From contig JADGRQ010000004.1 in assembly GCA_017880775.1 (NCBI GenBank), positions 1 to 64,000 of the forward strand: a DNA stretch of 64,000 nt. Reading direction: 5' to 3'. The notes below the pieces were generated by a model. The model was not told the DNA's origin and made no database searches. It saw nothing but the letters and a program-made list of their open reading frames with translations. The position numbers were made by a program, and so were the translations under genes. This stretch comes from Burkholderiales bacterium. Its GTDB lineage: Bacteria; Pseudomonadota; Gammaproteobacteria; Burkholderiales; SG8-39. Each line of letters begins with the position of its first letter. Positions within the stretch are counted from its first letter, which is position 1. Below, piece after piece: positions 1 through 64,000 of this stretch.

Positions 1-107
1 TCATGCTTGGTCTGCTCCCAGTCCCGGCGGAACGCCCCCTTCACGTTATCCCAGGCCGAGTCGTTGTCCTTGCTCCACCAGACGGCGTTATAGCGATTGC
101 TTTCCAT
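1..107 (-). CDS. Hypothetical protein, N-terminal part only
   Basis: An ATG on the minus strand at 107 follows a very strong ribosome binding site (AAGGAGG, eight bases upstream), and the frame stays open to the window edge. The 35 visible residues begin MESNRYNAVWW and are rich in Trp, Asp, Lys and Asn, with the later stretch WDNVKGAFRRDWEQTK. I recall similar small soluble stress-type proteins in betaproteobacteria with a WxxxKxxFxRDWEQTK stretch, but no function can be given. The C-terminus lies outside the window. Confidence 0.6.
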   Translation of the reverse strand, partial: MESNRYNAVWWSKDNDSAWDNVKGAFRRDWEQTKH

Positions 108-520
108 GATTGATGACCTCCTTCATAGGGTGAGGGCTTGAGAATGGAACGATAGGGAATTCAATCCAGCCTTGATCTCGATTCGCTGAGACCGCGCGCC
201 GGGAGAGAGTGCGGAAATCGCCGCAGCATGCGTATAACGGGCCTTATGTTCATCCTTGCGTCCCCTCCTTGGGAAGAGGACCGTAGTCCGCGCCGCCTTG
301 AGCAGGATCAGCGGTCAGTTGCCGAGCAATCTATTCCAACGGCCAGAGCGAGGCAAGCTCTTTTCCGCACCCCGGCCGTTTCGAAGCGATTTTTTCCGTA
401 CCACGGGTCAGGCGATATCGGAAACTCGGTGATAGGTCAGTAGCAAGCAGGTATGCCGGGGCCAACTCGCGGAACCGGGCGAACGTCCGCACTTGGTAGA
501 GTCGAGACGTGGCGCGGGGG
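108..520. other. Non-coding stretch, no gene seen
   Basis: Nothing convincing is encoded here. The first part (108-230) should hold the promoter of the leftward gene that ends the window. The remainder is probably the 3' flank of the group II intron remnant. Open frames in this stretch have no start signal and no recognisable protein similarity. Confidence 0.4.
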
Positions 521-660
521 CAATAGGTCCGATTTGTCTGTTGCCGCCCCTTTTCGTCTGGCGGTGCCCGAGTAACCTCGCCGTAGCTCCGTTTCCACAC
601 CCCGCTCATCGAACCGGACATGCAGATCTCCCGCATCCGGCTCTCGGACAAGACTTCATC
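521..660 (-). mobile_element. Group II intron 3' end remnant (domain V)
   Basis: Read on the minus strand, 643 down to 611 forms a 33-nt hairpin starting GAGCCGGATGC and ending GCATGTCCGGTTC, the classic domain V shape of bacterial group II introns. It is followed by GATGAGCGGGGTGTGG and a region whose spurious translation (the [14 protein letters not shown] type) is familiar from sequence next to such introns. No reverse transcriptase remains upstream; an insertion sequence starts at 968. It is therefore a dead 3' fragment. It is a different class from the intron at 50.5-52.5 kb, whose domain V has another sequence. Confidence 0.55.
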
Positions 661-967
661 CGTTGGCCCTCGGAAAGTCGCGTGGGTCGATAACGACGGA
701 GATACAGCCGAATACGCGTAGCCGGCTCCATCGATCATGACAATTCCACTCAACCACTTGCGCCTCCCGATTGCGACAGGCGCGGTTCCTCGAAAATCAA
801 TCCGAGTTCTTCCTTCGCTTGCACATGTGATGCCTTCTGCAACTTCTGAATATATCCGAGTTTCGTAGCGTTTCCCCAATCTCGTATCCCGCGCCGCTTC
901 CAGCATCCGCCTTGAACTGAGGTCCCTTCCCTCCAGCGCGTAGTCTTCAAAATCTCGGTCGGGAAAA

Positions 968-2047
968 TTACGCTGCGGCGCGGTAGTAGTAGTTGAGCAT
1001 TCCGCCGAGCCGTTGCCGGCGATGAATCAAAGCGTCGTTCGCAGCATCCCTCGGTTTTGCGCGGATCAACGTGTTATTCAGCCCCTGGCGATTGCGCTCC
1101 TCGTGGTAGTGGGCCATGTATTCACCAATCGCACGACGCAGCGACGCCTGCCCGACGAAGATCATCCTCCCCAGGGATTCCTCCTTGATCGAGCGAACGA
1201 ATCGCTCAGCGTATGCGTTCAAGTTTGGCGACATCGGCGGTAGCCGGATGACATCCAGTCCGCTCTCCTCTACAAGCGTCCTGAAACGCTGCGTGTACTT
1301 CGTATCCCGATCGACGATCAAATAACGCTTCGAAGCAAGCGCTCCGCTCTCCTCGTCTATCAGGTTTCGGGCCACTTGCAGCATCCAGGCTTCATCGGGC
1401 CGCGTCGTGATACCTGCGATATGCACCACCCGGTCGGCGACGCTGATCACGAACAGCACGTAGTGCGTCACGAGCCCCCTCGCCGTCCACACTTCCACGC
1501 TAAAGAAATCGCTCGCAGCCAAGACCTTCCAATGCGCCTTCAGGAACGTCGACCAAGCGGTGCGCTTGCCGCGTTCAGGCGCAGGCTCAATGCCATTGCG
1601 CTTCAGCACGTTGGCTACCGTCCCGCGCGCCACCTTGTGGTGCAGATTGCCCAACGCCCCTTGAATTCGGGTGTAGCCCCATCCGCGGTTCTCCTGGGCC
1701 ATGCGAACAACAAGGTCCGCGATCTCACGCATGATGCCCGGACGACCCGGACCACGGCGGTGCGTGAAATTCCACTTCTCGGCAACTAGCCGCCGATGCC
1801 AACGCATCAGGGTATCCGGAGTAACAAGGGTACCGAGGTCCAAGAGGGCTTTCCGCCCGACCACCTTCGCCTTCCTCGCAAGCAGCGCCCGCTCAGCATC
1901 TGTGAACCGAATGCGCTTACCGCGCATTCGCTCCTTGAGCAGGCGATTCTCGACTTGGAGGAACTCGATGACGGTGAGTTGACGGCGATGGACCCAGCCC
2001 GAGACGGCCATCAATAGGATTGTGAGCAACGGTGGCGCGGAACCCAT
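968..2047 (-). CDS. IS transposase, DDE (rve integrase fold)
   Basis: A 359-residue transposase with an N-terminal helix-turn-helix region (about residues 50-100) and an integrase-core catalytic domain. The DDE triad is visible: D in [11 protein letters not shown] in [10 protein letters not shown] and E in [14 protein letters not shown]. The organisation resembles IS3/IS481-type elements, but the family is not certain. The frame is intact. Terminal inverted repeats are not obvious; a short shared GAGGTCC occurs near 911 and, inverted, near 2067. The element separates the group II intron remnant from the small exported-protein genes, so this end of the window has been hit by insertions repeatedly. 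Confidence 0.85.
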
Positions 2048-2095
2048 GTCAAAAGTCTACCGCGGACCTCGCGCGAATTGTTGGACACTACGGGG

Positions 2096-2509
2096 ATGAC
2101 AATGCGTGGCGTTCGTGTCCTTGAACTAACCTGTTTGCGCGTCATTCTGACCGCCATGCTGCTGCTCGTTGCCGGCCAGGTGCGGGCGGAGTGGGAGAAA
2201 GTCGCAGAAATCGAGCAGACCGTTTTCTACCTCGACCCCGCCACCATTCAGGTGAAAGGCCACTTGCGCCGGGTGTGGCAGCTGCGAGATTGGAAGGTGA
2301 AGAACAAAGACGAACCGCTGTCTGCGCGGATCCTGCGCGAGTACGACTGCAAGGATGCGCGCAACAGGGTACTGGCGGTCACCGAGTTTGCCGGCCCGAT
2401 GGCCACCGGAACCCGTCTGCGCAGCAGCGGCTTCGCGCCCGCTCAATGGGAGCAGATCGAGCGGAACACTGCGGGCGCGATCATGCTCGAGCGCGTCTGC
2501 TCGAGGTAG
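2096..2509 (+). CDS. Surface-adhesin protein E-like exported protein
   Basis: A protein of about 137 residues with an N-terminal hydrophobic signal (LRVILTAMLLLVAGQVRA, cleavage after RA) and a mature part typical of the adhesin-E-like family of betaproteobacteria: an early Trp, FYLDPATIQ, a long basic middle and a C-terminal CSR. Cysteines in REYDC and RVCSR could form a disulfide. Three in-frame ATG codons (2078, 2096, 2102) compete; GGGG lies just before the second and third, so the exact start is uncertain. It is probably periplasmic or surface-exposed; the role is unknown. Confidence 0.6.
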   Translation: MTMRGVRVLELTCLRVILTAMLLLVAGQVRAEWEKVAEIEQTVFYLDPATIQVKGHLRRVWQLRDWKVKNKDEPLSARILREYDCKDARNRVLAVTEFAGPMATGTRLRSSGFAPAQWEQIERNTAGAIMLERVCSR

Positions 2510-2741
2510 GACGGAGGCGGGATCGCGCGATGACGGGCTTTAGGCACGAGCAACGCGCGCAAAGGAGGTCCGGCAATCTCGGCAAATGCAATCGCAGCCA
2601 GAACGGCCGTGGCGGCCTCTTCTTCGTCATCGAGGACAAGGTGTTGGCGGACGGGATCTCGGACCTGATCGAGGGCGATACCGCATCGACCAAGATCCCG
2701 AAACCAGCCAAGAAGTGAGCGCGTGGGCGAGGAGTGTGCAA

Positions 2742-3077
2742 GTGAACGCGGTAACGGTGCTCTTGATAGGCTTTCTAGGTGTCGCTGCCCCAGCCAGTGC
2801 GGAGACCGTGGACGTCAAATACCGCGGCCCGGTCGACCTCAAGACCTTCGCTTGCGCGACGGTGATGCGCAGCAGCCTGGTGTGGCGCGTCTGCTATGAC
2901 CAACGCGAGCAGTACATGATCATCGACCTGCAGGGCACCTACTACCACTACTACGAAATCGACGCACGCACGGTGTGGGCCCTACTGGGCGCCAGTTCGA
3001 TGGGGCGCTACTACAACAGCAGCATTAAAGGCAATTTCGATTGCCGCACAAGAAGGGTGCCCGCATATCAACAGTGA
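2742..3077 (+). CDS. Exported KTSC-domain protein
   Basis: A GTG start with GGAG seven bases upstream gives a 111-residue protein with a signal peptide ending ASAE. The mature part carries a KTSC-like domain: DLKTFACATVMRSSLVWRVCYD, then a YYHYYEID stretch, then SMGRYYNSSIKGNFDCR. KTSC domains are small folds of unknown biochemical role that occur alone or next to lysyl-tRNA synthetase-like proteins. Four cysteines in the mature part suggest periplasmic disulfides. A longer upstream frame exists but has no start signal. Confidence 0.6.
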   Translation: MNAVTVLLIGFLGVAAPASAETVDVKYRGPVDLKTFACATVMRSSLVWRVCYDQREQYMIIDLQGTYYHYYEIDARTVWALLGASSMGRYYNSSIKGNFDCRTRRVPAYQQ

Positions 3078-3102
3078 CTGTTGGTACCCAACGGCCAGCC
3101 GG

Positions 3103-3333
3103 CTAACCTGATCGCCTCTTCTCAATCAAGGGCTTGAGGTCTTTTCCGTCCGCGCCCATGACCTGCCGACGGTGTTTTGTGAACTGATCTCGCTCTCGAA
3201 ACATGGTGCCACAGCCCCGGCACCCATACGCCTGAGTCATGCGGGACGCGCCATCACGGCCTTTGACTTCCACCTGCTTGAAACCATCCGATCCGCATAG
3301 CGGGCACTCGAAGGGAATGGAGATATTGGACAT
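3103..3333 (-). CDS. Small zinc-ribbon protein
   Basis: A 76-residue protein with two CxxC knuckles, CPLCG near residue 10 and CRGCG near residue 38, which should bind one zinc ion. The C-terminal third is basic (TKHRRQVMG). It resembles small zinc-ribbon proteins that accompany nucleic-acid enzymes. It lies back to back with the SRAP gene at 3394 and may share a divergent promoter region (3334-3393). Function is not known. Confidence 0.55.
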   Translation of the reverse strand: MSNISIPFECPLCGSDGFKQVEVKGRDGASRMTQAYGCRGCGTMFRERDQFTKHRRQVMGADGKDLKPLIEKRRSG

Positions 3334-3393
3334 ACTGGTATTTTATACACGATATGTCCTCCAGCTCGCAAGCCACCCTGCTAGGATTGCCCC

Positions 3394-4065
3394 ATGTGCG
3401 GCCGCTACGCCCTCCACGCGCACCCCGATGTGATCGCGCTCCAGTTCGCGCTGTCCGCCCCGCCTGAGTTCAAGCCCAGGTACAACATCGCGCCAAGCAC
3501 TGACATTCTGATCGTCCGCGAGGACAAGGAGCATGGCCGGCTGGGGGACCTCTACCGATGGGGGCTGATCCCCGGGTGGGCGAAGGACCCGAGCACCGGA
3601 AACAAGATGGCAAACGCCCGAGGCGAGACAGTGGCCGAGAAGCCGTCGTTCCGCGCAGCCTTCAAGCGCTGGCGCTGCCTGGTGCCGGCGAGCGGATTCT
3701 TCGAGTGGAGGGCAGTAGCCGGCAAGAAACAACCGTACTACATCCGCCCGAAGGGTGACGAGTTGTTCGGGCTCGCGGGCATCACTGAATTGTGGAACGG
3801 GCCGGACGGCCCGCTGCACACCGTGAGCCTGATCACCACCGAGCCGAATGAGCTGATGCGCGAGATCCACGACCGCATGCCGGTCATCGTGCCGCGCGAG
3901 GACTACGGTGCCTGGCTCGATCCCGGCAACCAGGACGTGGCGAAGCTGAAGGCGTTCATTCAGTCGAATCCGGCGAATCAGATGGAGGCGTACCCGGTGA
4001 GCAAGGCGGTGAGCTACGCGCGGAATGAGGGGGCTGAGTTGATAGCGCCCCTGGAAGAAGTATGA
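3394..4065 (+). CDS. SRAP / HMCES-type abasic-site protein (YedK-like)
   Basis: A 223-residue member of the SRAP family, which crosslinks covalently to abasic sites in single-stranded DNA and shields them. The defining residues are present: catalytic Cys2 exposed after Met removal (MCGRY), NARGET (Asn of the active site), the Glu in SGFFEW, and the His in HDRMPV. The length is normal for bacterial YedK. In other genomes it often associates with SOS or phage DNA. Here it sits in an accessory region beside a zinc-ribbon gene. Confidence 0.9.
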   Translation: MCGRYALHAHPDVIALQFALSAPPEFKPRYNIAPSTDILIVREDKEHGRLGDLYRWGLIPGWAKDPSTGNKMANARGETVAEKPSFRAAFKRWRCLVPASGFFEWRAVAGKKQPYYIRPKGDELFGLAGITELWNGPDGPLHTVSLITTEPNELMREIHDRMPVIVPREDYGAWLDPGNQDVAKLKAFIQSNPANQMEAYPVSKAVSYARNEGAELIAPLEEV

Positions 4066-4192
4066 AGAAGGCGGCAAACGACCCGAGCGCGGACCCGACC
4101 GTTACGCGCTTGCAGCGCTACACGACGCCGTTCGCGGTGATCGCCTACCACCACAGTGATGAGCGGCTTCTTGCTGTTGGTCCGCGGACCGG

Positions 4193-4561
4193 TCATCGCT
4201 TCCCCGCCGCAAAGGCGCCTTCGTTGAGGAAACGCCACCCTGCGGCGTCCGCCGCACGCCGGTCATCTGGCGAAGTGTAGGCTCGCAGTGAGTGGTCGTT
4301 ACCAACCATCACGTGCTCCTCCGCCGGAACGTATTGCTTGATCGCGACAAGAAAGTCCGCCTTATCCGTTCCGATCAAGCCGGGCCCAATAAAGGACAGC
4401 ACCCGGTGCCACTCGGGTACTTGCAACGTGACCGCAGCCCAGTTGCCGCACAACCCCAGCACGTGGCCTTCCGCTCGCAGCAGCGCGACCAGCGCCTCCC
4501 ACTGTACCGGCCCGTGAGAGAGGTACAGCGTCTCGTCCACATCAAAAGCGTACACCTTCAT
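4193..4561 (-). CDS. HAD-superfamily hydrolase-like protein
   Basis: A 122-residue protein starting MKVYAFDVDETLYL, where DVDET is HAD motif I (nucleophile and acid aspartates). A later MVGNDHSLRAYT fits motif IV. The protein is short and has no obvious cap domain, so it is a minimal HAD. Its ATG overlaps the stop of the upstream small membrane protein by ATGA, showing translational coupling. The substrate is unknown. Confidence 0.65.
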   Translation of the reverse strand: MKVYAFDVDETLYLSHGPVQWEALVALLRAEGHVLGLCGNWAAVTLQVPEWHRVLSFIGPGLIGTDKADFLVAIKQYVPAEEHVMVGNDHSLRAYTSPDDRRAADAAGWRFLNEGAFAAGKR

Positions 4562-4791
4562 ACGAATTTTCCGCCCTTCGCCCCACGCCCGAACGGGAAG
4601 TTCCACGCCCGCCGACGCCCCCACACCGCGCCCATCACACGGCCATCCGCGAGCAGCGCCGCCAGCGCGACCACCTTGCCAGAGAGTTCCTCCGCGCGAT
4701 TAACGCCCAGCCAGAGCGCCAGGAGCGCAACCGCCGCACCTGTACACACTCGAACAGCTGCGGAGAGCATCACGTATTCTGCACCACGCAC
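4558..4791 (-). CDS. Small membrane protein, unknown
   Basis: A 77-residue protein with one clear transmembrane segment (AVRVCTGAAVALLALWLGV) and a second weaker one, and a basic C-terminus. It is supported mainly by its ATGA overlap with the downstream HAD gene. It has no recognisable family. It could be a chance frame kept open by high GC, so confidence is limited. Confidence 0.35.
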   Translation of the reverse strand: MRGAEYVMLSAAVRVCTGAAVALLALWLGVNRAEELSGKVVALAALLADGRVMGAVWGRRRAWNFPFGRGAKGGKFV

Positions 4792-4939
4792 CGCATCGTG
4801 TCGGTTTACCGCTGCGGGGTGGATATGACGTGGCCGATAGAGTGGCGTAGGCTACTCGCCAGCGGTCGAGTCGAACTGACGGTATCCGTTATGCTTCCGC
4901 ACACCCGATACGATCCTGTTCGTTAGAGGGCCACTACGA

Positions 4940-5587
4940 GTGCAACCACCGAAGAGCGCCGTTTGTGTGATCTGTGGGTGTCGCCCAGCCACGACCCAAG
5001 ACCACGTTCCGCCGAAGGGCCTATTCAAGGGACTGGCAACACAACTGATTACTGTTCCGGCGTGCGCCACCTGCAACAATGGCTCCTCTTCCGAGGACGA
5101 AGATCTACGCTTCTACATCAGCATGCAGGTTGGAAAGCAAACCCCGGGGTCTGCAGCATTGTGGGATCAGGGTGCGCACAAAAGCCTCAAGCGCAAGACC
5201 CGTCTACGCACATCGGTTATCGCCACCGCTCGTGAAATTCGATTGACTGATGCTCGCGGAGAATGCGTGTCTCGCCTTGCCGTTGAGGTTCCAGCCCAGA
5301 CATATCAAACTGTATTCGAGCGTACTACGCGCGGCCTGTACTTTCACCATACAGGGAAAATACTGCCGCCAAGCGTGTCCGTCGAAGTCGCACCGCTCGA
5401 AGGTGTTCCCGACGTAAGCTCAGAGGAACTGCGATTACTTCAGCAGCACGCCATCGCCGGCGAGGCCTGTGTGTATAGGTTCGGCATCGCTGAAGAGCAG
5501 CCTGAAAGTAGTCTTTGGCTGTACGGCTTCTATGGAACGTTTTGGATCATGGCAACCACCGGCGATGATACGAACACAGCCCTCTAA
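4940..5587 (+). CDS. HNH endonuclease-like protein (probable integron cassette gene)
   Basis: A GTG-initiated 215-residue protein. The N-terminal 45 residues hold CVICG, DHVPPKGLF and CATCNNG, the zinc-knuckle and DH pattern of HNH-type nucleases. The remaining 160 residues are unassigned. The frame starts ten bases after a GTTAGAGG sequence and ends just before a well-formed attC site, the expected layout of an integron gene cassette. Candidate roles are DNA defence or anti-mobile-element activity, by analogy only. GC content is lower than in the flanking core genes. Confidence 0.6.
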   Translation: MQPPKSAVCVICGCRPATTQDHVPPKGLFKGLATQLITVPACATCNNGSSSEDEDLRFYISMQVGKQTPGSAALWDQGAHKSLKRKTRLRTSVIATAREIRLTDARGECVSRLAVEVPAQTYQTVFERTTRGLYFHHTGKILPPSVSVEVAPLEGVPDVSSEELRLLQQHAIAGEACVYRFGIAEEQPESSLWLYGFYGTFWIMATTGDDTNTAL

Positions 5588-5669
5588 GTACAGCTGGAAC
5601 GGACGGGCCACTAGCAGCGCGGCCCATCTGCGGTTCGCGTAGGCCCGCCGTTCACGACAACGTTAGGGC
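5588..5669 (+). other. attC recombination site
   Basis: Directly after the HNH stop codon lies a site ending in the attC right core GTTAGGG (5662-5668). Its arms GAACGGACGGGCC (5597-5609) and GGCCCGCCGTTC (5642-5653) are complementary with one unpaired A, the extrahelical base expected of folded attC bottom strands. The left core (CTCTAAG) is degenerate. The arms are the same as those of the attC at 48.4 kb in the integron array. Confidence 0.75.
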
Positions 5670-5678
5670 TACTTCCCG

Positions 5679-6104
5679 ATGCTTGACCGATCCGAGTGCT
5701 TTGAAAAGCCGGATGCATTGTTGACGGCCGCCTTGCTGGGCGACTTTGAGGCAGGGAAGATTCTCCTTGAGCAGGGAGCCGATCCGAATCAGCAGGATGA
5801 GCTGGGCCGCACAGCGCTCATGATCGTTATTCAGGAGGGGTGGGGCGAGTCATTCTGGGCTGAGCTGCTTGCTCAGTTCGGTGCCGATATCAACCTTCTC
5901 GACAACGATGGCGACTCCGCGCTTGACTTGGCAATCTTCTATCAGCAAGAGGAGGCAGCTCAGTTCCTTCGGGGTCGAAGGGCCATCGGTAAGGCCGGGC
6001 CATCCGCGAAGCAGGTTCGTGATGATGAGATCTACCGGGGATTTGCCGATGCAGATGCTGTGAAGCGACTTATATCAATGATCGATCGAAACAAAAAGCC
6101 CTGA
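5679..6104 (+). CDS. Ankyrin-repeat protein (probable cassette gene)
   Basis: A 141-residue protein with about two and a half ankyrin repeats. DALLTAALLGDFEAGKILLEQ then GADPNQQDELGRTALM is one, and FGADINLLDNDGDSALDLA is the next. It starts ten bases after the attC right core, as cassette genes do. Ankyrin repeats mediate protein-protein contact; no catalytic domain is present. No attC is visible at its 3' end, so the cassette boundary is lost there. Confidence 0.7.
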   Translation: MLDRSECFEKPDALLTAALLGDFEAGKILLEQGADPNQQDELGRTALMIVIQEGWGESFWAELLAQFGADINLLDNDGDSALDLAIFYQQEEAAQFLRGRRAIGKAGPSAKQVRDDEIYRGFADADAVKRLISMIDRNKKP

Positions 6105-6105
6105 C

Positions 6106-6352
6106 TTGCTTATGCCCCGCCCCCAGACACCGCTGCAGCCGCTCGGATTCTCGAAGGCAGCGATCAGATTTCGAGACGGCAAGTGCGTGGCAAGGTCGTT
6201 TTCGGTCCGCAAGCTCGGACGGCGAGTGGCGTTCGCCCGCGCTGTTGCGGCCCGAGCCGAGATGCTGGCGATGGTCGAGGACCGCCCGTACCTTTACGAC
6301 GACGTGGCGAAGCGATTTGCTACGCGGCGGGGGCCGAAGGCTCCCCGTCGGC
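6106..6352 (+). pseudogene. Possible AP2-like DNA-binding fragment
   Basis: A frame beginning just after the ankyrin stop encodes IRFRDGKCVARSFSVRKLGRR followed by a helix, reminiscent of AP2-type DNA-binding modules of phage integrases and homing nucleases. The frame then runs into the 3' end of the convergent cyclase gene, so it is at best a truncated remnant. No ribosome binding site is seen. This could be chance similarity. Confidence 0.2.
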
Positions 6353-7681
6353 TCAGGATCCCAGCCGTATACGATAGAGAACCGGCGCTACCGCGATGTT
6401 CTTCAGCTTGGCACCCTCGACCTTGCTGACGTCGAGCTGAAGCTTTTTCCTCACCATCTCGAACACTGGCTCGGAGATGCAGATTCCGCCGGGCTCGGCG
6501 TGCGGCTCGATGCGGGCAACCACGTTGACGCCGTCGCCGAACACGTCGTCGCCCGTGATCAGAACATCGCCGAGGTGGATGCCGATGCGTACCAGCACGC
6601 GGTCGTCCTCGTCCCTTCCGAGGTTCCAGTCGGCGAAGGCGCGTTGCGCCGTCAGCGCACAGTCCACCGCGTCGATCGCGCTGCGGAAAATCACCAAAAA
6701 TGCATCGCCGATGGTCTTGATCTCGCGCCCGCGGTGCGCCGCGATCGCGCCGCGCATGATGCGGTTGTGCTCCACGAGCTTGGCGTAGGCGCGTGCTTCG
6801 TCACGCTCCATCGCCTTGCTGTAGCCAAACATGTCGGTGAGCATGATCGCTACGAGCTCGCGCCCGGGCCCGCCGTCGGTCCCACTCGCTCCCGCCTGCA
6901 CGGGCATCGGCCGATCGCCGGCGGGACGCAGTTTACCCGCCCCGGCGTGCTTCGCTTCCTCCGCGAGGTGGCCGTTGTAGAGACCCACCAGCAGCACCGT
7001 GCCCCAGACGTGGTAAACCGCCGCCAGCCCGAAGCAGAGCGCGGGCAGCGTGAGCTCGTGGCCCCATACCGTGCCGCTGAGGAACAGATGCGCGCCCAGC
7101 ATCGGCGAGAACACCATCGGGAACGCGACGACGAGGAACAGCACCACCTCGTTCGACTTGCGCTCCCAGCGTTGCGCCAGCTCGTCGCCGAGCGCCGCAG
7201 GTTCCGATAGCAGCGCGCCCTGCCCAATCTCTCGTACCAGAAGCTCGCTCGTCTCATGTCGGCGCACTGCACCGAGCGCCCATAGCATTAGGACGAGCGC
7301 TCCGCTGTAGAACAGCGCGGAAGACACCCCGACCGCCCCGACGATACGGTCGTAGTTCGACACATCACCGACCAGGATCCACTGGTAGAACCACGAAACC
7401 ACCAGCGCCGCGGACAGCGCGGACAGGCCGGCCGCGCACCAGGGCGCCGTTGTCGACAACGCAAAGCCCCGCGCGCGGAAGGCCGCGAGCCGCACGGGAT
7501 CGGCGCCCTTTAGGTCGTCGCGCGCCTCCATTTCGCGCCAGCGCCGCTCGAGGTGCGCGCGGAGCGCGGCGGCGAAGCGCAGTACCGAATACACCCAGAA
7601 CGTGAGCAGCCCGAGCGCGAGGAAGCCGGTCGTCGAGAGTCGCTCGCCTGAGCCGAACGTTCCGCCGGTGAAAGCCGCCAT
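6353..7681 (-). CDS. Membrane-anchored class III adenylate/guanylate cyclase
   Basis: A 442-residue protein with an N-terminal membrane region (several hydrophobic segments over about residues 18-255) and a C-terminal class III cyclase domain (from about residue 280). The metal-binding Asp lies in IMLTDMFGYS and the second metal-site Asp in RIGIHLGDVLITGDDVFGDGVN. IKTIGDAFLV includes a substrate-region aspartate. It should make cAMP or cGMP from ATP or GTP at the membrane. Its start lies two bases after the frameshifted membrane gene upstream, so the two were probably one operon. Confidence 0.85.
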   Translation of the reverse strand: MAAFTGGTFGSGERLSTTGFLALGLLTFWVYSVLRFAAALRAHLERRWREMEARDDLKGADPVRLAAFRARGFALSTTAPWCAAGLSALSAALVVSWFYQWILVGDVSNYDRIVGAVGVSSALFYSGALVLMLWALGAVRRHETSELLVREIGQGALLSEPAALGDELAQRWERKSNEVVLFLVVAFPMVFSPMLGAHLFLSGTVWGHELTLPALCFGLAAVYHVWGTVLLVGLYNGHLAEEAKHAGAGKLRPAGDRPMPVQAGASGTDGGPGRELVAIMLTDMFGYSKAMERDEARAYAKLVEHNRIMRGAIAAHRGREIKTIGDAFLVIFRSAIDAVDCALTAQRAFADWNLGRDEDDRVLVRIGIHLGDVLITGDDVFGDGVNVVARIEPHAEPGGICISEPVFEMVRKKLQLDVSKVEGAKLKNIAVAPVLYRIRLGS

Positions 7682-7682
7682 C

Positions 7683-8320
7683 TCAGCCCCAACCGCCCCA
7701 CAAGAACGGCACGATGAGCGCGCTTACCAGCAGCATGATGGGCAGCGCGAACCATACGAGCTTCGCAAAGCCACCCGCGTGCACGGGTTCGGGCCAGTCT
7801 TCCTCCATAAAGCCAAGTGTGACGCCGCGCGCCGGCCGCCATTCGAGATTCCATAGCATGCCGGCAAGGATATAGAGGACGGAAGATGCCGCCATGTTGG
7901 ACCACCACGTGTTGGGATACCACCCCCGTCGCGGACCACGAGGTAGATGTCATAGCACCAGCTCGCCGAAAAGAGCAGCGCGCACAGCGCCACGTATGCC
8001 TGCCGCCGCCCCGCCTTCCTCCGCAGTGTGCGAAATAGCGTGCCGACCGCCCAGGGCGCTGTGGCGAAGGCAAGCACCGACATCATCAGCGCATCGAAGT
8101 AGTCCCAGGTCGGGTCGCCCGTGTACGGCGCGATAACAGTGATGCCGGCGGCGGCGACGACAAATGTCGCGATCTTCCAACGCTGCAACAGGTAGCGCCG
8201 GTACGCGGCACCGGTGAAGTTGAAGTCCGCGGGTCGCCGCACCACCAGCCCAAGCGCTACCAGGCAGGCGGCACTCCAGCCCGCTATGTAGACGTAGAAG
8301 AACGGCTCGATTTGATTCAT
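7683..8320 (-). pseudogene. Multi-pass membrane protein with a single frameshift
   Basis: Two minus-strand frames join into one plausible protein of about 211 residues. The first (from the ATG at 8320) covers MNQIEPFFYVYIAGW through SWCYDIYLVVRDG; the second continues WYPNTWWSNMAASSVLYIL to the end FLWGGWG. The switch falls in a run of five G bases near 7925; a sixth G would restore one frame. Hydrophobic segments lie throughout. It precedes the cyclase and may have been a sensor partner. A sequencing or assembly error in the homopolymer is as likely as a true mutation. Confidence 0.6.
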
Positions 8321-8760
8321 TTCCGCCCCATCCGCGCGACCGCATCGAGATTACTTGTAGCGGAGCGGCAACGCTACGACGGGTACCCTGATGCAGCGTT
8401 CTCAACTGGCGAATCCACCACCGTTGCCTTGGACGCTACTTTTCTGTTCGAGTCAACTGCCCGTCCAGCCAGAAGCGGGGATCTTCGACGCAGCGCAAGT
8501 CGAACGTGTCAAAGGGTGTGCGTGCGCGACCCCCAACTCGAGCAGCCGAGCTACAGGCCGAAATCCCAGCCGATGCCCACGGCCGCCAGGGGCAGCGTGG
8601 AGCGGATGACGAAGGTTAACAGGTCGGATCGTTGGCGGCGCTTGACTTGATGCGCGCGGAGGGCGGAGGCAGTTGATTTCCGCTTCAGGACGTGCAATGC
8701 CTTTTGACATTACGCGAATTGAGGAAGCGGTGAACCGTACCGCTAACCGTACCGCAAGTG
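8321..8760. other. Gene-poor stretch beside tRNA-Pro
   Basis: No complete gene is supported here. On the minus strand near 8620-8555 a frame reads LLTFVIRSTLPLAAVGIGWDFGL then stop, which looks like the hydrophobic end of a lost protein. At 8733-8756 a 12-bp unit AACCGTACCGC(T/A) is repeated twice in tandem. Repeats and gene remnants next to a tRNA 3' end are typical of old integration sites, but no integrase or attachment duplication of the tRNA is visible. Confidence 0.4.
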
Positions 8761-8783
8761 AAAAAGCCGGCTTGCGCCGGCTT
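8761..8783 (-). terminator. Rho-independent terminator after tRNA-Pro
   Basis: AAGCCGGC and GCCGGCTT (8764-8771 and 8776-8783) form a perfect 8-bp stem with a 4-base loop. Read on the minus strand the stem is followed by a T run. It lies 30 bases past the tRNA-Pro 3' end and would terminate the long leftward translation operon. Confidence 0.8.
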
Positions 8784-8812
8784 CGTCACATCGCCCAAGT
8801 AATTGGTTAGAA

Positions 8813-8889
<77 letters not shown>

Positions 8890-8923
8890 ACCGAGCGGTG
8901 AGTATAGCAGCCGGGTTTCGCGC

Positions 8924-9316
8924 TCAGGTGCGCAGGCCATTGAGCAGGTCGCGCAGCGCCCGCCGGATTTCGCTCAGGTCGACCACGCTCGGCTCGCCTG
9001 CCGCCGCCTCGCGGCGAGGCGCTTCCCGCGCAGCTTCGCGCGCCGAGGCAACACCGTCGTCGAGGCGGTTGCGCGCGCCGCTGATGGTGAAGCCGTCCTC
9101 GTAGAGCAGTTCGCGGATGCGGCGGATGAGCAGCACCTCGTGGTGCTGGTAGTAGCGCCGGTTACCGCGGCGTTTGACAGGCTTCAACTGCGTGAATTCC
9201 TGCTCCCAGTAGCGCAGCACATGTGGCTTCACGCCGCACAGCTCGCTCACCTCACCGATCGTGAAGTAGCGCTTCGCCGGGATCGGCGGCAGATCAGTTT
9301 TCTTGCGGTTTTCCAT
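8924..9316 (-). CDS. MerR-family transcriptional regulator
   Basis: A 130-residue protein with an N-terminal MerR winged-helix domain ([25 protein letters not shown] at about residues 17-41, then RRGNRRYYQ). The C-terminal half is an Ala/Arg/Glu-rich tail without metal-binding cysteines. It overlaps the 3' end of ihfA by 23 bases and is the usual ihfA neighbour in beta- and gammaproteobacteria. The effector is unknown; it is not a typical metal sensor. Confidence 0.85.
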
Positions 9317-9602
9317 GGCGCGACTTCTCGACCATGGCCTTCAGCTTCTGGCTGGAGTGGAAGGTCACGACGCGGCGGGCGCTGATGGGAATTTCCTCCC
9401 CGGTCTTCGGGTTGCGCCCCGGGCGCTGCGGCTTGTCGCGCAGCTGGAAGTTGCCGAAGCCCGACAGTTTGACGCTCTCGCCGCGCTCCAGCGCACCGCG
9501 GATCTCCTCGAAAAACGCCTCGACCATGTCCTTGGCCTCGCGCTTGTTCAACCCGACCTTCTCGAATAGCAGGTCGGCAAGCTCCGCCTTGGTCAAAGTC
9601 AT
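9294..9602 (-). CDS. ihfA: Integration host factor subunit alpha
   Basis: A 102-residue HU/IHF-fold protein beginning [18 protein letters not shown], with the DNA-bending arm motif [20 protein letters not shown]. IhfA pairs with IhfB to bend DNA sharply at specific sites in replication, recombination and transcription. It follows pheT by 20 bases, the classical pheST-ihfA arrangement. Length and sequence are normal. Confidence 0.97.
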
Positions 9603-9622
9603 CCTCGCTCCCTGAAAACCTT

Positions 9623-12010
9623 TTATGTACGGAGGGTTGCAGCGAAACGACGGGCCAGCAGCTCGACCATTTTCGTGATGGCCAAGTCAGCCTCCTCATC
9701 CGTCAAAGTACGCTCAGTATCTTGCATAACTATCCGGAATGCAAGGCTTTTTCGGCGTTCTGGGATGCCTTCGCCTTGGTACAGGTCAAAAAGTCGGATT
9801 TCCCGCACGAACGGGGGTTTTTCGGCCGCCAGCGCATCCAGAAGCCCCTGCGCGGGCTGGCTCTTGTCCACAACCACGGCGAGGTCCCGGACCACCGGCG
9901 GAAACTTCGACAGCTCAAGGATCCGGGGCATGCCGATGGCGGTCAGCGGGGCCGCGTCGAGTTCGAACAGCACCGCCGGTTGGGGCAGCTCGTATTTCTT
10001 CTGCCAGCGCGGATGCAACTCGCCCACCCAACCGATCGGCTGGCCATCGAGCAGCACGCGCGCCGAGCGCCCCGGATGCAGCGCCGGATGATCGGCGCGC
10101 TCGAATCCGGCCACCAGCGGCGCAAGCAGCGCTTCGACATCGCCTTTCACATCGAAGAAATCCACCGCTCGCGCGGCAATGCCCCATTGTTCTTCCGCCG
10201 CCGGGCCGCAGGCAATTCCCGCCACGCGCATCGGCTGGCGCACGCCCGCGACCGCGAACGCGTCGGCGCGCGCGCCCGGAACGCGCAGGTACGCACGCCC
10301 GACCTCGAACGCGCGCACGCGCTCGAGCTTGCGGTTGAGGTTCGCGCGCGCGACCGCAACCAGCCCGCCGGCGAGTGTGGTGCGCATCACCGCGAGGTGG
10401 CTGGCGATCGGGTTGAGCAGCCGGATCGGATCGGGGTTGGCGGCGAAATCGGCTTCCCAAGCCGCATCCACGAAACTGAAATTGATGACTTCCTGGTAGC
10501 CGGCTTCCGCCAGGCGCTCGCGCAGGTCGTGCAGCGAGCGTCGCGCCTCGGGTTCGGCGCACATCTGCGCCGGTGCAACCGGCGGATTGGCCGGAATGCG
10601 GTCGAAGCCGTGTACCCGCGCGACTTCCTCGATCAGGTCCTCCTCGATCGCGATGTCGAAGCGATACGAGGGCGGCGTCACGACGAATGCGTCTGCGTCG
10701 CGCGCCACCGCGAAGCCCAGCCGGCGGAAAATCGCCTCCATCTCCGCCGCGGCCACGGGAATGCCGATCACCAGTTGCGCCCGGCCGATGCGCATGCGCA
10801 CCGGCTTTCTCTGCGGCAAACGGGCGACCACGTCGTCGGTCGGTCCCGGCTCGCCGCCGCAGATCTCCAGGATCAGTCGCGTGGCCCGCTCGATGCCGGC
10901 GGCGTTGTTGTCGAAGTCCACGCCACGCTCGAAGCGGTGCGAGGCGTCGCTCGTGAAGTTGTAGCGCCGCGCGCGGCCCGCGATCGCCCCGGGGTAGAAA
11001 AATGCCGATTCGAGAAACACGTTGCGCGTGGCGAGGTCCGCCTTGGTGCCGTCGCCGCCCATGATGCCGGCGAGGCCGATCACGCCCGAAGCATCGGTGA
11101 TGCACAGCACCGTTTCATCCACCTCTACGGTCTGCTCGTTGAGCAGCTTCACCCGCTCGCCGTTGCGCCCTGCGCGCACTTCGATTGCGCCGGCGAGTTT
11201 GTCGAAGTCGTATACGTGCAATGGCCTGCCCAGTTCGAGCATCACATAGTTGCTGACATCCACCAGCGCGGAGATGCTTCGCTGCCCTGCGCGCTCGAGA
11301 CGGCGCTTCATCCACTCGGGCGTGGGCGCGGCGGCATTGACGTTGCGGATCGCACGCCCGGCGAAACGCCCGCAGCCGTGCGGATCGGCGATGCGCACCG
11401 GAAACCTGGCGTCGTTGACCGCAGCCACGGCAGCAACTTCGGGCGCATTGAGCGCCGCGCCGGTGAGGGCCGAGACCTCGCGCGCGACGCCCAGCACCGA
11501 GAGGCAATCGGCGCGATTGGGCGTGAGCTTGAGCGTGAGCAGGTGATCGTCGAGTTCCAGCACCTCGCGGATGTCGCGCCCAAGCGGCGTTTCCGCGGGC
11601 AGCTCGAGCAATCCGCTGTGGTCTGCGGAGACGCCGAGCTCGCGCGCCGAGCACAGCATGCCGTGGCTTTCGATGCCGCGCACCTGCGCCGCCTTGACAT
11701 CGACACCGCCGGGCAGCCGCGCCCCTGCGCGCGCAAACGGCGCTTTCATGCCCAGCTTCACGTTCGGTGCTCCGCACACCACCTGCAGCGGCTCGCCCGC
11801 GCCGAGGCTCACCCGGCAAAGCTTAAGGCGCTCCGCGTTCGGGTGCTGCGCGAGCGTGACGACCTCGCCCGTCACCACCCCGGTGAACGGCGGCGCGACG
11901 GGGACGCTGGACTCGATTTCGAGGCCCGACATCGTGAGCAGGTGCGCAAGCGCCGCGGTGCCGAGCGGCGGATCGGCCATGCTGCGCAACCATCGTTCGG
12001 AGAACTGCAT
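9623..12010 (-). CDS. pheT: Phenylalanine-tRNA ligase beta subunit
   Basis: A 795-residue protein of full family length. The order is an N-terminal tRNA-binding (EMAP/OB) domain with [11 protein letters not shown], the B3/B4 editing region, B5, a catalytic-like core, and a C-terminal anticodon-binding FDX domain. With PheS it forms the alpha2-beta2 enzyme that charges tRNA-Phe and clears Tyr-tRNA-Phe. Its ATG overlaps the pheS stop by one base (TGATG), so the subunits are translationally coupled. Confidence 0.97.
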
Positions 12011-13026
12011 CAGGCGAACTGTTTCAGAAATCGCAGGTCGCCGTCGAAGAACAGGCGCAAGTCGTTGATGCCGTAGCGCAGCATCGTCAGGCGCTCGATC
12101 CCCGAGCCAAAGGCAAACCCGATGTAGCGTTCGGCGTCGAGGCCGAAGTTACGCACCACATCCGGGTGCACCTGGCCCGCGCCCGAGATCTCGAGCCACT
12201 TTCCTTCGAGCGGCCCGTTCTGGAACGCCACGTCGATCTCCGCTGAGGGCTCCGTGAACGGGAAAAACGAAGGGCGGAAGCGCACCGCGAGATCGTCGCT
12301 TTCGAAAAACCGGCGCAGAAAATCGGTATACACACCCTTCAGGTCGGCGAAACTGATGTGCTCGTCGATCCACAGTCCCTCGACCTGATGGAACATCGGC
12401 GAGTGGGTCGCGTCGGAATCCACGCGGTAGCAGCGTCCCGGCACGATCACCTTGAGCGGCGGTGAGTGCATGCGCGCGTAGCGCACCTGCATCGGGCTGG
12501 TGTGGGTGCGCAGCAGCAGCGGCAAGTCCTTTTCGTCCCTGCCATCGACGTAGAACGTGTCCTGCATCGAGCGCGCAGGGTGGTTTTCCGGATTGTTGAG
12601 CGCGGTGAAGTTGTACCAGTCGGTCTCGATCTCCGGCCCGTCGGCGACGTCAAAACCGATCGAACGGAAGATTGCCTCGACCCGCTGCCAGCTGCGGATA
12701 AGCGGATGGATGCTGCCGCGGCCGCGCTGGCGTCCGGGCAGCGTGACATCCAGCGCTTCTTCCGCGAGGCGCGCTTCAAGGCCGGCGCCGGCGAGCGCGG
12801 CGCGGCGCGCGGCCAGCGCCGCCTCGATCCTCTCCTTCGCAGCGTTGATGAGCGCACCGGCGCTTCTGCGCTCTGCGGGTGCGAGCGCGCCGAGCGCCTT
12901 GAGTAACGCAGTCAGCTCGCCGCTCTTACCGAGAAACCGCGCCTTCGCATTCTCCAGCTGCGCGGCGTCGCCCGAGCGGTCAAACTCGGCGAGCGCCCTT
13001 TCAACGATGGATTCGACGTCCTGCAT
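12010..13026 (-). CDS. pheS: Phenylalanine-tRNA ligase alpha subunit
   Basis: A 338-residue class II aminoacyl-tRNA synthetase subunit. The N-terminal coiled coil (about residues 1-90) binds tRNA-Phe. Motif 2 is seen in [10 protein letters not shown] and [22 protein letters not shown], and motif 3 in [18 protein letters not shown]. It lies 45 bases after rplT and couples to pheT. Length is typical. Confidence 0.97.
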
Positions 13027-13071
13027 GGCCGTAAGCGGGGGCGCTCTCTCTCGCGCCCCGCTCGGGCGCGC

Positions 13072-13431
13072 TCAGTGCGTGATGCCGGCCTTTACCTGGC
13101 TCGCGATTTTCGCGAACGCCGGCTTGTCGGCCACGGCAAGTTCCGCGAGCAGCTTGCGGTCGATCGCGATGTTGGCGCGCTTCAGCCCGTTCATGAACGC
13201 GCTGTAGGTCATGCCGTGCTCGCGCGCCGCGGCGTTGATGCGGGCAATCCACAGCGCGCGGAAGGTGCGCTTGCGCTGCCTGCGGTCGCGATAGGCGTAT
13301 TGCCCGGCCTTGGTGACCGCGTTCTTCGCGATCCGGTATACGTTCTTGCGCCGGCCGCGGTAACCCTTGGCCCTGTCGAGGATCTTCCGGTGGCGGGCGC
13401 GCGCCGTGACTCCGCGTTTGACTCGTGGCAT
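13072..13431 (-). CDS. rplT: 50S ribosomal protein L20
   Basis: A 119-residue very basic protein starting [18 protein letters not shown], with [18 protein letters not shown] in the middle. L20 binds 23S rRNA early in 50S assembly and in many bacteria represses its own operon. It follows rpmI by 11 bases. Confidence 0.98.
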
Positions 13432-13442
13432 GGCTCGCTCCC

Positions 13443-13640
13443 TTACCCGTTCGGCAGCATCGCGTGGATCGCGCGCTTGTTGGTGCTGTGCACGCCGGTG
13501 GTGCCGCGCAGGTGGCGCTTGCGCTTGGTCGATTTCTTGGTGAGGATGTGGCGCATATATGCGCGCGAGCGCTTGACGCTTCCGCCGGCGCGGATCTTGA
13601 AGCGCTTTGAGGCGCTCTTTTTCGTCTTTACCTTGGGCAT
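13443..13640 (-). CDS. rpmI: 50S ribosomal protein L35
   Basis: A 65-residue basic protein starting [16 protein letters not shown] and ending HAMLPNG, a full match in length and pattern to L35. The 104-base gap to infC can form hairpins on the minus strand (for example TGCGGC with GCCGCA near 13715-13735), a possible leader for L20 autoregulation; this regulatory reading is inference. Confidence 0.97.
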
Positions 13641-13744
13641 TGAAATGCTCCTGTTTTAGCCTGGCGCCGGGTGGTCCCGCCTCGGGACGCTTGATACCCG
13701 GACAACCACTTGTGTTGCGGCTCCTGCTCGGTGCCGCAAAAAAA

Positions 13745-14401
13745 CTACGTCGTTGCTTCCGGCTTCACCGCCGGCTTGACGAGCGGTTTTGCCGCCGGCT
13801 TTGCCGCAACCGGCTTTTTCGCAGCCTCGTCCGCAGGCGTGGCCGGCTTCTTCGCCGCCTCGCGCTTGATCTTGTCGCGCTGCTCCTTCTTCAGCGGCGA
13901 AAGCACCATCACCATCTGCCGGCCCTCGAGCCGGGGAAACTGCTCGACGACACCATGCAATTCAAGGTCGCTCCGGACGCGCTGCAACAGCCGCACGCCA
14001 AACTCCTGGTGCGCCATTTCGCGCCCGCGGAAACGCAACGTCACCTTCGTCTTGTCACCATCTTCGAGGAACTTGATCAGGTTGCGAAGCTTGATTTTGT
14101 AGTCGCCCTCGTCGGTGCCCGGGCGGAACTTCACTTCCTTGACCTGGATCTGTTTCTGCTTGAGCTTCGCCTCGTGCGCGCGCTTCTGCTCGCGGTACCT
14201 GAACTTGCCGAAGTCCATGATGCGGCAGACCGGCGGTTTGGCCGTCGGCGCAATTTCCACCAGATCCACTTCCGCCACCTCGGCCAACCTGAGCGCCTCG
14301 GCGATCGGCACCACGCCGACCTGCTCCCCTTCCACGCCGACCAGACGCACCTCAGGCGCGGTGATCTCCCTGTTGATGCGCTGCGATCTCTCGAGTGCGA
14401 T
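13745..14401 (-). CDS. infC: Translation initiation factor IF-3, non-canonical ATC start
   Basis: A protein of about 218 residues. The N-domain reads [15 protein letters not shown] and the C-domain covers [18 protein letters not shown] and [12 protein letters not shown]. The first residues match the usual IF-3 start when translation begins at ATC (14401-14399), nine bases after GAGGAG; a TTG at 14410 sits directly against the Shine-Dalgarno and is less likely. Rare AUU/AUC starts are the known basis of IF-3 autoregulation. The last 40 residues are an added Ala/Lys/Pro-rich tail. Confidence 0.92.
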
Positions 14402-14430
14402 GAGTGCCAACTCCTCTGTTCGTTCAAAAA

Positions 14431-16344
14431 TTAGGCCGTGCCCAGCGCAACCGCCTCTGTTTGGAGGCGTGCGATGAAGTCGCTCAACGTCATCGCGCCG
14501 AGGTCTTCACCGCCGCGCGTACGCACGGCCACCGTGTTCGCCTGCTTTTCTTTGTCGCCGACGACCAGCTGGTAGGGCAGCTTTTGCAGGCTATGCTCTC
14601 GTATTTTATAGGAAATTTTTTCGTTTCGCAAATCCGCCGCGGCACGGAATCCCGCTTTCCGGAGCGCCCCGGCGACCTGTTCGGCGTAGTCGGCATGGCG
14701 CTCGGTAATGCTCAGCACCGCTACCTGCTCAGGCGAGAGCCAGAGCGGGAACGCGCCGGCGTAGTTTTCAATCAGGATGCCAAGAAACCGCTCCATCGAG
14801 CCGACGATGGCCCGGTGCAGCATCACGGGCACTTTGCGCGCATTGTCCTCGGAGATATATTCCGCCCCGAGCAGCTGCGGCATGCTGAAGTCCACCTGCA
14901 TGGTGCCGCATTGCCACACGCGGCCGATGGCATCTTTGAGCGAGTACTCGATCTTCGGGCCATAGAACGCACCCTCGCCCGGGTTTATCTGGAAATCGGC
15001 CCCGCTGCGCTTGAGCGATTCGATCAGCGCGGCCTCGGCTTTGTCCCAGATCGCGTCGGAGCCGACCCGCTTCTCCGGCCGCGTCGCGATCTTGTAAATA
15101 ATGTCAGTGAAGCCGAAATCGCGATAAACCTTCCGCAATAGCGCGGTATAGGCGATGCACTCACCGAGAATCTGATCTTCGGTACAGAAGATATGGCCGT
15201 CGTCCTGCCAGAACGCGCGCGCGCGCATCAGCCCGTGCAGCGCGCCCGAAGGCTCGTTACGGTGACAGACGCCGAATTCGCCGAGCCGATAAGGCAAATT
15301 GCGGTAGCTCTTCACACCCTGGTTGAATACCTGGACGTGTCCCGGGCAATTCATCGGCTTGACCGCGTACTCGCGGTTCTCCGACGAAGTGAAGAACATG
15401 TTCTCGCGGTAATTGTCCCAGTGCCCCGAGCGCTTCCACAGAGAAACGTCGAGAATCATCGGGCATCGCACCTCGAGATAACCGTTGTCGCGGTACACGC
15501 GCCGCATGTACTGCTCGACCTCCTGCCACAGGATCCAGCCCTTCGGGTGCCAGAACACCATCCCCGGCGCCTCGTCCTGCATATGGAACAGGTCGAGCTG
15601 CGCGCCCACCCTGCGGTGGTCGCGTTTCTCGGCTTCCTCGAGCATCTTCAGGTAGGCGTCCTGGTCCTCCTTCCTGCCCCAGGCGGTGCCGTAGATGCGC
15701 TGCAGCATCGCGTTGTTCGAATCGCCGCGCCAGTATGCGCCGGCCACGCGCATCAGCTTGAACACCTTGAGCTTGCCGGTCGAAGGCACATGCGGCCCGC
15801 GGCACAGATCGATGAAGTCGCCCTGCTGGTAGAGCGAGATCGGTTCGCCGGGCGGGATCGAAGCGATGATCTCCGCCTTGTAATGCTCGCCCTGCGCATT
15901 GAAAAAAGCGACCGCCTCGTCGCGCTGCATCAGCTTCCTTGCCACCGGGATCTCGCGTTTCGCGATCTCCAGCATGCGCTTTTCGAGCGCCGCCAGGTCC
16001 TCGGGCGTGAACGGGCGCTTGAACGCAAAATCGTAGTAAAAGCCGTTTTCGATCACCGGTCCGATCGTCACCTGCGCCTCGGGGAACAGCTCCTTGACGG
16101 CGTGCGCGAGCAGATGCGCGGTGGAGTGGCGCAGGATTTCGACGCCGTCCTTGTCCCGTTCGGTGATGATCGCCACCTCGCTGTCGGCCTCGACGCGATG
16201 GCTTGTGTCCACCAGCTTGCCGTCGACGCGGCCCGCAAGCGCGGCGCGCGCAAGCCCCGCGCCGACGGATGCGGCGATCTCGGCGACGGTGACCGGCCCG
16301 GGAAAACTTTTCACCGAACCGTCGGGCAATCGAATGTCTGGCAT
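14431..16344 (-). CDS. thrS: Threonine-tRNA ligase
   Basis: A 637-residue class II synthetase. TGS domain ([20 protein letters not shown]), editing domain with [11 protein letters not shown] and its histidines, then the catalytic core ([25 protein letters not shown], the motif 2 region [16 protein letters not shown]) and an anticodon-binding domain. The frame is open further upstream through the tRNA-Val gene, but the ATG at 16344 matches the family start. It is the first protein gene of the operon. Confidence 0.97.
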
Positions 16345-16353
16345 CCGGGACTC

Positions 16354-16382
16354 AAAACAAAACCGGCACCTTCGGTGCCGGT
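16354..16382 (-). terminator. Hairpin terminator between tRNA-Val and thrS
   Basis: ACCGGCACC (16362-16370) and GGTGCCGGT (16374-16382) form a perfect 9-bp stem. On the minus strand the stem is followed by TTTTGTTTT. It separates tRNA-Val from thrS and should end, or attenuate, transcription from the tRNA promoter. Confidence 0.8.
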
Positions 16383-16391
16383 CCTTGCATT

Positions 16392-16468
16392 TGGTAGGCG
16401 CGATTGGACTCGAACCAACGACCCCCACCATGTCAAGGTGGTGCTCTAACCAGCTGAGCTACGCGCCT
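16392..16468 (-). tRNA. tRNA-Val (anticodon GAC)
   Basis: A 77-nt cloverleaf on the minus strand. The acceptor stem AGGCGCG pairs with CGCGCCT, the D-arm is GCTCAGCTGGTTAGAGC, the anticodon stem CCACC/GGTGG encloses TTGACAT with anticodon GAC, the T-loop is GTTCGAGTC, and CCA is encoded. It reads GUC/GUU valine codons. It lies immediately upstream of thrS. Confidence 0.95.
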
Positions 16469-16520
16469 GAAAGGTGGTAGTTTACCGCATCCGACCCACC
16501 GTCATTCGCGTAACAAGCCC

Positions 16521-16973
16521 ATGGAACTCATCCTTTGGCGGCACGCCGAGGCCGAAGACGGCGTGCCCGACTCGCAGCGCAGGCTCACCACGCGCGGGAA
16601 GAAACATGCGGCGCGCGTGGCCGAATGGCTGCTGCAGCGGCTGCCCGCGAAGTTCAGCGTGATCGCGAGCCCGACCGAGCGCACGCGCCAGACCGCGCAA
16701 GCGCTGGGTGTCTCGTTCAAGACTTCCGACCACCTCGGACCCGGCGCGTCGGTCGAATCAGTGCTGCGCGCGGTCGACTGGCCCGACCGCGAGCGCACGG
16801 TGATCGTCGTCGGCCACCAGCCGACGCTCGGCCGGGTTGCGGCGTTCCTCGTTTCGGGCGCACCCGCCGACTGGACGCTCAAAAAAGGCGCGCTGTGGTG
16901 GCTCACCAACCGCGTGCGCAACGACGAGGCGCAGGTGGTCGTGCAGGCGGTGATCTCGCCCGATCTGCTGTAG
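16521..16973 (+). CDS. sixA: Phosphohistidine phosphatase SixA-like
   Basis: A 150-residue histidine phosphatase-superfamily protein. The catalytic RHx motif is near the start (MELILWRHAEAEDG), with ASPTERTRQTAQAL and the second catalytic His in VVGHQPTLGR. SixA proteins remove phosphate from phosphohistidine in phosphorelay or PTS proteins. It converges with ppx and lies divergent from the tRNA-Val operon. Confidence 0.88.
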   Translation: MELILWRHAEAEDGVPDSQRRLTTRGKKHAARVAEWLLQRLPAKFSVIASPTERTRQTAQALGVSFKTSDHLGPGASVESVLRAVDWPDRERTVIVVGHQPTLGRVAAFLVSGAPADWTLKKGALWWLTNRVRNDEAQVVVQAVISPDLL

Positions 16974-16977
16974 AAGG

Positions 16978-18579
16978 CTACTGGGTCCCCGCCCCCCGGT
17001 CGTGGCCGGGGGCAGGCTTCGCGGGGATCACGGCTCGCGCAGGAACTACTTCCAGCTTCGCAATCTGCGCTGCGCGGCGCTCGGTCACGCGAGTCACTGC
17101 GAATTTCATGCCGACCGCCTTCCAGCTGCCCGACTCAGCCTCGAGGGCCGCTTCGGTGAGCGGGTTCTCCTCCAGCCATTCGCGCGGCAGCTCGAGCGTA
17201 TAGCCGGCAGTATCGGCCGTCACGCGCAGCGGAGGCAGCGGTGCATCGGTGCGGTTGCGCAGGATCAGCGATGCGAGCCGCAGCGCGAACACCAGCCTCC
17301 AGTCGTCGTCCTCCAGTCCGGGGTCCTCCATCTTGCCGAGCTTGCCGCGGTGCGCCAGCACCACGCGCGCGAGGCGCTGTTGCTCCATGCGCGAAAAGCC
17401 CGGCATGTCCGCATTCGACAGAACGTAGGCGGAATGCTTGTGGTACTGCGCGTGCGCGATCGACAGCCCGACCTCCGCGAGGCACGCCGCCCAGTCGAGC
17501 AGCTGGCGGTCCGGATCGTCCTCGGCCGCGCGGTCAACCGATTGGTCCGCGAGCAGCGCGTCGTACACGCGCAGCGAAAGCTGGCGCACGCGCTCGGCCT
17601 GCGCCGCGTCGACATGATAGCGGCGCATGAACTGCGCGACGGTCGTTCCGCGCATGTCGCGATGCTCGACGCGCCCGAGCAGATCGTAGAGCACGCCGTG
17701 GCGCAACGCGCTCTCCGAAATCGCCATGCGCTCGATGCCGAGCTCGTCGAACACCGCGACGAGGATCGCGAGCCCGCCGGCGAACACCGCCGCGCGGCTC
17801 GAGCGCAGCCCGGGGATGCGTTCGGGATCGGCGCGTCCCTGCTTGATCGCCAGGCTGCGCAGACGATCCAGACCCTCGGGCGTGATGCCCTGCGCGACGT
17901 AGCCGTTCTCGATCAGGATCGACTCGATCGCCTGCACCGTGCCGGAGGAGCCGATCGACTCCTGCCAGCCGAGCGCGCGGCAGGCGGGCACGACGGCGGC
18001 GAGCTCCTGGCGCGCAGCGAGCTCGGCGGCCTTCATGCGCGGCTTGTCGATCTCGCCGTCGGGAAAATATTTCAGGCTGTAGCTCACGCAGCCCATGTAC
18101 AGGCTTTCGGTGAGTTGCGTCTCCAGCCCGGTTCCGATGATGAATTCCGTAGATCCGCCCCCCACGTCCACCACCAGCCGGCGATGGTCGGCCTTCGGCA
18201 GCGTGTGCGCCACGCCGAGGTAGATCAGCCGCGCCTCCTCGCGCCCGGCGATCACCTCGATCGGAAAGCCGAGCGCGGCGCGCGCATCGCGCAGGAACTG
18301 CGGCGCGTTCTTGGCCACGCGCAGCGCGTTGGTGCCGACCGCGCGCACCGCCTGGCGCGGAAAGCCGCGCAACCGCTCTCCAAACTTCCCGAGCGTTTCC
18401 AGCGCGCGCGCCTGCGTGGCCCGGTCGATTCGCTTGTCCGCGGTCAATCCCGCGCCGAGGCGCACCGCCTCGCGCAGCGAATCGAGCGGATAGACCTGCC
18501 CGTCCACCACCCGGCCGATGAACAGGTGCAGACTGTTCGAGCCCAGATCGACCGCTGCGAGGGTTTCATGGCGCGCCAT
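16978..18579 (-). CDS. ppx: Exopolyphosphatase (Ppx/GppA family)
   Basis: A 533-residue ASKHA-fold phosphatase. The phosphate-1 loop is AAVDLGSNSLHLFIG, the second loop VVDVGGGSTEFIIG, and the family signature GSSGTVQAIE is present. A helical C-terminal HD-like domain follows. It cleaves terminal phosphate from polyphosphate (or from pppGpp). It is divergent from ppk1 104 bases away, so opposed polyphosphate synthesis and breakdown share one intergenic region. The ATG at 18579 is chosen because MARHETLAAVDLGSN matches the family start. Confidence 0.93.
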   Translation of the reverse strand: MARHETLAAVDLGSNSLHLFIGRVVDGQVYPLDSLREAVRLGAGLTADKRIDRATQARALETLGKFGERLRGFPRQAVRAVGTNALRVAKNAPQFLRDARAALGFPIEVIAGREEARLIYLGVAHTLPKADHRRLVVDVGGGSTEFIIGTGLETQLTESLYMGCVSYSLKYFPDGEIDKPRMKAAELAARQELAAVVPACRALGWQESIGSSGTVQAIESILIENGYVAQGITPEGLDRLRSLAIKQGRADPERIPGLRSSRAAVFAGGLAILVAVFDELGIERMAISESALRHGVLYDLLGRVEHRDMRGTTVAQFMRRYHVDAAQAERVRQLSLRVYDALLADQSVDRAAEDDPDRQLLDWAACLAEVGLSIAHAQYHKHSAYVLSNADMPGFSRMEQQRLARVVLAHRGKLGKMEDPGLEDDDWRLVFALRLASLILRNRTDAPLPPLRVTADTAGYTLELPREWLEENPLTEAALEAESGSWKAVGMKFAVTRVTERRAAQIAKLEVVPARAVIPAKPAPGHDRGAGTQ

Positions 18580-18683
18580 GTTGACCTGTGATTGTAGATT
18601 AGGATGCGCCCCGCTCTGCACAAATCCCGCTGGCAAGCAATGTCATCGTTCCGTCACGAACACGCGGTAGACTGCCGGGCCCC

Positions 18684-20765
18684 ATGAAGCGCTCCCCGCC
18701 GCCGGCGCATTTCCTCAACCGGGAACTCGGGCTGCTCGAGTTCAACCGGCGCGTGCTCGCGCAGGCCGCCGAGGAGGGGGTGCCGCTGCTCGAGCGGCTG
18801 CGCTTCCTGACCATCGTCTCGTCCAATCTGGACGAGTTCTTCGAGATCCGCGTGGCCGGGCTCAAGGAGCAGATCAAGCTCGGGCTGCACGATCCGGGAC
18901 CGGACGGGCGCAGCGCCTCGGACGTTTTCGGCGCGGTCAATCTCGAGGCCCGCGCGTTGGTGGCGGAACAGTATCAGCTGCTCAACACGGTCATCCTGCC
19001 CGCGCTGGAGAAGGAGGGCGTGCGCTTTTCGCGGCGCCATGTATGGAGCACGGCGCAGCGCCACTGGGTACGCGATTACTTCATGCGCGAGATGCTGCCG
19101 GTGCTCACGCCGATCGGCCTCGATCCGGCACACCCGTTCCCCAAGGTGCTCAACAAGAGCCTCAATTTCGCGCTCGAGCTCGAGGGACGCGACGCCTTCG
19201 GCCGCAACTCGGGCATCGCGATCGTGCAGGCCCCGCGCATCCTGCCGCGCCTGATCCGGCTACCGGCTGAAGTCGCATCGGTGGAGTACGACTTCGTGTT
19301 CCTCTCATCGATCCTGCACGCGCACGTCGACGAGCTGTTCTCGGGCATGAAGGTGCTCGGCTGCTACCAGTTCCGGCTCACTCGCAATTCCGACCTCTAT
19401 GTCGAGGAGGAGGAGATCGGGGACCTGCGCAAGGCGCTGCAGGGCGAGCTGCTGCACCGGCACTTCGGCGACGGGGTGCGGCTGGAGGTCGCCGACAACT
19501 GCTCGGAGCGGCTGGTCGAATTCCTGCTGCAGCAGTTCGGCCTCGAGCGCGAAGACCTCTACGTCGTGGACGGGCCGGTCAATCTGTACCGCCTTCGCGA
19601 AGTACCCGACCAGGTCGACCGCCCCGCCCTCAAATACCCGCCGTTCCAGCCCGGCCTTCCCGGGCCGCTCGTCGGACGCGCAGACCTGTTCGAAGTACTG
19701 GCGCGCCAGGACGTGCTGCTGCACCACCCCTATCAGTCGTTTGCGCCGGTGATCAACTTCCTGCGCACCGCGGCGACCGATCCGCAGGTGATCGCGATCA
19801 AGCAGACGGTGTACCGAACCGGGACCGACTCGGAGCTGATGGAGATCCTGATCGACGCGGCGCGGCGCGGTAAGGAGGTGACAGTGATCGTCGAGCTGCT
19901 GGCGCGCTTCGACGAGGAGGCCAACCTCAACTGGGCGGAGCGGCTCGAGGAGGTGGGCGCGCACGTGGTGTACGGCGTCGTCGGCCACAAGACCCACGCC
20001 AAGATGGCGCTGGTGGTGCGCCGCGAGGAGACCGAGCAGGGCCGGCTCCTGAAGCGCTACGTGCACCTCGCGACCGGCAATTATCACCCGCGCACCGCGC
20101 GGCTCTACACCGACTTCGGCCTGTTCACGGCGAACGAGGAAATCTGCGCCGACGTGAACGAGGTGTTCCAGCAGCTCACCGGCCTGGGCCGGGCGGGCAA
20201 GCTGCGCCACCTGTGGGTGTCGCCTTTCACCATGCACAAGAGGATCGTCGCGGCAATCCGCAACGAGGTGAAGCTGGCCGCGAACGGTAAGAAGGGGCAC
20301 ATCATCGCCAAGATGAACTCACTGCTCGAGCCCGCGATCATCGAGGAGCTGTACGTGGCCTCGATCGCAGGCGTCAGACTCGATCTGATCGTGCGCGGCG
20401 TATGCGGGCTCAAGCCGGGCATCAAGGGCTTGTCTGAGAACATCCGCGTGTGCTCGATCATCGGCCGTTTCCTCGAACACCACCGCATCTTCTACTTCGC
20501 CAATGACGGCGCGGAGGACGTTTACCTGTCGAGCGCCGACTGGATGGAGCGCAACTTCTTCCGCCGCATCGAGCTGTGCTTTCCGCTGCTCGACCCATCC
20601 CTCAAGCGCCGCGTGATCCGTGAAGGGCTGCTCCCCTGCCTCGCCGACAACGGCCAGTCCTGGGAGATGAAGGCCGACGGGACCTACGAGCGCGCGGCAC
20701 CGCGCCGCGGCCGCCGGCGTTCGGCTCAGGAAGAGCTGTTGTTCACGCTGGCGACGCCGTCGTGA
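18684..20765 (+). CDS. ppk1: Polyphosphate kinase 1
   Basis: A 693-residue PPK1 with the N, head and two catalytic domains. FLNRELGLLEFNRRVL opens the N domain, the catalytic His lies in GHKTHAKMALVVRRE, and TGNYHPRTARLYTDFG is the family signature. It makes polyphosphate from ATP reversibly, usually at the membrane. A basic tail ends the protein. The stop overlaps the dgkA GTG start (GTGA). Confidence 0.97.
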   Translation: MKRSPPPAHFLNRELGLLEFNRRVLAQAAEEGVPLLERLRFLTIVSSNLDEFFEIRVAGLKEQIKLGLHDPGPDGRSASDVFGAVNLEARALVAEQYQLLNTVILPALEKEGVRFSRRHVWSTAQRHWVRDYFMREMLPVLTPIGLDPAHPFPKVLNKSLNFALELEGRDAFGRNSGIAIVQAPRILPRLIRLPAEVASVEYDFVFLSSILHAHVDELFSGMKVLGCYQFRLTRNSDLYVEEEEIGDLRKALQGELLHRHFGDGVRLEVADNCSERLVEFLLQQFGLEREDLYVVDGPVNLYRLREVPDQVDRPALKYPPFQPGLPGPLVGRADLFEVLARQDVLLHHPYQSFAPVINFLRTAATDPQVIAIKQTVYRTGTDSELMEILIDAARRGKEVTVIVELLARFDEEANLNWAERLEEVGAHVVYGVVGHKTHAKMALVVRREETEQGRLLKRYVHLATGNYHPRTARLYTDFGLFTANEEICADVNEVFQQLTGLGRAGKLRHLWVSPFTMHKRIVAAIRNEVKLAANGKKGHIIAKMNSLLEPAIIEELYVASIAGVRLDLIVRGVCGLKPGIKGLSENIRVCSIIGRFLEHHRIFYFANDGAEDVYLSSADWMERNFFRRIELCFPLLDPSLKRRVIREGLLPCLADNGQSWEMKADGTYERAAPRRGRRRSAQEELLFTLATPS

Positions 20766-21127
20766 GCGATGGCCGGGGCCGCGCCGGCTTCGGCCGGCTG
20801 ATCGACGCAACGCGCTGGTCGCTCACGGGCCTTGCGGCCGCTTTTCGCCACGAGGCGGCGTTCCGGCAGGAGGCCATCTGCGCGGCGGTGCTGATTCCGC
20901 TCGGCCTGTGGCTCGGTGAGGACGCTCTGGAGAGCGCACTGCTGGTCGCAAGCGTGCTGCTGGTGCTGGTGGTCGAACTGCTCAACTCCGCCATCGAAGC
21001 GGCGGTCGACCGGATCTCGCCCGAGCGGCACGAACTTGCCGGGCGCGCCAAGGACCTCGGCAGCGCCGCGGTGATGGTGTCGCTGGTCCTATGCGCGGCG
21101 GTCTGGCTGCTCGTGCTCGCGGTGTAG
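20762..21127 (+). CDS. dgkA: Diacylglycerol kinase (prokaryotic, DgkA)
   Basis: A 121-residue membrane enzyme with three transmembrane segments. The signature LNSAIEAAVDRISPERHELAGRAKDLGSAAV carries the catalytic Glu and metal-binding residues. It phosphorylates diacylglycerol to phosphatidate for lipid recycling. GTG start overlapping the ppk1 stop means the two are co-translated. Confidence 0.94.
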   Translation: MSDGRGRAGFGRLIDATRWSLTGLAAAFRHEAAFRQEAICAAVLIPLGLWLGEDALESALLVASVLLVLVVELLNSAIEAAVDRISPERHELAGRAKDLGSAAVMVSLVLCAAVWLLVLAV

Positions 21128-21131
21128 ATGC

Positions 21132-21158
21132 AAAAACCCCCACCTTGGCGGGGTTTCC
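21132..21158. terminator. Terminator between dgkA and the YceI gene
   Basis: AAACCCC (21134-21140) and GGGGTTT (21150-21156) pair around a short loop. On the minus strand the stem ends in TTTTTG, so it serves mainly the leftward YceI gene. It may also act on rightward dgkA transcripts. Confidence 0.65.
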
Positions 21159-21182
21159 CGTTGGCTGCGAAAAGCCGCTCGC

Positions 21183-21770
21183 TCAGTCCTTGTAGGCCTC
21201 GAACTCGACCGTCAGCTTGACCTCGTCGCCCAATACCGGCACACCGAACTTCATGCCGAAATCGGTGCGCTTGATGGTGCCGCTGGCATTGCCGCCGCAC
21301 ATCGCCTTCTTGCTCATCGGGTTTGCGCCGCATTTCCAGCGCTCGACTTTCAGCGTCACCGGCTTGGTCACGCCGAGCAGCGTCGCTTGGCCTTCCAGCT
21401 CGGTCGGATTGTCGCCGCTGAACTTCACGGCGCTCGACTTGTAGGTCATGCGCGGGAACTCGGCGCTGTTGAAGAAATCGGCCTGGCGCAGATGATCGTC
21501 GCGCGAGCGCGGCCGGCCACCCTTGTCGCCGTCACCGGTGTCGGCCGAGGCGGTCTCGACCGTGATCTCGAGCGAACCGGTCTTGGCGGCCGCGTCGAAG
21601 GTCATCTTTCCGGCCGTCTTGTTGAAGCGGCCGTACAGAGTTGACATACCGAGGTGGTCCACCGCGAAATTCACGAAGGTGTGGTACGGATCGACGGTGT
21701 AGTTTTCCGGCGCGGCACCCGCGGTGAGCGGCAGCGCGGCTGCGACGGCGAGGATAGCGAGCTTTCTCAT
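21183..21770 (-). CDS. YceI-family periplasmic lipid-binding protein
   Basis: A 195-residue protein with a signal peptide (MRKLAILAVAAALPLTAGAAP). The mature lipocalin-like barrel shows YTVDPYHTFVNFAVDHLGMS and ends DEVKLTVEFEAYKD, typical YceI features. These proteins bind isoprenoid or other lipids in the periplasm. The ATG at 21770 has AAGGAGA nine bases upstream. A CGANPMSKKAMCGG insertion with two cysteines is a betaproteobacterial variant. Confidence 0.9.
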   Translation of the reverse strand: MRKLAILAVAAALPLTAGAAPENYTVDPYHTFVNFAVDHLGMSTLYGRFNKTAGKMTFDAAAKTGSLEITVETASADTGDGDKGGRPRSRDDHLRQADFFNSAEFPRMTYKSSAVKFSGDNPTELEGQATLLGVTKPVTLKVERWKCGANPMSKKAMCGGNASGTIKRTDFGMKFGVPVLGDEVKLTVEFEAYKD

Positions 21771-21808
21771 CAATTCATCTCCTTTATGGTCATCACAAAA
21801 AAGGGCAG

Positions 21809-22627
21809 TCAAGCCGAACCGCGGCTCGACTGCCAGATCAGATACCAGGCTGCGGCGGCGGGAATCGCTGCGTAAACCGATGCAAGGATCGCCTGGGCCC
21901 ACACCGGCGCCTTGCCCGGCAGCGGAGCGTGCGCCGCAAGCGGAATAAGCGCCAGCACCGGCAGCGCTATCAAGGGCAGTTGCGCAAGCAGCAGGGCCGC
22001 GCCCGCCAACAGCCCGCCGATCAGCCCGACGGCAAGGGCAAGAGCAGCTCCCCCCGGTAGTTGACGGCCAAGCAGCATCTGGATGAGCAGGTAGCCCCCC
22101 GCGCCCGCGCCCAGTGCAATTCCATACTGCCCCAGCGATGCGCTCGCAGAGAGCACCGCCGCGACACCGACGCCAACTCCGAGGGTGACGCCGGCGGCCC
22201 CGAGGCGCACCGGCCGATCGCGCAGCGAAAAGGTCGCAGCCACCAGCCACGCCGTGAGCAGCGCAACCCCGCCGCCCATCAGCACCGCCTCGCTCGCCGG
22301 TTTCTGCTGCAGCACACTGATGAAGACCCACACCGAGGCCGCGCCGGAAATTGCGCCGAGCGCCGGGCCGGTGGCGCGCGTCGGTTTGAAGGCGAGGTCG
22401 GCGACCAGCCCCATCACCGGCGCAAGCATGCCCAGCAGGATCAGCTTGCGCGTAGCCGTCAGCGGCGAGAACTGGAACCCGCTGACCAGGAACACCGCGG
22501 TGAGGAAACCGGCACCCGCGGCGAGCCCGCCGGCGCGCAGGGGCGCAAGCGCGGCGGCGACGACCAGGCCGACGATGAACGGCGCGACGCCGCCTTGCAC
22601 CGCGGGATGATTGAGAAGTTCTTCCAC
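21809..22627 (-). CDS. Multi-pass membrane protein of unknown function
   Basis: A 272-residue very hydrophobic protein with about nine transmembrane segments (FIVGLVVAAALAPL, LILLGMLAPVMGLV and onward). Few charged residues occur between them. No family is recognised; Gly/Ala-rich helices suggest a transporter or assembly factor. It lies 14 bases downstream of relA and upstream of the YceI gene, all on the same strand, so it may be read from the relA promoter. Confidence 0.6.
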   Translation of the reverse strand: MEELLNHPAVQGGVAPFIVGLVVAAALAPLRAGGLAAGAGFLTAVFLVSGFQFSPLTATRKLILLGMLAPVMGLVADLAFKPTRATGPALGAISGAASVWVFISVLQQKPASEAVLMGGGVALLTAWLVAATFSLRDRPVRLGAAGVTLGVGVGVAAVLSASASLGQYGIALGAGAGGYLLIQMLLGRQLPGGAALALAVGLIGGLLAGAALLLAQLPLIALPVLALIPLAAHAPLPGKAPVWAQAILASVYAAIPAAAAWYLIWQSSRGSA

Positions 22628-22641
22628 GTCCGGGGCTCCGT

Positions 22642-24843
22642 TCAGGCGCGCGCGGCCCGAATCACGCCCGCGATAGACTTCATCACCGCGAGCGCGCGGC
22701 GCAGTTGCGCGAGATCGGCCACCTCGAAACTGAAATTCATGGTGGCGATGTCCTGGCGGGTCTGCGTGCGTACCGCGGTCACGTTGATGTGCTCGCGCGC
22801 GAGCGCATCGCCGATGTCGCGCAGCAGCCCCTGGCGGTCGTTCGCCAGCACCTGCATTTCGACCGGGTACGCGCCACCGGTGTTCTCGCCCCAGGCGGCC
22901 TCGATGAGACGCTCAGGGTTCGTTTCCATCAACCGCTTCAGGCTCGCGCAATCATCGCGGTGGATCGAAACACCTCGCCCGCGCGTGACAAAGCCGCGGA
23001 TCGGGTCCGGCGGCACGGGTTTGCAGCACTTGGCCACCTGCGTGAGCAGCCGGTCTATTCCGACCACCAGGATGCCCGATGGGGCGGCTGCAGGTCTTGC
23101 CTTGCGCGGCGCGAGCGCCGGCGCTTCCGCTACGCTCGCACCTTCCTCGCCGCGCAGCGCGGCTTGCAGTTGGCGCAGGTTGATCTCGTCGCGCGCGACC
23201 GCCGCGAACAGTTCATCCGGCTTGGCAAAGCCGAGCGTGTCGGCCAGTTGCTCGAGGCTCGCACGCGTCTGGCCGATCCGCTGCAGCTCGCGTTCGACCT
23301 CGGCGCGCCCGGCAGCCACGGTTTCGGCCAGCGCCTGGTTGTTGAACCATTGCTTCACCTTGCTGCGCGCACGGTGGCTCTTCAGGTAGCCGAGCTCCGG
23401 GTTGAGCCAGTCGCGCGACGGTCCGCCGGTTTTCGCCGCGACGATCTCGACGCGCTGGCCGTTGGCGAGCGGCGTATCGAGCGGCACCATGCGGCCGTCC
23501 ACCCTGGCGCCGCGGCAACGATGGCCGAGGTCGGAGTGCAGCGCATAGGCGAAATCGACCGGTGTCGACCCCGCCGGCAGATCGATCACCCGGCCCTGCG
23601 GCGTGACTACATACACAGTCTCATCCGACGCGCCCTGCCTCAGCTGCTCGATCCAGCCGGAGGAATCCGCGACCTCGTCGCGCCAGGCGAGCAGCTGGCG
23701 CAGCCACGCGATGCGCTGTTCGAACGCTGACCCGGCTCCGGCCGGCGTGCCGCCCTCTTTGTAGCGCCAATGCGCCGCGACGCCGAACTCGGCGTGACGA
23801 TGCATTTCACCGGTGCGGATCTGCACTTCCAGCGCGCGGCCGTCCGGGCCGGCGACGGCGGTGTGCAGCGACCGGTAGCCGTTCAGCTTGGGGCGCGAGA
23901 TGTAATCGTCGAACTCGCGCGGCATCGGCGTCCACACGTTGTGCACCACGCCGAGCGCGGCGTAACAGTCCTTCACGGAATCCACTATCACGCGCAGCGC
24001 GCGCACGTCGTGAACTTCGGAAAAATCGAGTCCCTTCGCGCGCATCTTGGCGCGGATCGAGTAGATGTGCTTGGGCCGGCCGGCAATCTCCGCCTTCACG
24101 CCGGCGGCCTCGAGCTCGCGCCCGAGCAGCGCGATCGCATCGCGGATGAAGGCTTCGCGCTCGACGCGCTTTTCGTCGAGCTGTGCGGCGATGTCCTGGT
24201 AGAGCTCGGGTTCGAGAAAACGCAGCGACAGGTCCTCCATCTCCCACTTGAGCTGCCACACGCCCAGCCGGTTCGCGAGCGGCGCGTAAATGTCGAGCGT
24301 TTCCTGCGCATAATCGCGCCGCTCGTCGCGCGGGTTCTTCGCGAACCAGCGCAGCGTCTGCGTGCGCGAGGCGAGCCGTATCAGCACCACGCGGATGTCC
24401 TCGACCATCGCGAGCACCATCTTGCGAAGCACCTCCGTCTGCCTTTCGCGTTCGGCGCGCGTTTGCGCGGCCGAGCCGCGCCCGGCGCGGATCACTACGC
24501 GCAGCCGGTAGAGCTTCTCCACGCCCGCGGCGAGCCGCTCCACCTCCTCGCCGAACTGCGCGCGCAACGCCTCCTGCTTCTCGACGTACTTGGGCGCCGC
24601 GAACAGCACCCCGGCAATGCGCGTCGCCGGGTCCATGCCGATCGCGGCAAGGCTGCCTGCCAGGCCCAGCGCGTGAGGCCAGACCGGCTCGCCGGTCGAG
24701 AGCTGATGTCCGGCGTAGGCGGAATGCGCGAATTCGAGCGCGCGCTCGAGCGCCTCGCGTTCGCCCCCGGCGAGGTCGAGTGCGAGCGCGGGAAGTGCAT
24801 CGCGCGGCAGGTCGCGGGGAACCAGTTGGACGGCCGAAACCAT
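22642..24843 (-). CDS. relA: (p)ppGpp synthetase RelA, hydrolase domain degenerate
   Basis: A 733-residue RelA/SpoT homolog with HD-like, synthetase, TGS, helical and ACT domains in order. The synthetase site is intact: KMRAKGLDFSEVHDVRALR and EFDDYISRPKLNGYRSLH. The TGS domain begins VYVVTPQGRVIDLPAGSTPVDFAYALH. Where bifunctional SpoT has the HD pair, this protein reads AGVLFAAPKY (residues 77-86), so hydrolysis is presumably lost. It makes (p)ppGpp on ribosomes stalled by uncharged tRNA. Confidence 0.94.
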   Translation of the reverse strand: MVSAVQLVPRDLPRDALPALALDLAGGEREALERALEFAHSAYAGHQLSTGEPVWPHALGLAGSLAAIGMDPATRIAGVLFAAPKYVEKQEALRAQFGEEVERLAAGVEKLYRLRVVIRAGRGSAAQTRAERERQTEVLRKMVLAMVEDIRVVLIRLASRTQTLRWFAKNPRDERRDYAQETLDIYAPLANRLGVWQLKWEMEDLSLRFLEPELYQDIAAQLDEKRVEREAFIRDAIALLGRELEAAGVKAEIAGRPKHIYSIRAKMRAKGLDFSEVHDVRALRVIVDSVKDCYAALGVVHNVWTPMPREFDDYISRPKLNGYRSLHTAVAGPDGRALEVQIRTGEMHRHAEFGVAAHWRYKEGGTPAGAGSAFEQRIAWLRQLLAWRDEVADSSGWIEQLRQGASDETVYVVTPQGRVIDLPAGSTPVDFAYALHSDLGHRCRGARVDGRMVPLDTPLANGQRVEIVAAKTGGPSRDWLNPELGYLKSHRARSKVKQWFNNQALAETVAAGRAEVERELQRIGQTRASLEQLADTLGFAKPDELFAAVARDEINLRQLQAALRGEEGASVAEAPALAPRKARPAAAPSGILVVGIDRLLTQVAKCCKPVPPDPIRGFVTRGRGVSIHRDDCASLKRLMETNPERLIEAAWGENTGGAYPVEMQVLANDRQGLLRDIGDALAREHINVTAVRTQTRQDIATMNFSFEVADLAQLRRALAVMKSIAGVIRAARA

Positions 24844-24857
24844 GCGCTATTCTATCC

Positions 24858-24885
24858 GTCGTCCCCGCCTGCGCGGGAATGACGA
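24858..24885. repeat. Short dispersed palindromic repeat
   Basis: TCGTCCCCGCCTGCGCGGGAATGACGA is an imperfect palindrome of the REP/Correia-like kind, built on CCCGC-NTGC-GCGGG. A near copy lies at 63142-63168 and a diverged one at 38495-38518. Here it sits between the divergent relA and transporter genes. Confidence 0.6.
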
Positions 24886-24889
24886 GCCC

Positions 24890-25768
24890 TTGACCAACCC
24901 CCACCTGCTCCTCGCCCTCACCGCCTTCTTCTGGGCCGGGCACTGGATCGTGGCGCGCGCCGCAATCGGCGATATGACGCCGGTGTCGATGTCGTTCTGG
25001 CGCTGGACGACCGCCGTGGCGGTGCTGTCGATCCTGTACGGTCGCGGGTTCGCGCGCGAGTGGCCGGTGGTGCGCGCGCACTGGCTGCCGATCGCTTTCT
25101 TCGCCCTCACCGGCACCGCGGTCTACAACGTGGTCGGCTACTACGGCATCCGCGCGACCACCGCCACCAATGCGATCATGATCCAGTCGGTCACGCCGGC
25201 GCTGATCCCGCTGCTCGGGCTCGCGCTGTTTCGCGAGCGCATCGGCCCGCGCACCGCGCTCGGCGTGGCGGCGTCGTTTTGCGGCGTGCTGGCGATCATC
25301 TGCCGGCTGGAACCCGCGCGCCTCGCGACGTTGCAGATCAATCCGGGCGACTTGTTCCTGCTCGCAAACGCGCTGATGTGGTCGCTGTATACGATCTGCC
25401 TGCGCTGGAAGCCGCCGAAGCTGTCGCAAACCAGCTTTCTGCTCGCGGCAGCGATGTTCGGCATGCTGCCGATGCTGCCGCTTTATGCGCTCGAACTCGC
25501 CGCCGGCGCTCGTGCCGAGCTCGCCTGGCGGCCGCTGCTGGGCGTGCTTTACCTCGGCCTGTTCCCTTCGGTGCTGTGCTACCAGATGTGGGGCAAAGGC
25601 GTAGTGGCGCTCGGCGCGGCGCGCTCGGGCGTCTACCTGCACCTGATTCCGCTGTTCGGCACGGCGATGGCGATGCTGTTCCTCGGCGAGCGATTGCAGG
25701 CATACCATGTAGCCGGTTTCGCGCTGATCCTGACCGGCATCACGCTCACTTCGAGGCGCAGCGCATAG
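24890..25768 (+). CDS. EamA/DMT-family transporter
   Basis: A 292-residue membrane protein with ten transmembrane segments in two EamA repeats (LLLALTAFFWAGHWIVARA starts the first; LFLLANALMWSLYTICLRW the second). The family exports amino acids, nucleotide-related metabolites or drugs; the substrate is unknown. The TTG at 24890 is preferred because the in-frame ATG at 24842 would add residues encoded by the palindromic repeat and overlap the relA start. Confidence 0.85.
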   Translation: MTNPHLLLALTAFFWAGHWIVARAAIGDMTPVSMSFWRWTTAVAVLSILYGRGFAREWPVVRAHWLPIAFFALTGTAVYNVVGYYGIRATTATNAIMIQSVTPALIPLLGLALFRERIGPRTALGVAASFCGVLAIICRLEPARLATLQINPGDLFLLANALMWSLYTICLRWKPPKLSQTSFLLAAAMFGMLPMLPLYALELAAGARAELAWRPLLGVLYLGLFPSVLCYQMWGKGVVALGAARSGVYLHLIPLFGTAMAMLFLGERLQAYHVAGFALILTGITLTSRRSA

Positions 25769-25788
25769 GAAGCGATGGGAGCGAGTCC

Positions 25789-26565
25789 ATGGGACTGATC
25801 CGCAACTGGCGCCGCAGGCGCGTGCTGCGGGAGCACGCGGTTGATTCCGCGTTGTGGCGGCGCGTCGCGCACTCGCTGCCCTTCCTCGACGGCCTGGACG
25901 ATGCGGACCAACGGCGCCTGCGCGAACTCGCGCTGCTGTTCCTCGCGGAAAAGCAGTTCGCCGGCGCGCGCGGCTTCGAGCTGACGGACCAAATGCGCCT
26001 GTCGATCGCGCTGCAGGCCTGCCTGCCGATCCTGAACCTCGGCCTCGACTGGTACGACGGCTGGGTCGGGATCGTGGTGTACGCGGGCGATTTCCGCCTC
26101 AAGCGCAGCGAGACGGACGAAGCCGGCGTGGTGCACGAATGGGACGACGAGCTGGCGGGCGAATCGATGCCCGGCGGGCCGGTGGTGCTTTCGTGGGATG
26201 CGACGCTCGCCTCGCACGACCCGGATGAAGACGACCTGATGAACATCGTGATCCACGAATTCGCGCACAAGCTCGACATGAGAAACGGCGCGGCCGACGG
26301 CCAGCCGCCGCTGCACTCGGGCATGAGCCGCGAGCGTTGGCGCGCGCTGTTCGATGCGGCCTACCGGCACTTCCGCGACGCGGTGGATCGCGGCAAGGAG
26401 ACCTTCATCGATCCGTATGCAGCGGAACACCCTTCGGAATTCTTCGCCGTGGTGAGCGAAGTGTTCTTCGAGTGGCCGCACGAACTGAAGGCGGATTACC
26501 CGGAGGTGTACGAGCAGCTCGCGCTGTTCTACCGGCAGGATCCGGCGGCGCGGTTGCCGGCATGA
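25789..26565 (+). CDS. mtfA: Mlc titration factor A-like zinc peptidase
   Basis: A 258-residue MtfA-family protein. The zinc motif is IVIHEFAHKLDM (HExxH, about residue 155) with a downstream Glu in HPSEFFAVVSEVFFE. In E. coli MtfA binds the repressor Mlc and has aminopeptidase activity. The ATG at 25789 gives the family start MGLIRNWRRRRVL. The gene follows the transporter by 20 bases. Confidence 0.92.
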   Translation: MGLIRNWRRRRVLREHAVDSALWRRVAHSLPFLDGLDDADQRRLRELALLFLAEKQFAGARGFELTDQMRLSIALQACLPILNLGLDWYDGWVGIVVYAGDFRLKRSETDEAGVVHEWDDELAGESMPGGPVVLSWDATLASHDPDEDDLMNIVIHEFAHKLDMRNGAADGQPPLHSGMSRERWRALFDAAYRHFRDAVDRGKETFIDPYAAEHPSEFFAVVSEVFFEWPHELKADYPEVYEQLALFYRQDPAARLPA

Positions 26566-26590
26566 AAACGCTCCAGATCTTCCCTTGATG

Positions 26591-26661
26591 ATCCGGATTG
26601 GACGGACGTATAATCCGGATTGGACGAATGTCGAATCCGAATTGGACGAATCCCTGATCCG
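26591..26661 (+). repeat. Three 22-bp tandem repeats upstream of the ATPase gene
   Basis: Units start at 26591, 26613 and 26635, each exactly 22 bases, beginning ATCCG(G/A)ATTGGACG. A fourth unit begins at 26657 and decays three bases before the ATPase start codon. Spacing equals two helical turns, so repeated binding by one dimeric protein to one DNA face is possible. This could be an operator or a remnant of a small repeat array. Confidence 0.75.
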
Positions 26662-26663
26662 AG

Positions 26664-27902
26664 ATGGCCGATCCCGCGGTTCTGTTTCCACGCTTCTGCG
26701 CCGAGCGCGTAGCCACCGCCCTCAAGGACACTCCTGTCGTCCTTGTAAACGGTCCGCGCCAGTGCGGCAAGACGACGCTCGTGCGCCAAATGGTCGCCGG
26801 CAAACGCGACTACATCACGCTGGATGACGCTACCACGCTGGCAGCCGCCCGGGGTGACCCGGTAGGCTTCGTGCGCAACCTGGACCGGGCCGTCATAGAC
26901 GAAGTCCAGCGGGCGCCGGATCTGTTGCGAGCAATCAAGAAATCGGTGGACGAAGACCGCCGCCCCGGGCGCTTCCTGCTCACCGGCTCGACCAACGTGC
27001 TGTCGCTGCCACAGCTTTCGGAAAGCCTTGCCGGACGCATGGAAGTGGTCACGCTTCTGCCGCTCTCGCGGGCGGAACTGCGCGGCCGGAAACCCGGATT
27101 CCTCGACCACGCATTCGCGGGCAGACTCGCCAAACCGGCCGAGGTTCTGCTGCGCGACAATCTGGTGCGCGCCGTACTCACCGGCGGTTACCCGGAAATG
27201 CTCAAGCGCTCCGCGGCAAAACGGCGTCAGGCATGGGCGCGCGACTACATCAAAGCCGTCGTGCAGCGCGACGTACGCGACATCGCCGACGTCGACAAGC
27301 TCGATCAAATGCCGCGTCTGCTGCGTGCGCTGGCGCATCACGCCGGCCAACTGGTCAACTTCACGCAACTCGGTGGACAAATCGGGCTCGACGACAAGAC
27401 TACGCGCAGGTACATCGGGATCCTCGAACAACTGTTTCTGGTGCGCCGAATGGAGCCCTGGTTCCGCAATCGCCTCAAGCGCCTGGTGAAAACGCCCAAG
27501 CTGCATTTCCTCGATCCAGGCCTGCTGGCGGCCTTGACGGGTGCGACCGTGGAGCGCATCTCCGAGAACCGCTCGATATTCGGCGCGCTTCTGGAAACGT
27601 TCGTTTATTCCGAGATCGAAAAACAAGCCGCATGGTCCGATCAAGCCCCCACGCTTCACTACTACCGGGACAAAGACCAGAACGAAGCGGATATCGTCAT
27701 CGAGAACGACCATGGCGAACTTGTCGGCATCGAAATCAAGGCGGCCGCCACCGTCACTGCTGCCGACTTCACGGGATTGCGCAAGCTATCCGAGGCCTGC
27801 GCGGGCGATTTCAAGCTCGGTATTGTCGTTTACGACGGGGAAAACATCGTGCCGTTCGGCGACCGGATGTTTGCCGCACCGATTGCGTGCCTGTGGACAT
27901 GA
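26664..27902 (+). CDS. AAA+ ATPase with DUF4143 domain
   Basis: A 412-residue protein. The Walker A motif is NGPRQCGKTTL (about residue 30), Walker B is RAVIDEVQRAP, sensor-like LLTGSTN follows, and the C-terminal DUF4143 domain ends with a nuclease-like HYYRDKDQNEADIVIEN ... GIEIKAA pattern. That D-x(n)-ExK-like pattern is common in this family. They occur in mobile regions and are often said to be toxin- or defence-linked, without a proven role. The 22-bp repeats sit immediately upstream. Confidence 0.88.
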   Translation: MADPAVLFPRFCAERVATALKDTPVVLVNGPRQCGKTTLVRQMVAGKRDYITLDDATTLAAARGDPVGFVRNLDRAVIDEVQRAPDLLRAIKKSVDEDRRPGRFLLTGSTNVLSLPQLSESLAGRMEVVTLLPLSRAELRGRKPGFLDHAFAGRLAKPAEVLLRDNLVRAVLTGGYPEMLKRSAAKRRQAWARDYIKAVVQRDVRDIADVDKLDQMPRLLRALAHHAGQLVNFTQLGGQIGLDDKTTRRYIGILEQLFLVRRMEPWFRNRLKRLVKTPKLHFLDPGLLAALTGATVERISENRSIFGALLETFVYSEIEKQAAWSDQAPTLHYYRDKDQNEADIVIENDHGELVGIEIKAAATVTAADFTGLRKLSEACAGDFKLGIVVYDGENIVPFGDRMFAAPIACLWT

Positions 27903-27937
27903 GTTGAACATCAGGGTCCTGCTCAGCGGCTGCCCAA

Positions 27938-28414
27938 ATGAAAACCCTGCTGATCGTCTACCACACCGGCGGTGTGAAGACCGCGAAGATGGCAGAGGCG
28001 GTCGAGCGCGGGGCGCGCAATGCGCTGAAGGAAGCGGAAGCCGAGACGGAAGTTCAGGTGATCGTGAAGCGCGCGGCGCAGGCCGGGCCGGAGGACGTGC
28101 TCGCCGCCGACGCGCTGATCCTCGGCACGCCGGAGAACTTCGGCTACATGAGCGGGATGATGAAGGACTTCCTCGAGCGGGTGTTTTATCCTTGCGAAGG
28201 AAAAGTCGAGGGCCGTCCGTGGGCGCTGTTTGTCGGTGCGGGGCAGGATGGCAGCGGCGCGCGGAATTCGGTTGAGCGGATCGTTTTAGGCTTGCGATTG
28301 AGAAAAGTGCATGAGGCGATCATCGGGCTGAAGGAATTGACGCCTGAGGTGATTGCGCAGTGCGAAGAGCTCGGTGCGACATTTGCTGCGGGTCTTGCGA
28401 TCGGAGCGCTTTGA
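27938..28414 (+). CDS. Flavodoxin-fold NAD(P)H-dependent FMN reductase-like protein
   Basis: A 158-residue flavodoxin-fold protein. The phosphate-binding loop is YHTGGVKTAKMA near the N-terminus, LGTPENFGYMSGMMKDFLER follows, and FVGAGQDGSGA binds the isoalloxazine region. It is likely a cytoplasmic FMN-dependent oxidoreductase; the partner is unknown. It starts 36 bases after the ATPase stop. Confidence 0.85.
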   Translation: MKTLLIVYHTGGVKTAKMAEAVERGARNALKEAEAETEVQVIVKRAAQAGPEDVLAADALILGTPENFGYMSGMMKDFLERVFYPCEGKVEGRPWALFVGAGQDGSGARNSVERIVLGLRLRKVHEAIIGLKELTPEVIAQCEELGATFAAGLAIGAL

Positions 28415-28590
28415 ATTCAAGGGGTTGATTGTTCGCACGGCGGATATGCAGCACGCGCTATTGATGGGCCATCGATAGCCCCTTGAACTGACGGCGATTG
28501 ACTCAGAGATCGACCGATAATAAGTATGTTATGCAGCATTTTTGCGGACCAATTCAAGTTTGGCAATCCCAAGACACGGCTTCAATCGCT
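28415..28590. other. Intergenic region with an inverted repeat
   Basis: TTCAAGGGG (about 28417-28425) and CCCCTTGAA (about 28480-28488) could pair around a 55-base loop. A GTTATGC near 28529 resembles an attC right core, but no paired arms were found. This may be the decayed left edge of the cassette-like block that follows. Confidence 0.3.
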
Positions 28591-29382
28591 ATGCGCAAAC
28601 GCTATTTTGGACTCGACCTCTCAGGGTATTCGCGTGGCCGTTCTGGCTTGGCGGAGATAGCCACCTCCGACGACGGACTGGTCGCAACGATCTACCGCTC
28701 TCATCCATTCGCTCAGGTGGCAGGGGGACGAGACTTGTTGAACGATATGGTGGCCGCTGAACGGACAGCCCTGAACCGAATGACCTCTTTGGGAATGGTG
28801 CTCGTCGACATGCCCATCGATGTCGAGGATCTTTTCCGTCAAGGCAATCCGATCTTTGTCTGGGAGCTGACCGCCCGACCTGTCGATTTCGCCTTCGGCG
28901 GTCTGCGCCCACTAGCTGATCGGATCGGCGCTGCCGTCGCGCGCTTCAGGCACTGCGCAAGGGAGCAACCCTCAGCGAGCCTTCGGGAAACGTATCCCGC
29001 CGCCTCACTCAACGCTAGCGGTTTGCCCTCAACACAATACAAGGACGAAACCATCACCTGGGACGCGCAGGAATGGGAGGGTGGCCGCCTCGCGGAGATT
29101 GCCACCAAGATGCGCTTGGTCCCCGCCGCGCCTGTCGAGGTCACCGATGACGAGATCGATGCAATTGTCTGCGCATTCGCCGGTGCAGCTCCCGCCGGGG
29201 ATATTCTCAGCGGTGACGCACTCAAGGACATGGTTCGGCAACGGATTTCTAACAAGATTCGCAAACGCGATCGGACCCATTTGGATCGACTCACAATTCC
29301 ATCCAACTACCAACTCTTCCATCGGCCGCCTACGCGAGAAGTTCGGCTTCGTGTGCGACAATGGAACGAGGTCGACCCCTAG
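28591..29382 (+). CDS. DUF429-family RNase H-fold protein (probable cassette gene)
   Basis: A 263-residue protein. The N-terminal GLDLSGYSRGRSGLAEI, then VLVDMPID, ETYPAASL and DDEIDAIVCAFAG follow the order of conserved blocks in DUF429, a predicted RNase H-like nuclease family. The acidic residues of these blocks could bind metal. Translation probably starts at the ATG at 28591, since the 31 residues before it do not fit. An attC follows the stop codon within four bases, so it is probably an integron cassette. A biological role is not known. Confidence 0.65.
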   Translation: MRKRYFGLDLSGYSRGRSGLAEIATSDDGLVATIYRSHPFAQVAGGRDLLNDMVAAERTALNRMTSLGMVLVDMPIDVEDLFRQGNPIFVWELTARPVDFAFGGLRPLADRIGAAVARFRHCAREQPSASLRETYPAASLNASGLPSTQYKDETITWDAQEWEGGRLAEIATKMRLVPAAPVEVTDDEIDAIVCAFAGAAPAGDILSGDALKDMVRQRISNKIRKRDRTHLDRLTIPSNYQLFHRPPTREVRLRVRQWNEVDP

Positions 29383-29385
29383 GCT

Positions 29386-29472
29386 GCCCATCAAGGCGTT
29401 GCGGCAGACAAGCTTGTCGGTCGCGCTTCGCGCTCCCTCTGGCGCTTGCAGCTGAACGCCGGTACGTTAGCC
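29386..29472 (+). other. attC recombination site
   Basis: The right core is GTTAGCC (29466-29472). The left core is GCCCATC, one base from the consensus. Arms AAGGCGTTGCGGC and GCAGCTGAACGCC pair, and the central part TCGCGCTTCGCGCTCCCTCTGGCGC folds further. The 87-base length is normal for long attC sites. The next gene starts 19 bases later. Confidence 0.8.
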
Positions 29473-29491
29473 CCAGAGCGAAGGAGAAACC

Positions 29492-30301
29492 ATGAACTGC
29501 CGCGAATACGTTCACGGCTATGACCCGCGCGAGAACGTGCGCCTGCAGGATCAAGCCGGCACGCTGGTCGAGCTGCTCCACTCGGACACTTCGTATCGAG
29601 CCGGCAGCAGTGTTCTCGAAGCGGGATGTGGCGTTGGCGCGCAGACGGTCACGCTCGCCCGGAACAGTCCGGACGCTCGAATCACTTCGATCGACATATC
29701 CGAAGCGTCGCTTGCCGAAGCCAAGAGAAGAGCGGACGCGGCGGGCCTCACGAACGTGCAGTTCCGCCAAGCGGACATCTTCGCTTTGCCTTTCGACCCG
29801 GCGTCCTTCGACCACATCTTCGTGTGTTTCGTTCTGGAGCACCTCGCACGGCCAATCGACGCACTGGATGCGTTAAGGGTCCTCTTGAGGCCGGGCGGCA
29901 CGATCACCGTCATCGAAGGGGATCACGGATCGGCCTACTTCCATCCCGACAGCGAGGCCGCCCACACGGCGATCCGGTGCCAGGTGGATTTGCAGCGGAG
30001 GGCAGGTGGCAATGCCATGATCGGGCGAGAGCTCTTCCCGCTGATGACCAAGGCAGGATTCAGCGCGGTGCGTGTCTCTCCCCGAATGGTGTACGTGGAT
30101 TCCAGCAGACCCGGGCTCGTCGACGGCTTCACCAGGAAGACGTTCACCGCGATGATCGAAGGGGTTCGCGAATCTGCGATAGAGGCCGGAATCGTCGAGC
30201 CCGCGGTCTTCGACAGAGGTATTCTGGATCTCTACCGAACGGCCGACCCGGACGGCGTCTTCTGCTACACGTTCTTCAAGGCCGTTGGAGAAAGGGTGTG
30301 A
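29492..30301 (+). CDS. Class I SAM-dependent methyltransferase (cassette gene)
   Basis: A 269-residue Rossmann-fold methyltransferase. Motif I is SVLEAGCGVGAQTVTLA, motif II-like ITSIDISEASLAEAK, then ADIFALPFDPASFDHIFVCFVLEH and LRPGGTITVIEG. This is the UbiE/small-molecule type rather than a DNA methyltransferase. It has a good AAGGAGAAACC site before the ATG and follows an attC by 19 bases, so it is in cassette position. Substrate unknown. Confidence 0.82.
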   Translation: MNCREYVHGYDPRENVRLQDQAGTLVELLHSDTSYRAGSSVLEAGCGVGAQTVTLARNSPDARITSIDISEASLAEAKRRADAAGLTNVQFRQADIFALPFDPASFDHIFVCFVLEHLARPIDALDALRVLLRPGGTITVIEGDHGSAYFHPDSEAAHTAIRCQVDLQRRAGGNAMIGRELFPLMTKAGFSAVRVSPRMVYVDSSRPGLVDGFTRKTFTAMIEGVRESAIEAGIVEPAVFDRGILDLYRTADPDGVFCYTFFKAVGERV

Positions 30302-30370
30302 CCCGGCGTTCAAAAGAAACCCTCAACCGGCGGCATATTGCCGCCGCTTTAATCGCAACAGGAGAAACCT

Positions 30371-30676
30371 ATGCCCAAGGGTTACTGGATCGCACACGTG
30401 GACATCGTTGATCAGGAGAAATACAAAGCCTATGTAACAGCCAATGCCGAGCCCCTCAAGAAGCATGGCGCCCGCTTCCTGGTGCGGGCCGGCCGGTTCG
30501 AGAATCCCGAGGGGGAGAGCCGCACCCGCAACGCGGTGATCGAATTTCCGAGCTATCAGGCGGCCCTCGACTGCTGGAAGTCGCCCGAATACCAGCGCGC
30601 AATCAAGCTGCGCGCGGACGTCTCCACTATCGATCTCATCATCATCGAGGGGTACGAAGGCCCACAGCCGGGTTGA
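30371..30676 (+). CDS. DUF1330 family protein
   Basis: A 101-residue dimeric alpha-beta barrel-type protein starting MPKGYWIAHVDIVDQEKYKAY, with the GARFLVRAGRFENPEG and RNAVIEFPSYQAALDCW blocks of DUF1330. AGGAGAAACCT precedes the ATG. A GGCGGCA-TAT-TGCCGCC hairpin lies between it and the methyltransferase. A second DUF1330 gene is in the main array at 52.6 kb. Role unknown. Confidence 0.85.
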   Translation: MPKGYWIAHVDIVDQEKYKAYVTANAEPLKKHGARFLVRAGRFENPEGESRTRNAVIEFPSYQAALDCWKSPEYQRAIKLRADVSTIDLIIIEGYEGPQPG

Positions 30677-30745
30677 CGATCGCTCCGGCCGCGGCGTCCC
30701 CCGTCGGCGCGCCGCTATAGGCGAACGCAGGCAGTTGGAGAATCC

Positions 30746-30937
30746 GTGAGCACCATGAGCAGTCCCGACACCGACAAAGTCTTCACGGGCTCGATTCCGA
30801 AGCTCTACGAAACGTATCCGGTTCCGCTGATCTTCGAGCCCTACGCTGCGGACCTGGCGCATCGGCTTGCTTCGAGATCTGTTACTCGCGTAGCCCCCAA
30901 GCTGTCTATGACGGCCCGCCGCAGAGCGCGACGTTAG
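30746..30937 (+). pseudogene. Truncated methyltransferase (N-terminus only)
   Basis: GTG at 30746 (or ATG at 30755) opens a frame reading DKVFTGSIPKLYETYPVPLIFEPYAADLAHRLASRSV, the familiar N-terminus of a SAM methyltransferase group. After SRSVTRV the similarity stops abruptly, before the SAM-binding loop, and an attC-like tail with GTTAGCC follows. The rest of the gene was deleted, most simply by a recombination that joined it to an attC end. Confidence 0.6.
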
Positions 30938-30939
30938 CC
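30890..30939 (+). other. Possible attC remnant
   Basis: The segment ends in GACGTTAGCC, with GTTAGCC at 30933-30939 matching the attC right core. The preceding GGCCCGCCGC resembles the right arm of the attC sites at 5.6 and 48.4 kb. No left arm or left core is found. It marks the right edge of the cassette-like block. Confidence 0.4.
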
Positions 30940-30948
30940 GACATTCCC

Positions 30949-31989
30949 GTGAATTCACGCATTTCCTGCGCTCGTTTCCTTCTCGCCGCCACGCTCGTCC
31001 TGCTGTCAGCCGCAGCGCCGGCTGCGGTGGGCTTGACCGAAATCATCGGCAAGGCCCCCGATGGCCCGGTGACCATCTATTACCCATCAAGCAGCGAAGC
31101 TCAGCCGCTGAAGCGCGGTTCCTTCACCCTCCAGCTTGCGGTGCAAGGCACCCCCGTGCGCGGCAATGGGCGCCTGGTCGTAATTTCTCACGGCTCGGGC
31201 GGCTCGCCCTGGGTGCACGCGGATCTGGCCCGTACCATGGTCGAAGCCGGTTTCGTGGTGGCCTTGCCCGAGCATCGCGGCGATAACTACAAGGACGACA
31301 GCTCGCCCGGGCCCGAGAGCTGGAAGCTCCGCCCGGCGGAAGTGTCGCGCGCCATCGACGCGGTGGGACAGGACTCGCGCTTCGCGCCGCTGCTGACGTT
31401 GGACAAGGTGGGCATGTACGGCATGTCGGCCGGCGGCCATACTGCGCTGAGCCTGGCCGGCGGTAGCTGGTCGCCGGCGCGCTTACGGCAGCACTGCGAA
31501 GCGCACATTGCCGATGATTTCCAAACCTGCGTTGGTCTGATGACCCGGCTGACTGGAGGCCTCCTGGACGGGCTGAAAAAGACGATCGCCCTGGGCGTGA
31601 TTCGCAGCCGATTCGACGACGCCAGGGCGTACACCCACGCTGACCCGCGCATCGCTGCAGTGGTCGCCGGTGTGCCGCTTGCCGCGGATTTTGATATGGC
31701 CTCGCTCGCCGCTCCGCGCGTGCCGCTGGCACTCGTGACCGCCCGGCAGGACAAGTGGCTGGTACCGCGCTTCCATAGCGACCTCGTGCTGCAGGCGTGC
31801 ACTGCGTGCGAGCGGCTCGCCGATTTTCCCAACGGTGGTCATGGGGCGCTTCTGTCGCCCTTGCCACCCGGACTGACCGGTCTCGTCGGCGAGCTGCTGA
31901 ACGACCCGCCAGGCTTCGACCGATCGGAGCTCCCTGCCGTGGACCGCAAGATCACGGCATTCTTTCGCAAGCACTTGGCGGCAAGATGA
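30949..31989 (+). CDS. Exported alpha/beta hydrolase (dienelactone hydrolase-like)
   Basis: GTG start; 346 residues with a signal peptide (LLAATLVLLSAAAPAAVG). The serine nucleophile lies in GMYGMSAGGHTAL and the oxyanion region in VVISHGSGGSPW. A His near the end in NGGHGALL completes the triad. It is a predicted periplasmic hydrolase; the substrate is unknown. Its stop overlaps the next start by ATGA, beginning a three-gene coupled operon. Confidence 0.8.
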   Translation: MNSRISCARFLLAATLVLLSAAAPAAVGLTEIIGKAPDGPVTIYYPSSSEAQPLKRGSFTLQLAVQGTPVRGNGRLVVISHGSGGSPWVHADLARTMVEAGFVVALPEHRGDNYKDDSSPGPESWKLRPAEVSRAIDAVGQDSRFAPLLTLDKVGMYGMSAGGHTALSLAGGSWSPARLRQHCEAHIADDFQTCVGLMTRLTGGLLDGLKKTIALGVIRSRFDDARAYTHADPRIAAVVAGVPLAADFDMASLAAPRVPLALVTARQDKWLVPRFHSDLVLQACTACERLADFPNGGHGALLSPLPPGLTGLVGELLNDPPGFDRSELPAVDRKITAFFRKHLAAR

Positions 31990-32594
31990 CCCGGCGAGGC
32001 GGGTTCCGGGTGATCCTGTTCGACCTCGGCGGAGTTCTCATCGAGAACGCCGGGCGGGACGGGTTGCACGCGCTGCTTCCATATGAACTCGACCGAAGCC
32101 TGGTGCTGGAACGCTGGCTCGCCTCTCCGGCAGTGAAGCGCTTCGAAAGTGGCCTCATCCCGGCGCAGACGTTCGCGGCAGAGTTCATCGAAGAGTGGCA
32201 TTTGGAGATCGGGCCTGCGGAGTTCATCGACGCGTTTGCATCGTGGCCCAAAGGTTTGTTTGATGGCGCAAAGACGCTGGTTCAAGCTCTTCGCGTGCAG
32301 CATCACGTCGCGTGCCTGAGCAACACCAACTCCGTGCACTGGGTGCGATTCCCGGATTTGCCCGGATTGTTCGACTCTGTTTTTGCGTCTCACCAGACCG
32401 GACTGATGAAACCGGATCGCGAGGCCTATGAACAGGTTCTTCGCCAGCTCGATGTACCAGCCAATGCGGTTTACTTCTTTGACGATCTGTTGCCAAACGT
32501 AGAGGCTGCACGCGCCGTTGGCATCAACGCGTTCCATGTGATGGCTTTTTCGGATATCGAGCCGGCTTTGCGTACCGAGGGTCTGTATACATGA
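31986..32594 (+). CDS. HAD-family hydrolase
   Basis: A 202-residue HAD phosphatase-like protein. Motif I is ILFDLGGVL (the second Asp of DxD is replaced by Gly, as in the haloacid dehalogenase/epoxide hydrolase subgroup), motif II CLSNTN, Lys in TGLMKPDREAY, and motif IV FFDDLLPNVEAA. Both ends overlap neighbouring genes by ATGA. Substrate unknown. Confidence 0.85.
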   Translation: MTRRGGFRVILFDLGGVLIENAGRDGLHALLPYELDRSLVLERWLASPAVKRFESGLIPAQTFAAEFIEEWHLEIGPAEFIDAFASWPKGLFDGAKTLVQALRVQHHVACLSNTNSVHWVRFPDLPGLFDSVFASHQTGLMKPDREAYEQVLRQLDVPANAVYFFDDLLPNVEAARAVGINAFHVMAFSDIEPALRTEGLYT

Positions 32595-33412
32595 GCGTCG
32601 ATCCCAATTCCCTGCCGCCTCCGTCGAGCGCCTACGTCGCGCTCGAGAACGGCTGCTACGCCTCGAGCGGCCTGACCCGCGGCCCCTGGCATCCGGACCA
32701 CCAGCATGCCGGCCCGCCGATCGCGCTGGTCGCACGCAGCATCGAGCGCGCTGCAGCCGCGCTCGAGCTCACGCACATGGCGCGGCTGACCGCCAACCTG
32801 CTGCGCCCGATCCCGATCGCCGAGCTCGCGGTCGAGGTTCAGACTGACTACGCGGGGCGCAACGTCGCCCATTTTTCCGCGCAGCTGAATGCCGGTGGCA
32901 AGGAGGTAGCGCGATTTACCGCGGTCGCGCAGCGCGAAGCCGCTCTGAACATTCCGGCTGATTTGCCGGGACACCCTCTGCCGCACGCGCCGCGCTCGGT
33001 CGAGGAATCATCCGCGGCCACGTTTCCGTTCTCGGCCGATCTGATCGGCTATCAGGACCTGATGGAGAACCGGATTGCGCAAGGCGTTTTTTTCCGCGGC
33101 CCTTGCGCCGTCTGGTTCCGCATCCGCTACCCGCTTGTCGCCGGCGAGGAACCGAGCGCGATGCAGCGCGTCGCGGTCGCCGCGGATTCGGGCAACGGCA
33201 TCAGCGCCGTGCTCGACTTCCGCCGCTACATCTTCGTCAACTCCGACCTTACCATCAACCTGCTGCGCAAGCCGCACGGCGAATGGATTTGCATCGATGC
33301 GCGCACGCTCCTGGGATCGAGCGGCGGCGGCCTGGCCGAAGCGCGGATCTTCGATTCGATCGGGCTGGTCGGCAGGTCGACGCAAAGCCTTGCGATCCGG
33401 CTGCGCGAGTGA
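32591..33412 (+). CDS. Acyl-CoA thioesterase-like double-hotdog protein
   Basis: A 273-residue protein with two hotdog-like halves. GPWHPDHQHAGPPIALVARS opens the first and AAADSGNGISAVLD is the corresponding turn in the second. It resembles TesB-type thioesterase-family proteins of unknown substrate. It is translationally coupled to the HAD gene. Confidence 0.75.
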   Translation: MSVDPNSLPPPSSAYVALENGCYASSGLTRGPWHPDHQHAGPPIALVARSIERAAAALELTHMARLTANLLRPIPIAELAVEVQTDYAGRNVAHFSAQLNAGGKEVARFTAVAQREAALNIPADLPGHPLPHAPRSVEESSAATFPFSADLIGYQDLMENRIAQGVFFRGPCAVWFRIRYPLVAGEEPSAMQRVAVAADSGNGISAVLDFRRYIFVNSDLTINLLRKPHGEWICIDARTLLGSSGGGLAEARIFDSIGLVGRSTQSLAIRLRE

Positions 33413-33434
33413 AGGCTGAATCAGGCGACCAGCT

Positions 33435-34106
33435 TCACCGCTTCGCCGCAAGTCCGAGGTGGACGAAAGACTCCACGTTCTTCGGACGCTTCGTACCCGG
33501 CGCAAGCCTGCCGTCGTCCTTCGCAACGCCGGCGTGCATCGACACCGGCACCAGGCCCGCCCAGATCGGAAGCTGATAGTCCTCTTCGTCGTCGATCACG
33601 CCGGCGGCGCGGATCTTGGCCGAAGCCTCCTCGATCCGCATGCCCAGTACCGTGGTCGCCTTGAGTTCCTGCTTGTTCACCGGCCGCAGCCCCTTCCAGC
33701 GTCCGGGCACCATGCGCTCGACGAAGGCCTCCATCTTGGCGAGCTTTTCGGCAGGATCCTCGACCTTGTGCGCTTTCCCGAACAGCATCGCCGAGCGGTA
33801 ATCGATCGAGTGGTGGAATCCGGAGCGAGCGAGCACGAGGCCGTCCACGTGCGTCACCGCGAGGCAGCAGTCCACGCCTTTTTCGAGGTGGCGCAGCATG
33901 CGCGAGGCCGATGAACCGTGCCAGTACACCGAGTCGCCCTCGCGCCAGTAGCAGGTCGGCGTTACGTAGGGCTGGCCGCCGATCGCGTAGCCGACGTGGC
34001 AGAGGAAGCCCGAGTCGAGAATCGCGTACAGCGTGTCCTTGTCGTAGTGGCCGCGCTTGTGCAGGCGCTTGAGCTTCGATCGGGCGGTCGGGGTGAAGGA
34101 TTTCAC
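33435..34106 (-). CDS. Pyridoxamine 5'-phosphate oxidase-family FMN protein (NimA-like)
   Basis: A 223-residue split-barrel flavin-binding protein. HVGYAIGGQPYVTPTCYWREG and YWHGSSASRMLRHLEKG are the typical strands of the NimA/PPOX-like group. It starts with GTG overlapping the emrB stop (GTGA), so it is the last gene of the efflux operon. It may reduce or modify a toxic compound handled by the pump; that link is inference from position. Confidence 0.8.
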   Translation of the reverse strand: MKSFTPTARSKLKRLHKRGHYDKDTLYAILDSGFLCHVGYAIGGQPYVTPTCYWREGDSVYWHGSSASRMLRHLEKGVDCCLAVTHVDGLVLARSGFHHSIDYRSAMLFGKAHKVEDPAEKLAKMEAFVERMVPGRWKGLRPVNKQELKATTVLGMRIEEASAKIRAAGVIDDEEDYQLPIWAGLVPVSMHAGVAKDDGRLAPGTKRPKNVESFVHLGLAAKR

Positions 34107-35692
34107 TCGGAGATGCTCCCTTTGGAAGTCGTCATGTTAGCAGCCGCGGCCACGCGTACCGGCCGCGCGATCCACACCAGCGCGGCGAGCACGATGAACA
34201 GCACGCCTGCCATCCAGAACAGGTCGTTGGTGCTCAGCATGCGCGCCTCGGCTTCGACCATCTGATCGAGCTGCGCGATCGCCTGCTCCGGTGTGAAGCC
34301 GGCGCCCTGCAGCGTGGCGAGCGCGGCGTCGGTCGCGGGGTCGTAGGACGTCAGATTTTCGACGAGGTGCGCGCGGTGCAGTTTCGTGCGGTCGTCCCAC
34401 AGCGTGATCGCGACCGACGCACCGAACGCGCCCAAGGTGTAGCGCGCGAAGTTGTTGAGTCCGGTGGCCGCGGGCACGCGTTCGGCCGGCAGCCCGGCAA
34501 GCGCGAGCGCCGTGAGCGGCAGAAAGAACATCACGTTCGCCGCGCCCTGGATGAACATCGGCAGCGCGATGGTCCACGCATCGGCATGCAGATCGAACCG
34601 GGCGCGCATGAAAGACACCACCGCGAAAATCAGGAAACCCGCGCAGGCGATCCAGCGCTGGTCGGTCCTCGGGATGCTGTACCCGATCAGCGGCGCGAGC
34701 AGCATCGCCAGCAACCCGAAGGGCGCCATCATCAGCCCCGCCCAGATCTGCGTATAGCCCATCACGGTCTGCAGCCACAGCGGCAGAATCACCAGCGAGG
34801 CGAAAAACACCGCGTAGCCGACCGACAGCGTCAGCGTCCCGCTCCAGAAATTGCGCACGCCGAACAGCGACAGATCGACGATCGGGTGCGGATTGTCGAG
34901 CAGCTCCCAGGCAAGGAACGACGCGAACCCGAACCCTGCGACGCACGCGAGCGCGACGATCTCGCCGGAGCTGAACCAGTCGAGCTCCTTGCCCTTGTCG
35001 AGCATGATCTGCAGCGCGCCCACCCACAGCACCAGCAGCACCAGCCCGACCACATCGATCGGCACCTTGCGGGTGGCCGATTCGCGCCGGCCGTAGATCT
35101 GCCAGATGATCGCCGCCGCGAGCAGCCCGACCGGGACGTTGATGTAGAAGATCCACGGCCAGGTCGCCTCTTCGGTGATCCAGCCCCCGATCAGCGGTCC
35201 GCTGATCGGCGCGATCAGCGCGGTCATCGACCATAGTGCGAGCGCGAAGCCGGATCTCTCTCGCGTGAACGTGGTGAGCAGCAGCGTCTGCGACAGTGGA
35301 ACCATCGGCCCCGCCACCAGCCCCTGCAGCACTCGGCACGCAATCAGCGCTTCCATCCCCGGCGCGATCGCGCACAGCCAGGAGGCGGCGGTGAACAGCA
35401 GGATCGAGGCGACCATCAGCCGCACCGGGCCGAAGCGCGTGGCGAGCCAGCCGGTCAGCGGCAGCGCGATCGCGTTCGCGACCGTGAACGACGTGATGAT
35501 CCATGTGCCCTGTGTCGGGCTCACGCCGAGATCGCCCGCGATGGTCGGGATCGCGACGTTGGCGATGGTCACGTCGAGCACGGTCATGAACGTCGCGCCG
35601 GCAAGCGCGATCGCGCCGAGCATGCGCTCCGCGCCGGCGAGTTCCGCCGGTGCAGGGGCTGCCGCAGCGGCCGCCTCGGGTACTGCGCTCAT
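34103..35692 (-). CDS. emrB: EmrB-type DHA2 multidrug efflux permease
   Basis: A 529-residue major facilitator protein with 14 transmembrane segments. ATFMTVLDVTIANVAIPTIAG is the DHA2 motif D1 and GWLATRFGPVRLM motif A. With an EmrA adaptor and an outer-membrane channel it exports hydrophobic drugs. The ATG at 35692 overlaps the emrA stop by ATGA; a much longer reading frame upstream is antisense-like noise in the emrA region. Confidence 0.92.
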   Translation of the reverse strand: MSAVPEAAAAAAPAPAELAGAERMLGAIALAGATFMTVLDVTIANVAIPTIAGDLGVSPTQGTWIITSFTVANAIALPLTGWLATRFGPVRLMVASILLFTAASWLCAIAPGMEALIACRVLQGLVAGPMVPLSQTLLLTTFTRERSGFALALWSMTALIAPISGPLIGGWITEEATWPWIFYINVPVGLLAAAIIWQIYGRRESATRKVPIDVVGLVLLVLWVGALQIMLDKGKELDWFSSGEIVALACVAGFGFASFLAWELLDNPHPIVDLSLFGVRNFWSGTLTLSVGYAVFFASLVILPLWLQTVMGYTQIWAGLMMAPFGLLAMLLAPLIGYSIPRTDQRWIACAGFLIFAVVSFMRARFDLHADAWTIALPMFIQGAANVMFFLPLTALALAGLPAERVPAATGLNNFARYTLGAFGASVAITLWDDRTKLHRAHLVENLTSYDPATDAALATLQGAGFTPEQAIAQLDQMVEAEARMLSTNDLFWMAGVLFIVLAALVWIARPVRVAAAANMTTSKGSISE

Positions 35693-36840
35693 TTGCCCCG
35701 GGTTGCCGCGCCGAGATTGGCAGCCACGATCGCGCGCACGCGGGCGTCGGCTTCGCCCGACTTCGCCGCCGGCGCGGCAATCGAGTAGGCCGCGCTCGAA
35801 CGCGGCGCGGCGGCGAGCTGCGCTCCGCTGGTGTCGCGCACGTCCACCTCCGCGCGCATCGATAGGCCGATGCGCAGCGGGTGTTCCTCCAGTTGCTTCT
35901 GCTCGAGCAGGATGCGCACCGGCAGGCGCTGCACCACCTTGATCCAGTTGCCGGTGGCGTTCTGCGGCGGCAGCAGCGCGAAGGCTCCCCCGGTTCCGGC
36001 CGCCAGCCCTGCCACGCGGCCGCGGAACTCGACGCGATCGCCGTACATGTCCGCAACCATGCGCACCGGCTGTCCGATGCGCATCTCGCGAAGCTGGCTT
36101 TCCTTGAAGTTCGCGTCCACCCAGAGCTGGTCGAGCGGCACGATCGCCATCAGCGCCGCGCCGGGCGCGACGCGCTGGCCGATCTGCACCGAGCGCTTGG
36201 CGACGTAACCGTCGACCGGCGCCGCGATCTCTGCGCGCGTCAACGCGAGGAACGCTTCCCGTACGCGCGCTGCGGCGCGCTGCACGTTCGGATGCGCCTC
36301 GACCGTGGTGCGGTCGGTGAGCGTGCGGTTCGAGGCGAGCTTTTCGCGCGCCTCCTCGAGCGCGGCCTGCGCGGTCGCCACCGCGGCGCGCGCGTTGTCG
36401 AGCGTTTCCTTCGAGATCATGCCCTTCGCCGCGAGCTGCACGCGGCGCGCATGGTCTTCCTCCGCCCGGACCAACTCCGACTGGCGCACCGCGACGCCGG
36501 CCTCGAGCGTGTTGTTGTTGGCATACAGCGTGCGCGATTCGCGCACGGCTTGCGCGAGCAGCGCCTCGGCCTGCTCGAGCGCCACCTGCGCGTCGGCTGT
36601 ATCGAGCCGCACCAGCCGCTGGCCGGCCTTCACGCGGTCGGTGTCGTCGGCGGCAATCGACACCACGGTGCCCGCCACCTGCGGAGTCACCTGCACCAGA
36701 TTGCCGGCGACGTAGGCGTTGTCGGTGGTCTCGAAATTGCGCCCCACCAGATGCCACCACGCGGCCCACCCGGCGCCGCCCGCGGCGAACGCGAACACGA
36801 GCAGCACGAGCACGATGCGGCGCCCTCTGAGTCCGGCCAT
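35689..36840 (-). CDS. emrA: EmrA-type membrane fusion protein
   Basis: A 383-residue HlyD-family adaptor. One N-terminal membrane segment (RRIVLVLLVFAFAAGGAGWAAW) precedes FETTDNAYVAGNLVQVTPQV, the lipoyl-domain signature. A long coiled coil (about residues 90-190) and VAPGAALMAIVPLDQLWVDANF follow. It bridges EmrB to the outer membrane. It lies four bases after the MarR gene. Confidence 0.92.
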   Translation of the reverse strand: MAGLRGRRIVLVLLVFAFAAGGAGWAAWWHLVGRNFETTDNAYVAGNLVQVTPQVAGTVVSIAADDTDRVKAGQRLVRLDTADAQVALEQAEALLAQAVRESRTLYANNNTLEAGVAVRQSELVRAEEDHARRVQLAAKGMISKETLDNARAAVATAQAALEEAREKLASNRTLTDRTTVEAHPNVQRAAARVREAFLALTRAEIAAPVDGYVAKRSVQIGQRVAPGAALMAIVPLDQLWVDANFKESQLREMRIGQPVRMVADMYGDRVEFRGRVAGLAAGTGGAFALLPPQNATGNWIKVVQRLPVRILLEQKQLEEHPLRIGLSMRAEVDVRDTSGAQLAAAPRSSAAYSIAAPAAKSGEADARVRAIVAANLGAATRGK

Positions 36841-36844
36841 CGCG

Positions 36845-37303
36845 TCAGTCCCGGTTCGCCAGCATGCGCGCGAGATAGCCTTTGAGGCGATCGAGCTCGG
36901 CGCGCGTGAAGCCGCGCAGGTGGCGGTTGAGCACCTTGACCGCGACTGCGGGCAGGCGGGCGGCGAGCCGGCGGCCCGCCGCGGTCAGCTCGAGCGTCGC
37001 CGCGCGCCGGTCGACGGCGTGCGGCACGCGCCGCAGCAGGCCTTTCTTCACCAGCCGGCCGATCATGCGCGTGAGCGAGCCGGTGTCGTAGTTGTGCTCG
37101 CGCGCCAGATCCGCCGCGCGCTCGGCGCGGCCGTGCGCGATGTAGATCAGGATCGCGCCTTGCGCCGAGGATATGCCCCACGAGGCGACTTCGCGGTCGA
37201 CCGACGCGAACAGCGACGCGCGCAGGCGCGTGATCATGTAGCCCACGCTGTCCTGCACGCGGTAGTCCTCCGCGCGGTAAAGGTCGCCCTTGCTTGCCGG
37301 CAT
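36845..37303 (-). CDS. MarR-family transcriptional regulator of the emr operon
   Basis: A 152-residue winged-helix protein. YDTGSLTRMIGRLVKKGLLRR is the recognition helix and wing start, and the dimerisation helices flank it. It is the first gene of marR-emrA-emrB-PPOX. Two perfect palindromes lie just upstream of its start, so it probably represses its own operon until a ligand binds. Confidence 0.88.
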   Translation of the reverse strand: MPASKGDLYRAEDYRVQDSVGYMITRLRASLFASVDREVASWGISSAQGAILIYIAHGRAERAADLAREHNYDTGSLTRMIGRLVKKGLLRRVPHAVDRRAATLELTAAGRRLAARLPAVAVKVLNRHLRGFTRAELDRLKGYLARMLANRD

Positions 37304-37317
37304 GCCAAACCCGGAGA

Positions 37318-37356
37318 TTGCTGCCTGAGCAGCAACTTGCCTGCCTGGGCAGGCAA
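37318..37356. promoter_or_regulatory. Two adjacent palindromes, likely MarR operator
   Basis: TTGCTGCCTGAGCAGCAA (37318-37335) and TTGCCTGCCTGGGCAGGCAA (37337-37356) are inverted repeats one base apart (the first 7+7 bases around a centre, the second fully symmetric in its arms). They lie 15-53 bases upstream of the MarR start and touch the aroG stop codon. MarR dimers bind such 16-20 bp palindromes. The link to this MarR is inferred from position. Confidence 0.75.
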
Positions 37357-37358
37357 TG

Positions 37359-38432
37359 TCAAGCGCGGCCGGAGAGGACCCCTTTCAGTTCGTCGCGGCT
37401 GGCGCGCAGCAGCTTCTCGGTCGCGGCCCAGTCCATGCAGGCGTCGGTGATCGAAACGCCGTAGCGCAGCTGCTCGCGCGCAACCAGCGGCTGACTGCCC
37501 CACTCGAGGTTCGATTCGAGCATCATGCCGGCGATCGAGCGGTTGCCGCCGATGACCTGCCGCACGCAGTCGGCGAACACCAGCGGCTGGCGCGCCGGGT
37601 CCTTGCCCGAATTGCCGTGGCTGCAGTCGATCATGATGTTCTGCGCGAGACCCGCCTTGGCCAGCTCTTCGCCGGCGAGGGCCACCGCGACCGAGTCGTA
37701 GTTCGGCGCCTTGCCGCCGCGCAGCACCATGTGCGCATAGCGGTTGCCGCGCGTGTAGGTCACCGCGCAGCGCCCGGTCTCGTCGATGCCGAGGAATGCG
37801 TGCGGCTGCGATACCGCAAGCAACGCATGGATCGCGATCGCGCGGTTGCCGTCGGTGCCGTTCTTGATGCCGACCGGCATCGACAGGCCGCTCGCCATCT
37901 CGCGGTGGGTCTGCGATTCGGTGGTGCGCGCGCCGATCGCGCTCCAGGACATCAGGTCCGACAGGTACTGCGGCGTGATCGGGTCGAGCGCCTCGGTCGC
38001 GCACGGCAGCCCGAGTTCGTTCAGGTCGAGCAACAGCTTCCTCGCGATGCGCAGGCCTTTCTCGATCTGGAACGTGTCGTCGAGGTCAGGGTCGTTGATC
38101 AGGCCTTTCCAGCCGACGGTAGTGCGCGGCTTTTCGAAATACACGCGCATCGCCAGCAGGAACGAATCGTCGAGTTCGCGCGCAAGCGCGGCGAGCCGGC
38201 CGGCGTAGTCGAGCGCCGCCGCCGGGTCGTGGATCGAGCACGGTCCGACGACCACCAGCAGGCGCCGGTCCTCGCGATCAAGGATGCGCTGGATCGCGGC
38301 GCGGCCTTCGAGCACGGTGCGCGCGGCGCGCTCGTTCAGCGGCAAATCCTTGCGCAACTCCTCGGGCGCGATCAGGCGCTCCTGGCGGGTGACGTTGAGG
38401 TCTTTGATGCGGGCGCGGGGCGGGCGGAGCAT
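37359..38432 (-). CDS. aroG: 3-deoxy-7-phosphoheptulonate synthase, class I
   Basis: A 357-residue DAHP synthase, first enzyme of the shikimate pathway, condensing phosphoenolpyruvate and erythrose 4-phosphate. LLVVVGPCSIHDPAAALDYA, RVYFEKPRTTVGWKG and the IMIDCSHGNSGKDP block are family signatures. The N-terminal residues match feedback-regulated AroF/G/H enzymes. It is upstream of the MarR operon on the same strand but separated by the palindromes. Confidence 0.96.
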   Translation of the reverse strand: MLRPPRARIKDLNVTRQERLIAPEELRKDLPLNERAARTVLEGRAAIQRILDREDRRLLVVVGPCSIHDPAAALDYAGRLAALARELDDSFLLAMRVYFEKPRTTVGWKGLINDPDLDDTFQIEKGLRIARKLLLDLNELGLPCATEALDPITPQYLSDLMSWSAIGARTTESQTHREMASGLSMPVGIKNGTDGNRAIAIHALLAVSQPHAFLGIDETGRCAVTYTRGNRYAHMVLRGGKAPNYDSVAVALAGEELAKAGLAQNIMIDCSHGNSGKDPARQPLVFADCVRQVIGGNRSIAGMMLESNLEWGSQPLVAREQLRYGVSITDACMDWAATEKLLRASRDELKGVLSGRA

Positions 38433-38528
38433 GATGTCACCTGATTCTTGTCAAGATCCCGGATGCTACACCGCTTGTGCGAATGCATGACATCTCGTCA
38501 TGCCCGCTTGCGCGGCGAGCGGCGCTCC

Positions 38529-39386
38529 TCAGCCGAGCAGGAAATCGCATACCAGCTTGATCTGGTCGTCGTGCATCAGCGTCGGCGCGTGTCCGACGCC
38601 TGCGATTTCGAGCACTTTCGCCCTCGGCCCGCGCACGGCCATCTGCGCCGCGGTTTCCTTTGCAAGCAGGTCCGAATTCTCCCCGCGCAACAACAGCGTC
38701 GGGCAGCGCACCGCGTCCCACATCGGCCACAACTCGAGGTCTTTGTCGGGCATGTTTTTCTTGAACGGCTCCGCAAGACGCGGGTCGTAATGCATGCGCA
38801 GCCCGCCGTCGGCCTGCTTGCGCACCACGACCTGGGTGAGAAAGCGCCATTCCGCGTCGCTGTGCGCTCCGAACGTCGCGCTCACCGCGCGCACGTATTG
38901 CTCGGCGGCCTCGATCGATGCGAACTGCGGCGCCATTCCGACGTAGGTCGCGATGCGCTCGAGCGAGACCTTGCTGATCACCGGGCCGGCGTCGTTGATG
39001 ACGAACTTGCGCACCGGCGTGTCGCGCTGTGCCGCGTACGCCATGCCGATCAGGCCGCCCATCGAGGTGCCGACCCAGTGAATTTCGGCTGTATCGAGGC
39101 GCGCCACCAGCGTCACCATGTCCGAGAGATACTGCGGGATCTGGTAGAGCATCGGATCGGCGAGCCAGTCCGAGTCGCCCCGCCCAGCCGTATCCGGGCA
39201 GATCACGCGGTAGTGGCCGGCGAGCGCTTCGGCGAGGTTGTCGAAGTCGCGCGCGCAGCGCGTCAGGCCATGCGCGCACACCAGCACGCGGGGATTCTTC
39301 GCATCGCCCCATTCGAGGTAGGAGATACGGTGCAGTCCCGCGCTCGAGGCGCATTGCACGCTGCGCCTGCGCGATTCGTATTTCAT
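38529..39386 (-). CDS. Alpha/beta hydrolase
   Basis: A 285-residue alpha/beta-fold hydrolase. The oxyanion region is VLVCAHGLTRCARDFD, the nucleophile lies in HWVGTSMGGLIGMA, and a C-terminal His in GVGHAPTLMHDD completes the triad. GGAGAGGAA directly precedes the ATG at 39386, which also overlaps the upstream stop by ATGA; the ATG at 39401 is less likely. Substrate unknown. Confidence 0.85.
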   Translation of the reverse strand: MKYESRRRSVQCASSAGLHRISYLEWGDAKNPRVLVCAHGLTRCARDFDNLAEALAGHYRVICPDTAGRGDSDWLADPMLYQIPQYLSDMVTLVARLDTAEIHWVGTSMGGLIGMAYAAQRDTPVRKFVINDAGPVISKVSLERIATYVGMAPQFASIEAAEQYVRAVSATFGAHSDAEWRFLTQVVVRKQADGGLRMHYDPRLAEPFKKNMPDKDLELWPMWDAVRCPTLLLRGENSDLLAKETAAQMAVRGPRAKVLEIAGVGHAPTLMHDDQIKLVCDFLLG

Positions 39387-40150
39387 TTCCTCTCCAGCCA
39401 TGCCGCGTGCACCGCCTCGCGCATGCTCGCGGCCTGCGGCGAAAGGTTGCCGTAGCGGTTGCCCGGCAGCGCGTTGCGCAACTGCGCCATGCGCGCCGCC
39501 TTCAGGTTCGCGCCGCGCACCGGCCAGCCCGCTTGCGCGTAACGGCGGCGCTCGAGCGCCGTCTCAGCTTGCGGCGCATCGTCGTACCACAGCCAATCGC
39601 CGGCGAACTCGAACGCGATGTCCTCCAGCTCGGCGAGCAGCGCTTCCTCGAGCGAAGCATCCATCGATATCAACTCGAGCGCGCCGTCCCATCTGAACCA
39701 GGCGTGCCGGTCGCCAGACGCGCAATAGCCGATGCACGCCTCGCCGGCCTCGGTCTGCCTGCGCCGGCAGGCGACGGCGAGTACGAGCTCGCCCGCATCG
39801 CCGATTTCGACGTCGAGTTCGAGCCGTCCGGTGTCGAGCGGTTCGCTCGATTGCTCCGACAGGCGCCCGTTCTCGATCACCGCGCGGCCGCGCAGCCCGA
39901 GGCCCTGATTCACCCATTCGGCCTCGACCCGCACCTCGGGGAACTCCGCCGAGGCCGAGGCGAACACGGGAAACGGGATCCCGCGCTCGAGCTCGAACCG
40001 GTACTCGAGCCGGTCTGCGGCGTGATGCTCGGAATAACGCTCGGCGTCGATGTCGCGCACCATCAGGTAGCGCACGCGCTCGCGGAAATCCGCGAGCCGC
40101 GCGCCGAGCCCCGAGACCCTGAGGGTGGCGACAAAACGCTCCGCCCGCAT
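39383..40150 (-). CDS. Conserved hypothetical protein
   Basis: A 255-residue soluble protein with no recognised family. It is rich in Arg, Glu and Trp and has alternating beta-type segments (LEYRFELERGIPFPVF, LELDVEIGDAGELVLAVAC). It lies nine bases after the dodecin gene and overlaps the hydrolase start, so the three form one operon. Confidence 0.6.
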   Translation of the reverse strand: MRAERFVATLRVSGLGARLADFRERVRYLMVRDIDAERYSEHHAADRLEYRFELERGIPFPVFASASAEFPEVRVEAEWVNQGLGLRGRAVIENGRLSEQSSEPLDTGRLELDVEIGDAGELVLAVACRRRQTEAGEACIGYCASGDRHAWFRWDGALELISMDASLEEALLAELEDIAFEFAGDWLWYDDAPQAETALERRRYAQAGWPVRGANLKAARMAQLRNALPGNRYGNLSPQAASMREAVHAAWLERK

Positions 40151-40159
40151 TCCTCCAAC

Positions 40160-40381
40160 CTACGCTTCGTACTTGAACGACAGCGCCAGACGCGTGCGAA
40201 AGGCGGTGACCTTGCCGCTATCCACCTTCAGATCCATCTTCACCACTTCGGCGATGCGCAGGTCGCGCAGCGATTTCGAAGCGATGTTCACTGCATTGCG
40301 CGCGGCGTCTTCCCAGGAAGTCTTGCTGATCCCGATTACGTCGACGACCCGGTAAACACCATCACCGTCTTTCTTTCCCAT
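40160..40381 (-). CDS. Dodecin flavin-storage protein
   Basis: A 73-residue dodecin: VYRVVDVIGISKTSWEDAARNAV, then LRDLRIAEVVKMDLKVDSGKV, ending LALSFKYEA. Dodecins form hollow 12-mers that bind flavins and related molecules. The ATG at 40381 is preceded by GGAGG; a GTG four codons upstream is possible. Confidence 0.93.
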   Translation of the reverse strand: MGKKDGDGVYRVVDVIGISKTSWEDAARNAVNIASKSLRDLRIAEVVKMDLKVDSGKVTAFRTRLALSFKYEA

Positions 40382-40468
40382 GACATCCTCCACTGGTTGG
40401 ATGCGGCGAAACGGCCGCCGGAGAATTATAGGCCGGCTTTATGGGCCGGTTCATGCAGGACCTCATTG

Positions 40469-42832
40469 TCAGCGCACCGGATACCAGTAGCGGGGGCGCG
40501 CAGCGCGGGCGGTTTCGGCCTGGACGCCGCCTTCGGCGAACCGCAGCGTGACCGCGCCGTCCAGATCGGTGCGCAGCACCTGCACACCCAACGCCGCGTA
40601 ACGTGCGAGGACCTCGGCGCGCGGATGGCCGAAGCGGTTGCGGTAGCCGGCCGCCACGACCGCATGGCGCGGCGCGACGGCAGCGAGGAAATCCGGCGTC
40701 GAGGAGGTGACGCTGCCATGATGAGGCACGAGCAGGGCCTGCGCCGCGAGCCCGCGGGGATTTGACGCGGGCATCGACGCGGTCGCCGCGAGCATCTCGC
40801 TTTCCGCGGCGCGTTCTATGTCGCCGGTGAGTAGCATCGCGCCATGCGCTGTAGCGACGCGCAGTACGCACGAAAGATTGTTGCTGCGCACGCGACCGCC
40901 GGCTTCGAGCGATGCCGGATGCAGCACATCGAAGCGCACGCCGTCCCAGTCCCAGGCGGCGCCGCGCAGGCAGGCGCCGGACTCGCCGACTTGTGCGTGC
41001 AGCGGATGCCTGCGAGCGAGCGAACTGAGCATGCGTCCGGTATCCACGTTCGCGAGCACCGAGGCGGCGCCTCCGGTGTGGTCGCTGTCGAGGTGGGTGA
41101 GGACCAGCACATCGAGCGCATCCACGCCGGTCGCGCGCAGGTAGGGCACCACCACGCGTTCGCCGCCATCGGCCTCGGGACCGTACAGCGGACCGGCGTC
41201 GTAGAGCAGCGCATGCTGCTCGGTGCGCACCAGCACCGCCAGCCCCTGCCCTACATCGAGCGTGGTGATCCACGCCTCGCCCGGCGCGGGGCGCGGCGGC
41301 GCGACCAGGAACACCGGCGCAAGCAGCAGCGCTCCGGCCCAGCGCGACGGCACGCCGCGCGGCGCGAGCAGCCACGCGACGCCCGCGATCGCCGCGAGGA
41401 CCGCCCAAAGCGGCGGCACATGCTGCTGCCAGAGCGCCAGCGGCAACGCCGCGCACCATTCAAGAAACACCAGCATCCGCAGCGTCAGCCACTCGGCGGT
41501 GAGCAGCAGCGCGTCCACCGGAACCAGCGCCGCGACCAGTGCGAGCGGCGTGATCACCGCACTCACCAGCGGAATCGCCACTGCATTGGCAAGCGGCCCC
41601 ACCAGCGACACCTGGCCGAACAACAGCAGCGCCGCCGGCGCGAGTCCGAGCGTGATCGCCCACTGGATGCGCGCCCACTGCATCGCCTTTCCCGGCGCTT
41701 CGGTCCAGCCGAGGGAGACGTAGAAGATCAGCGCCACCGCGCCGAAGGAAAGCCAGAAACCCGCTGAGAGCACCGCCCACGGATCGGCGAGCAGGACTGC
41801 GGCGAGCGCAATCGCGAGCACGCGGCCTCCGGATGCGATCTGCCCGGTCCAGAGCGCCGCGGCCACCACCGCGACCATGTAACAGGTGCGCTGCGCGGGG
41901 ACCGCGAACCCCGCGAGCAGTGAATAACCGAGCGCGGCCGCCACCGCCGCCAGCGCCGCGGCTTTGCGCGCGGGCAGTGCGAGCGCGAGCCGCGGCACGC
42001 GCCTCCAGCCGAACGCCACCAGCGCCGCGCACAACCCCGAGATCAGCGTCACGTGCAACCCGGAAATACTCATCAGGTGCGTGACCCCGGTCTGTCTGAA
42101 CAGGCGCCACTCCTCGTTACTGATCGAGCGCTCCTCGCCCACCGCGAGCGCGACCAGGATGCCGCTCGCGGGCGTGACGCCCAGCACCGCTATGAACCGG
42201 TCGCGCACCGTCTCGCGGATCTGCTCGATGCGGTCCATCGGGCTGTTGCGCGAGCCGAGCCTGCGCGCACCGCCGCGCACATAGCCGGTCGCGCCCACAC
42301 CGCGCTCGAGCAGCCACGCTTCGTAATCGAAGCCGAACGGATTCGCGTTTCCGTGCGGACGGCGCAGCCGAACGCGAAACGACCAGCGCTCCCCCGGATG
42401 CACCCGCAGCGACTCGTCGAGCACGCCGGGTGTGTCGTCCACGCCCTGCACCAGCGGCGTGCGGTACCAGGCGAGGAGCAGTTTCGATGGCACACGCGCG
42501 CCGCTCGCTTCGGACTCGATCTCGAACTCGAAGCGCAGGCTGCGCTCACTGACCGCGGGAAGGCTGGAGACCACGCCGAGCACTTCGAGGTCGCGGCCCT
42601 CGAGCGAAGCATCCAGTCGGTCGGCAATGCGCAGATGCGCGAACCCCGCGGCCCACAGGAACCCGAGCGCGAACGAAGCCACGAGCGCGCCGATCCGCCA
42701 TTCGCGGCGCAGGCACAGGAACGCCGCAATCGCGGCGGGCAGCATCGCGAGCAGCCACCCCGGCGCAGGCAGCGCCGCCTGGAACTGCAGCAACAGCACG
42801 CCGGCGGCGAAGGCGAGGATGGCGAGGCTCAT
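40469..42832 (-). CDS. comEC: DNA uptake channel protein ComEC/Rec2
   Basis: A 787-residue protein with an N-terminal DUF4131 region, a central competence domain of about ten transmembrane segments (around HLMSISGLHVTLISGL) and a C-terminal metallo-beta-lactamase-like domain (LDVGQGLAVLV, LTHLDSDHTGGA, LLVPHHGSVTSS). It moves single-stranded DNA across the inner membrane during transformation. A route for foreign DNA is therefore present in the same genome as the integron. Confidence 0.95.
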   Translation of the reverse strand: MSLAILAFAAGVLLLQFQAALPAPGWLLAMLPAAIAAFLCLRREWRIGALVASFALGFLWAAGFAHLRIADRLDASLEGRDLEVLGVVSSLPAVSERSLRFEFEIESEASGARVPSKLLLAWYRTPLVQGVDDTPGVLDESLRVHPGERWSFRVRLRRPHGNANPFGFDYEAWLLERGVGATGYVRGGARRLGSRNSPMDRIEQIRETVRDRFIAVLGVTPASGILVALAVGEERSISNEEWRLFRQTGVTHLMSISGLHVTLISGLCAALVAFGWRRVPRLALALPARKAAALAAVAAALGYSLLAGFAVPAQRTCYMVAVVAAALWTGQIASGGRVLAIALAAVLLADPWAVLSAGFWLSFGAVALIFYVSLGWTEAPGKAMQWARIQWAITLGLAPAALLLFGQVSLVGPLANAVAIPLVSAVITPLALVAALVPVDALLLTAEWLTLRMLVFLEWCAALPLALWQQHVPPLWAVLAAIAGVAWLLAPRGVPSRWAGALLLAPVFLVAPPRPAPGEAWITTLDVGQGLAVLVRTEQHALLYDAGPLYGPEADGGERVVVPYLRATGVDALDVLVLTHLDSDHTGGAASVLANVDTGRMLSSLARRHPLHAQVGESGACLRGAAWDWDGVRFDVLHPASLEAGGRVRSNNLSCVLRVATAHGAMLLTGDIERAAESEMLAATASMPASNPRGLAAQALLVPHHGSVTSSTPDFLAAVAPRHAVVAAGYRNRFGHPRAEVLARYAALGVQVLRTDLDGAVTLRFAEGGVQAETARAARPRYWYPVR

Positions 42833-42873
42833 CGTACAATCAGCAACGTGCGGCGCGATGCCGCGATGACGTC

Positions 42874-43431
42874 ATGCCCCGCAAATTCTTCCGCAAGCAC
42901 CTGCCTTCGAGCGAGTCGATCCGCGCCCACAAGCACCTTGGCCGGTTCGGCGACTGGCTCCATCACCCGAACTTGTGGCACCTGAACCGGCGATCGGTCT
43001 CGGGCGGCTTCGCGATCGGCCTGTTCGCCGGACTCATTCCCGGACCGCTGCAGATGCTCGGCGCGGCGCTGCTCGCGATCCCGCTGCGCATGAACCTTCC
43101 GGTGGCGCTGCTCACCACGCTCTACACCAACCCGCTCACCATCGTGCCGCTGTACCTGGTGGCCTACGAGTACGGACGGCTGCTGACCGGTGTCCGGAAC
43201 CACGCGGCGGAAATCCGCCCGTTCGAGCCCGAGTTCAATTGGTCGAATCTGTGGGGTTCGCTGGTTTCGCTGTCAGACTGGATGCTCTCGCTCGGCAAGC
43301 CGCTCGCGATCGGATTGGTGGCGCTCGCGCTCACGCTCGCGGCCGCAGGGTGGATCGCAGCGCAGCTCGGCTGGCGCGCCTACGTCGTGCTCAAGTGGCG
43401 TGCGCGGCGCAGGCGGCGCGCGCGGCGGTGA
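42874..43431 (+). CDS. DUF2062 family membrane protein
   Basis: A 185-residue protein with DUF2062 features: GGFAIGLFAGLIPGPLQMLGAALLA and YTNPLTIVPLYLVAYEYGRL. Two or three hydrophobic segments lie in the middle and a basic tail ends it. Function unknown. It is divergent from comEC and overlaps or abuts the channel gene that follows. Confidence 0.85.
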   Translation: MPRKFFRKHLPSSESIRAHKHLGRFGDWLHHPNLWHLNRRSVSGGFAIGLFAGLIPGPLQMLGAALLAIPLRMNLPVALLTTLYTNPLTIVPLYLVAYEYGRLLTGVRNHAAEIRPFEPEFNWSNLWGSLVSLSDWMLSLGKPLAIGLVALALTLAAAGWIAAQLGWRAYVVLKWRARRRRRARR

Positions 43432-43451
43432 TAGAGTTCCCGGCTGCCCGG

Positions 43452-44474
43452 ATGCACACGCCTCTCCTCCTCGTCCGCTTCTACCACGCTTTCAAGCTGC
43501 CGGTATTGCTGGGACTGGTGATCGCGGCCGCGGGAACCTTCGGCTACTGGATCGTCAGCGACTACAGGGCCTCGCTGCTCAACTGCCTGTACATGACCTT
43601 CATCACCGTGGCCACCATCGGTTTCGGCGAAATCATCGACCTTTCGGCGAGCCCGAACGGGCGGATCTTCACCATGGCGATCGCCACGCTCGGGATCGCC
43701 AACGTCGCCTATACCACTTCGAAGCTCACCGCTTTCATCCTTGAATCCGAAATCAACGAAGTCCTGAGGAGGCGCAGAATGCAGGAGCGCATCGATGCAT
43801 TGTCGGGCCATTACATCGTCTGCGGCATCGGCCGCGTCGGCACCAACGTAGCCCACGAGCTGGCCGTCACCGGCCGCACGTTCGTGGCACTCGACGAGTC
43901 CGCCGAGGCGGTCGAGCTGTTCCACGAGAAATACCCCGACGCATTCGCGCTGCACGGCGACGCGCAGGACGACGAGCTGCTCAAGCGCTCGGGCGTGGCG
44001 CGCGCCGCCGGCGTGTTCGCGGTGACCGGCGACGACGGCGGCAACGTGCTGATCACGCTTTCGGCCAAGCAGCTCGGCCCGCAGGCGCGGCTGGTGGCGC
44101 GCTGCCACGAGGTGCGCAACATCGACAAGCTCAAGCGCGTCGGCGCGGACGCGATCGTCTCGCCCGATTTCACCGGCGGCATGCGCATCGCCTCGAGCAT
44201 GATCCGCCCGACGGTGGTGAGCTTTCTCGACGAAATGCTGCGCACCGACGAGAAGCTGCGCGTCGAGGAGGTGCGCATCCCCGAGGGTTTCGCGCCGCGC
44301 GGGCTGCTGCAGGTCGCGCCGCCCTCGCGCGACTACATCGTGCTCGCCGTGCGCGCGGGGGAGCGCTGGGTGTTCAACCCGCGCGACGACTTCGTTCTCG
44401 ATCCCGGCTGCACGCTGGTGGTGATGGCGCACCCCGAGGGCCGCCAGACGCTGGAGCGGCGCGTTGCGACCTGA
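43452..44474 (+). CDS. Potassium channel-type protein with TrkA-N (RCK) domain
   Basis: A 340-residue protein. Two transmembrane helices flank the filter-like TVATIGFGEIIDL, followed by a TrkA-N Rossmann domain (HYIVCGIGRVGTNVAHEL) and a TrkA-C domain. The filter reads TIGFGE rather than TVGYGD, so selectivity may differ. A GTG at 43428 overlapping the DUF2062 stop would add eight residues; the ATG at 43452 is chosen. Confidence 0.85.
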   Translation: MHTPLLLVRFYHAFKLPVLLGLVIAAAGTFGYWIVSDYRASLLNCLYMTFITVATIGFGEIIDLSASPNGRIFTMAIATLGIANVAYTTSKLTAFILESEINEVLRRRRMQERIDALSGHYIVCGIGRVGTNVAHELAVTGRTFVALDESAEAVELFHEKYPDAFALHGDAQDDELLKRSGVARAAGVFAVTGDDGGNVLITLSAKQLGPQARLVARCHEVRNIDKLKRVGADAIVSPDFTGGMRIASSMIRPTVVSFLDEMLRTDEKLRVEEVRIPEGFAPRGLLQVAPPSRDYIVLAVRAGERWVFNPRDDFVLDPGCTLVVMAHPEGRQTLERRVAT

Positions 44475-44521
44475 AACGCGAGGGTGAGAGGCGCGTTACC
44501 ACCGCACCCTCTCGCTTCGCT

Positions 44522-45202
44522 CTAGGCCGGGCGCAGTACGCCCTCGCGCAGCTCCATGATGCGCTCGGCGCGCGCCGCGAGCGACGCATCATGGGTGACG
44601 ATGACGAAGGCGGTGCCGTGCGCGTTCGAAGCGCGCAGCATCGTGTCGAACACCGTTTCTGCGGTCTGCGAATCCAGATTTCCCGTGGGTTCATCGGCCA
44701 GCACGCATGCCGGCTCGGTGACCAGGGCGCGCGCAAACGCCGCGCGCTGGCGCTCGCCGCCGGAGAGCTCGCCCGGCAGGTGCGCGGTGCGCTCGCCAAG
44801 GCCCACTTCGGCCATCGCCTTGCGCGCCCGCTCGAGCGCCTCGCCGCGGCCGGTGCGCCGGATGAACAGCGGCATCGCGACGTTCTCAAGCGCGGTGAAC
44901 TCGGCCAGCAGGTGGTGGAACTGGTAGACGAAGCCGAGGGTGGCGTTTCTCACGCGCCCGCGCTCGGCTTCGGCCAGCGTGCTGAAATCCTTTCCCCGCA
45001 CGTACACCGTGCCGCCGGTGGGCGCGTCCAGCCCGCCGAGCAGGTGCAGCAGCGTGCTCTTTCCCGAACCCGAACGGCCCATGATCGCCACGCGCTCGCC
45101 CGCGCGCAACTCGAAATCCACGCCGAGCAGCACCGGCACCGACAGCGGCCCCTGGGCGTAGGTCTTCTTCAGTCCCTTGCAGGCGAGGACGGGTTCACTC
45201 AT
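44522..45202 (-). CDS. lolD: Lipoprotein-releasing ABC ATPase LolD
   Basis: A 226-residue ABC ATPase. Walker A is [18 protein letters not shown], the Q-loop lies in [20 protein letters not shown], the signature is LSGGERQR, and Walker B is [12 protein letters not shown]. It powers extraction of outer-membrane lipoproteins with LolC/E. It overlaps the lolC 3' end by eight bases. Confidence 0.94.
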
Positions 45203-46436
45203 AGCGCAGCGCTTCGGCGGGGTTGACGCGCGCGGCGCGCCAGCTCGGGTAGATCGCGGCGACGAAGGCGAGCACCAGCGCGACGACCGCCACGGTCACG
45301 ACGTCCGACATCTGCACGTCGGAAGGCAGGTCGGCGATGAAGTACACGTCCTTGGCGAGGAACTTGAAGCCGAGCACCTGTTCGATCGCCGGCACGATCA
45401 CGTCGATGTTCAGGCCGGTGACGATCCCGCTCACCACGCCGATCAGCGTGCCGGTCACGCCGATCAGCGCGCCCTGCACCACGAAGATCGCCAGCACCGA
45501 GCCGGGCGACGCGCCGAGCGTGCGCAGGATCGCGATGTCGGCGCGCTTGTCGGTCACCACCATCACCAGCGTGGAGACGATATTGAACGCCGCCACCGCG
45601 ACGATCAGCGTCAGGATGATGAACATCATGCGCTTCTCGATCTCCACCGCGCGGAAGAAATTGGCGTGGCTGCGCGTCCAGTCGGACGCGAATACGCCCG
45701 GATCGAGCTTCGCCATCAGTTCGCGCGCCACCGTGCGCGCCGCGAACAGGTCGTCGAGCTTCAGGCGCACCCCCGAAACATCGGTGCCGAGCTGGTACAG
45801 GCGCTGCGCGTCCTCGAGGTGCACCAGCGCGAGCCCGGCGTCGTATTCGTAGTGGTCCACCTGGAAGATGCCGGCCACGGTGAACTGCTTCACGCGCGGC
45901 ACGATCCCCGCCGGCGTCACGGTACCCTGCGGCGCGATCAGTGCGATCTTGTCGCCGACCACGGCGCCGAGCGCGCGCGCGAGATCCACCCCGAGCACGA
46001 TGCCGAATTCGCCCGGCTTCAGCGCTTCGAGCGAGCCGCTCTTCATGTGGCGGCCGATGTCGGCGACGCGCTCTTCCATCTCCGGCAGCACGCCGCGCAC
46101 GATCGCGCCGCGCACGCCCTGGCCGAAGGTGAGCATCGCCTGCGCGTTGACGAACGGCGCGCTCGCGACCACGCGCGGATGCTCACCTGCGGTCTTCGCC
46201 ACCTTGCGCCAGTCGGTGAGGCGCCCCGCGTCGCCCGAGATCTGCACGTGCGAGGCCACGCCGAGAATGCGCGTGCGCAGCTCCTTCTGGAAGCCGTTCA
46301 TCACCGAAAGAACGACGATCAGCGCCCAGACGCCGAGCGCGATGCCGGCCATCGAAGTCACCGCGATGAAGGAAACGAAACGGTTGCCGCGCTTGGCGCG
46401 CGTGTAGCGCAGGCCGACCAGCAGTTCGTAGCGCAA
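45195..46436 (-). CDS. lolC: Lipoprotein-releasing permease LolC/E
   Basis: A 414-residue permease with four transmembrane segments and a large periplasmic domain. The family start [22 protein letters not shown] follows a TTG at 46436 behind AGGA, so the start is TTG. FtsX-like C-terminal helices end at [12 protein letters not shown]. It forms the Lol transporter with LolD; whether it acts as C, E or a combined LolF is not decided. Confidence 0.92.
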
Positions 46437-46480
46437 GATGGATCCTGTAGGACCGCGCGAGAATACTACAATTGCCGCTG

Positions 46481-46972
46481 ATGGACGCCGAAGCCCAAGC
46501 CCTGCTGCAAGCCCTGCTGCGCCGGACACGCATCGCGTCGCTCGCGACCTTGCGCGGCGGCGCGCCGAATGTCTCGATGGTGCTGTACCTGCCCGAGGAT
46601 GATTTCACTGCGTTCCACATCCGCGTCAGCCGCCTCGCGTGGCATACGCAGGACATGCAGGACGACGCGCGCGTCGCGCTCTCGATCCAGGAAACCGACG
46701 CGCCGTCGCGCGACCCGCAGCAACTGGCGCGTCTCACGCTGCGCGGCGAAGCCACGCGGCTCACCGAAGAAGGCGCGCAGTTCGAGCGCCTGAAAGCGGC
46801 CTGGCTCGCGCGCTACCCGGATGCGGGCGTGACTTTCGAGCTGCCGGATTTTTCGTTCTGGCGGATCGCGCCGCGCGAGGCGCGGTTCGTGGCGGGGTTC
46901 GCGCGGACTTTCAACCTGGCGCCGGAGGGGCTGGTTGAAGTCGCGAAGACTCGGGCGGCGCCGGCAACGTAA
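46481..46972 (+). CDS. HugZ-like pyridoxamine 5'-phosphate oxidase-fold protein
   Basis: A 163-residue split-barrel protein. SLATLRGGAPNVSMVLYLPED and FHIRVSRLAWHTQDMQDDARVALSI are typical of the flavin/heme-binding PPOX group, and PDFSFWRIAPREARFVAGFARTF ends the domain. It is the last ordinary gene before the integron and converges with intI four bases away. Confidence 0.82.
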   Translation: MDAEAQALLQALLRRTRIASLATLRGGAPNVSMVLYLPEDDFTAFHIRVSRLAWHTQDMQDDARVALSIQETDAPSRDPQQLARLTLRGEATRLTEEGAQFERLKAAWLARYPDAGVTFELPDFSFWRIAPREARFVAGFARTFNLAPEGLVEVAKTRAAPAT

Positions 46973-46975
46973 GTC

Positions 46976-47902
46976 TTACCCGGTCCGCACCGGATCGATC
47001 CGGTCGAGCGGGCTCTTTACCGCCCGCCCGCCGCGATTCAGTACGTGCGTGTAGACCATGGTGGTCGAAACATCCGAATGCCCGAGCAACTCCTGCACCG
47101 TGCGGATGTCGTAGCCGGACTGCAGGAGGTGCGTTGCGAACGAATGCCGCAGCGTGTGACAACTCACCGGCTTGATGATGCTCGCGACGCGCGTCGCGCG
47201 CTTGATCGCGCGACTCATCGTATCTGGGTAAACGTGGTGGCGTCGAATGACCCCCGAATCCAGATCGACCGAGCGGTTTTTCGACGGAAACAGGAACTGC
47301 CAGCCCCACTCGTATCCCGCGCGCGGATACTTGCGCGACAAGGCGTGAGGCAGCCAGACATCTCCGTAACCCTCCGCGAGGTCCCGCCGATGAAGCGTGC
47401 GCACCTTGCCGAGGTGGGCCTGAAGCGATTGCACCACGCTTTCAGGCAGCATCGTTACACGGTCCTTCGCCCCTTTGCCGTCGCGCACAAGCACCCGGCG
47501 ATATGCGAAGTCCACGTCCTTGACGCGAAGCTCCAGGCATTCCTGCAGGCGCAGGCCCGCGCCGTAGAGCAGACTCGCCATCATCCAGGTCACGCCTTCG
47601 AGCTGCTCGAGCACTGCCTTGTACAGAAACAGCAGCGCGGCGAGCGCCTGGTTCTGCGTCGCGGCCGCGACGTTGCGATCGGTAGCGAGCCAGCTGAGGA
47701 ACGCCGTCACCTCAGCTGCACCCAATTCGGCCGGATGGCGTTTGTTGTTATGAAGGATGAAATAGCGGATCCAGAACCAGTAAGTTTTCTCCGTCCGCCG
47801 ACTGTAATGACGCGAGCGGATCGCCGCGCGCACGCGGTCGATCAAACGGGGTGCAGGAGAGGCGTTTGAGGAACCTTGCGAGGAATCAGCGGGTTGTTCC
47901 AT
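46976..47902 (-). CDS. intI: Integron integrase IntI with an internal deletion
   Basis: A 308-residue tyrosine recombinase. All catalytic residues are visible: R118 (GAGLRLQE), H249 and R252 (CHTLRHSF), H275 (LLGHSDVS) and Y284 (TMVYTHV). The IntI-specific extra helix region [19 protein letters not shown] ... GVIRRHH distinguishes it from XerC/D. Against remembered IntI sequences, about 33 residues are missing between LYKAVLEQ (residue 100) and LEGVTW (residue 101), where family members have an LPW ... RLPVVLT stretch. Activity may be reduced or lost. It faces away from the cassette array, as is usual. Confidence 0.92.
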
Positions 47903-48113
47903 AAATAGCCGTTCATCGGAGTTACTGTATAGCCACCACTCCCTTGACGCGCTGATTTGAGGGCAGGTTGACGAAACGAACGCGGAGCATGACGATGTTC
48001 ATCAGCACTTTTGCTTATGATTGAGCGTTCGGCGTCACATAGCGGCAGCAGGTGATTCACTAGCGCCTTTTATTTCAGGTAAGGCAGTCGTATCTAAAAC
48101 GAAGGAGAAGACA
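47903..48113 (+). other. Integron platform: attI region and cassette promoter zone
   Basis: This stretch between intI and the first cassette gene should hold attI and the promoters. At 48083-48103 it reads GGCAGTCG then TATCTAAAACGAAGG, close to the class 1 attI1 end GGCAGTCGCCCTAAAACAAAGTTAG that I recall. The crossover GTTRRRY itself is not present, so the junction with the first cassette has been altered. GGCAGCAGGTG just before also echoes attI1. No promoter was identified with confidence. Confidence 0.45.
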
Positions 48114-48323
48114 ATGGGTGAATGGTCCGACTATTTCGAGGATTTCCCAGAAGAGAATCCAGCCAATTATGTAGGCAACCGTTTTGACCCGAAGGGCGCT
48201 GAAGCGCTCCGGACGCAGGCAGCCAAGGCCGCCCAAGAGCAGGCAAAGCTTGACGCGGAAATTGGCAGAATCATTCAAAAGCACAGCAATCCTGCGGCGC
48301 CGGGCAAGAAGCAAAGTGAGTAG
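48114..48323 (+). CDS. Cassette 1: small charged hypothetical protein
   Basis: A 69-residue hydrophilic protein starting MGEWSDYFEDFPEENPANYVG, with an Ala/Gln/Glu helix and a Lys-rich end. GAAGGAGAAGACA precedes the ATG, a strong site. It fills the first cassette position and is followed by an attC within nine bases. No family is known. Confidence 0.7.
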   Translation: MGEWSDYFEDFPEENPANYVGNRFDPKGAEALRTQAAKAAQEQAKLDAEIGRIIQKHSNPAAPGKKQSE

Positions 48324-48332
48324 CGGAGTGCC

Positions 48333-48419
48333 GCCCAACTCTATGTCGAACGGACGGGCCTTCAGCGGCGTGCCGTGTGCGAGCAGCTCCCTGGCCCGCC
48401 GTTCACAACGACGTTAGAA
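48333..48419 (+). other. attC site of cassette 1
   Basis: Left core GCCCAAC (48333-48339) and right core GTTAGAA (48413-48419). Arms GAACGGACGGGCC and GGCCCGCCGTTC pair with one unpaired A. The same arms occur at the 5.6 kb site. Length 87 bases. Confidence 0.88.
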
Positions 48420-48425
48420 CGCAAA

Positions 48426-48905
48426 ATGACCGTGTCGCCGTTTGAACACTTGCAAGTTCCCCGCGAGTTGGTTTGCGAATTTTTCGGGGTGTTTTCTCGT
48501 TTTGAATTTGCGCTCAAAGAATCAAAGTTCTTTCGCTCAAGCCACAACTCCCGCGCAGCACCAGACTGGCGGCTTTTCGGAGAAAAGTTCGGTAAATTTC
48601 TTCCGGCCGAAATCACGAATAGCGAAGCCATTCAGTACTTATTGAAGGAGCCACCTTTCGTTCAAGAAGTGGAAAACGGCTCAATTCATTGGAAACCTGC
48701 CCCGCTTCGTGGTGACACAGATGGCGAACGAGTTATTGATGCTATTCAACGTGTGCGGAATAATCTTTTTCACGGTGGGAAGCATTCGCCTCATTCTCCG
48801 CAGGGTCGAGACGAAAAACTTGTTCGAGGCGCACTTGCTGTCCTTGAAGCATGCATCGGATTGAACAAGGACCTGCAATTTTGTTATGAGAATTCTAAAT
48901 CCTGA
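48426..48905 (+). CDS. Cassette 2, first gene: HEPN-motif protein
   Basis: A 159-residue protein beginning seven bases after the attC core. RNNLFHGGKH (R111 to H116) is the R-x4-H motif of HEPN domains, many of which are metal-independent RNases in toxin-antitoxin and defence systems. The helical segments VIDAIQRV before and LVRGALAVLEACIGLNKDL after fit the HEPN bundle. GC content is well below that of the core genes. No nucleotidyltransferase partner is adjacent. The motif is short, so the call is probable, not certain. Confidence 0.6.
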   Translation: MTVSPFEHLQVPRELVCEFFGVFSRFEFALKESKFFRSSHNSRAAPDWRLFGEKFGKFLPAEITNSEAIQYLLKEPPFVQEVENGSIHWKPAPLRGDTDGERVIDAIQRVRNNLFHGGKHSPHSPQGRDEKLVRGALAVLEACIGLNKDLQFCYENSKS

Positions 48906-49261
48906 TGATCACGAGTACGACACATTTTCTTACGACAGTCGCCCACTACTTCACTGTTCTGGCGCGCGCTCTCTGGCTTGTGGGGTGCATTACTGCGGCG
49001 ATGCCCGTACAAGCACGTGACAGCTCGGAAGACCATCGCAACGTCCTAATAAATTCACGGGGTGATGTGGCTGCGGTAATGCTTTGCGACCCGAAGGTGC
49101 CGAACAAATGTTTAATTGTTGAAGTAAACTCGGGTAACCCTTTACTTATGGCGCTTCGCGAATCTGACGACAGATATTTCGTAGTGAATTACAACACTGG
49201 CGAACCTGTAGGAAGAATAGTTCGCGTCGGTACAACAGTTTGGCGTCTGGTTGCGCAGTAA
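48905..49261 (+). CDS. Cassette 2, second gene: exported small protein
   Basis: A 118-residue protein whose ATG overlaps the stop of the HEPN-motif gene (TGATG). A signal peptide (VLARALWLVGCITAAMPVQA) precedes a mature part of about 80 residues with VMLCDPKVPNKCLIVEV. Its two cysteines may pair in the periplasm. No family recognised. There is no attC between it and the HEPN gene, so the two travel together as one cassette. Confidence 0.65.
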   Translation: MITSTTHFLTTVAHYFTVLARALWLVGCITAAMPVQARDSSEDHRNVLINSRGDVAAVMLCDPKVPNKCLIVEVNSGNPLLMALRESDDRYFVVNYNTGEPVGRIVRVGTTVWRLVAQ

Positions 49262-49268
49262 CCATGCG

Positions 49269-49325
49269 TTCTAACTTTAAATGCAACGGACCGCCTTCGG
49301 CGGCCGTTGATTATTGACGTTATGC
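49269..49325 (+). other. attC site of cassette 2
   Basis: Left core TTCTAAC and right core GTTATGC frame a compact 57-base site. The hairpin AACGGACCGCC-TTCG-GGCGGCCGTT has one unpaired A. This is the canonical short attC form. Confidence 0.88.
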
Positions 49326-49489
49326 CGCATGTGACGCCGCCAGGCAGTGAGCGCGATCGGCCATTTGCGCTCATGCGGCACGGTCCTCAAATCCCGATTG
49401 ATCGTCACCCTACGCCTACCTGCCGCTAACTCGCTGGCCAGCTTTCCTTGGCGTAAACGCGCATACTGCGCGCCCATCAAGGGAGGGGA
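49326..49489 (+). other. 5' region of cassette 3
   Basis: A 164-base leader, unusually long for a cassette, between the attC core and the start codon. It contains a small dyad GCCGCATG ... CATGCGGC. It could carry the cassette's own promoter. No gene is seen. Confidence 0.3.
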
Positions 49490-50470
49490 ATGAACAATCG
49501 TCGGAAACTGGCTATTGCGCTTGGCGCGGCTGCTCTTGCAGCGCCTTTCGCGTCCTTCGCTCAGCAGCAGGCCAAAATCCGGCGAATCGGTTTTCTGGCT
49601 GTCGGCTCGGCTTCCTTTATGGCGAGCCGTGCAGAGTTGCTGCGGCTGGGCCTGCGCGACTTGGGGCACATCGAAGGCAGGAACATTGTCTTTGAGTCGC
49701 GATACGCTGACGGCAAGACTGAGCGGCTTGCCGGACTCGCGGCGGAGCTGGTTCGCCTTCAAGTTGATGCCCTTGTGACCCACACGACACTGGGAGTCCA
49801 GGCCGCCATGCAGGCAAGCTCGACCATTCCCATTGTCATTGCGGCGACCGCCGACCCCGTCGTCACGGGCCTCGTCGCCAGTCTCGCTCGGCCGGGCGGT
49901 AACGTTACCGGGTCGGCAATCTTTACTCCCGAAATCATGGCCAAACGGATCGAATTACTCAAGGAGGTCGCACCGCGCATCAAGCGTGTAGCCGCGTTCC
50001 TGCGACCAAGTGCTTCCAGTATTTCAATACTTCAGGCGATGGAGACTGCAGCGAAGTCATTAAAGGTCGAGCTGCAAAAATTCGAAGCACCGAGTGTTAG
50101 CGAACTGAATGACAGTTTTTCGGCGATGTCTCGAAACGGCGTTAACGGACTCGTCGTTCAAGATGACCCGGAAATTATCGCCAACTCCAAAGCCATTGCC
50201 GGGTTCGCGGAAAAGTATCGCATCCCCTCGGCAGGAAACTCGGAATTCGCGGAAGCCGGCAATATGCTCGGCTTTGGAGTGAACATTCCAGAAATGTTTC
50301 GCCGGGCGGCATACTTCGTGGACAAAATCCTCAAGGGCGTAAAACCAGCCGATCTGCCGGTCGAGCAGCCTACCAAGTTCGAGTTGGTGATCAACATGAA
50401 AACCAGCAAGGCATTGGGCCTCAAGTTCCCCCACGCGCTCCTAGTCAGAGCGGACAAAGTAATCGAGTAA
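49490..50470 (+). CDS. Cassette 3: ABC transporter substrate-binding protein (TrpX/DUF534 type)
   Basis: A 326-residue periplasmic binding protein with signal peptide MNNRRKLAIALGAAALAAPFASFA. IRRIGFLAVGSA starts the mature fold, LRLGLRDLGHIEGRNIVFESR is the family signature, and DPVVTGLVASLARPGGNVTG follows. Relatives bind amino acids or aromatic compounds. AGGGAGGGG precedes the ATG. No permease or ATPase is nearby, so it is an orphan receptor in cassette form. Confidence 0.82.
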   Translation: MNNRRKLAIALGAAALAAPFASFAQQQAKIRRIGFLAVGSASFMASRAELLRLGLRDLGHIEGRNIVFESRYADGKTERLAGLAAELVRLQVDALVTHTTLGVQAAMQASSTIPIVIAATADPVVTGLVASLARPGGNVTGSAIFTPEIMAKRIELLKEVAPRIKRVAAFLRPSASSISILQAMETAAKSLKVELQKFEAPSVSELNDSFSAMSRNGVNGLVVQDDPEIIANSKAIAGFAEKYRIPSAGNSEFAEAGNMLGFGVNIPEMFRRAAYFVDKILKGVKPADLPVEQPTKFELVINMKTSKALGLKFPHALLVRADKVIE

Positions 50471-50501
50471 GGATGCGAACTGCAGCGATATTGCGGCATA
50501 A

Positions 50502-52464
50502 TCGGGTAAGGGCCGGCTGCTAACCGGCCCTCCCCACACCACCCGGCATGCGGGTCCGCACCGGGCGGTTCACGTACAGGAAGCACGCGCCGTACTCAGG
50601 CGTATCCGTGAGCTTTCATCCAAAGATCACGGACACTGAACAAGCCCTGTTCCTTCAGCCATTGGTTGGTCATCCCGGCCTGGGTCGCCAGCGTCTTTGA
50701 CAGTCGCCAGTAGCTCTTGCTGCTGATGGCCGTCAGAATCGCATGGCGCTTTCCAATGCCGAGCGCAAGCAGATGCCGCACCTTCGTGCGCACCAGCCGC
50801 CACTGCTTCCAGTAGCACAGACGCACACGCCGGCGCAGCCACTCATCGATCTCGGGTACCGGACGGTAATACTCCGAGATGCCGAAGTACCCCATCCAGC
50901 CCCGTAGATACTGCGCGAGCTTGTTGAACCGGTAGCGCATCGAGACACCCCAGCTTCGTCCGGTGAATCTGCGAACGTTGTGCTTGAAGTCCTCGAACGC
51001 GCGCGCCGACCAGCGCAGCTTGCCCTTGCGGAACGTGAATCCCAGAAAGACGCACTGATCGATCGGCGCCACCCGGCTCTTCTGCTCATTGACCTGAAGC
51101 TTGAGCCTCTTGGCAAGATACCCCGTGAGGCTCGCCTTCACCCGCTCGCCGGCCCGTGGCGTCTTGACCAGAACCAGCACGTCGTCGGCGTAGCGCGCAA
51201 AGCGATGCCCCCGTCGTTCCAGTTCCCGGTCCAGATCGTCCAGCAGGATGTTGGCCAGCAGCGGCGAGAGCGGTCCGCCTTGCGGCGTGCCGATCTCGCT
51301 GGGCTCGAAGGTTTCCCCGACCACGACGCCCGCTCTCAGGTACCGACCGAGCAGCGCGAGCAACCGCGTGTCACCTACCTTCCTGGCCACGCGGGCCATC
51401 AGGATGTCGTGCTGGACGTTGTCGAAGAACTTCGCCAAATCCAGATCGACGGCAATGCGGTAGCCGGCCTTGATACTGGCCTGCACCTGTCGGAGCGCTC
51501 CGTGAGCGCCGCGTCGGGGACGGAAACCGAAACTCGACTCGGAGAATCCCGCATCGAAGATCGGCCCCATCACTTGCGCGATGGCCTGCTGGATCAACCG
51601 GTCAACGACCGTCGGTATCCCCAGCAGTCGCTCGCCCCCGTCCGGTTTCGGGATACTCACCCGTCGCACCGGTTGTGGGCAATACGTGCCATCGAGCAAG
51701 GCTTGTCGGATCGCCGGCCAGTGGCCGCGCGCGTAGGCCGGGAAGTCCTCGATGCGCATCCCGTCAATGCCGGGCGCACCTCGATTGCTCCTCACCTGCC
51801 GCCACGCGCGCCGCAGATTGTCCGCGGCAACGATCCCTTCCATGAGTACATCGTGCAAGGCTGGCTGCATGACCCTACGCCGATCCTCGGCTCCCCCGGT
51901 CGGGTTCGTCACCAAAGTCGAGTCGGTCACCGCTCCTCCTTGTCTGTTCGTGTTCGGCCCTTTGCCGTGACCCCTTCTTGCGCGGGGGCGCCGGCTCATA
52001 CGGCCTCTGCTGACTTCTGTCCGGTCACGCCACGCATTGCTGCGCAGCGCGCTGCGCCGCCTTGCTCCGTTCGCTGCCTCGTTCGCTCGCGTGGATCGGC
52101 AGCATCTCCACACGCCTGGGCCTTGTTCAACCAGCGGACCCGGCTGGTTCATTACGGTGCAAGGAAAGCGACGCCGCCGCGCCGGTCAGATCTCCCCGAA
52201 TAAGAACATGCGCCTTCGGTGCACAACCGCCGCATTTACCCTGCCCCTGGACACCTCGGGCTTCGTCATCTGGTGCTGACTCGCCCCGGGACTGAGCCTT
52301 CTATGCAATTTCTGTTCGTTGGCTCGCACCTTTGCCTTCCAGCTTCCTTCAGACAAATCCTCGCGGACTTGCCCTTGCCGTCGGCTAGTGGTTATCCTGA
52401 TTCCATGGCGTCCTCCCACAGGGGACTTCCACCCCATCAGATCATGCCCATGTCGGGCGTACAC
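50502..52464 (-). mobile_element. Group IIC-attC intron inserted in an attC site
   Basis: A 1963-base intron on the strand opposite to the cassette genes. The 5' end reads GTGTACGCCCG (from 52464), the RNA domain I region follows with TGGGGTGGAAGTCCCC and GCGAGGATTTGTCTGAAGG, the reverse transcriptase gene comes next, and domain V is the hairpin GAACCGCCCGGTGCGG ... CCGCATGCCGGGTGG near 50575-50530. Joining 50501 to 52465 gives GGCATAACCGGCAGCG, which restores an attC left core GCATAAC. This fixes both ends. The class is known to target attC bottom strands. Confidence 0.85.
50596..51930 (-). CDS. ltrA: Group II intron reverse transcriptase/maturase
   Basis: A 444-residue intron-encoded protein. 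RT blocks: FRPRRGAHGALRQVQ, DLAKFFDNVQHDIL, GTPQGGPLSPLLANILLDD, and RYADDVLVLV with the catalytic YADD. The maturase domain follows (LAQYLRGWMGYFG). No C-terminal HNH endonuclease is present, as expected for class C. The GTG at 51930 has AAGGAGGA ahead of it and starts VTDSTLVTNP; a longer frame to 52152 lacks a start signal. It appears intact, so the intron may still move. Confidence 0.93.
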   Translation of the reverse strand: MTDSTLVTNPTGGAEDRRRVMQPALHDVLMEGIVAADNLRRAWRQVRSNRGAPGIDGMRIEDFPAYARGHWPAIRQALLDGTYCPQPVRRVSIPKPDGGERLLGIPTVVDRLIQQAIAQVMGPIFDAGFSESSFGFRPRRGAHGALRQVQASIKAGYRIAVDLDLAKFFDNVQHDILMARVARKVGDTRLLALLGRYLRAGVVVGETFEPSEIGTPQGGPLSPLLANILLDDLDRELERRGHRFARYADDVLVLVKTPRAGERVKASLTGYLAKRLKLQVNEQKSRVAPIDQCVFLGFTFRKGKLRWSARAFEDFKHNVRRFTGRSWGVSMRYRFNKLAQYLRGWMGYFGISEYYRPVPEIDEWLRRRVRLCYWKQWRLVRTKVRHLLALGIGKRHAILTAISSKSYWRLSKTLATQAGMTNQWLKEQGLFSVRDLWMKAHGYA

Positions 52465-52544
52465 CCGGCAGCGCAGCGGACGCGCGCGAGCGGGGGTAGT
52501 TTGCAACGATCGGCGCGCGCGCGCCGCTGGCTTCCACGTTGGAC
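52465..52544 (+). other. attC site of cassette 3, right part (split by the intron)
   Basis: This is the larger part of an attC whose left core lies at 50495-50501, across the intron. The right core is GTTGGAC (52538-52544). CAGCGCAGCGGACGCGCGCG pairs in part with CGCGCGCGCCGCTGG. The start of this part, GGCAGCGCAGCGGACG, resembles the attC at 53303. Confidence 0.75.
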
Positions 52545-52599
52545 ATCTGACGAGTGGTCGCCCCGAACCAAATAACCGCAGGGCTCTTGGGGGAGGAAA

Positions 52600-52896
52600 A
52601 TGATGGCTGCATACGTGATTTTCGATGTCGATATTCATGATGCCGACCGGTATCAGGATTTCATGAAACAGGTGAAGCCTGCGCTCGACGCGGCCGGTGC
52701 GCGCTATCTCGCTCGCGGCGGGGCGCACAAAGTCTACGAGGGCGATTGGAGTCCGAGACGAATCGTGCTCCTGGAATTCCCTTCGATCGCAGCGTGGGAG
52801 TCCTTCTACTACGGGCCTGTGTACCAAGGTGTCAAGTCAATTAGAGACGAATGCAGTTCCGCTCGCCTTGTCAGTGTGGACGGTCTTTCTGCGTGA
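52600..52896 (+). CDS. Cassette 4, first gene: DUF1330 family protein
   Basis: A 98-residue DUF1330 protein (AAYVIFDVDIHDADRYQDFM, GARYLARGGAHKVYEGD, RRIVLLEFPSIAAWESFY). GGGGGAGGAAA precedes two consecutive ATG codons. Related to the gene at 30.4 kb but not close. Its stop overlaps the next GTG start. Confidence 0.85.
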   Translation: MMAAYVIFDVDIHDADRYQDFMKQVKPALDAAGARYLARGGAHKVYEGDWSPRRIVLLEFPSIAAWESFYYGPVYQGVKSIRDECSSARLVSVDGLSA

Positions 52897-53114
52897 CCCA
52901 TCCTTGCAGGACATTTCGGAAGCAGACGCCCATCCTAGATGAATGGATCGAACGGACCATCCGTTCCCCGCTGAAAGAGCCGGTTCAGGCAGACGGCCGC
53001 ATACGCCGATGGGCGCAGATCCCGGAAGCCGAGAACCGCCACCTCCGGGTCGTGCTTCTCGCGGACCGCGAAACGGTCCACAATGCGTTCGTCGATCGAA
53101 GGTTTGCGCCATGA
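52893..53114 (+). CDS. Cassette 4, second gene: DUF4258-like small protein
   Basis: A 73-residue protein read from a GTG at 52893 that overlaps the DUF1330 stop (GTGA). EWIERTIRSPLKEPVQADGR, then IRRWAQIPEAENRHLRVVLL, then TVHNAFVDRRF follow the DUF4258 pattern, usually placed before a DUF2283 gene. Its stop overlaps the DUF2283 ATG. The pair is reminiscent of toxin-antitoxin layouts, but activity has not been shown here. Confidence 0.65.
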   Translation: MTHPCRTFRKQTPILDEWIERTIRSPLKEPVQADGRIRRWAQIPEAENRHLRVVLLADRETVHNAFVDRRFAP

Positions 53115-53308
53115 GAATTCGGTACTTCAAAGACACCGACACACTGCTCATCGAGTTCAAAGAAGCTCCCGTCGCCGAAACCCGCGACCTCGATGAAAAC
53201 ACGGTGCTGGACATGGATGCTCAAGGCAATGTCTGCGCCATCACCGTTGAGCACGCCTCCCAGCGTGCTGGCATCCCCGCGTTCTCGTACGAGCAGGTTG
53301 CGGCTTAA
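53111..53308 (+). CDS. Cassette 4, third gene: DUF2283 protein
   Basis: A 65-residue DUF2283 protein (MRIRYFKDTDTLLIEFKEAP, ETRDLDENTVLDMDAQGNVCAITVEHAS). Its ATG overlaps the previous stop (ATGA). Its stop codon TAA lies inside the attC left core GCTTAAC. DUF2283 proteins pair with DUF4258 proteins in many genomes. Confidence 0.85.
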   Translation: MRIRYFKDTDTLLIEFKEAPVAETRDLDENTVLDMDAQGNVCAITVEHASQRAGIPAFSYEQVAA

Positions 53309-53392
53309 CAGCGCAGCCCACCCGGACGGGCGCGCGAGCCTCGTGCCTCGCAACGGTCACCGGGCGCGCGCCGGTGGCTGCAAACGTTATGC
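53303..53392 (+). other. attC site of cassette 4
   Basis: Left core GCTTAAC (53303-53309), right core GTTATGC (53386-53392). GCAGCCCACCCGG pairs with CCGGTGGCTGC around a large central stem with GGGCGCGCG and CGGGCGCGCGCCGG. Length 90 bases. Confidence 0.85.
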
Positions 53393-53410
53393 CTCATGGA
53401 GATGTCGTGC

Positions 53411-53824
53411 ATGAAGCCACGAATAACTGTTATCACGGTATGCGTCGATGATCTGGAAAAGTCACTCAAGTTCTACCGCGACGGTCTTGGGTTGAAGACA
53501 GAAGGCATCATCGGAAAGGAATTCGAGCATGGCGCAGTCGCCTTTTTTGATCTGCAGTCCGAACTCAAGCTCGCCATTTGGCCCCGCAAGAGTCTTGCCC
53601 ATGATTCCGGGCTTCCTCTAATGGCGCCAAGTGCCACCGAACTTTCCCTTGGGCATAACGTTTCATCCAAGGCCGAAGTTGATGCGGTCATGGCGCAGGC
53701 CAAGAGCGCAGGTGCAGTCATCGTGAAGCCTGCACAAGATACGTTTTGGGGAGGCTATGCAGGCTATTTTCAAGATCCCGATCAGCATCTGTGGGAGGTC
53801 GTTTGGAACCCACAGTGGGCTTGA
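53411..53824 (+). CDS. Cassette 5: glyoxalase/VOC family protein
   Basis: A 137-residue vicinal-oxygen-chelate protein. ITVITVCVDDLEKSLKFYRDGLG opens the first beta-alpha-beta unit, and GYAGYFQDPDQHLWEVVWNP closes the second with its metal-type Glu. Such proteins act as dioxygenases, isomerases or drug-binding resistance proteins. The ATG at 53411 has GGAG nine bases upstream; an ATG at 53396 is possible. Confidence 0.85.
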   Translation: MKPRITVITVCVDDLEKSLKFYRDGLGLKTEGIIGKEFEHGAVAFFDLQSELKLAIWPRKSLAHDSGLPLMAPSATELSLGHNVSSKAEVDAVMAQAKSAGAVIVKPAQDTFWGGYAGYFQDPDQHLWEVVWNPQWA

Positions 53825-53834
53825 GCAGAATGAG

Positions 53835-53898
53835 GCATAACAATTCGCTGCAGGCGCGACGGCCCTGGCGGGCCGCGGCCTGAGCTCAAACGTTGAGG
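53835..53898 (+). other. attC site of cassette 5
   Basis: Left core GCATAAC (53835-53841), right core GTTGAGG (53892-53898). GGCCCTGGCGGGCC forms the tip, and CTGCAGGCGC with GCGGCCTGAG the lower stem. Length 64 bases. Confidence 0.82.
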
Positions 53899-54183
53899 CG
53901 GTAGAAAAAGTCCCGCCGCGATCATCGACACTCTACGATGCGATATGAGCGTTGCGTTGATTGAATTGGGCATCGATGGTCAACCGAGCCGTAATCTTCT
54001 CGTAGATCGCGTCCTCCTGCCCGACAACGACAATGTTCGAAGCGATCAAAGGAATTGGACGTGTTTTCGCAAGTGCTCGAATTGCCCGGTTTGGGTACTT
54101 TTTCTACAGCCTCGTTGGGCCTCTCACACCCCCGAGCACCCGACTCGTATGCGCGATTGCATAGAAGTATCCGTTGGGATACG
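53899..54183 (+). other. Leader of cassette 6, possible small ORF
   Basis: A 43-codon frame at 54033-54164 (MFEAIKGIGRVFASARIARFG then a hydrophobic YFFYSLVGPL) could encode a small membrane peptide. It has no clear ribosome binding site. The longer frames across this stretch look random. A second, fused cassette whose attC was lost would explain the length. Confidence 0.25.
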
Positions 54184-54497
54184 ATGGGGCACGTGAACAC
54201 TTTTCTGCGCAGCGAGGAGTTTGACGCTTGGCTCTCCGGCTTGAAGGACAAAATTGGGCGCGCCCGAGCGTCCATCGCATCCGCTCTGCCGAACATGGAA
54301 ATTTTGGCGACTGCGAACTTGTAGGCAATGGAGTGTCCGAAATGCGCGTCCATGTTGGTCCAGGCTACCGAGCCTATTTCACCCGGCGCGCAGAGGCGGT
54401 CTATCTGCTTCTCTTGGGCGGCGACAAGTCCTCGCAGAAGCGTGACATCAAACGCGCCATTGAAATGGCACCGGCTCTGGACAGGAGTGAACCATGA
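54184..54497 (+). pseudogene. Cassette 6: HigB/RelE-type toxin with frameshift
   Basis: Two frames make one addiction-module killer protein. The first reads FLRSEEFDAWLSGLKDKIGRAR from the ATG at 54184, and the second HRIRSAEHGNFGDCELVG then GVSEMRVHVGPGYRAYFTRR and LLLGGDKSSQKRDIKRAIEMA. The shift is by one base near 54265-54275. The ribosome-dependent RNase fold is interrupted, so the toxin should be inactive. The end overlaps the antitoxin start by ATGA. Confidence 0.75.
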
Positions 54498-54781
54498 CCA
54501 AAATTGCCCCTTTCGATGCTGCCGACTCCCTTGATAATGAGGAAACCATTGCGGAATATATAACCGCCGCACTGGAAGACTCCAATCCAGACGTATTTTT
54601 GACCGCCGTGCGTGATGTTGCCCGCGCCCGTGGTATGGCCCAACTCGCAAAAGACGCCGGATTGGGGCGGGAAAGCCTATACAAAGCATTAGCGCCTGGC
54701 GCCAAACCACGCTATGACACGATGCTTAAGCTGCTTCACGCTTTGGGAGTAAAGCTTTCGGCTTCACCCGTGCGCTCATGA
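54494..54781 (+). CDS. Cassette 6: HigA-like antitoxin
   Basis: A 95-residue helix-turn-helix protein of the addiction-module antidote group. AEYITAALEDSNPDVFLTAV precedes VARARGMAQLAKDAGLGRESLYKAL (the HTH) and KPRYDTMLKLLHALGVKLSA. It would bind the toxin and the promoter. It is intact although its toxin partner is frameshifted. Confidence 0.88.
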   Translation: MTKIAPFDAADSLDNEETIAEYITAALEDSNPDVFLTAVRDVARARGMAQLAKDAGLGRESLYKALAPGAKPRYDTMLKLLHALGVKLSASPVRS

Positions 54782-54806
54782 GTTTGTCGCGGTTCCGCCT
54801 CGCGAT

Positions 54807-54864
54807 GCCCAACTTTAGCTGCAGCGGACGCGCTAAAGCGCGCCACTGACCATGACGGTGGGCG
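54807..54864 (+). other. Degenerate attC of cassette 6
   Basis: Left core GCCCAAC (54807-54813) and hairpin CGGACGCGC-TAAA-GCGCGCC are intact. The right core reads GGTGGGC where GTTGGGC is expected, so the crossover GTT is changed. This cassette end should recombine poorly. Confidence 0.65.
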
Positions 54865-54896
54865 TCAGGCTCTCAACGGCCCACGGGAGGACAACG

Positions 54897-55784
54897 ATGA
54901 GCGAAGTGCGCTTTCACGGTGTTTTCCCCTACCTTGTTTCGCCAGTCCGCGAATCCGGCGAGGTGAATGCGGACGTTCTTGCACGGCTGTGCGACGATCT
55001 CATCAAAGCGGGCGTTCACGGGCTGACGCCCTTGGGCTCAACGGGCGAGTTCGCCTATCTGACGTGGCCGCAACGGCGGCGGGTCGTTGAAGTCGTCATC
55101 AATGCCGCGAAAGGCCGCGTTCCCGTAGTAGCGGGCGTAGCTTCGACCACGATCGCCGACGCAGTGTCCCAGGCGCGCGAATTCGAACGTCTGGGTTGCA
55201 GCGGCATACTCGCGATCCTCGAGGCCTACTTCCCCCTTTCCGACGAGGGCGTATTCGCCTATTTCAAGGCGATCGCGGAGACCGTCTCCATTCCTGTCGT
55301 GCTCTACACGAACCCGAACTTCCAGCGATCGGACTTGAGCCTGCCCGTCATAGACCGGTTGAGCCGCATCCCCAACATTCGTTACATCAAGGACGCATCG
55401 TATAACACCGGCCGCTTGCTATCGATCATCAACCGGGTGGAGGGACGCATGCAGGTGTTCGCGGCCTCGTCGCACATTCCAACGTGCGTGATGCTGATCG
55501 GGGGCGTCGGCTGGATGGCAGGCCCTGCTTGCGTTGCGCCGAGACAAAGCGTCGAGCTCTACGAGCTTTGCCGGCGCGGCGACTGGGCTACGGCGATGGA
55601 ACGTCAGCGCCCGCTCTGGAATCTGAACCAGGCGTTCGCCAAGTACAACCTCGCCGCGTGCGTTAAGGGCGGGCTCCAGCTCCAGGGCTATCCGGTCGGG
55701 GCGCCGTTGCCGCCGCAGGCACCGCTGCCGACTGAAGGCGTCGAGGAAGTCAGGCGGGCGCTGACTGCGATCGGGGCGTTGTAG
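54897..55784 (+). CDS. DapA-family aldolase/lyase (cassette position 7)
   Basis: A 295-residue dihydrodipicolinate-synthase-fold protein. [14 protein letters not shown] has the substrate-carboxylate GSTGE motif, VVLYTNPNF holds the catalytic Tyr, and IRYIKDAS the Schiff-base Lys. Many family members are not DapA but use other 2-oxo acids, so dapA is not assigned. GGGAGG precedes the ATG. It lies between two degenerate attC sites. Confidence 0.82.
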
Positions 55785-55825
55785 ACGGCCCCCGACAGCG
55801 CGCGGATGATGCCGAAGTCCGGTTG

Positions 55826-55888
55826 GCGCGGACGGGCGAGAAGCGCCGTGCCACAATTAGCTGCGGTGCAGGCCCGCCGCACAAACGA
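55826..55888 (+). other. Decayed attC at the end of the array
   Basis: GCGCGGACGGGC and GCAGGCCCGCCGC resemble the paired arms of the attC sites at 5.6 and 48.4 kb, in the right order and spacing. The right core GTTRRRY is missing (AAACGACC instead). This is probably the last attC of the array, now inactive. Confidence 0.5.
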
Positions 55889-55973
55889 CCACCGGGAGAG
55901 CTTCCGCGCAGCGTTTAGGTGAAATCATGCGGCCCGAGATCGAGGCGGCGTAGAATCCGAGCGAGGAGGAAAA

Positions 55974-57020
55974 ATGAAAACGATATTCCGTATGTTCTCA
56001 GCAGTGCTGTTGCTTTTTCTGAGCATTGACGCACATGCCGCGAATGGCCGGCAACTCGTGATGGAAGAATTCATGGTACCGGCGGTGGACCCGGGCATCA
56101 GCCTCTACGTGCGCAACAAGCATCCGCAAGGCGTGAAGAAGTTCACGGGCGAGACGATCCTGCTCTTCGTGCACGGTGCGACCTACCCCTCGGAGACCGC
56201 GTTCGACCTGAAGCTGAACGGCCTGTCCTGGATGGACTACATAGCGCAGCACGGCTACGACGTGTACCTGGTGGACATTCGCGGCTACGGCAAGTCCACG
56301 CGCCCGCCCGAGATGGACAAGCCGGCCGCGGACAACGCGCCGATCGTGCGCGCCGAGACCGCAGTCCAGGACGTCGGCGCGGCGGTGGACTTCATCCTCA
56401 AGCGCCGCGGCGTTTCGAAGATCAACCTGCTGGGCTGGTCGTGGGGCACCACCATCATGGGCTGGTACACCGCGCAGAACAACGACAAGGTGAACCGGCT
56501 GGTGCTCTACGCGCCACAATGGATCCGCAACAGCGCGGCGCTCACGGACTCGGGCGGCAAGCTCGGTGCCTACCGTACCGTCTCGCGCGACGCCGCGAAG
56601 GGCCGCTGGCTCACGGGCGTGGCCGAGGACAAGAAAGCCGACCTGATCCCGCCGGGCTGGTTCGAGGCATGGGCGGACGCCACCTTCGCAACCGACCCGG
56701 TGGGCTCGAAGCAAACGCCCCCGGTGCTGCGCGCGCCCAACGGAGTGGTGCAGGACGGGCGCGAGTTCTGGGGTGCGGGCAAGGCGCTGTACGACCCAGT
56801 CGGGATTCGGGTCCCCACCCTCCTCGCGCACGCCGAGTGGGATGCCGACTTGCCGAGCTACATGCTGCACGCCTATTTCGCCAAGCTGACCAATGCGCCC
56901 TACAAGCGCTACGTGGAGATAGGCGAAGGCACGCACACGGTCATCATGGAGAAGAACCGCATGCAGCTGTTCCAGGCGGTTCAGCAGTTTCTCGATGAAA
57001 GGCTCAACGCCAACCAGTAA
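55974..57020 (+). CDS. Exported alpha/beta hydrolase
   Basis: A 348-residue protein with signal peptide (FRMFSAVLLLFLSIDAHAAN). The nucleophile Ser is in INLLGWSWGTTIMGWY, and the oxyanion region is ILLFVHGATYPS; the C-terminal His is in GEGTHTVIMEKNR. A predicted periplasmic esterase or peptidase-like hydrolase. GGAGGAAAA precedes the ATG. No attC follows it, so it is probably not a cassette. Confidence 0.82.
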   Translation: MKTIFRMFSAVLLLFLSIDAHAANGRQLVMEEFMVPAVDPGISLYVRNKHPQGVKKFTGETILLFVHGATYPSETAFDLKLNGLSWMDYIAQHGYDVYLVDIRGYGKSTRPPEMDKPAADNAPIVRAETAVQDVGAAVDFILKRRGVSKINLLGWSWGTTIMGWYTAQNNDKVNRLVLYAPQWIRNSAALTDSGGKLGAYRTVSRDAAKGRWLTGVAEDKKADLIPPGWFEAWADATFATDPVGSKQTPPVLRAPNGVVQDGREFWGAGKALYDPVGIRVPTLLAHAEWDADLPSYMLHAYFAKLTNAPYKRYVEIGEGTHTVIMEKNRMQLFQAVQQFLDERLNANQ

Positions 57021-57080
57021 GTGTTCGCCGGGCAGGCTCGGTCCAGCGAGAGGCGCTTGTATGTCGTGAGGTCCAATGCG

Positions 57081-58406
57081 TCAGTTCAGCCTCATCGCAT
57101 ACACGGGACTATCGATATGGCGAACCAGAATCGCGAGATCGACCGCACCAAACGCGGCAATTCGAAATCGTCCAAAAGCGTGCGACAGATTCACCGGAAA
57201 GCGTGAGCGGCTGGCCGCATCGGCGATCGGCCTGCGTGTATTGGCTGCAGGTTCGTGCGCATGCCAAGTCAATTCCTCAGAGAATTTATCGCGCGAACCT
57301 CGCCCATCCGGTGCCGCGATGGTGTACACGATTCCACTGTCCAGCGGCGAGAAGTAGACGAGACGAGCAATGTTCGGCGCATATTCCAGCGCCGCATATG
57401 GTCGCAACACGGGTTTTGATCCCACGGACTTGAGGCGGGCGATCTCGCGTCCCGGATCGGCCGTATCGATTGCATACAACTCGTCGTGCGCATGCGCTGA
57501 CACGACAATGATGTCGCGCACAGGATCAATCTGCATCGCGTTGTGATTGGCGACCCCCGGCAGCTTGTTCGGAAAATGGTCGCTCCATCGCCCAAACGTA
57601 CCATTTCCGTTGTCGCCATCCGGACTGAAGCCGATGAATGCATTGCCTCCGCCATCATCGCCCGAGTGTCCCCAAACCACGCGGCGCGAGTCGTCCCACG
57701 TGGTCCATCCGCCAGAGTTGAGGATGGCCGTTGGATGCCGCGAACCGTGCCGCCAGCTTAGCGTGTCGAGGTTGAAGAGATGCGGTATTGCGACTGCCTT
57801 GACATCCGGCCCCAATTCTGTCTGGCCTTTGAATAGGATGTAATCGTTCCCCAACGGGTCATACTGCACGTAATCATAGGTATGCGGCGGAAGTGGCGAA
57901 CCATCCGGGTACACCGAATCGGGATAACGTGCGCCCGTCCCGTACTCGTTGTCACCACCGGTGACGTAGCCATCGGAGACTCTTCGCCATTCTCTGGAAG
58001 CCAGATCAAAGGCATGGACATCTGAACCGAAATAGTCATTGTGCCCGCCCCCAAAAATGATCATCGACCCGCTGGCCCCGTACCGCGATGCGTAGGCAGC
58101 GCCGTTCCACGCCTCGGTGATCGCGCTAAACCCCGCAACGCCATGCCAGGGTGACTTGGGCTCGCGCCCCAACATGCGTCGCAGCCGCTCCCTGGTCGAG
58201 CGTGCTGGATTCAACTCCGGATCGCGTGCGGGATCGTTATCACCCAAGTATCGCGTTCCTGGCGCGGTAGCCTGTAGCTCCAGATCGGGATGATCACCGG
58301 AGATCGCATACCAACGATGAAGGCTCATCCGTTCGATCCACGTCGCAGTTACGGGCGCCATAGGCGGCATTGTCAAGTCCGGGAAGGGCACGATGCAACA
58401 GGCCAA
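57081..58406 (-). CDS. Kelch/galactose-oxidase-like beta-propeller protein
   Basis: A protein of up to 441 residues. Repeated blocks such as MIIFGGGHNDYFGSDVHAFDLASREW and LVYFSPLDSGIVYTI indicate a beta-propeller. Start is uncertain: ATG codons at 58406, 58370, 58361 and 58328 are in frame and none has a strong site. No signal peptide is visible, which is unusual for this type and may mean the N-terminus is lost. No copper-radical residues could be confirmed. Confidence 0.65.
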   Translation of the reverse strand: MACCIVPFPDLTMPPMAPVTATWIERMSLHRWYAISGDHPDLELQATAPGTRYLGDNDPARDPELNPARSTRERLRRMLGREPKSPWHGVAGFSAITEAWNGAAYASRYGASGSMIIFGGGHNDYFGSDVHAFDLASREWRRVSDGYVTGGDNEYGTGARYPDSVYPDGSPLPPHTYDYVQYDPLGNDYILFKGQTELGPDVKAVAIPHLFNLDTLSWRHGSRHPTAILNSGGWTTWDDSRRVVWGHSGDDGGGNAFIGFSPDGDNGNGTFGRWSDHFPNKLPGVANHNAMQIDPVRDIIVVSAHAHDELYAIDTADPGREIARLKSVGSKPVLRPYAALEYAPNIARLVYFSPLDSGIVYTIAAPDGRGSRDKFSEELTWHAHEPAANTRRPIADAASRSRFPVNLSHAFGRFRIAAFGAVDLAILVRHIDSPVYAMRLN

Positions 58407-58496
58407 TCCTCACTAACGCCGTTTGCAATTGTTTGCTTGACTGTCACAATCCCGCATGTTGCGGAAAGTTTCCGGCACATGATCGAGGATGACCCT

Positions 58497-59669
58497 ATGG
58501 CAGCGAAACCGGTGAAGCCCGCAAGCATCGCCGCGCAAGCGCTCGGCTGGGTGGACGACAAGACGCGCGCGATCGTGCTGCCGATTCACACCTCGACGAC
58601 CTTCATACGCGACGCGGACAATCAGTACCGGTCGGGTCGCGGCTACGCCCGCGACCAGAACCCGACCTTCGACCAGGCCGAAGCGGTGTTGACGGCACTC
58701 GAAGGCGGGCGCGCCTCACTGCTGTTCGCGTCGGGCATGGCGGCAGCCACTGCCGTTTTTCAATCGTTGGCGCCCGATGACCACGTGCTGGCGCCGCAGG
58801 TGATGTACTGGTCGCTGCGCAACTGGTTGATGAACTTCGCGACGCATTGGGGATTGCGTGTGGAGTTCATCGACATGGGAAATCCCGACGAGCTGCGGCG
58901 CGCAATCCGGCCCGGCAAGACCAGGCTGGTCTGGATCGAAACGCCCGCAAACCCGCTGTGGACGATCACCGATATTGCCGTAAGCTGCGACATCGCGCAC
59001 GCGGCGGGCGCAGTGGTGGCCGTCGATTCCACCGTCGCGACACCCGTTCTGACCCGCCCGCTGGCGTTGGGCGCGGACATCGTGATGCATTCGGCGACGA
59101 AATACCTGAACGGTCATTCGGACGTGATTGCCGGAACGCTGACAACCCGCGAAGAATCGGCGATGTGGGCGCGCATCAAGACCGTTCGCGCGCAGATTGG
59201 CGGCGTGCTCGGATCGTTCGAGGCGTGGCTGCTCACGCGCGGCATGCGCACGCTGTTCCCACGCGTGCTCGGCGCCTGCGCCAGCGCGCAGGCGATTGCC
59301 GGGCACTTCGCGCGGCATCCGCTGGTCGCGGAAGTGCTGTATCCGGGTCTGCCTTCGTTTCACGGAAATGCAGTCGCTGCGAAGCAAATGCACGGCGGCT
59401 TTGCCGGCATGTTGTCGATCCGCGTGCGCGGTTCGCGAAAGACATCCGGCAGCGGCGAGAGCGCGGCAATCGCAACGGCCGCCAACGTCGAATTGTGGAA
59501 GCGCGCGACTTCCCTCGGCGGCGTGGAAAGCCTGATCGAACACCGCGCCAGCGTCGAAGGCGCGGGCACGCCCGCGCCGGGCGATTTGCTACGCCTCTCC
59601 GTAGGCATCGAGGACACGAATGACCTGATCGACGATCTCGAACACGCACTCGAGCTCGCGCAATCATGA
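58497..59669 (+). CDS. Cystathionine gamma-synthase/beta-lyase family PLP enzyme
   Basis: A 390-residue fold-type I PLP enzyme of the Cys/Met metabolism family. SGRGYARDQNPTFDQAEAVLTALEGG is the typical N-terminal region, LFASGMAAATAVF binds cofactor phosphate, VAVDSTVATPVLTRPL holds the PLP-nitrogen Asp, and MHSATKYLNGHSDVIAG the catalytic Lys. It cleaves or exchanges gamma/beta substituents of amino acids. Which reaction is not determined. ATG 58497 has GAGG eight bases upstream; 58479 is an alternative. Confidence 0.88.
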   Translation: MAAKPVKPASIAAQALGWVDDKTRAIVLPIHTSTTFIRDADNQYRSGRGYARDQNPTFDQAEAVLTALEGGRASLLFASGMAAATAVFQSLAPDDHVLAPQVMYWSLRNWLMNFATHWGLRVEFIDMGNPDELRRAIRPGKTRLVWIETPANPLWTITDIAVSCDIAHAAGAVVAVDSTVATPVLTRPLALGADIVMHSATKYLNGHSDVIAGTLTTREESAMWARIKTVRAQIGGVLGSFEAWLLTRGMRTLFPRVLGACASAQAIAGHFARHPLVAEVLYPGLPSFHGNAVAAKQMHGGFAGMLSIRVRGSRKTSGSGESAAIATAANVELWKRATSLGGVESLIEHRASVEGAGTPAPGDLLRLSVGIEDTNDLIDDLEHALELAQS

Positions 59670-59727
59670 GCATCCGAGGCGAAGCGCGAACCCTGGTCCC
59701 AGGGCCGGATTGACGCGGGCGCATACG

Positions 59728-60636
59728 ATGGCGCACGAACACCACCACCACCACGCGCAGACGAATTTCAACCGGGCGATCGCGATCGCGATCGCCCTCA
59801 ACATCGCGTTTGTCCTGCTGGAGACCTACTTCGGCATCGCGGCCCGGTCCCTTGCGCTGCTCGCGGACGCGGGGCACAACTTCGGCGACGTTCTCGGCCT
59901 GCTCCTCGCATGGGGTGCAAGCCATCTGGTCAAGCAACAACCCACCGAGCGCCGCACCTATGGAATGCGCCGGTCCTCGATCCTCGCGGCGGGGCTCAAT
60001 GCGAGCCTGCTTCTGATCGTGGTCGGCGTGATTGCGTGGGAAGCGATCAACCGCCTGCTTTACGCGGCCCCGGTCGCCGGAGCCACGGTGATCCTGGTGG
60101 CGGCGGCGGGCGTGGTGATCAACACCGCCACTGCGCTGCTGTTTCTGTCCGGCAGGAAGCACGATCTGAACATCCGCGGCGCGTTCCTGCACATGGCCAC
60201 CGATGCGGCGGTGTCCCTCGGCGTCGTCGTGGCCGGGATCATCATCTACGTGACCGGCTGGGTCTGGATCGACCCGGCGATCAGCCTGCTGATCGCGCTT
60301 GTGATCACGGCCGGGACATGGGACCTTCTGAGGCGCTCGCTCGACCTGTCGCTCGATGCCGTCCCCGAGCAGATCGATCCGTCGAGCGTGCGTGCCTACC
60401 TGTGCGCTTTGCCGGGGGTCGCCGAAGTGCATGACCTTCACATCTGGGCGATGAGCACGACCGAGACGGCGCTGACCGTGCATCTGGTCAGGCCGGGCGC
60501 CGGCGTGGATGATGATTGGCTGGTGCGCGTGAACCAGGAATTGCACGACCGGTTCCACATCGGGCATGCGACGATTCAGATCGAGAGCGGGCGAGGCTCC
60601 CAGCCCTGCAGTCTGGCTCCGGAACATGTCGTCTAG
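59728..60636 (+). CDS. Cation diffusion facilitator (zinc-type) transporter
   Basis: A 302-residue CDF protein. The N-terminal AHEHHHHHAQ is a metal-binding tail. Six transmembrane segments follow: the site in SLALLADAGHNFGDVLG (Asp and His of the transport site) and HMATDAAVSLGVV (His-Asp). The cytoplasmic domain has EVHDLHIWAMSTTETAL. It exports zinc or related divalent metals by proton exchange. The ATG at 59728 is used. Confidence 0.93.
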   Translation: MAHEHHHHHAQTNFNRAIAIAIALNIAFVLLETYFGIAARSLALLADAGHNFGDVLGLLLAWGASHLVKQQPTERRTYGMRRSSILAAGLNASLLLIVVGVIAWEAINRLLYAAPVAGATVILVAAAGVVINTATALLFLSGRKHDLNIRGAFLHMATDAAVSLGVVVAGIIIYVTGWVWIDPAISLLIALVITAGTWDLLRRSLDLSLDAVPEQIDPSSVRAYLCALPGVAEVHDLHIWAMSTTETALTVHLVRPGAGVDDDWLVRVNQELHDRFHIGHATIQIESGRGSQPCSLAPEHVV

Positions 60637-60672
60637 CCTGTGGCCGCGCAAGGACGCCCGGGCATCATAGAG

Positions 60673-61170
60673 ATGCCGATCGTCAGAAGCTTCGCGCCTG
60701 TTGCGCACGCGACGGCACGGGTGCTGATCCTTGGCAGCATGCCGGGAACGGAGTCGCTCAAGATGGGGCAGTATTACGCGCATCCGCGCAACCTGTTCTG
60801 GCCGATCCTCGGCGAACTGGTCGGCGCTTCGCCGCTTCTTCCATATGACCGGCGGATCAAGTCGCTCAAGCGCGCTCGAATCGCGCTGTGGGACGTGCTG
60901 AAATCGTGTGCGCGGGAGGGGAGCCTCGACTCGCGCATCGACAGCGGCTCGCTGGTCGCGAATGACTTCAGGCGGTTCTTCCTGCGGCATCCGGGCATCA
61001 CGCACGTGTTCTTCAACGGGGCCAAGGCCGAGGCATGTTTTCGGCGGTGTGTATTGCCCGATTGCGATTTCGCGGCACTTCAATACCGGCGCCTGCCCTC
61101 CACCAGCCCTGCGAATGCCGCGCTGTCCTACGCGCAGAGACTCGAGGCATGGCGGGCGTTACGAGTCTGA
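60673..61170 (+). CDS. DNA-deoxyinosine / mismatch uracil glycosylase-like protein
   Basis: A 165-residue member of the uracil-DNA glycosylase superfamily. RVLILGSMPGTESLKMGQYYAHPRN is the catalytic motif 1 region of the hypoxanthine-DNA glycosylase subgroup; LPSTSPANA is motif 2. It would remove deaminated bases. The ATG at 60673 gives MPIVRSFAPV; a GTG at 60640 is possible. Confidence 0.88.
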   Translation: MPIVRSFAPVAHATARVLILGSMPGTESLKMGQYYAHPRNLFWPILGELVGASPLLPYDRRIKSLKRARIALWDVLKSCAREGSLDSRIDSGSLVANDFRRFFLRHPGITHVFFNGAKAEACFRRCVLPDCDFAALQYRRLPSTSPANAALSYAQRLEAWRALRV

Positions 61171-61190
61171 CGATACAGGGAGCAAGCATC

Positions 61191-61520
61191 ATGCAGATGG
61201 CCGGGATTCCATTTGGCACCACCGACTGGTCGGCGGTTGAACGAACCGAACACAAGGGCGAAACCGGCACGGCCTACTGGCGCACCCGCAATTTCGCGGG
61301 CATACGCGTGCGGCTGGTTGAGTACACGCCCGGCTACCGGGCCGACCATTGGTGCGTGAAGGGCCACATCCTGCTTTGCCTGGAAGGCGAGCTGCTCACC
61401 GAGCTGAAGGACGGCCGAACGTTCGTACTGAAGCCGGGCATGAGCTATCAGGTCGCGGACGAGGCCGAACCCCACCGTTCGATGACTGCGGCGGGGGCCA
61501 AACTGTTCGTGGTCGACTAG
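61191..61520 (+). CDS. DHCW-motif cupin-fold protein
   Basis: A 109-residue single-domain cupin. VRLVEYTPGYRADHWCVKGHILLCLEGEL carries the DHxC-type motif, and VLKPGMSYQVADEAEPHRS the second cupin motif with its metal His. Function unknown. GGGAG lies eight bases before the ATG. Confidence 0.85.
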   Translation: MQMAGIPFGTTDWSAVERTEHKGETGTAYWRTRNFAGIRVRLVEYTPGYRADHWCVKGHILLCLEGELLTELKDGRTFVLKPGMSYQVADEAEPHRSMTAAGAKLFVVD

Positions 61521-61541
61521 GTCGAATTCGCAGCCCGGGGC

Positions 61542-61668
61542 TTGAGCGCTTTCTTCCTCAAAGGCATCGCGTTCGGCTGTCGGCCCCGGGCTGATGCGCG
61601 CGATCAACCTCGTTTCGGGCTGCACCATTCTCGGCTTCGCCGCGTGGCAGCTCGCGCAGCTCGTCTGA
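61542..61668 (+). pseudogene. Remnant of a LysE-type exporter
   Basis: A frame at 61594-61668 reads MRAINLVSGCTILGFAAWQLAQLV then stop, like the last helix of LysE/RhtB amino-acid exporters. Upstream, in another frame, LSAFFLKGIAFG (from 61542) resembles their first helix. The middle of the gene is gone. GC-rich dyads AGCCCGGGGC and GCCCCGGGCT flank the deletion point and may have caused it. Confidence 0.5.
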
Positions 61669-61750
61669 TATAGTCCTACTGGATGTTTGTCCACCTTCAC
61701 GAGCCCCGGATGCGCCGGGCTGAAATAGCAATGACCGCGGGTGCCAGTCG

Positions 61751-63166
61751 GTGATGCGGTTCTTCGACGCGCCGCTGGCCATCGTCGACCTCGAAACCAC
61801 CGGCGCAAATCCGGCTTACGACCGCGTCACCGAGATCGCGGTGATCGAAGCCGCAGGCGGCGAGATCACTTCGCAATGGTCCACGCTGGTGGATCCCGAA
61901 ACCACCATCCCGGCGGCGATCCAGGCGCTCACGGGCATCACCAGCCAGATGGTCGCGGGCGCGCCCACGTTCGGCGCGCTCGCCCAGGGCCTCTACGAGC
62001 GCCTCGCCGGCCGGGTGCTGGTAGCGCACAACGCGCGCTTCGATTACGGCTTCCTGCGCCACGAATTCGAGCGGGCGGGGCTGCGTTTTTCGGCGCGCAC
62101 GCTGTGCACGGTGAAGCTCTCGCGCAGGCTGTACCCGGAGCACGCGCGCCACAGCCTGGACGCGGTGATGGCGCGCCACCGCCTCGAGTGCAGCGCGCGC
62201 CATCGCGCGCTCGGCGACGCGGAAGTCGTATGGCAATTCCTGCGCGTAGCAGGCGCAGAGCGCGGCGAGGATGCGCTCGCATACGCCGCGACGCAGATCG
62301 CAAAGCAGCCGACGCTTCCCGCGCACATCGATCGCGCCGCGATCGATGCGATCCCCGACGCGCCGGGCGTATACCTGTTTTACGGCGAGGGCGGCACGCC
62401 GCTCTACGTCGGCAAGAGCGTGACCATGCGCACGCGCGTGCTGCAGCACTTCGCCGGCGACCTGCGCTCGCCGAAGGAAATGCAGCTTGCGCGCGAGGTG
62501 CGCTCGATCGAATGGCAGCGCACCGCGGGCGCGCTGGGCGCGCTGCTCAGGGAAGCCGAGCTGGTCAAGCAGCTGCTGCCGGTATTCAACCGCCGCTTGC
62601 GGCGCGCGGCCGATCCATGCAGCTTCAGTTTCGCGCCGCCGGATGCGCTGCGGTTGGTTTCGCTCGACGGGCTCGACGCCGCTGGCGCGTCCCACCTGCA
62701 CGGCATGTTCCGCACGCGCCGCGCGGCGCTCGACGCGCTGCGCGGCCTGGCCGACGAGCACGGCCTGTGCCTGCAGAGCCTGGGGTTCGACAAGACGCGC
62801 GGCGCCAAAGGCGCGTGTTTCCGGCACCAGATCAGGCGATGCGCCGGGCTGTGCGCAGGCGCCGAGACCCCGCAAGCGCACCATGCGCGCCTGGTTGCCG
62901 CGCTCGCGGGCATCAGGACCGCGGCCTGGCCGTGGCGCGGCCCGATCGGCGTGATCGAAACCGAACCCGAGAGCGATGCGACGGACGTGCACGTGATCGA
63001 CCACTGGTGCTACCGCGGCACGGCGAATTCCGAGGCCGAGGTCGGCGAGCTGCTCGAAGGCGCGCGGCTGCGTTTCGACATCGACCAGTACAAGCTGCTG
63101 GTGCGCCACCTTCGCAAGGGGGGTGTGCAGGTACGTTCACTGTCATCCCCGCTTGCGCGGGAATGA
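61751..63166 (+). CDS. DnaQ-type 3'-5' exonuclease fused to GIY-YIG/UvrC-like domain
   Basis: A 471-residue two-domain nuclease. Residues 1-165 are a DEDD exonuclease (AIVDLETTGANPAYDRVTEIA; HNARFDYGFL; RHRALGDAEVVW). From about residue 200 comes a GIY-YIG module (DAPGVYLFYGEGGTPLYVGKS) with a UvrC-like tail (LREAELVKQLLPVFNRRL; GACFRHQIRRCAGLC). This is the Cho/DinG-neighbour type fusion seen in betaproteobacteria, probably for DNA repair. GTG at 61751 or ATG at 61754. The last codons overlap a dispersed repeat. Confidence 0.88.
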   Translation: MMRFFDAPLAIVDLETTGANPAYDRVTEIAVIEAAGGEITSQWSTLVDPETTIPAAIQALTGITSQMVAGAPTFGALAQGLYERLAGRVLVAHNARFDYGFLRHEFERAGLRFSARTLCTVKLSRRLYPEHARHSLDAVMARHRLECSARHRALGDAEVVWQFLRVAGAERGEDALAYAATQIAKQPTLPAHIDRAAIDAIPDAPGVYLFYGEGGTPLYVGKSVTMRTRVLQHFAGDLRSPKEMQLAREVRSIEWQRTAGALGALLREAELVKQLLPVFNRRLRRAADPCSFSFAPPDALRLVSLDGLDAAGASHLHGMFRTRRAALDALRGLADEHGLCLQSLGFDKTRGAKGACFRHQIRRCAGLCAGAETPQAHHARLVAALAGIRTAAWPWRGPIGVIETEPESDATDVHVIDHWCYRGTANSEAEVGELLEGARLRFDIDQYKLLVRHLRKGGVQVRSLSSPLARE

Positions 63167-63168
63167 CC
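63142..63168. repeat. Short dispersed palindromic repeat, second copy
   Basis: GTCATCCCCGCTTGCGCGGGAATGAC is a near copy of the element at 24858-24885. It is translated here as the last residues (SSPLARE) of the exonuclease/GIY-YIG protein, and it supplies the stop codon. Confidence 0.6.
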
Positions 63169-63176
63169 GGACCGCG

Positions 63177-64000
63177 ATGCACGCAGAACTCGTGGTGCCG
63201 GCGCTGCTGCCGCGCGGTGACGCGCAGCAGTTTCCATCGCAGCTTCCAAAGACGCCGGCGCTCGAACAGCTGCTCGCGCGCGCGCGCCGACGTTCGGACG
63301 CGCGATGCAGCTACGAGCAATGGATTGCCGCCGCGTGCGGTTTTGGCGAGGATGGGCGGTTGCCCGCCGGCGCGCTCACGCTGCTTGCCGAAGGCCGAGC
63401 GCCGGGTGACGCGGTGTGGATGCGCGCCGACCCGGTGCACCTGCGCCTCGGGCGCACCGACCTCAGCTTCGTTCCGGCGTCGGCGTTCGATCTGGACGCC
63501 CGGGAGAGCGCGGCGCTCGCCGATGCACTCTCCCGGCACTTCGCGGGCGAGTTCGAGTTCTTTGCGGTCAATCCGCGCCACTGGTGCGTACGGCTCGCCG
63601 CGGTGCCGCAGGTAACGGCGCGCTCGACCGCCGAGGTCGCCGGGTGCGACGTGGACGCCAACCTGCCGCAGGGCGAGGACGCGAAGCTCTGGCACGCGCG
63701 GCTGAACGAAATCCAGATGCTGCTGCACCGCCACCCGGTGAACGAAGCACGCGAAGCGCGCGGCGCTCCGGCGGTGAACAGCGTCTGGTTCTGGGGCGCT
63801 GGAAAAATTCCGGCCGGGTGTGAATTCCGCTGGCGCTCGGTGAGCGCCGATGAGCCGGTTGCGCGCGGTCTGGCGCTGTGCGCCGGACGGCGCGCGCAAG
63901 TCTTGCCGCAATCCGCCGAAGCATGGCTCGCGCAACTCCCCGAGGCGGGTCACGACCTGGTGGTGCTCGACGCGCTTCGCATGCCATTGGCGCTGGGCGA
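63177..64000 (+). CDS. Phosphoglycerate-mutase-like / RpfE-type regulatory protein, partial
   Basis: An ATG at 63177 opens a frame that stays open to the window end (274 codons). The visible part has ELVVPALLPRGDAQQF, PAGALTLLAEGRAPGDAVWMRADPVHLRLGRTDL and VNSVWFWGAGKIPAG, which I recall from a betaproteobacterial family annotated as phosphoglycerate mutase-like or RpfE-type regulatory protein. The C-terminus is missing, so no catalytic claim is made. Confidence 0.65.
   Translation, partial: MHAELVVPALLPRGDAQQFPSQLPKTPALEQLLARARRRSDARCSYEQWIAAACGFGEDGRLPAGALTLLAEGRAPGDAVWMRADPVHLRLGRTDLSFVPASAFDLDARESAALADALSRHFAGEFEFFAVNPRHWCVRLAAVPQVTARSTAEVAGCDVDANLPQGEDAKLWHARLNEIQMLLHRHPVNEAREARGAPAVNSVWFWGAGKIPAGCEFRWRSVSADEPVARGLALCAGRRAQVLPQSAEAWLAQLPEAGHDLVVLDALRMPLALG

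Follow-up and report, generated by a model that had tools for sequence, protein, structure and literature searches.

A gene cassette with an intact attC site beside the relic of an IS91-type element end in a Burkholderiales genome

At 5.6 kb of the window, by which we mean the whole stretch of 64,000 nucleotides analysed (forward strand of contig JADGRQ010000004.1 of a Burkholderiales bacterium), a relic of the end of an IS91-family element (4860–4923), an HNH gene cassette (4923–5662) and an ankyrin cassette (5663–6105) adjoin one another on the plus strand. The HNH cassette begins with TTAGAGGGC, ends on the G of an attC core and holds an HNH-like open reading frame of 215 amino acids with a GTG start (4940–5587, plus strand); its protein matched no Pfam family above threshold and gave a weak match to HNH_5 (E 0.21) below the cut-off. 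The 5′ end of the cassette, TTAGAGGGC, is the exact reverse complement (9/9) of GCCCTCTAA at 5579–5587, on the R'' side of the attC site that we call site A (5579–5668, plus strand; assigned from its arms, fold, R'' match and covariance-model score). The initial annotation, which had placed the HNH gene in a cassette and the site at 5588–5669, was right on the cassette, closed by site A, and on the nature of the site, whose true span is slightly longer and includes the R'' box.

Site A is a genuine attC site: its R' core, GTTAGGG, follows GTTRRRY up to the seventh base, which departs from it; its R'' box is complementary to the 5′ end of its own cassette; and its L''/L' stem carries an extrahelical base and is recognized by a covariance model. 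This model, R2, was trained on 26 attC sites from other genomes and plasmids and on none from the present genome, and it gives a slight advantage to site A and to the site at 48.4 kb, site B, as one training site (from genome G436) has the same arms. R2 found site A at 5582–5668 with 31.9 bits (E 2.8e-5) in the window and with 32.0 bits (E 0.0019) on the whole genome, so that the failure under an attC covariance model which had been held out as evidence against the first reading did not occur. On the bottom strand, site A folds better than 198 of 200 shuffled sequences and site B better than 190 of 200. The R'' box of site A ends in AAG instead of AAC, at the cost of one base pair beside the core, and this speaks for a chance inverted repeat; such a repeat is nevertheless extremely improbable in view of the complementarity of R'' to the 5′ end of the HNH cassette at all nine positions and of a score of 31.9 bits, against 18.1 for the top match in the window beyond site A and the array at 48 kb. 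For a rough idea of the background, a 9/9 partner with C after it lies at most 4 kb from 2 of the window's 43 GTTA positions, a sample that retains true cassettes and a definition that leaves out site A, whose partner is followed by G.

The ankyrin-repeat open reading frame (5679–6104, plus strand; 141 amino acids; Ank_2, E 3.4e-14) starts 17 bases past the core of site A. Genes in cassettes typically start shortly after the core, as this one does. The attC site of this cassette is truncated: an R''-like box, GCCCTGAC, is left at 6098–6105; the nine bases AAGCCCTGA at the cassette end fit the expected R'' (the reverse complement of the 5′ end TTAGGGCTA) at seven of nine positions; and R2 found no match above 4.8 bits between 5727 and 6400. 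The ankyrin gene, earlier named as the partner of the HNH gene, is very probably the next cassette. The locus retains neither intI nor attI.

Among the 97 other genomes of the family the HNH protein had no close match, the single one being at 32% (E 8e-4), and the ankyrin protein had none in family genomes at E 1e-12; PADLOC returned weak partial matches for both. An HNH relative (28% identity) in a Brocadiaceae assembly (L045) starts 43 bases past an attC-like site (21.9 bits, E 0.022) and has, by eye, a partial R''-like box downstream, so that members of this protein family are carried by cassettes elsewhere; R2 found no attC match beside another relative, from a Nitrospirae assembly (L044). 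Our searches found no relative with the same cassettes or with an empty site: on the right flank, the sole long match (G024:C322, 77%, window 6363–8311) stops at 6363, short of the cassettes.

The window also holds an integron at 48 kb, whose integrase gene (46976–47902, minus strand; TIGR02249 411.6 bits, cut-off 265) is intact and, about 41 kb from the HNH and ankyrin cassettes, is the only intact one found; the cassettes do lie far from an integrase, as first noted. That none is nearby holds within the contig, but the contig begins 4.9 kb upstream of the HNH cassette. The array on the plus strand comprises site B (48333–48419; 36.9 bits, E 2e-6), an attC of a short type (49269–49325; 30.4 bits) and further attC sites at 52459–52544 (32.1 bits), 53303–53392 (41.6 bits), 53835–53899 and 54807–54863 (32.1 bits); together with site A, these make up the seven window sites that exceed 30 bits. 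The site at 53835–53899 differs at one of 57 positions from the attC after blaOXA in a class 1 integron on a Pseudomonas aeruginosa plasmid (L128). Inside the array, within 50596–52544, a group II intron lies opposite to it and adjoins the attC at 52459–52544; its reverse transcriptase/maturase gene is at 50596–52152 on the minus strand (TIGR04416 393.8 bits; RF02001 and RF01998), and its place beside an attC resembles that of group IIC-attC introns, a likeness of position irrespective of class. By eye, an alpha/beta hydrolase gene at the array end (55974–57020) is similar to the one immediately downstream of the IS91-type end in G053:C68 (L064), and GTTTAG precedes both.

Sites A and B have identical arms, exactly as the initial annotation had it: GAACGGACGGGCC at 5597–5609 and 48348–48360, and GGCCCGCCGTTC at 5642–5653 and 48393–48404, neither with a further exact copy in the window. 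The sites end in CACGACAACGTTAGGG (A) and CACAACGACGTTAGAA (B). Genome-wide the 5′ arm occurs three times, the third in a site on contig C40 with an altered 3′ arm and core. From this likeness it had been concluded that the HNH/ankyrin pair probably came from the 48 kb integron, on the premise that the attC sites of one integron are alike. The premise fails here, the 48 kb array having several attC types, and the conclusion is not supported: site A is no closer to site B than to sites of other genomes. With 12–42 bases allowed between the arms, three of the order's 399 genomes have the exact pair, namely this one (twice), G048 (same family, other genus) and G436 (other family), and it occurs in no stretch of the viral contigs; the same arms being common in unrelated genomes, which had been named as a ground for giving up the first reading, is therefore borne out in part, by two genomes besides this one.

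Outside the arms, the flanks of sites A and B match at 17 of 29 positions, as do those of A and the G048 site and of B and the G048 site, against 20 for A and G436, 19 for B and G436, and 18 for G436 and G048, so that A and B are tied for least alike among the four arm-sharing sites. When the 30-base ends were compared with 47 other sites, site A was closer to the G436 site, the G048 site, a site on contig C74 of its own genome and a second G048 site than to site B; because the G436 site and one G048 site were found through their arms, this comparison is fair only among the four. The attC of the HNH cassette is thus not nearer to the 48 kb array than to the sites of other genomes, and on these alignments the resemblance of the arms is weak evidence for an origin from that integron. 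Two exact-arm sites in one genome nevertheless exceed the sampled background, and a shared origin of A and B may still hold.

The left edge of the locus is more informative. In a blastn search of 98 genomes of the family, which also matched flanking genes, the segment ending at the left junction of the HNH cassette (G at 4922) matched G124:C131 (86% over 65 bp, E 6.7e-14), G011:C302 (89% over 53 bp, E 1.9e-11), G124:C157 (85%), G129:C34 (78%) and G053:C68 (78%), and the matches to these four other genomes stop where the HNH cassette begins, at its G^TT junction. In G124:C131 and G011:C302 the matching segment lies about 0.2–0.3 kb past the transposase gene of an IS91-family element, which a gene for an IntI-related tyrosine recombinase precedes (TIGR02249 183.4 bits, below the cut-off of 265); the transposase of locus L060 scores 433.5 bits with NF033538. 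The segment at 4860–4923 is thus homologous to the 3′ ends of elements with an IS91 transposase, and we assign it as a relic of such an end. The relic is short and degenerate, its hairpin can no longer be folded, and it gave no attC model match above 5.8 bits. We also considered the 65-bp left edge as an attI and dropped this candidate, since the segment lies downstream of the IS91 transposase in relatives.

Copies of this end were collected with a covariance model, R1, trained on six copies including that of the window; an 18-base pattern with three mismatches allowed matched 90 of 98 genomes, which is noise, and was not used. R1 gave 18 rows, from which we left out two of G105:C4, a minus-strand echo of G124:C131, a plus-strand echo of G011:C302 and a weak match of 89 nt in G135:C13, so that 13 full-length ends in the 98 family genomes were counted, three of them in this genome. 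The core that follows is GTT after 11 ends, GAT after one and GTC after one. Behind six of the 13 (L060, L063, L119, L121, L124 and the window) the R'' of the next cassette pairs with its 5′ end at nine of nine positions, for which the 2 of 43 GTTA positions given above serve as control; L120 and L122 have downstream attC sites by the model and L061 a weak one (18.6 bits), without a matching partner at the first such site; the sequence of L062 stops 0.13 kb on; and L064, L117 and L118 have no downstream attC by the model or matching partner. L117 and L118 (G000:C3:37209 and G000:C54:150328) are the two further end relics of this genome, followed by GTTAGCGG and GTCAGCCG, and no intact cassette was found behind them. 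A blastn search of plasmids did not find the end.

A related transposase is present in 40 of 399 genomes of the order. The left ends of the elements read TTGAACTAAACCGC or near variants and have a G before them in 14 of 15 mapped copies, and the right junctions are GTT in 19 of 21, in lists compiled by hand of which the second includes the G135 copy (L106) dropped from the other counts. A whole or partial intI gene lies just upstream and in the opposite direction at 4 of 14 mapped left ends (L119, L062, L157 and L162); the other ten show none within the available stretch, and the complete element of L060 is not beside one, so that the element by itself does not prove an integron platform. Six loci found through the transposase have a placed right end, eight additional ones with right ends that could not be placed standing outside this count: L159 has an 8/8 partner and an attC of 26.0 bits, L161 a 7/8 partner and an attC of 25.6 bits, L160 an attC of 29.3 bits, L157 a 7/8 partner, and L156 and L169 neither.

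The clearest arrangement is that of the Escherichia coli plasmid pM216_AC2 (L186, NZ_AP018145.1), with the order intI1, aac(6')-IIa, the recombinase and IS91 transposase genes, and aadA4: here the element (3876–6457) lies exactly between the attC of aac(6')-IIa and the aadA4 cassette, with G^TT on both sides. Its left junction reads ...CAGGTG^TTGAACTAA after an attC of 42.5 bits by the attC model, and its right junction ...GCTGATCG^TTAGGC ahead of aadA4; its recombinase and the L060 one share 49.5% identity. An element of this type is thus present in a class 1 resistance integron.

We had also taken the IS91-type end for an attC site and withdrew this assignment. The covariance model rejects it, with 3.3 bits for the intact L060 copy, and complementary boxes also occur in ISAzo26 without a nearby attC. 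In a looser box-and-stem search several end copies exceeded the null maximum of 18.6, the window copy staying below it at 16.1; by eye, the box spacing of the end is unlike that of a canonical attC. Loci L012 and L013 gave no attC model match at E 1.

The element may be a cassette moved by IntI, may be targeted to integron junctions by its own recombinase, or may be aimed there by its transposase. We propose tentatively, at somewhat less than even confidence, that a recombinase-bearing lineage of IS91 elements behaves like a gene cassette: it would start with TTGAACTAA, end in a complementary box and hairpin and lie between two G^TT junctions; it would occupy attI or attC junctions in several bacterial families, moved either by the host integrase or with a recombinase of its own; and stranded arrays may have it at their head or border, the 5.6 kb locus being a fossil of such an array. 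If so, integrons host a transposable element built for their own recombination points, which would bear on how cassette arrays get started, fall apart and become dispersed as CALINs. Our literature search, which drew on sources available in part, found no publication devoted to an IS91-type element between two G^TT junctions; we do not claim that it is unpublished.

For the 5.6 kb locus itself, what moved the element matters little, as the array is old and broken. The sequences show directly where the cassettes begin and end, that site A is an attC and that the left edge is homologous to the element ends. We consider it rather probable that the locus is the decayed remainder of a separate cassette array without integrase (CALIN), composed of the IS91-type end, the HNH cassette with site A and the ankyrin cassette with an attC reduced to its R''. 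Against this reading stand the lack, in our searches, of a relative with these cassettes or with an empty site, the loss of intI and attI from the locus, and the short and degenerate state of the end relic. IntegronFinder 2 by default calls a CALIN when two or more attC sites have no integrase beside them, and the locus, with one intact attC, one truncated R'' box and an IS91-type end that the attC model rejects, is strictly a single-attC locus. An integron integrase would have laid down the array by attC × attI (or attC × attC) recombination, and the platform, with almost the whole IS91-type element, would have been lost later by deletion. The element is often the first to follow intI and attI in relatives, so that the locus is more probably what is left of a separate integron than a pair ejected from the 48 kb one. 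Despite its mutated R'' box, site A may remain a candidate substrate for the intact integrase in trans.

The closest competitor of a separate array is an excision of the HNH cassette (and the ankyrin cassette) by the intact 47 kb integrase from its own array, followed by insertion at a non-classical (attG) site 43 kb away on the same contig. The genome has the intact intI that this calls for, the exact arms are common to A and B, with two such sites here and one each in 2 of 398 other genomes, and PMC12901181 and PMC12444791 cite a description of cassette insertion at attG (Loot et al. 2024). We nonetheless regard it as unlikely, given that site A is no nearer to B than it is to exact-arm sites of another genus and another family and that the left junction is an IS91-type end known from integron junctions and not plain chromosomal DNA.

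Another candidate is a rolling-circle origin, in which the IS91-family element brought the cassettes and was then mostly lost. The element end does abut the cassette, and failed termination lets IS91 and ISCR elements move adjacent DNA (PMC7923331); yet the cassettes lie on the oriIS (3′) side and not the terIS side, and the junction is exactly G^TT, as from integron recombination, which leaves this origin improbable. One-ended events of the IS91 family carry DNA beyond the terIS side. We give a similarly low probability to an assembly artefact, by which the locus would be part of a longer integron split at the contig end with its integrase unassembled here. In its favour, the HNH cassette is 4.9 kb from the contig start, where repeat-like DNA lies (a transposase gene and a fragment of a group II intron), and CALIN counts are inflated in draft genomes (PMC9024848), but ordinary genes, encoding an SRAP protein and a protein with a weak HAD-like match, stand between the contig end and the cassettes, an unexpected place for intI.

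CALINs are already known, and the IS91-type element is the more interesting part of the locus. CALINs and single attC sites are scattered through the chromosomes of Shewanella (PMC9229058) and Xanthomonas (PMC12444791); the 5.6 kb locus resembles these CALINs and SALINs in that cassettes with attC lie far from any intI although the genome has a complete integron as well, and differs in its IS91-family relic as left border and in its one intact attC. Insertion at attG (Loot et al. 2024) would likewise account for a cassette outside arrays, but the left flank here is not plain chromosomal DNA. By description, ISShvi3 of a Shewanella integron is similar, an IS91-like element beside an attC that is said to yield a new gene cassette structure (PMC9229058); the portion of the account available gives no junction sequences. 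ISCR28 also has an IS91-like transposase and an attC on its 3′ side, at or just past the end, but it is an ISCR element of a resistance module, and the available portion of its description mentions no recombinase gene (PMC12772301). ISAzo26, on an Aromatoleum plasmid (L187), shares the recombinase and IS91 transposase genes and has similar subterminal boxes (TTGGACTAA and AGTCCAAC), but no attC was found in its 8.9 kb stretch at E 1. Identical attC arms may tempt one to infer a common origin, but they do not suffice to assign a stray cassette to one particular integron, and the borders of a stray array are more informative.

Integron decay is common in this genome. R2 returned 20 matches on the whole genome up to E 1, 17 of them above 28 bits; stray attC sites lie on C54 (at 120 kb), C2, C25, C27 and C74 (at 185 kb); and C74 also carries at about 53.5–56.1 kb (L066) a dead second integron, in which intI is a pseudogene, interrupted by internal deletions and a stop, and three attC sites follow it. 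Towards the contig edge, the window has a fragment of a group II intron at 496–645 and an IS481/IS3-like transposase gene at 968–2047, which scores below the cut-offs of the models. The SRAP gene (3394–4065) has a second copy, 80% identical, at 123140–123790 of contig C74, and the left 6 kb of the window may therefore be an acquired region.

Follow-up and report, generated by a model that had tools for sequence, protein, structure and literature searches.

How should one read two short, overlapping genes of low GC content, the first of which encodes a protein with the motif RNNLFHGG and the second a small protein with a hydrophobic N-terminus? The preliminary description of the DNA in which they lie, a stretch of 64,000 nucleotides from a Burkholderiales contig (hereafter the window), saw in them a coupled cassette that joins an RNase of the HEPN type, perhaps a toxin, to an exported protein of no known family. 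Here, we ask in what kind of element the genes reside, whether the first product (ORF1) is a HEPN protein, and whether the second (ORF2) belongs with it.

The Genes and Their Integron Setting

The coordinates, the motif, and the overlap were given correctly in the preliminary description (Table 1). ORF1 opens with an ATG at 48426 and closes with a TGA at 48903-48905, RNNLFHGG forms its residues 111-118, and the ATG of ORF2 (48905-48907) shares the letters TGATG with that stop codon; the ORF2 stop ends at 49261. The GC content is 47.5% in ORF1, 50.1% in ORF2, and 48.7% in the two-gene block, compared with 64.5% for the 64-kb window. ORF2 is probably a real gene, because an open coupled frame of its length arises by chance in only ~0.7% of cases (Markov dinucleotide simulations), its codon-position GC (0.585/0.432/0.500) is close to the ORF1 values, and 8 bp separate its stop from the attC2 that follows.

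Table 1. Features of the integron region, in window coordinates
Feature	Position	Strand	Description or basis
intI, integron integrase	46976..47902	-	308 aa; NCBIfam TIGR02249, 411.6 bits (cut-off 265); Pfam Phage_integrase and SAM_4
Probable attI crossover, GTTCGGC	48027..48033	+	Start of cassette 1; inferred from position between intI and the first cassette
Cassette 1	48028..48413	+	Bounded by presumed attI and attC1
attC1	48333..48419	+	87 nt; R'' GCCCAAC ... R' GTTAGAA; pattern and hairpin fold
Cassette 2 (ORF1 and ORF2)	48414..49319	+	906 bp; 48.7% GC; attC at each end
ORF1	48426..48905	+	159 aa; predicted HEPN-type RNase; family PHROG 19013
RNNLFHGGK codons (ORF1 residues 111-119)	48756..48782	+	Motif invariant in 83 aligned members
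ORF2	48905..49261	+	118 aa; N-terminal hydrophobic segment, predicted beta-rich C-terminal part; orphan
attC2	49269..49325	+	57 nt; R'' TTCTAAC ... R' GTTATGC; R''/R' hairpin search
Cassette 3	49320..50500	+	ABC transporter substrate-binding protein gene, 49490-50470; PF04392, 5.8e-47
Further attC	53303..53392	+	R'' GCTTAAC ... R' GTTATGC; R''/R' hairpin search
Further attC	53835..53898	+	R'' GCATAAC ... R' GTTGAGG; R''/R' hairpin search

ORF1 and ORF2 together are one integron gene cassette, the second in its array. What the preliminary description missed were the attC sites at both ends and the adjacent integron integrase gene, which is divergent from the cassettes and lies just upstream of the array. 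The attC sites were sought as R''...R' boxes plus a symmetric hairpin, a search that at other loci gives a background of about one candidate on each strand for every 10 kb. In attC1, 76% of positions fall within a symmetric stem when folded as a hairpin, and 6 of the 7 positions at the presumed attI are complementary to its R'' box. Cassette 2, which lies ~0.4 kb from the presumed attI, carries an R'' box of its own (TTCTAAC) that exactly complements the R' at the cassette start (GTTAGAA), as would be expected of an excisable cassette that was once circular. Capture as a cassette explains the low GC content of the block, which had rightly been read as a mark of recent acquisition.

The ORF of cassette 1 (48114-48323) encodes an acidic protein of 69-70 aa without a family match, and the ABC transporter gene of cassette 3 is large and unusual for a cassette. 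The attC of cassette 3 appears to be split by a group II intron (window 50490-52480, minus strand) with a reverse transcriptase/maturase gene (50596-52152) and Rfam intron domains. The intron is oriented opposite to the cassettes and apparently sits inside the R'' end of that attC, remnants of which are seen as GCATAA near 50497 and the remainder near 52470-52550; its placement fits the group IIC-attC class, its ends being approximate. Further cassettes at 52549-53898 hold a DUF1330-like ORF (52600-52896), a DUF2283-like ORF that ends in the attC at 53303-53392, and a VOC/glyoxalase-like gene (53396-53824) followed by the attC at 53835-53898, all named by eye. By eye, there is a toxin-antitoxin pair near the end of the array (54330-54720), made up of a small ORF and, after it, a gene for a HigA-like protein that resembles addiction-module antidotes.

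A Widespread Family and its Invariant Residues

ORF1 has no match among the Pfam, NCBIfam, or PADLOC models. It does match PHROG 19013 (3.1e-21), a family of no assigned function, as do all 83 members of our alignment; ORF1 is thus a member of that group, for which the motif, the structural model, and the cassette setting are described here. When one genome per species was scanned with seeds, 254 encoding stretches came up, of which 80 were retained; their sources were many bacterial phyla and two metagenome-assembled genomes (MAGs) of archaea. Relatives were also present on 27 virus contigs and 36 plasmids. The family is therefore widespread, in hundreds of genomes, plasmids, and prophages, and it bears no family name. 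Within the phylum, a profile search found it in 3 of 398 genomes, the source genome among them.

Across the 83 aligned members E27, K31, W48, and R111-K119 (RNNLFHGGK) are invariant, and P77, Q80, and R128 are nearly so. It is important to remember that the seeds of the scan included NNLFHGGK, and conservation was therefore rechecked on hits found without motif seeding: RNNL[FY]HG[GA]K is kept in all five plasmid proteins and both genome proteins recovered in that way.

Is ORF1 a HEPN Protein?

According to Anantharaman et al. (PMC3710099), HEPN domains are recognised by an Rx4-6H motif where helix 3 ends, ahead of helix 4 of a four-helix bundle; the arginine is followed by a polar residue, and an upstream Ex3[KR] motif contributes a conserved acidic residue. 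R111, N112, and H116 of ORF1 provide an Rx4H motif with a polar residue after the arginine, and E27-K31 an Ex3K motif, although in the AF2 model the latter is part of the first long helix instead of the second. This model (mean pLDDT 92.8) places R111-H116 at the end of a helix (99-115) that is followed by a loop and another helix (128-144), and it also contains two beta-hairpins that are absent from most HEPN bundles.

Searches with profiles of the family gave no convincing match. HEPN models are over-represented among the weak, sub-threshold matches: HEPN_Apea, Abi_C, and HEPN_Swt1 are among 12 Pfam families, the weak PADLOC matches include CARF-HEPN models and an RT-associated HEPN, and the top PDB matches are CRISPR-associated chains with RNSVAHGGR (E 0.18). 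No Pfam model convincingly matches any of the 83 members, and comparison of the family with an alignment of eight Abi_C proteins by hhalign gave a probability of 0.5%. Foldseek and VIA-align list no HEPN chain for the ORF1 model, an absence that in the case of VIA-align excludes nothing.

We conclude that ORF1 probably belongs to the HEPN superfamily. The preliminary description had proposed this from the motif, and the invariant residues and their placement in the model lend it weight; membership stays at probable because none of the known HEPN proteins was matched in the profile and fold searches. The same lack of profile-profile and structural matches, together with the beta-hairpins and the strong invariance of W48 and of the GGK that follows H116, neither of them a HEPN hallmark, would suit a different small helical protein, either an enzyme or a binding protein, in which the RNNLFHGGK loop only resembles Rx4H. 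We consider such a protein rather unlikely, given that the motif-level hallmarks all occur jointly, in a model with a helix order like that of HEPN proteins, and that HEPN models recur among the weak matches.

Taken as a putative HEPN protein, ORF1 can be compared with several known systems. Vpc_cass2 (PDB 3JRT), a HEPN protein from an integron cassette (PMC3710099, PMC3548836), is likewise small, of the HEPN type, provided with an Rx4-6H motif, and carried on a cassette, but no sequence similarity to ORF1 was found: a search of PDB chains with the 83-member profile did not list 3JRT up to E 10. The Abi-type HEPN proteins AbiJ, AbiF, AbiV, and Abi_C mostly share the Rx4H-type motif, whereas ORF1 has no separate sensor domain. 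Tha, the tail-activated HEPN system of Staphylococcus aureus prophages (PMC11087260), is a phage-borne HEPN RNase whose RNxxxH motif (RNSIMH) recalls that of the putative ORF1 RNase; however, Tha-1 has 301 aa with an additional N-terminal region and is controlled by its own inhibitor, Ith, whereas ORF1 is a single domain of 159 aa. No PADLOC model of a known anti-phage system matches ORF1 or its family.

What is ORF2?

ORF2 has no Pfam or NCBIfam match, and we found no relative of it in plasmids, phages, IMG/VR, or samples of whole genomes from the class, phylum, and close kin (369, 398, and 199, partly overlapping), nor beside any of 106 loci of the ORF1 family. Four weak matches (L114-L117) were rejected as short, frame-broken, antisense to known genes, or limited to the signal segment; another (L126, E 4e-4) shows 25% identity inside a frame of 481 aa. 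A single-sequence model of low confidence (pLDDT 73) predicts a helix at the N-terminus and a small domain rich in beta structure, and Foldseek on that model returned only generic beta-propeller pieces.

By eye, the hydrophobic segment is followed by V-Q-A|R at residues 35-38, which makes the signal peptide of the preliminary description plausible; the long N-region with an arginine at position 21 is also compatible with a membrane anchor. An exported protein in a cassette is not odd in itself, as signal-peptide proteins are frequent there (11.6% in Xanthomonas; PMC12444791).

Do the Genes Form a Pair?

The idea that the two genes act as one system fares less well, because relatives of ORF1 occur as single-gene cassettes and as solo plasmid genes, and no relative of ORF2 lies near any of them. 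In Chromohalobacter (L052) a single-gene cassette lies between attC sites at 2142-2215 (R' GTTAGAA) and 2710-2793 (R'' TTCTAAC), with 4 nt between the stop of the ORF1 relative and the second of these. A Thiobacillus MAG (L057; GTTATGC/GCATAAC) and Aliidiomarina shirensis (L042) share this layout, as does Azoarcus (L082) with one less perfect box; in a Burkholderiales MAG (L054) the downstream attC lies 4 nt past the stop. A cassette was counted only where an attC lay within ~10 nt of the stop codon. A looser signature, namely complementary R'/R'' boxes anywhere within 700 nt, was dropped since it is seen at 56 of 530 random positions as well as in 11 of 106 members. A Klebsiella plasmid of 5.5 kb carries the ORF1 relative as a solo gene, and on small Enterobacteriaceae plasmids it has no coupled exported partner. 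Relatives of the first gene thus stand apart from the second in other genomes, the outcome that the preliminary description had itself named as a refutation of the pair.

Nor did the neighbourhoods reveal another constant companion. Clusters of neighbours (positions -3 to +3 at 106 loci) comprised only near-identical prophages, close strains, and generic families. Direct co-directional neighbours include Abi_C (L008, L027), AbiJ_NTD4 (L014), a nucleotidyltransferase-HEPN fusion (L007), and Ymh (L074), and a PADLOC scan of near neighbours showed no clear excess of defence genes over those 3.5-5 kb away at the same loci, for which reason adjacent genes are cited here by name only. The ORF1-ORF2 pairing is not conserved; the partner varies and may be absent.

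In enterobacterial prophages (L087, L099-L103, L108) the ORF1 relative sits amid tail or baseplate genes and overlaps a gene for a small exported protein. We considered the Escherichia coli phage arrangement as a parallel to ORF1-ORF2 and rejected it: the exported gene is present in 20 phage records and the ORF1 relative in five, and only four near-identical records hold both. The adjacency is best regarded as incidental, because the exported gene is joined by an ORF1 relative in so few of the phages that carry it.

These observations bear on two rival readings. In the first, ORF2 would be a membrane or periplasmic sensor or tether that controls the RNase, the two proteins forming a two-component system. 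The TGATG coupling, the shared cassette, an open frame unlikely to arise by chance, and the overlap with an exported-protein gene in E. coli phages (L087, L100-L102) speak for it, whereas the single-gene cassettes, the absence of ORF2 kin near 106 family members, the incidental nature of the phage adjacency, and the lack of detectable sequence similarity between ORF2 and the phage exported protein speak against it; we regard it as improbable.

Toxin-antitoxin cassettes are common in integrons, and two small overlapping genes in such a place invite the second reading, with ORF2 as antitoxin. This is very improbable in our judgement: a secreted or membrane-anchored ORF2 could not easily neutralise a cytoplasmic RNase, solo ORF1 relatives occur without any antitoxin, and no nucleotidyltransferase-type antitoxin adjoins ORF1. 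An adjacent minimal nucleotidyltransferase, as in HEPN-MNT systems, was not found here, ORF2 having neither a Pfam nor an NCBIfam match.

Proposed Role and Significance

On balance, and with moderate confidence, we favour a standalone HEPN-type RNase with a role in defence or dormancy, which an integron has mobilised on a cassette together with ORF2 as a coupled, putatively exported passenger. We infer that ORF1 is probably a homodimer; R111 and H116 would cut RNA without metal, with N112, E27, and K31 in support. The enzyme would remain inactive until triggered, for example by phage infection, and would then cleave cellular RNA, most likely as a defence or dormancy effector. ORF2 would be translated by coupling and then exported or anchored in the membrane, as a lineage-specific passenger and not an antitoxin.

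A setting in defence is suggested by the Abi, HEPN, and Ymh neighbours of some relatives, by the copies in prophages, and by the role of integrons as carriers of anti-phage cassettes. A paper of 2013 proposed that the HEPN domains of integron cassettes act as dormancy RNases (PMC3710099), and two of 2025 showed that integrons carry anti-phage cassettes (Darracq 2025; Kieffer 2025; both cited in PMC12409362). Since other bacteria carry the first gene without the second, cassette 2 is a useful addition to a known kind, not a new paired system. The bolder proposal, that ORF1 stands for a large unnamed family of single-domain HEPN-type anti-phage RNases of integrons, small plasmids, and prophages, here joined by a membrane or periplasmic partner that tunes its activation, seems to us a long shot.

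HEPN proteins are already familiar from integrons and anti-phage cassettes, but this family, which recurs across many phyla and mobile elements, is covered by none of the Pfam, NCBIfam, or PADLOC models; one derived from the 83-member alignment would let annotation tools detect it. The family also offers an easy test of whether a HEPN domain alone can be a triggered defence RNase, as the protein has 159 residues and an invariant signature and its gene is naturally solo on plasmids of 5 kb.

One further arrangement is seen in Roseovarius and Gemmobacter (L025, L026, L034). There, the ORF1 relative shares 1 nt with the gene upstream of it, which matches Piwi weakly and encodes 525 aa in Roseovarius and is cut by the contig end in Gemmobacter; this is possibly an Argonaute-HEPN defence operon.
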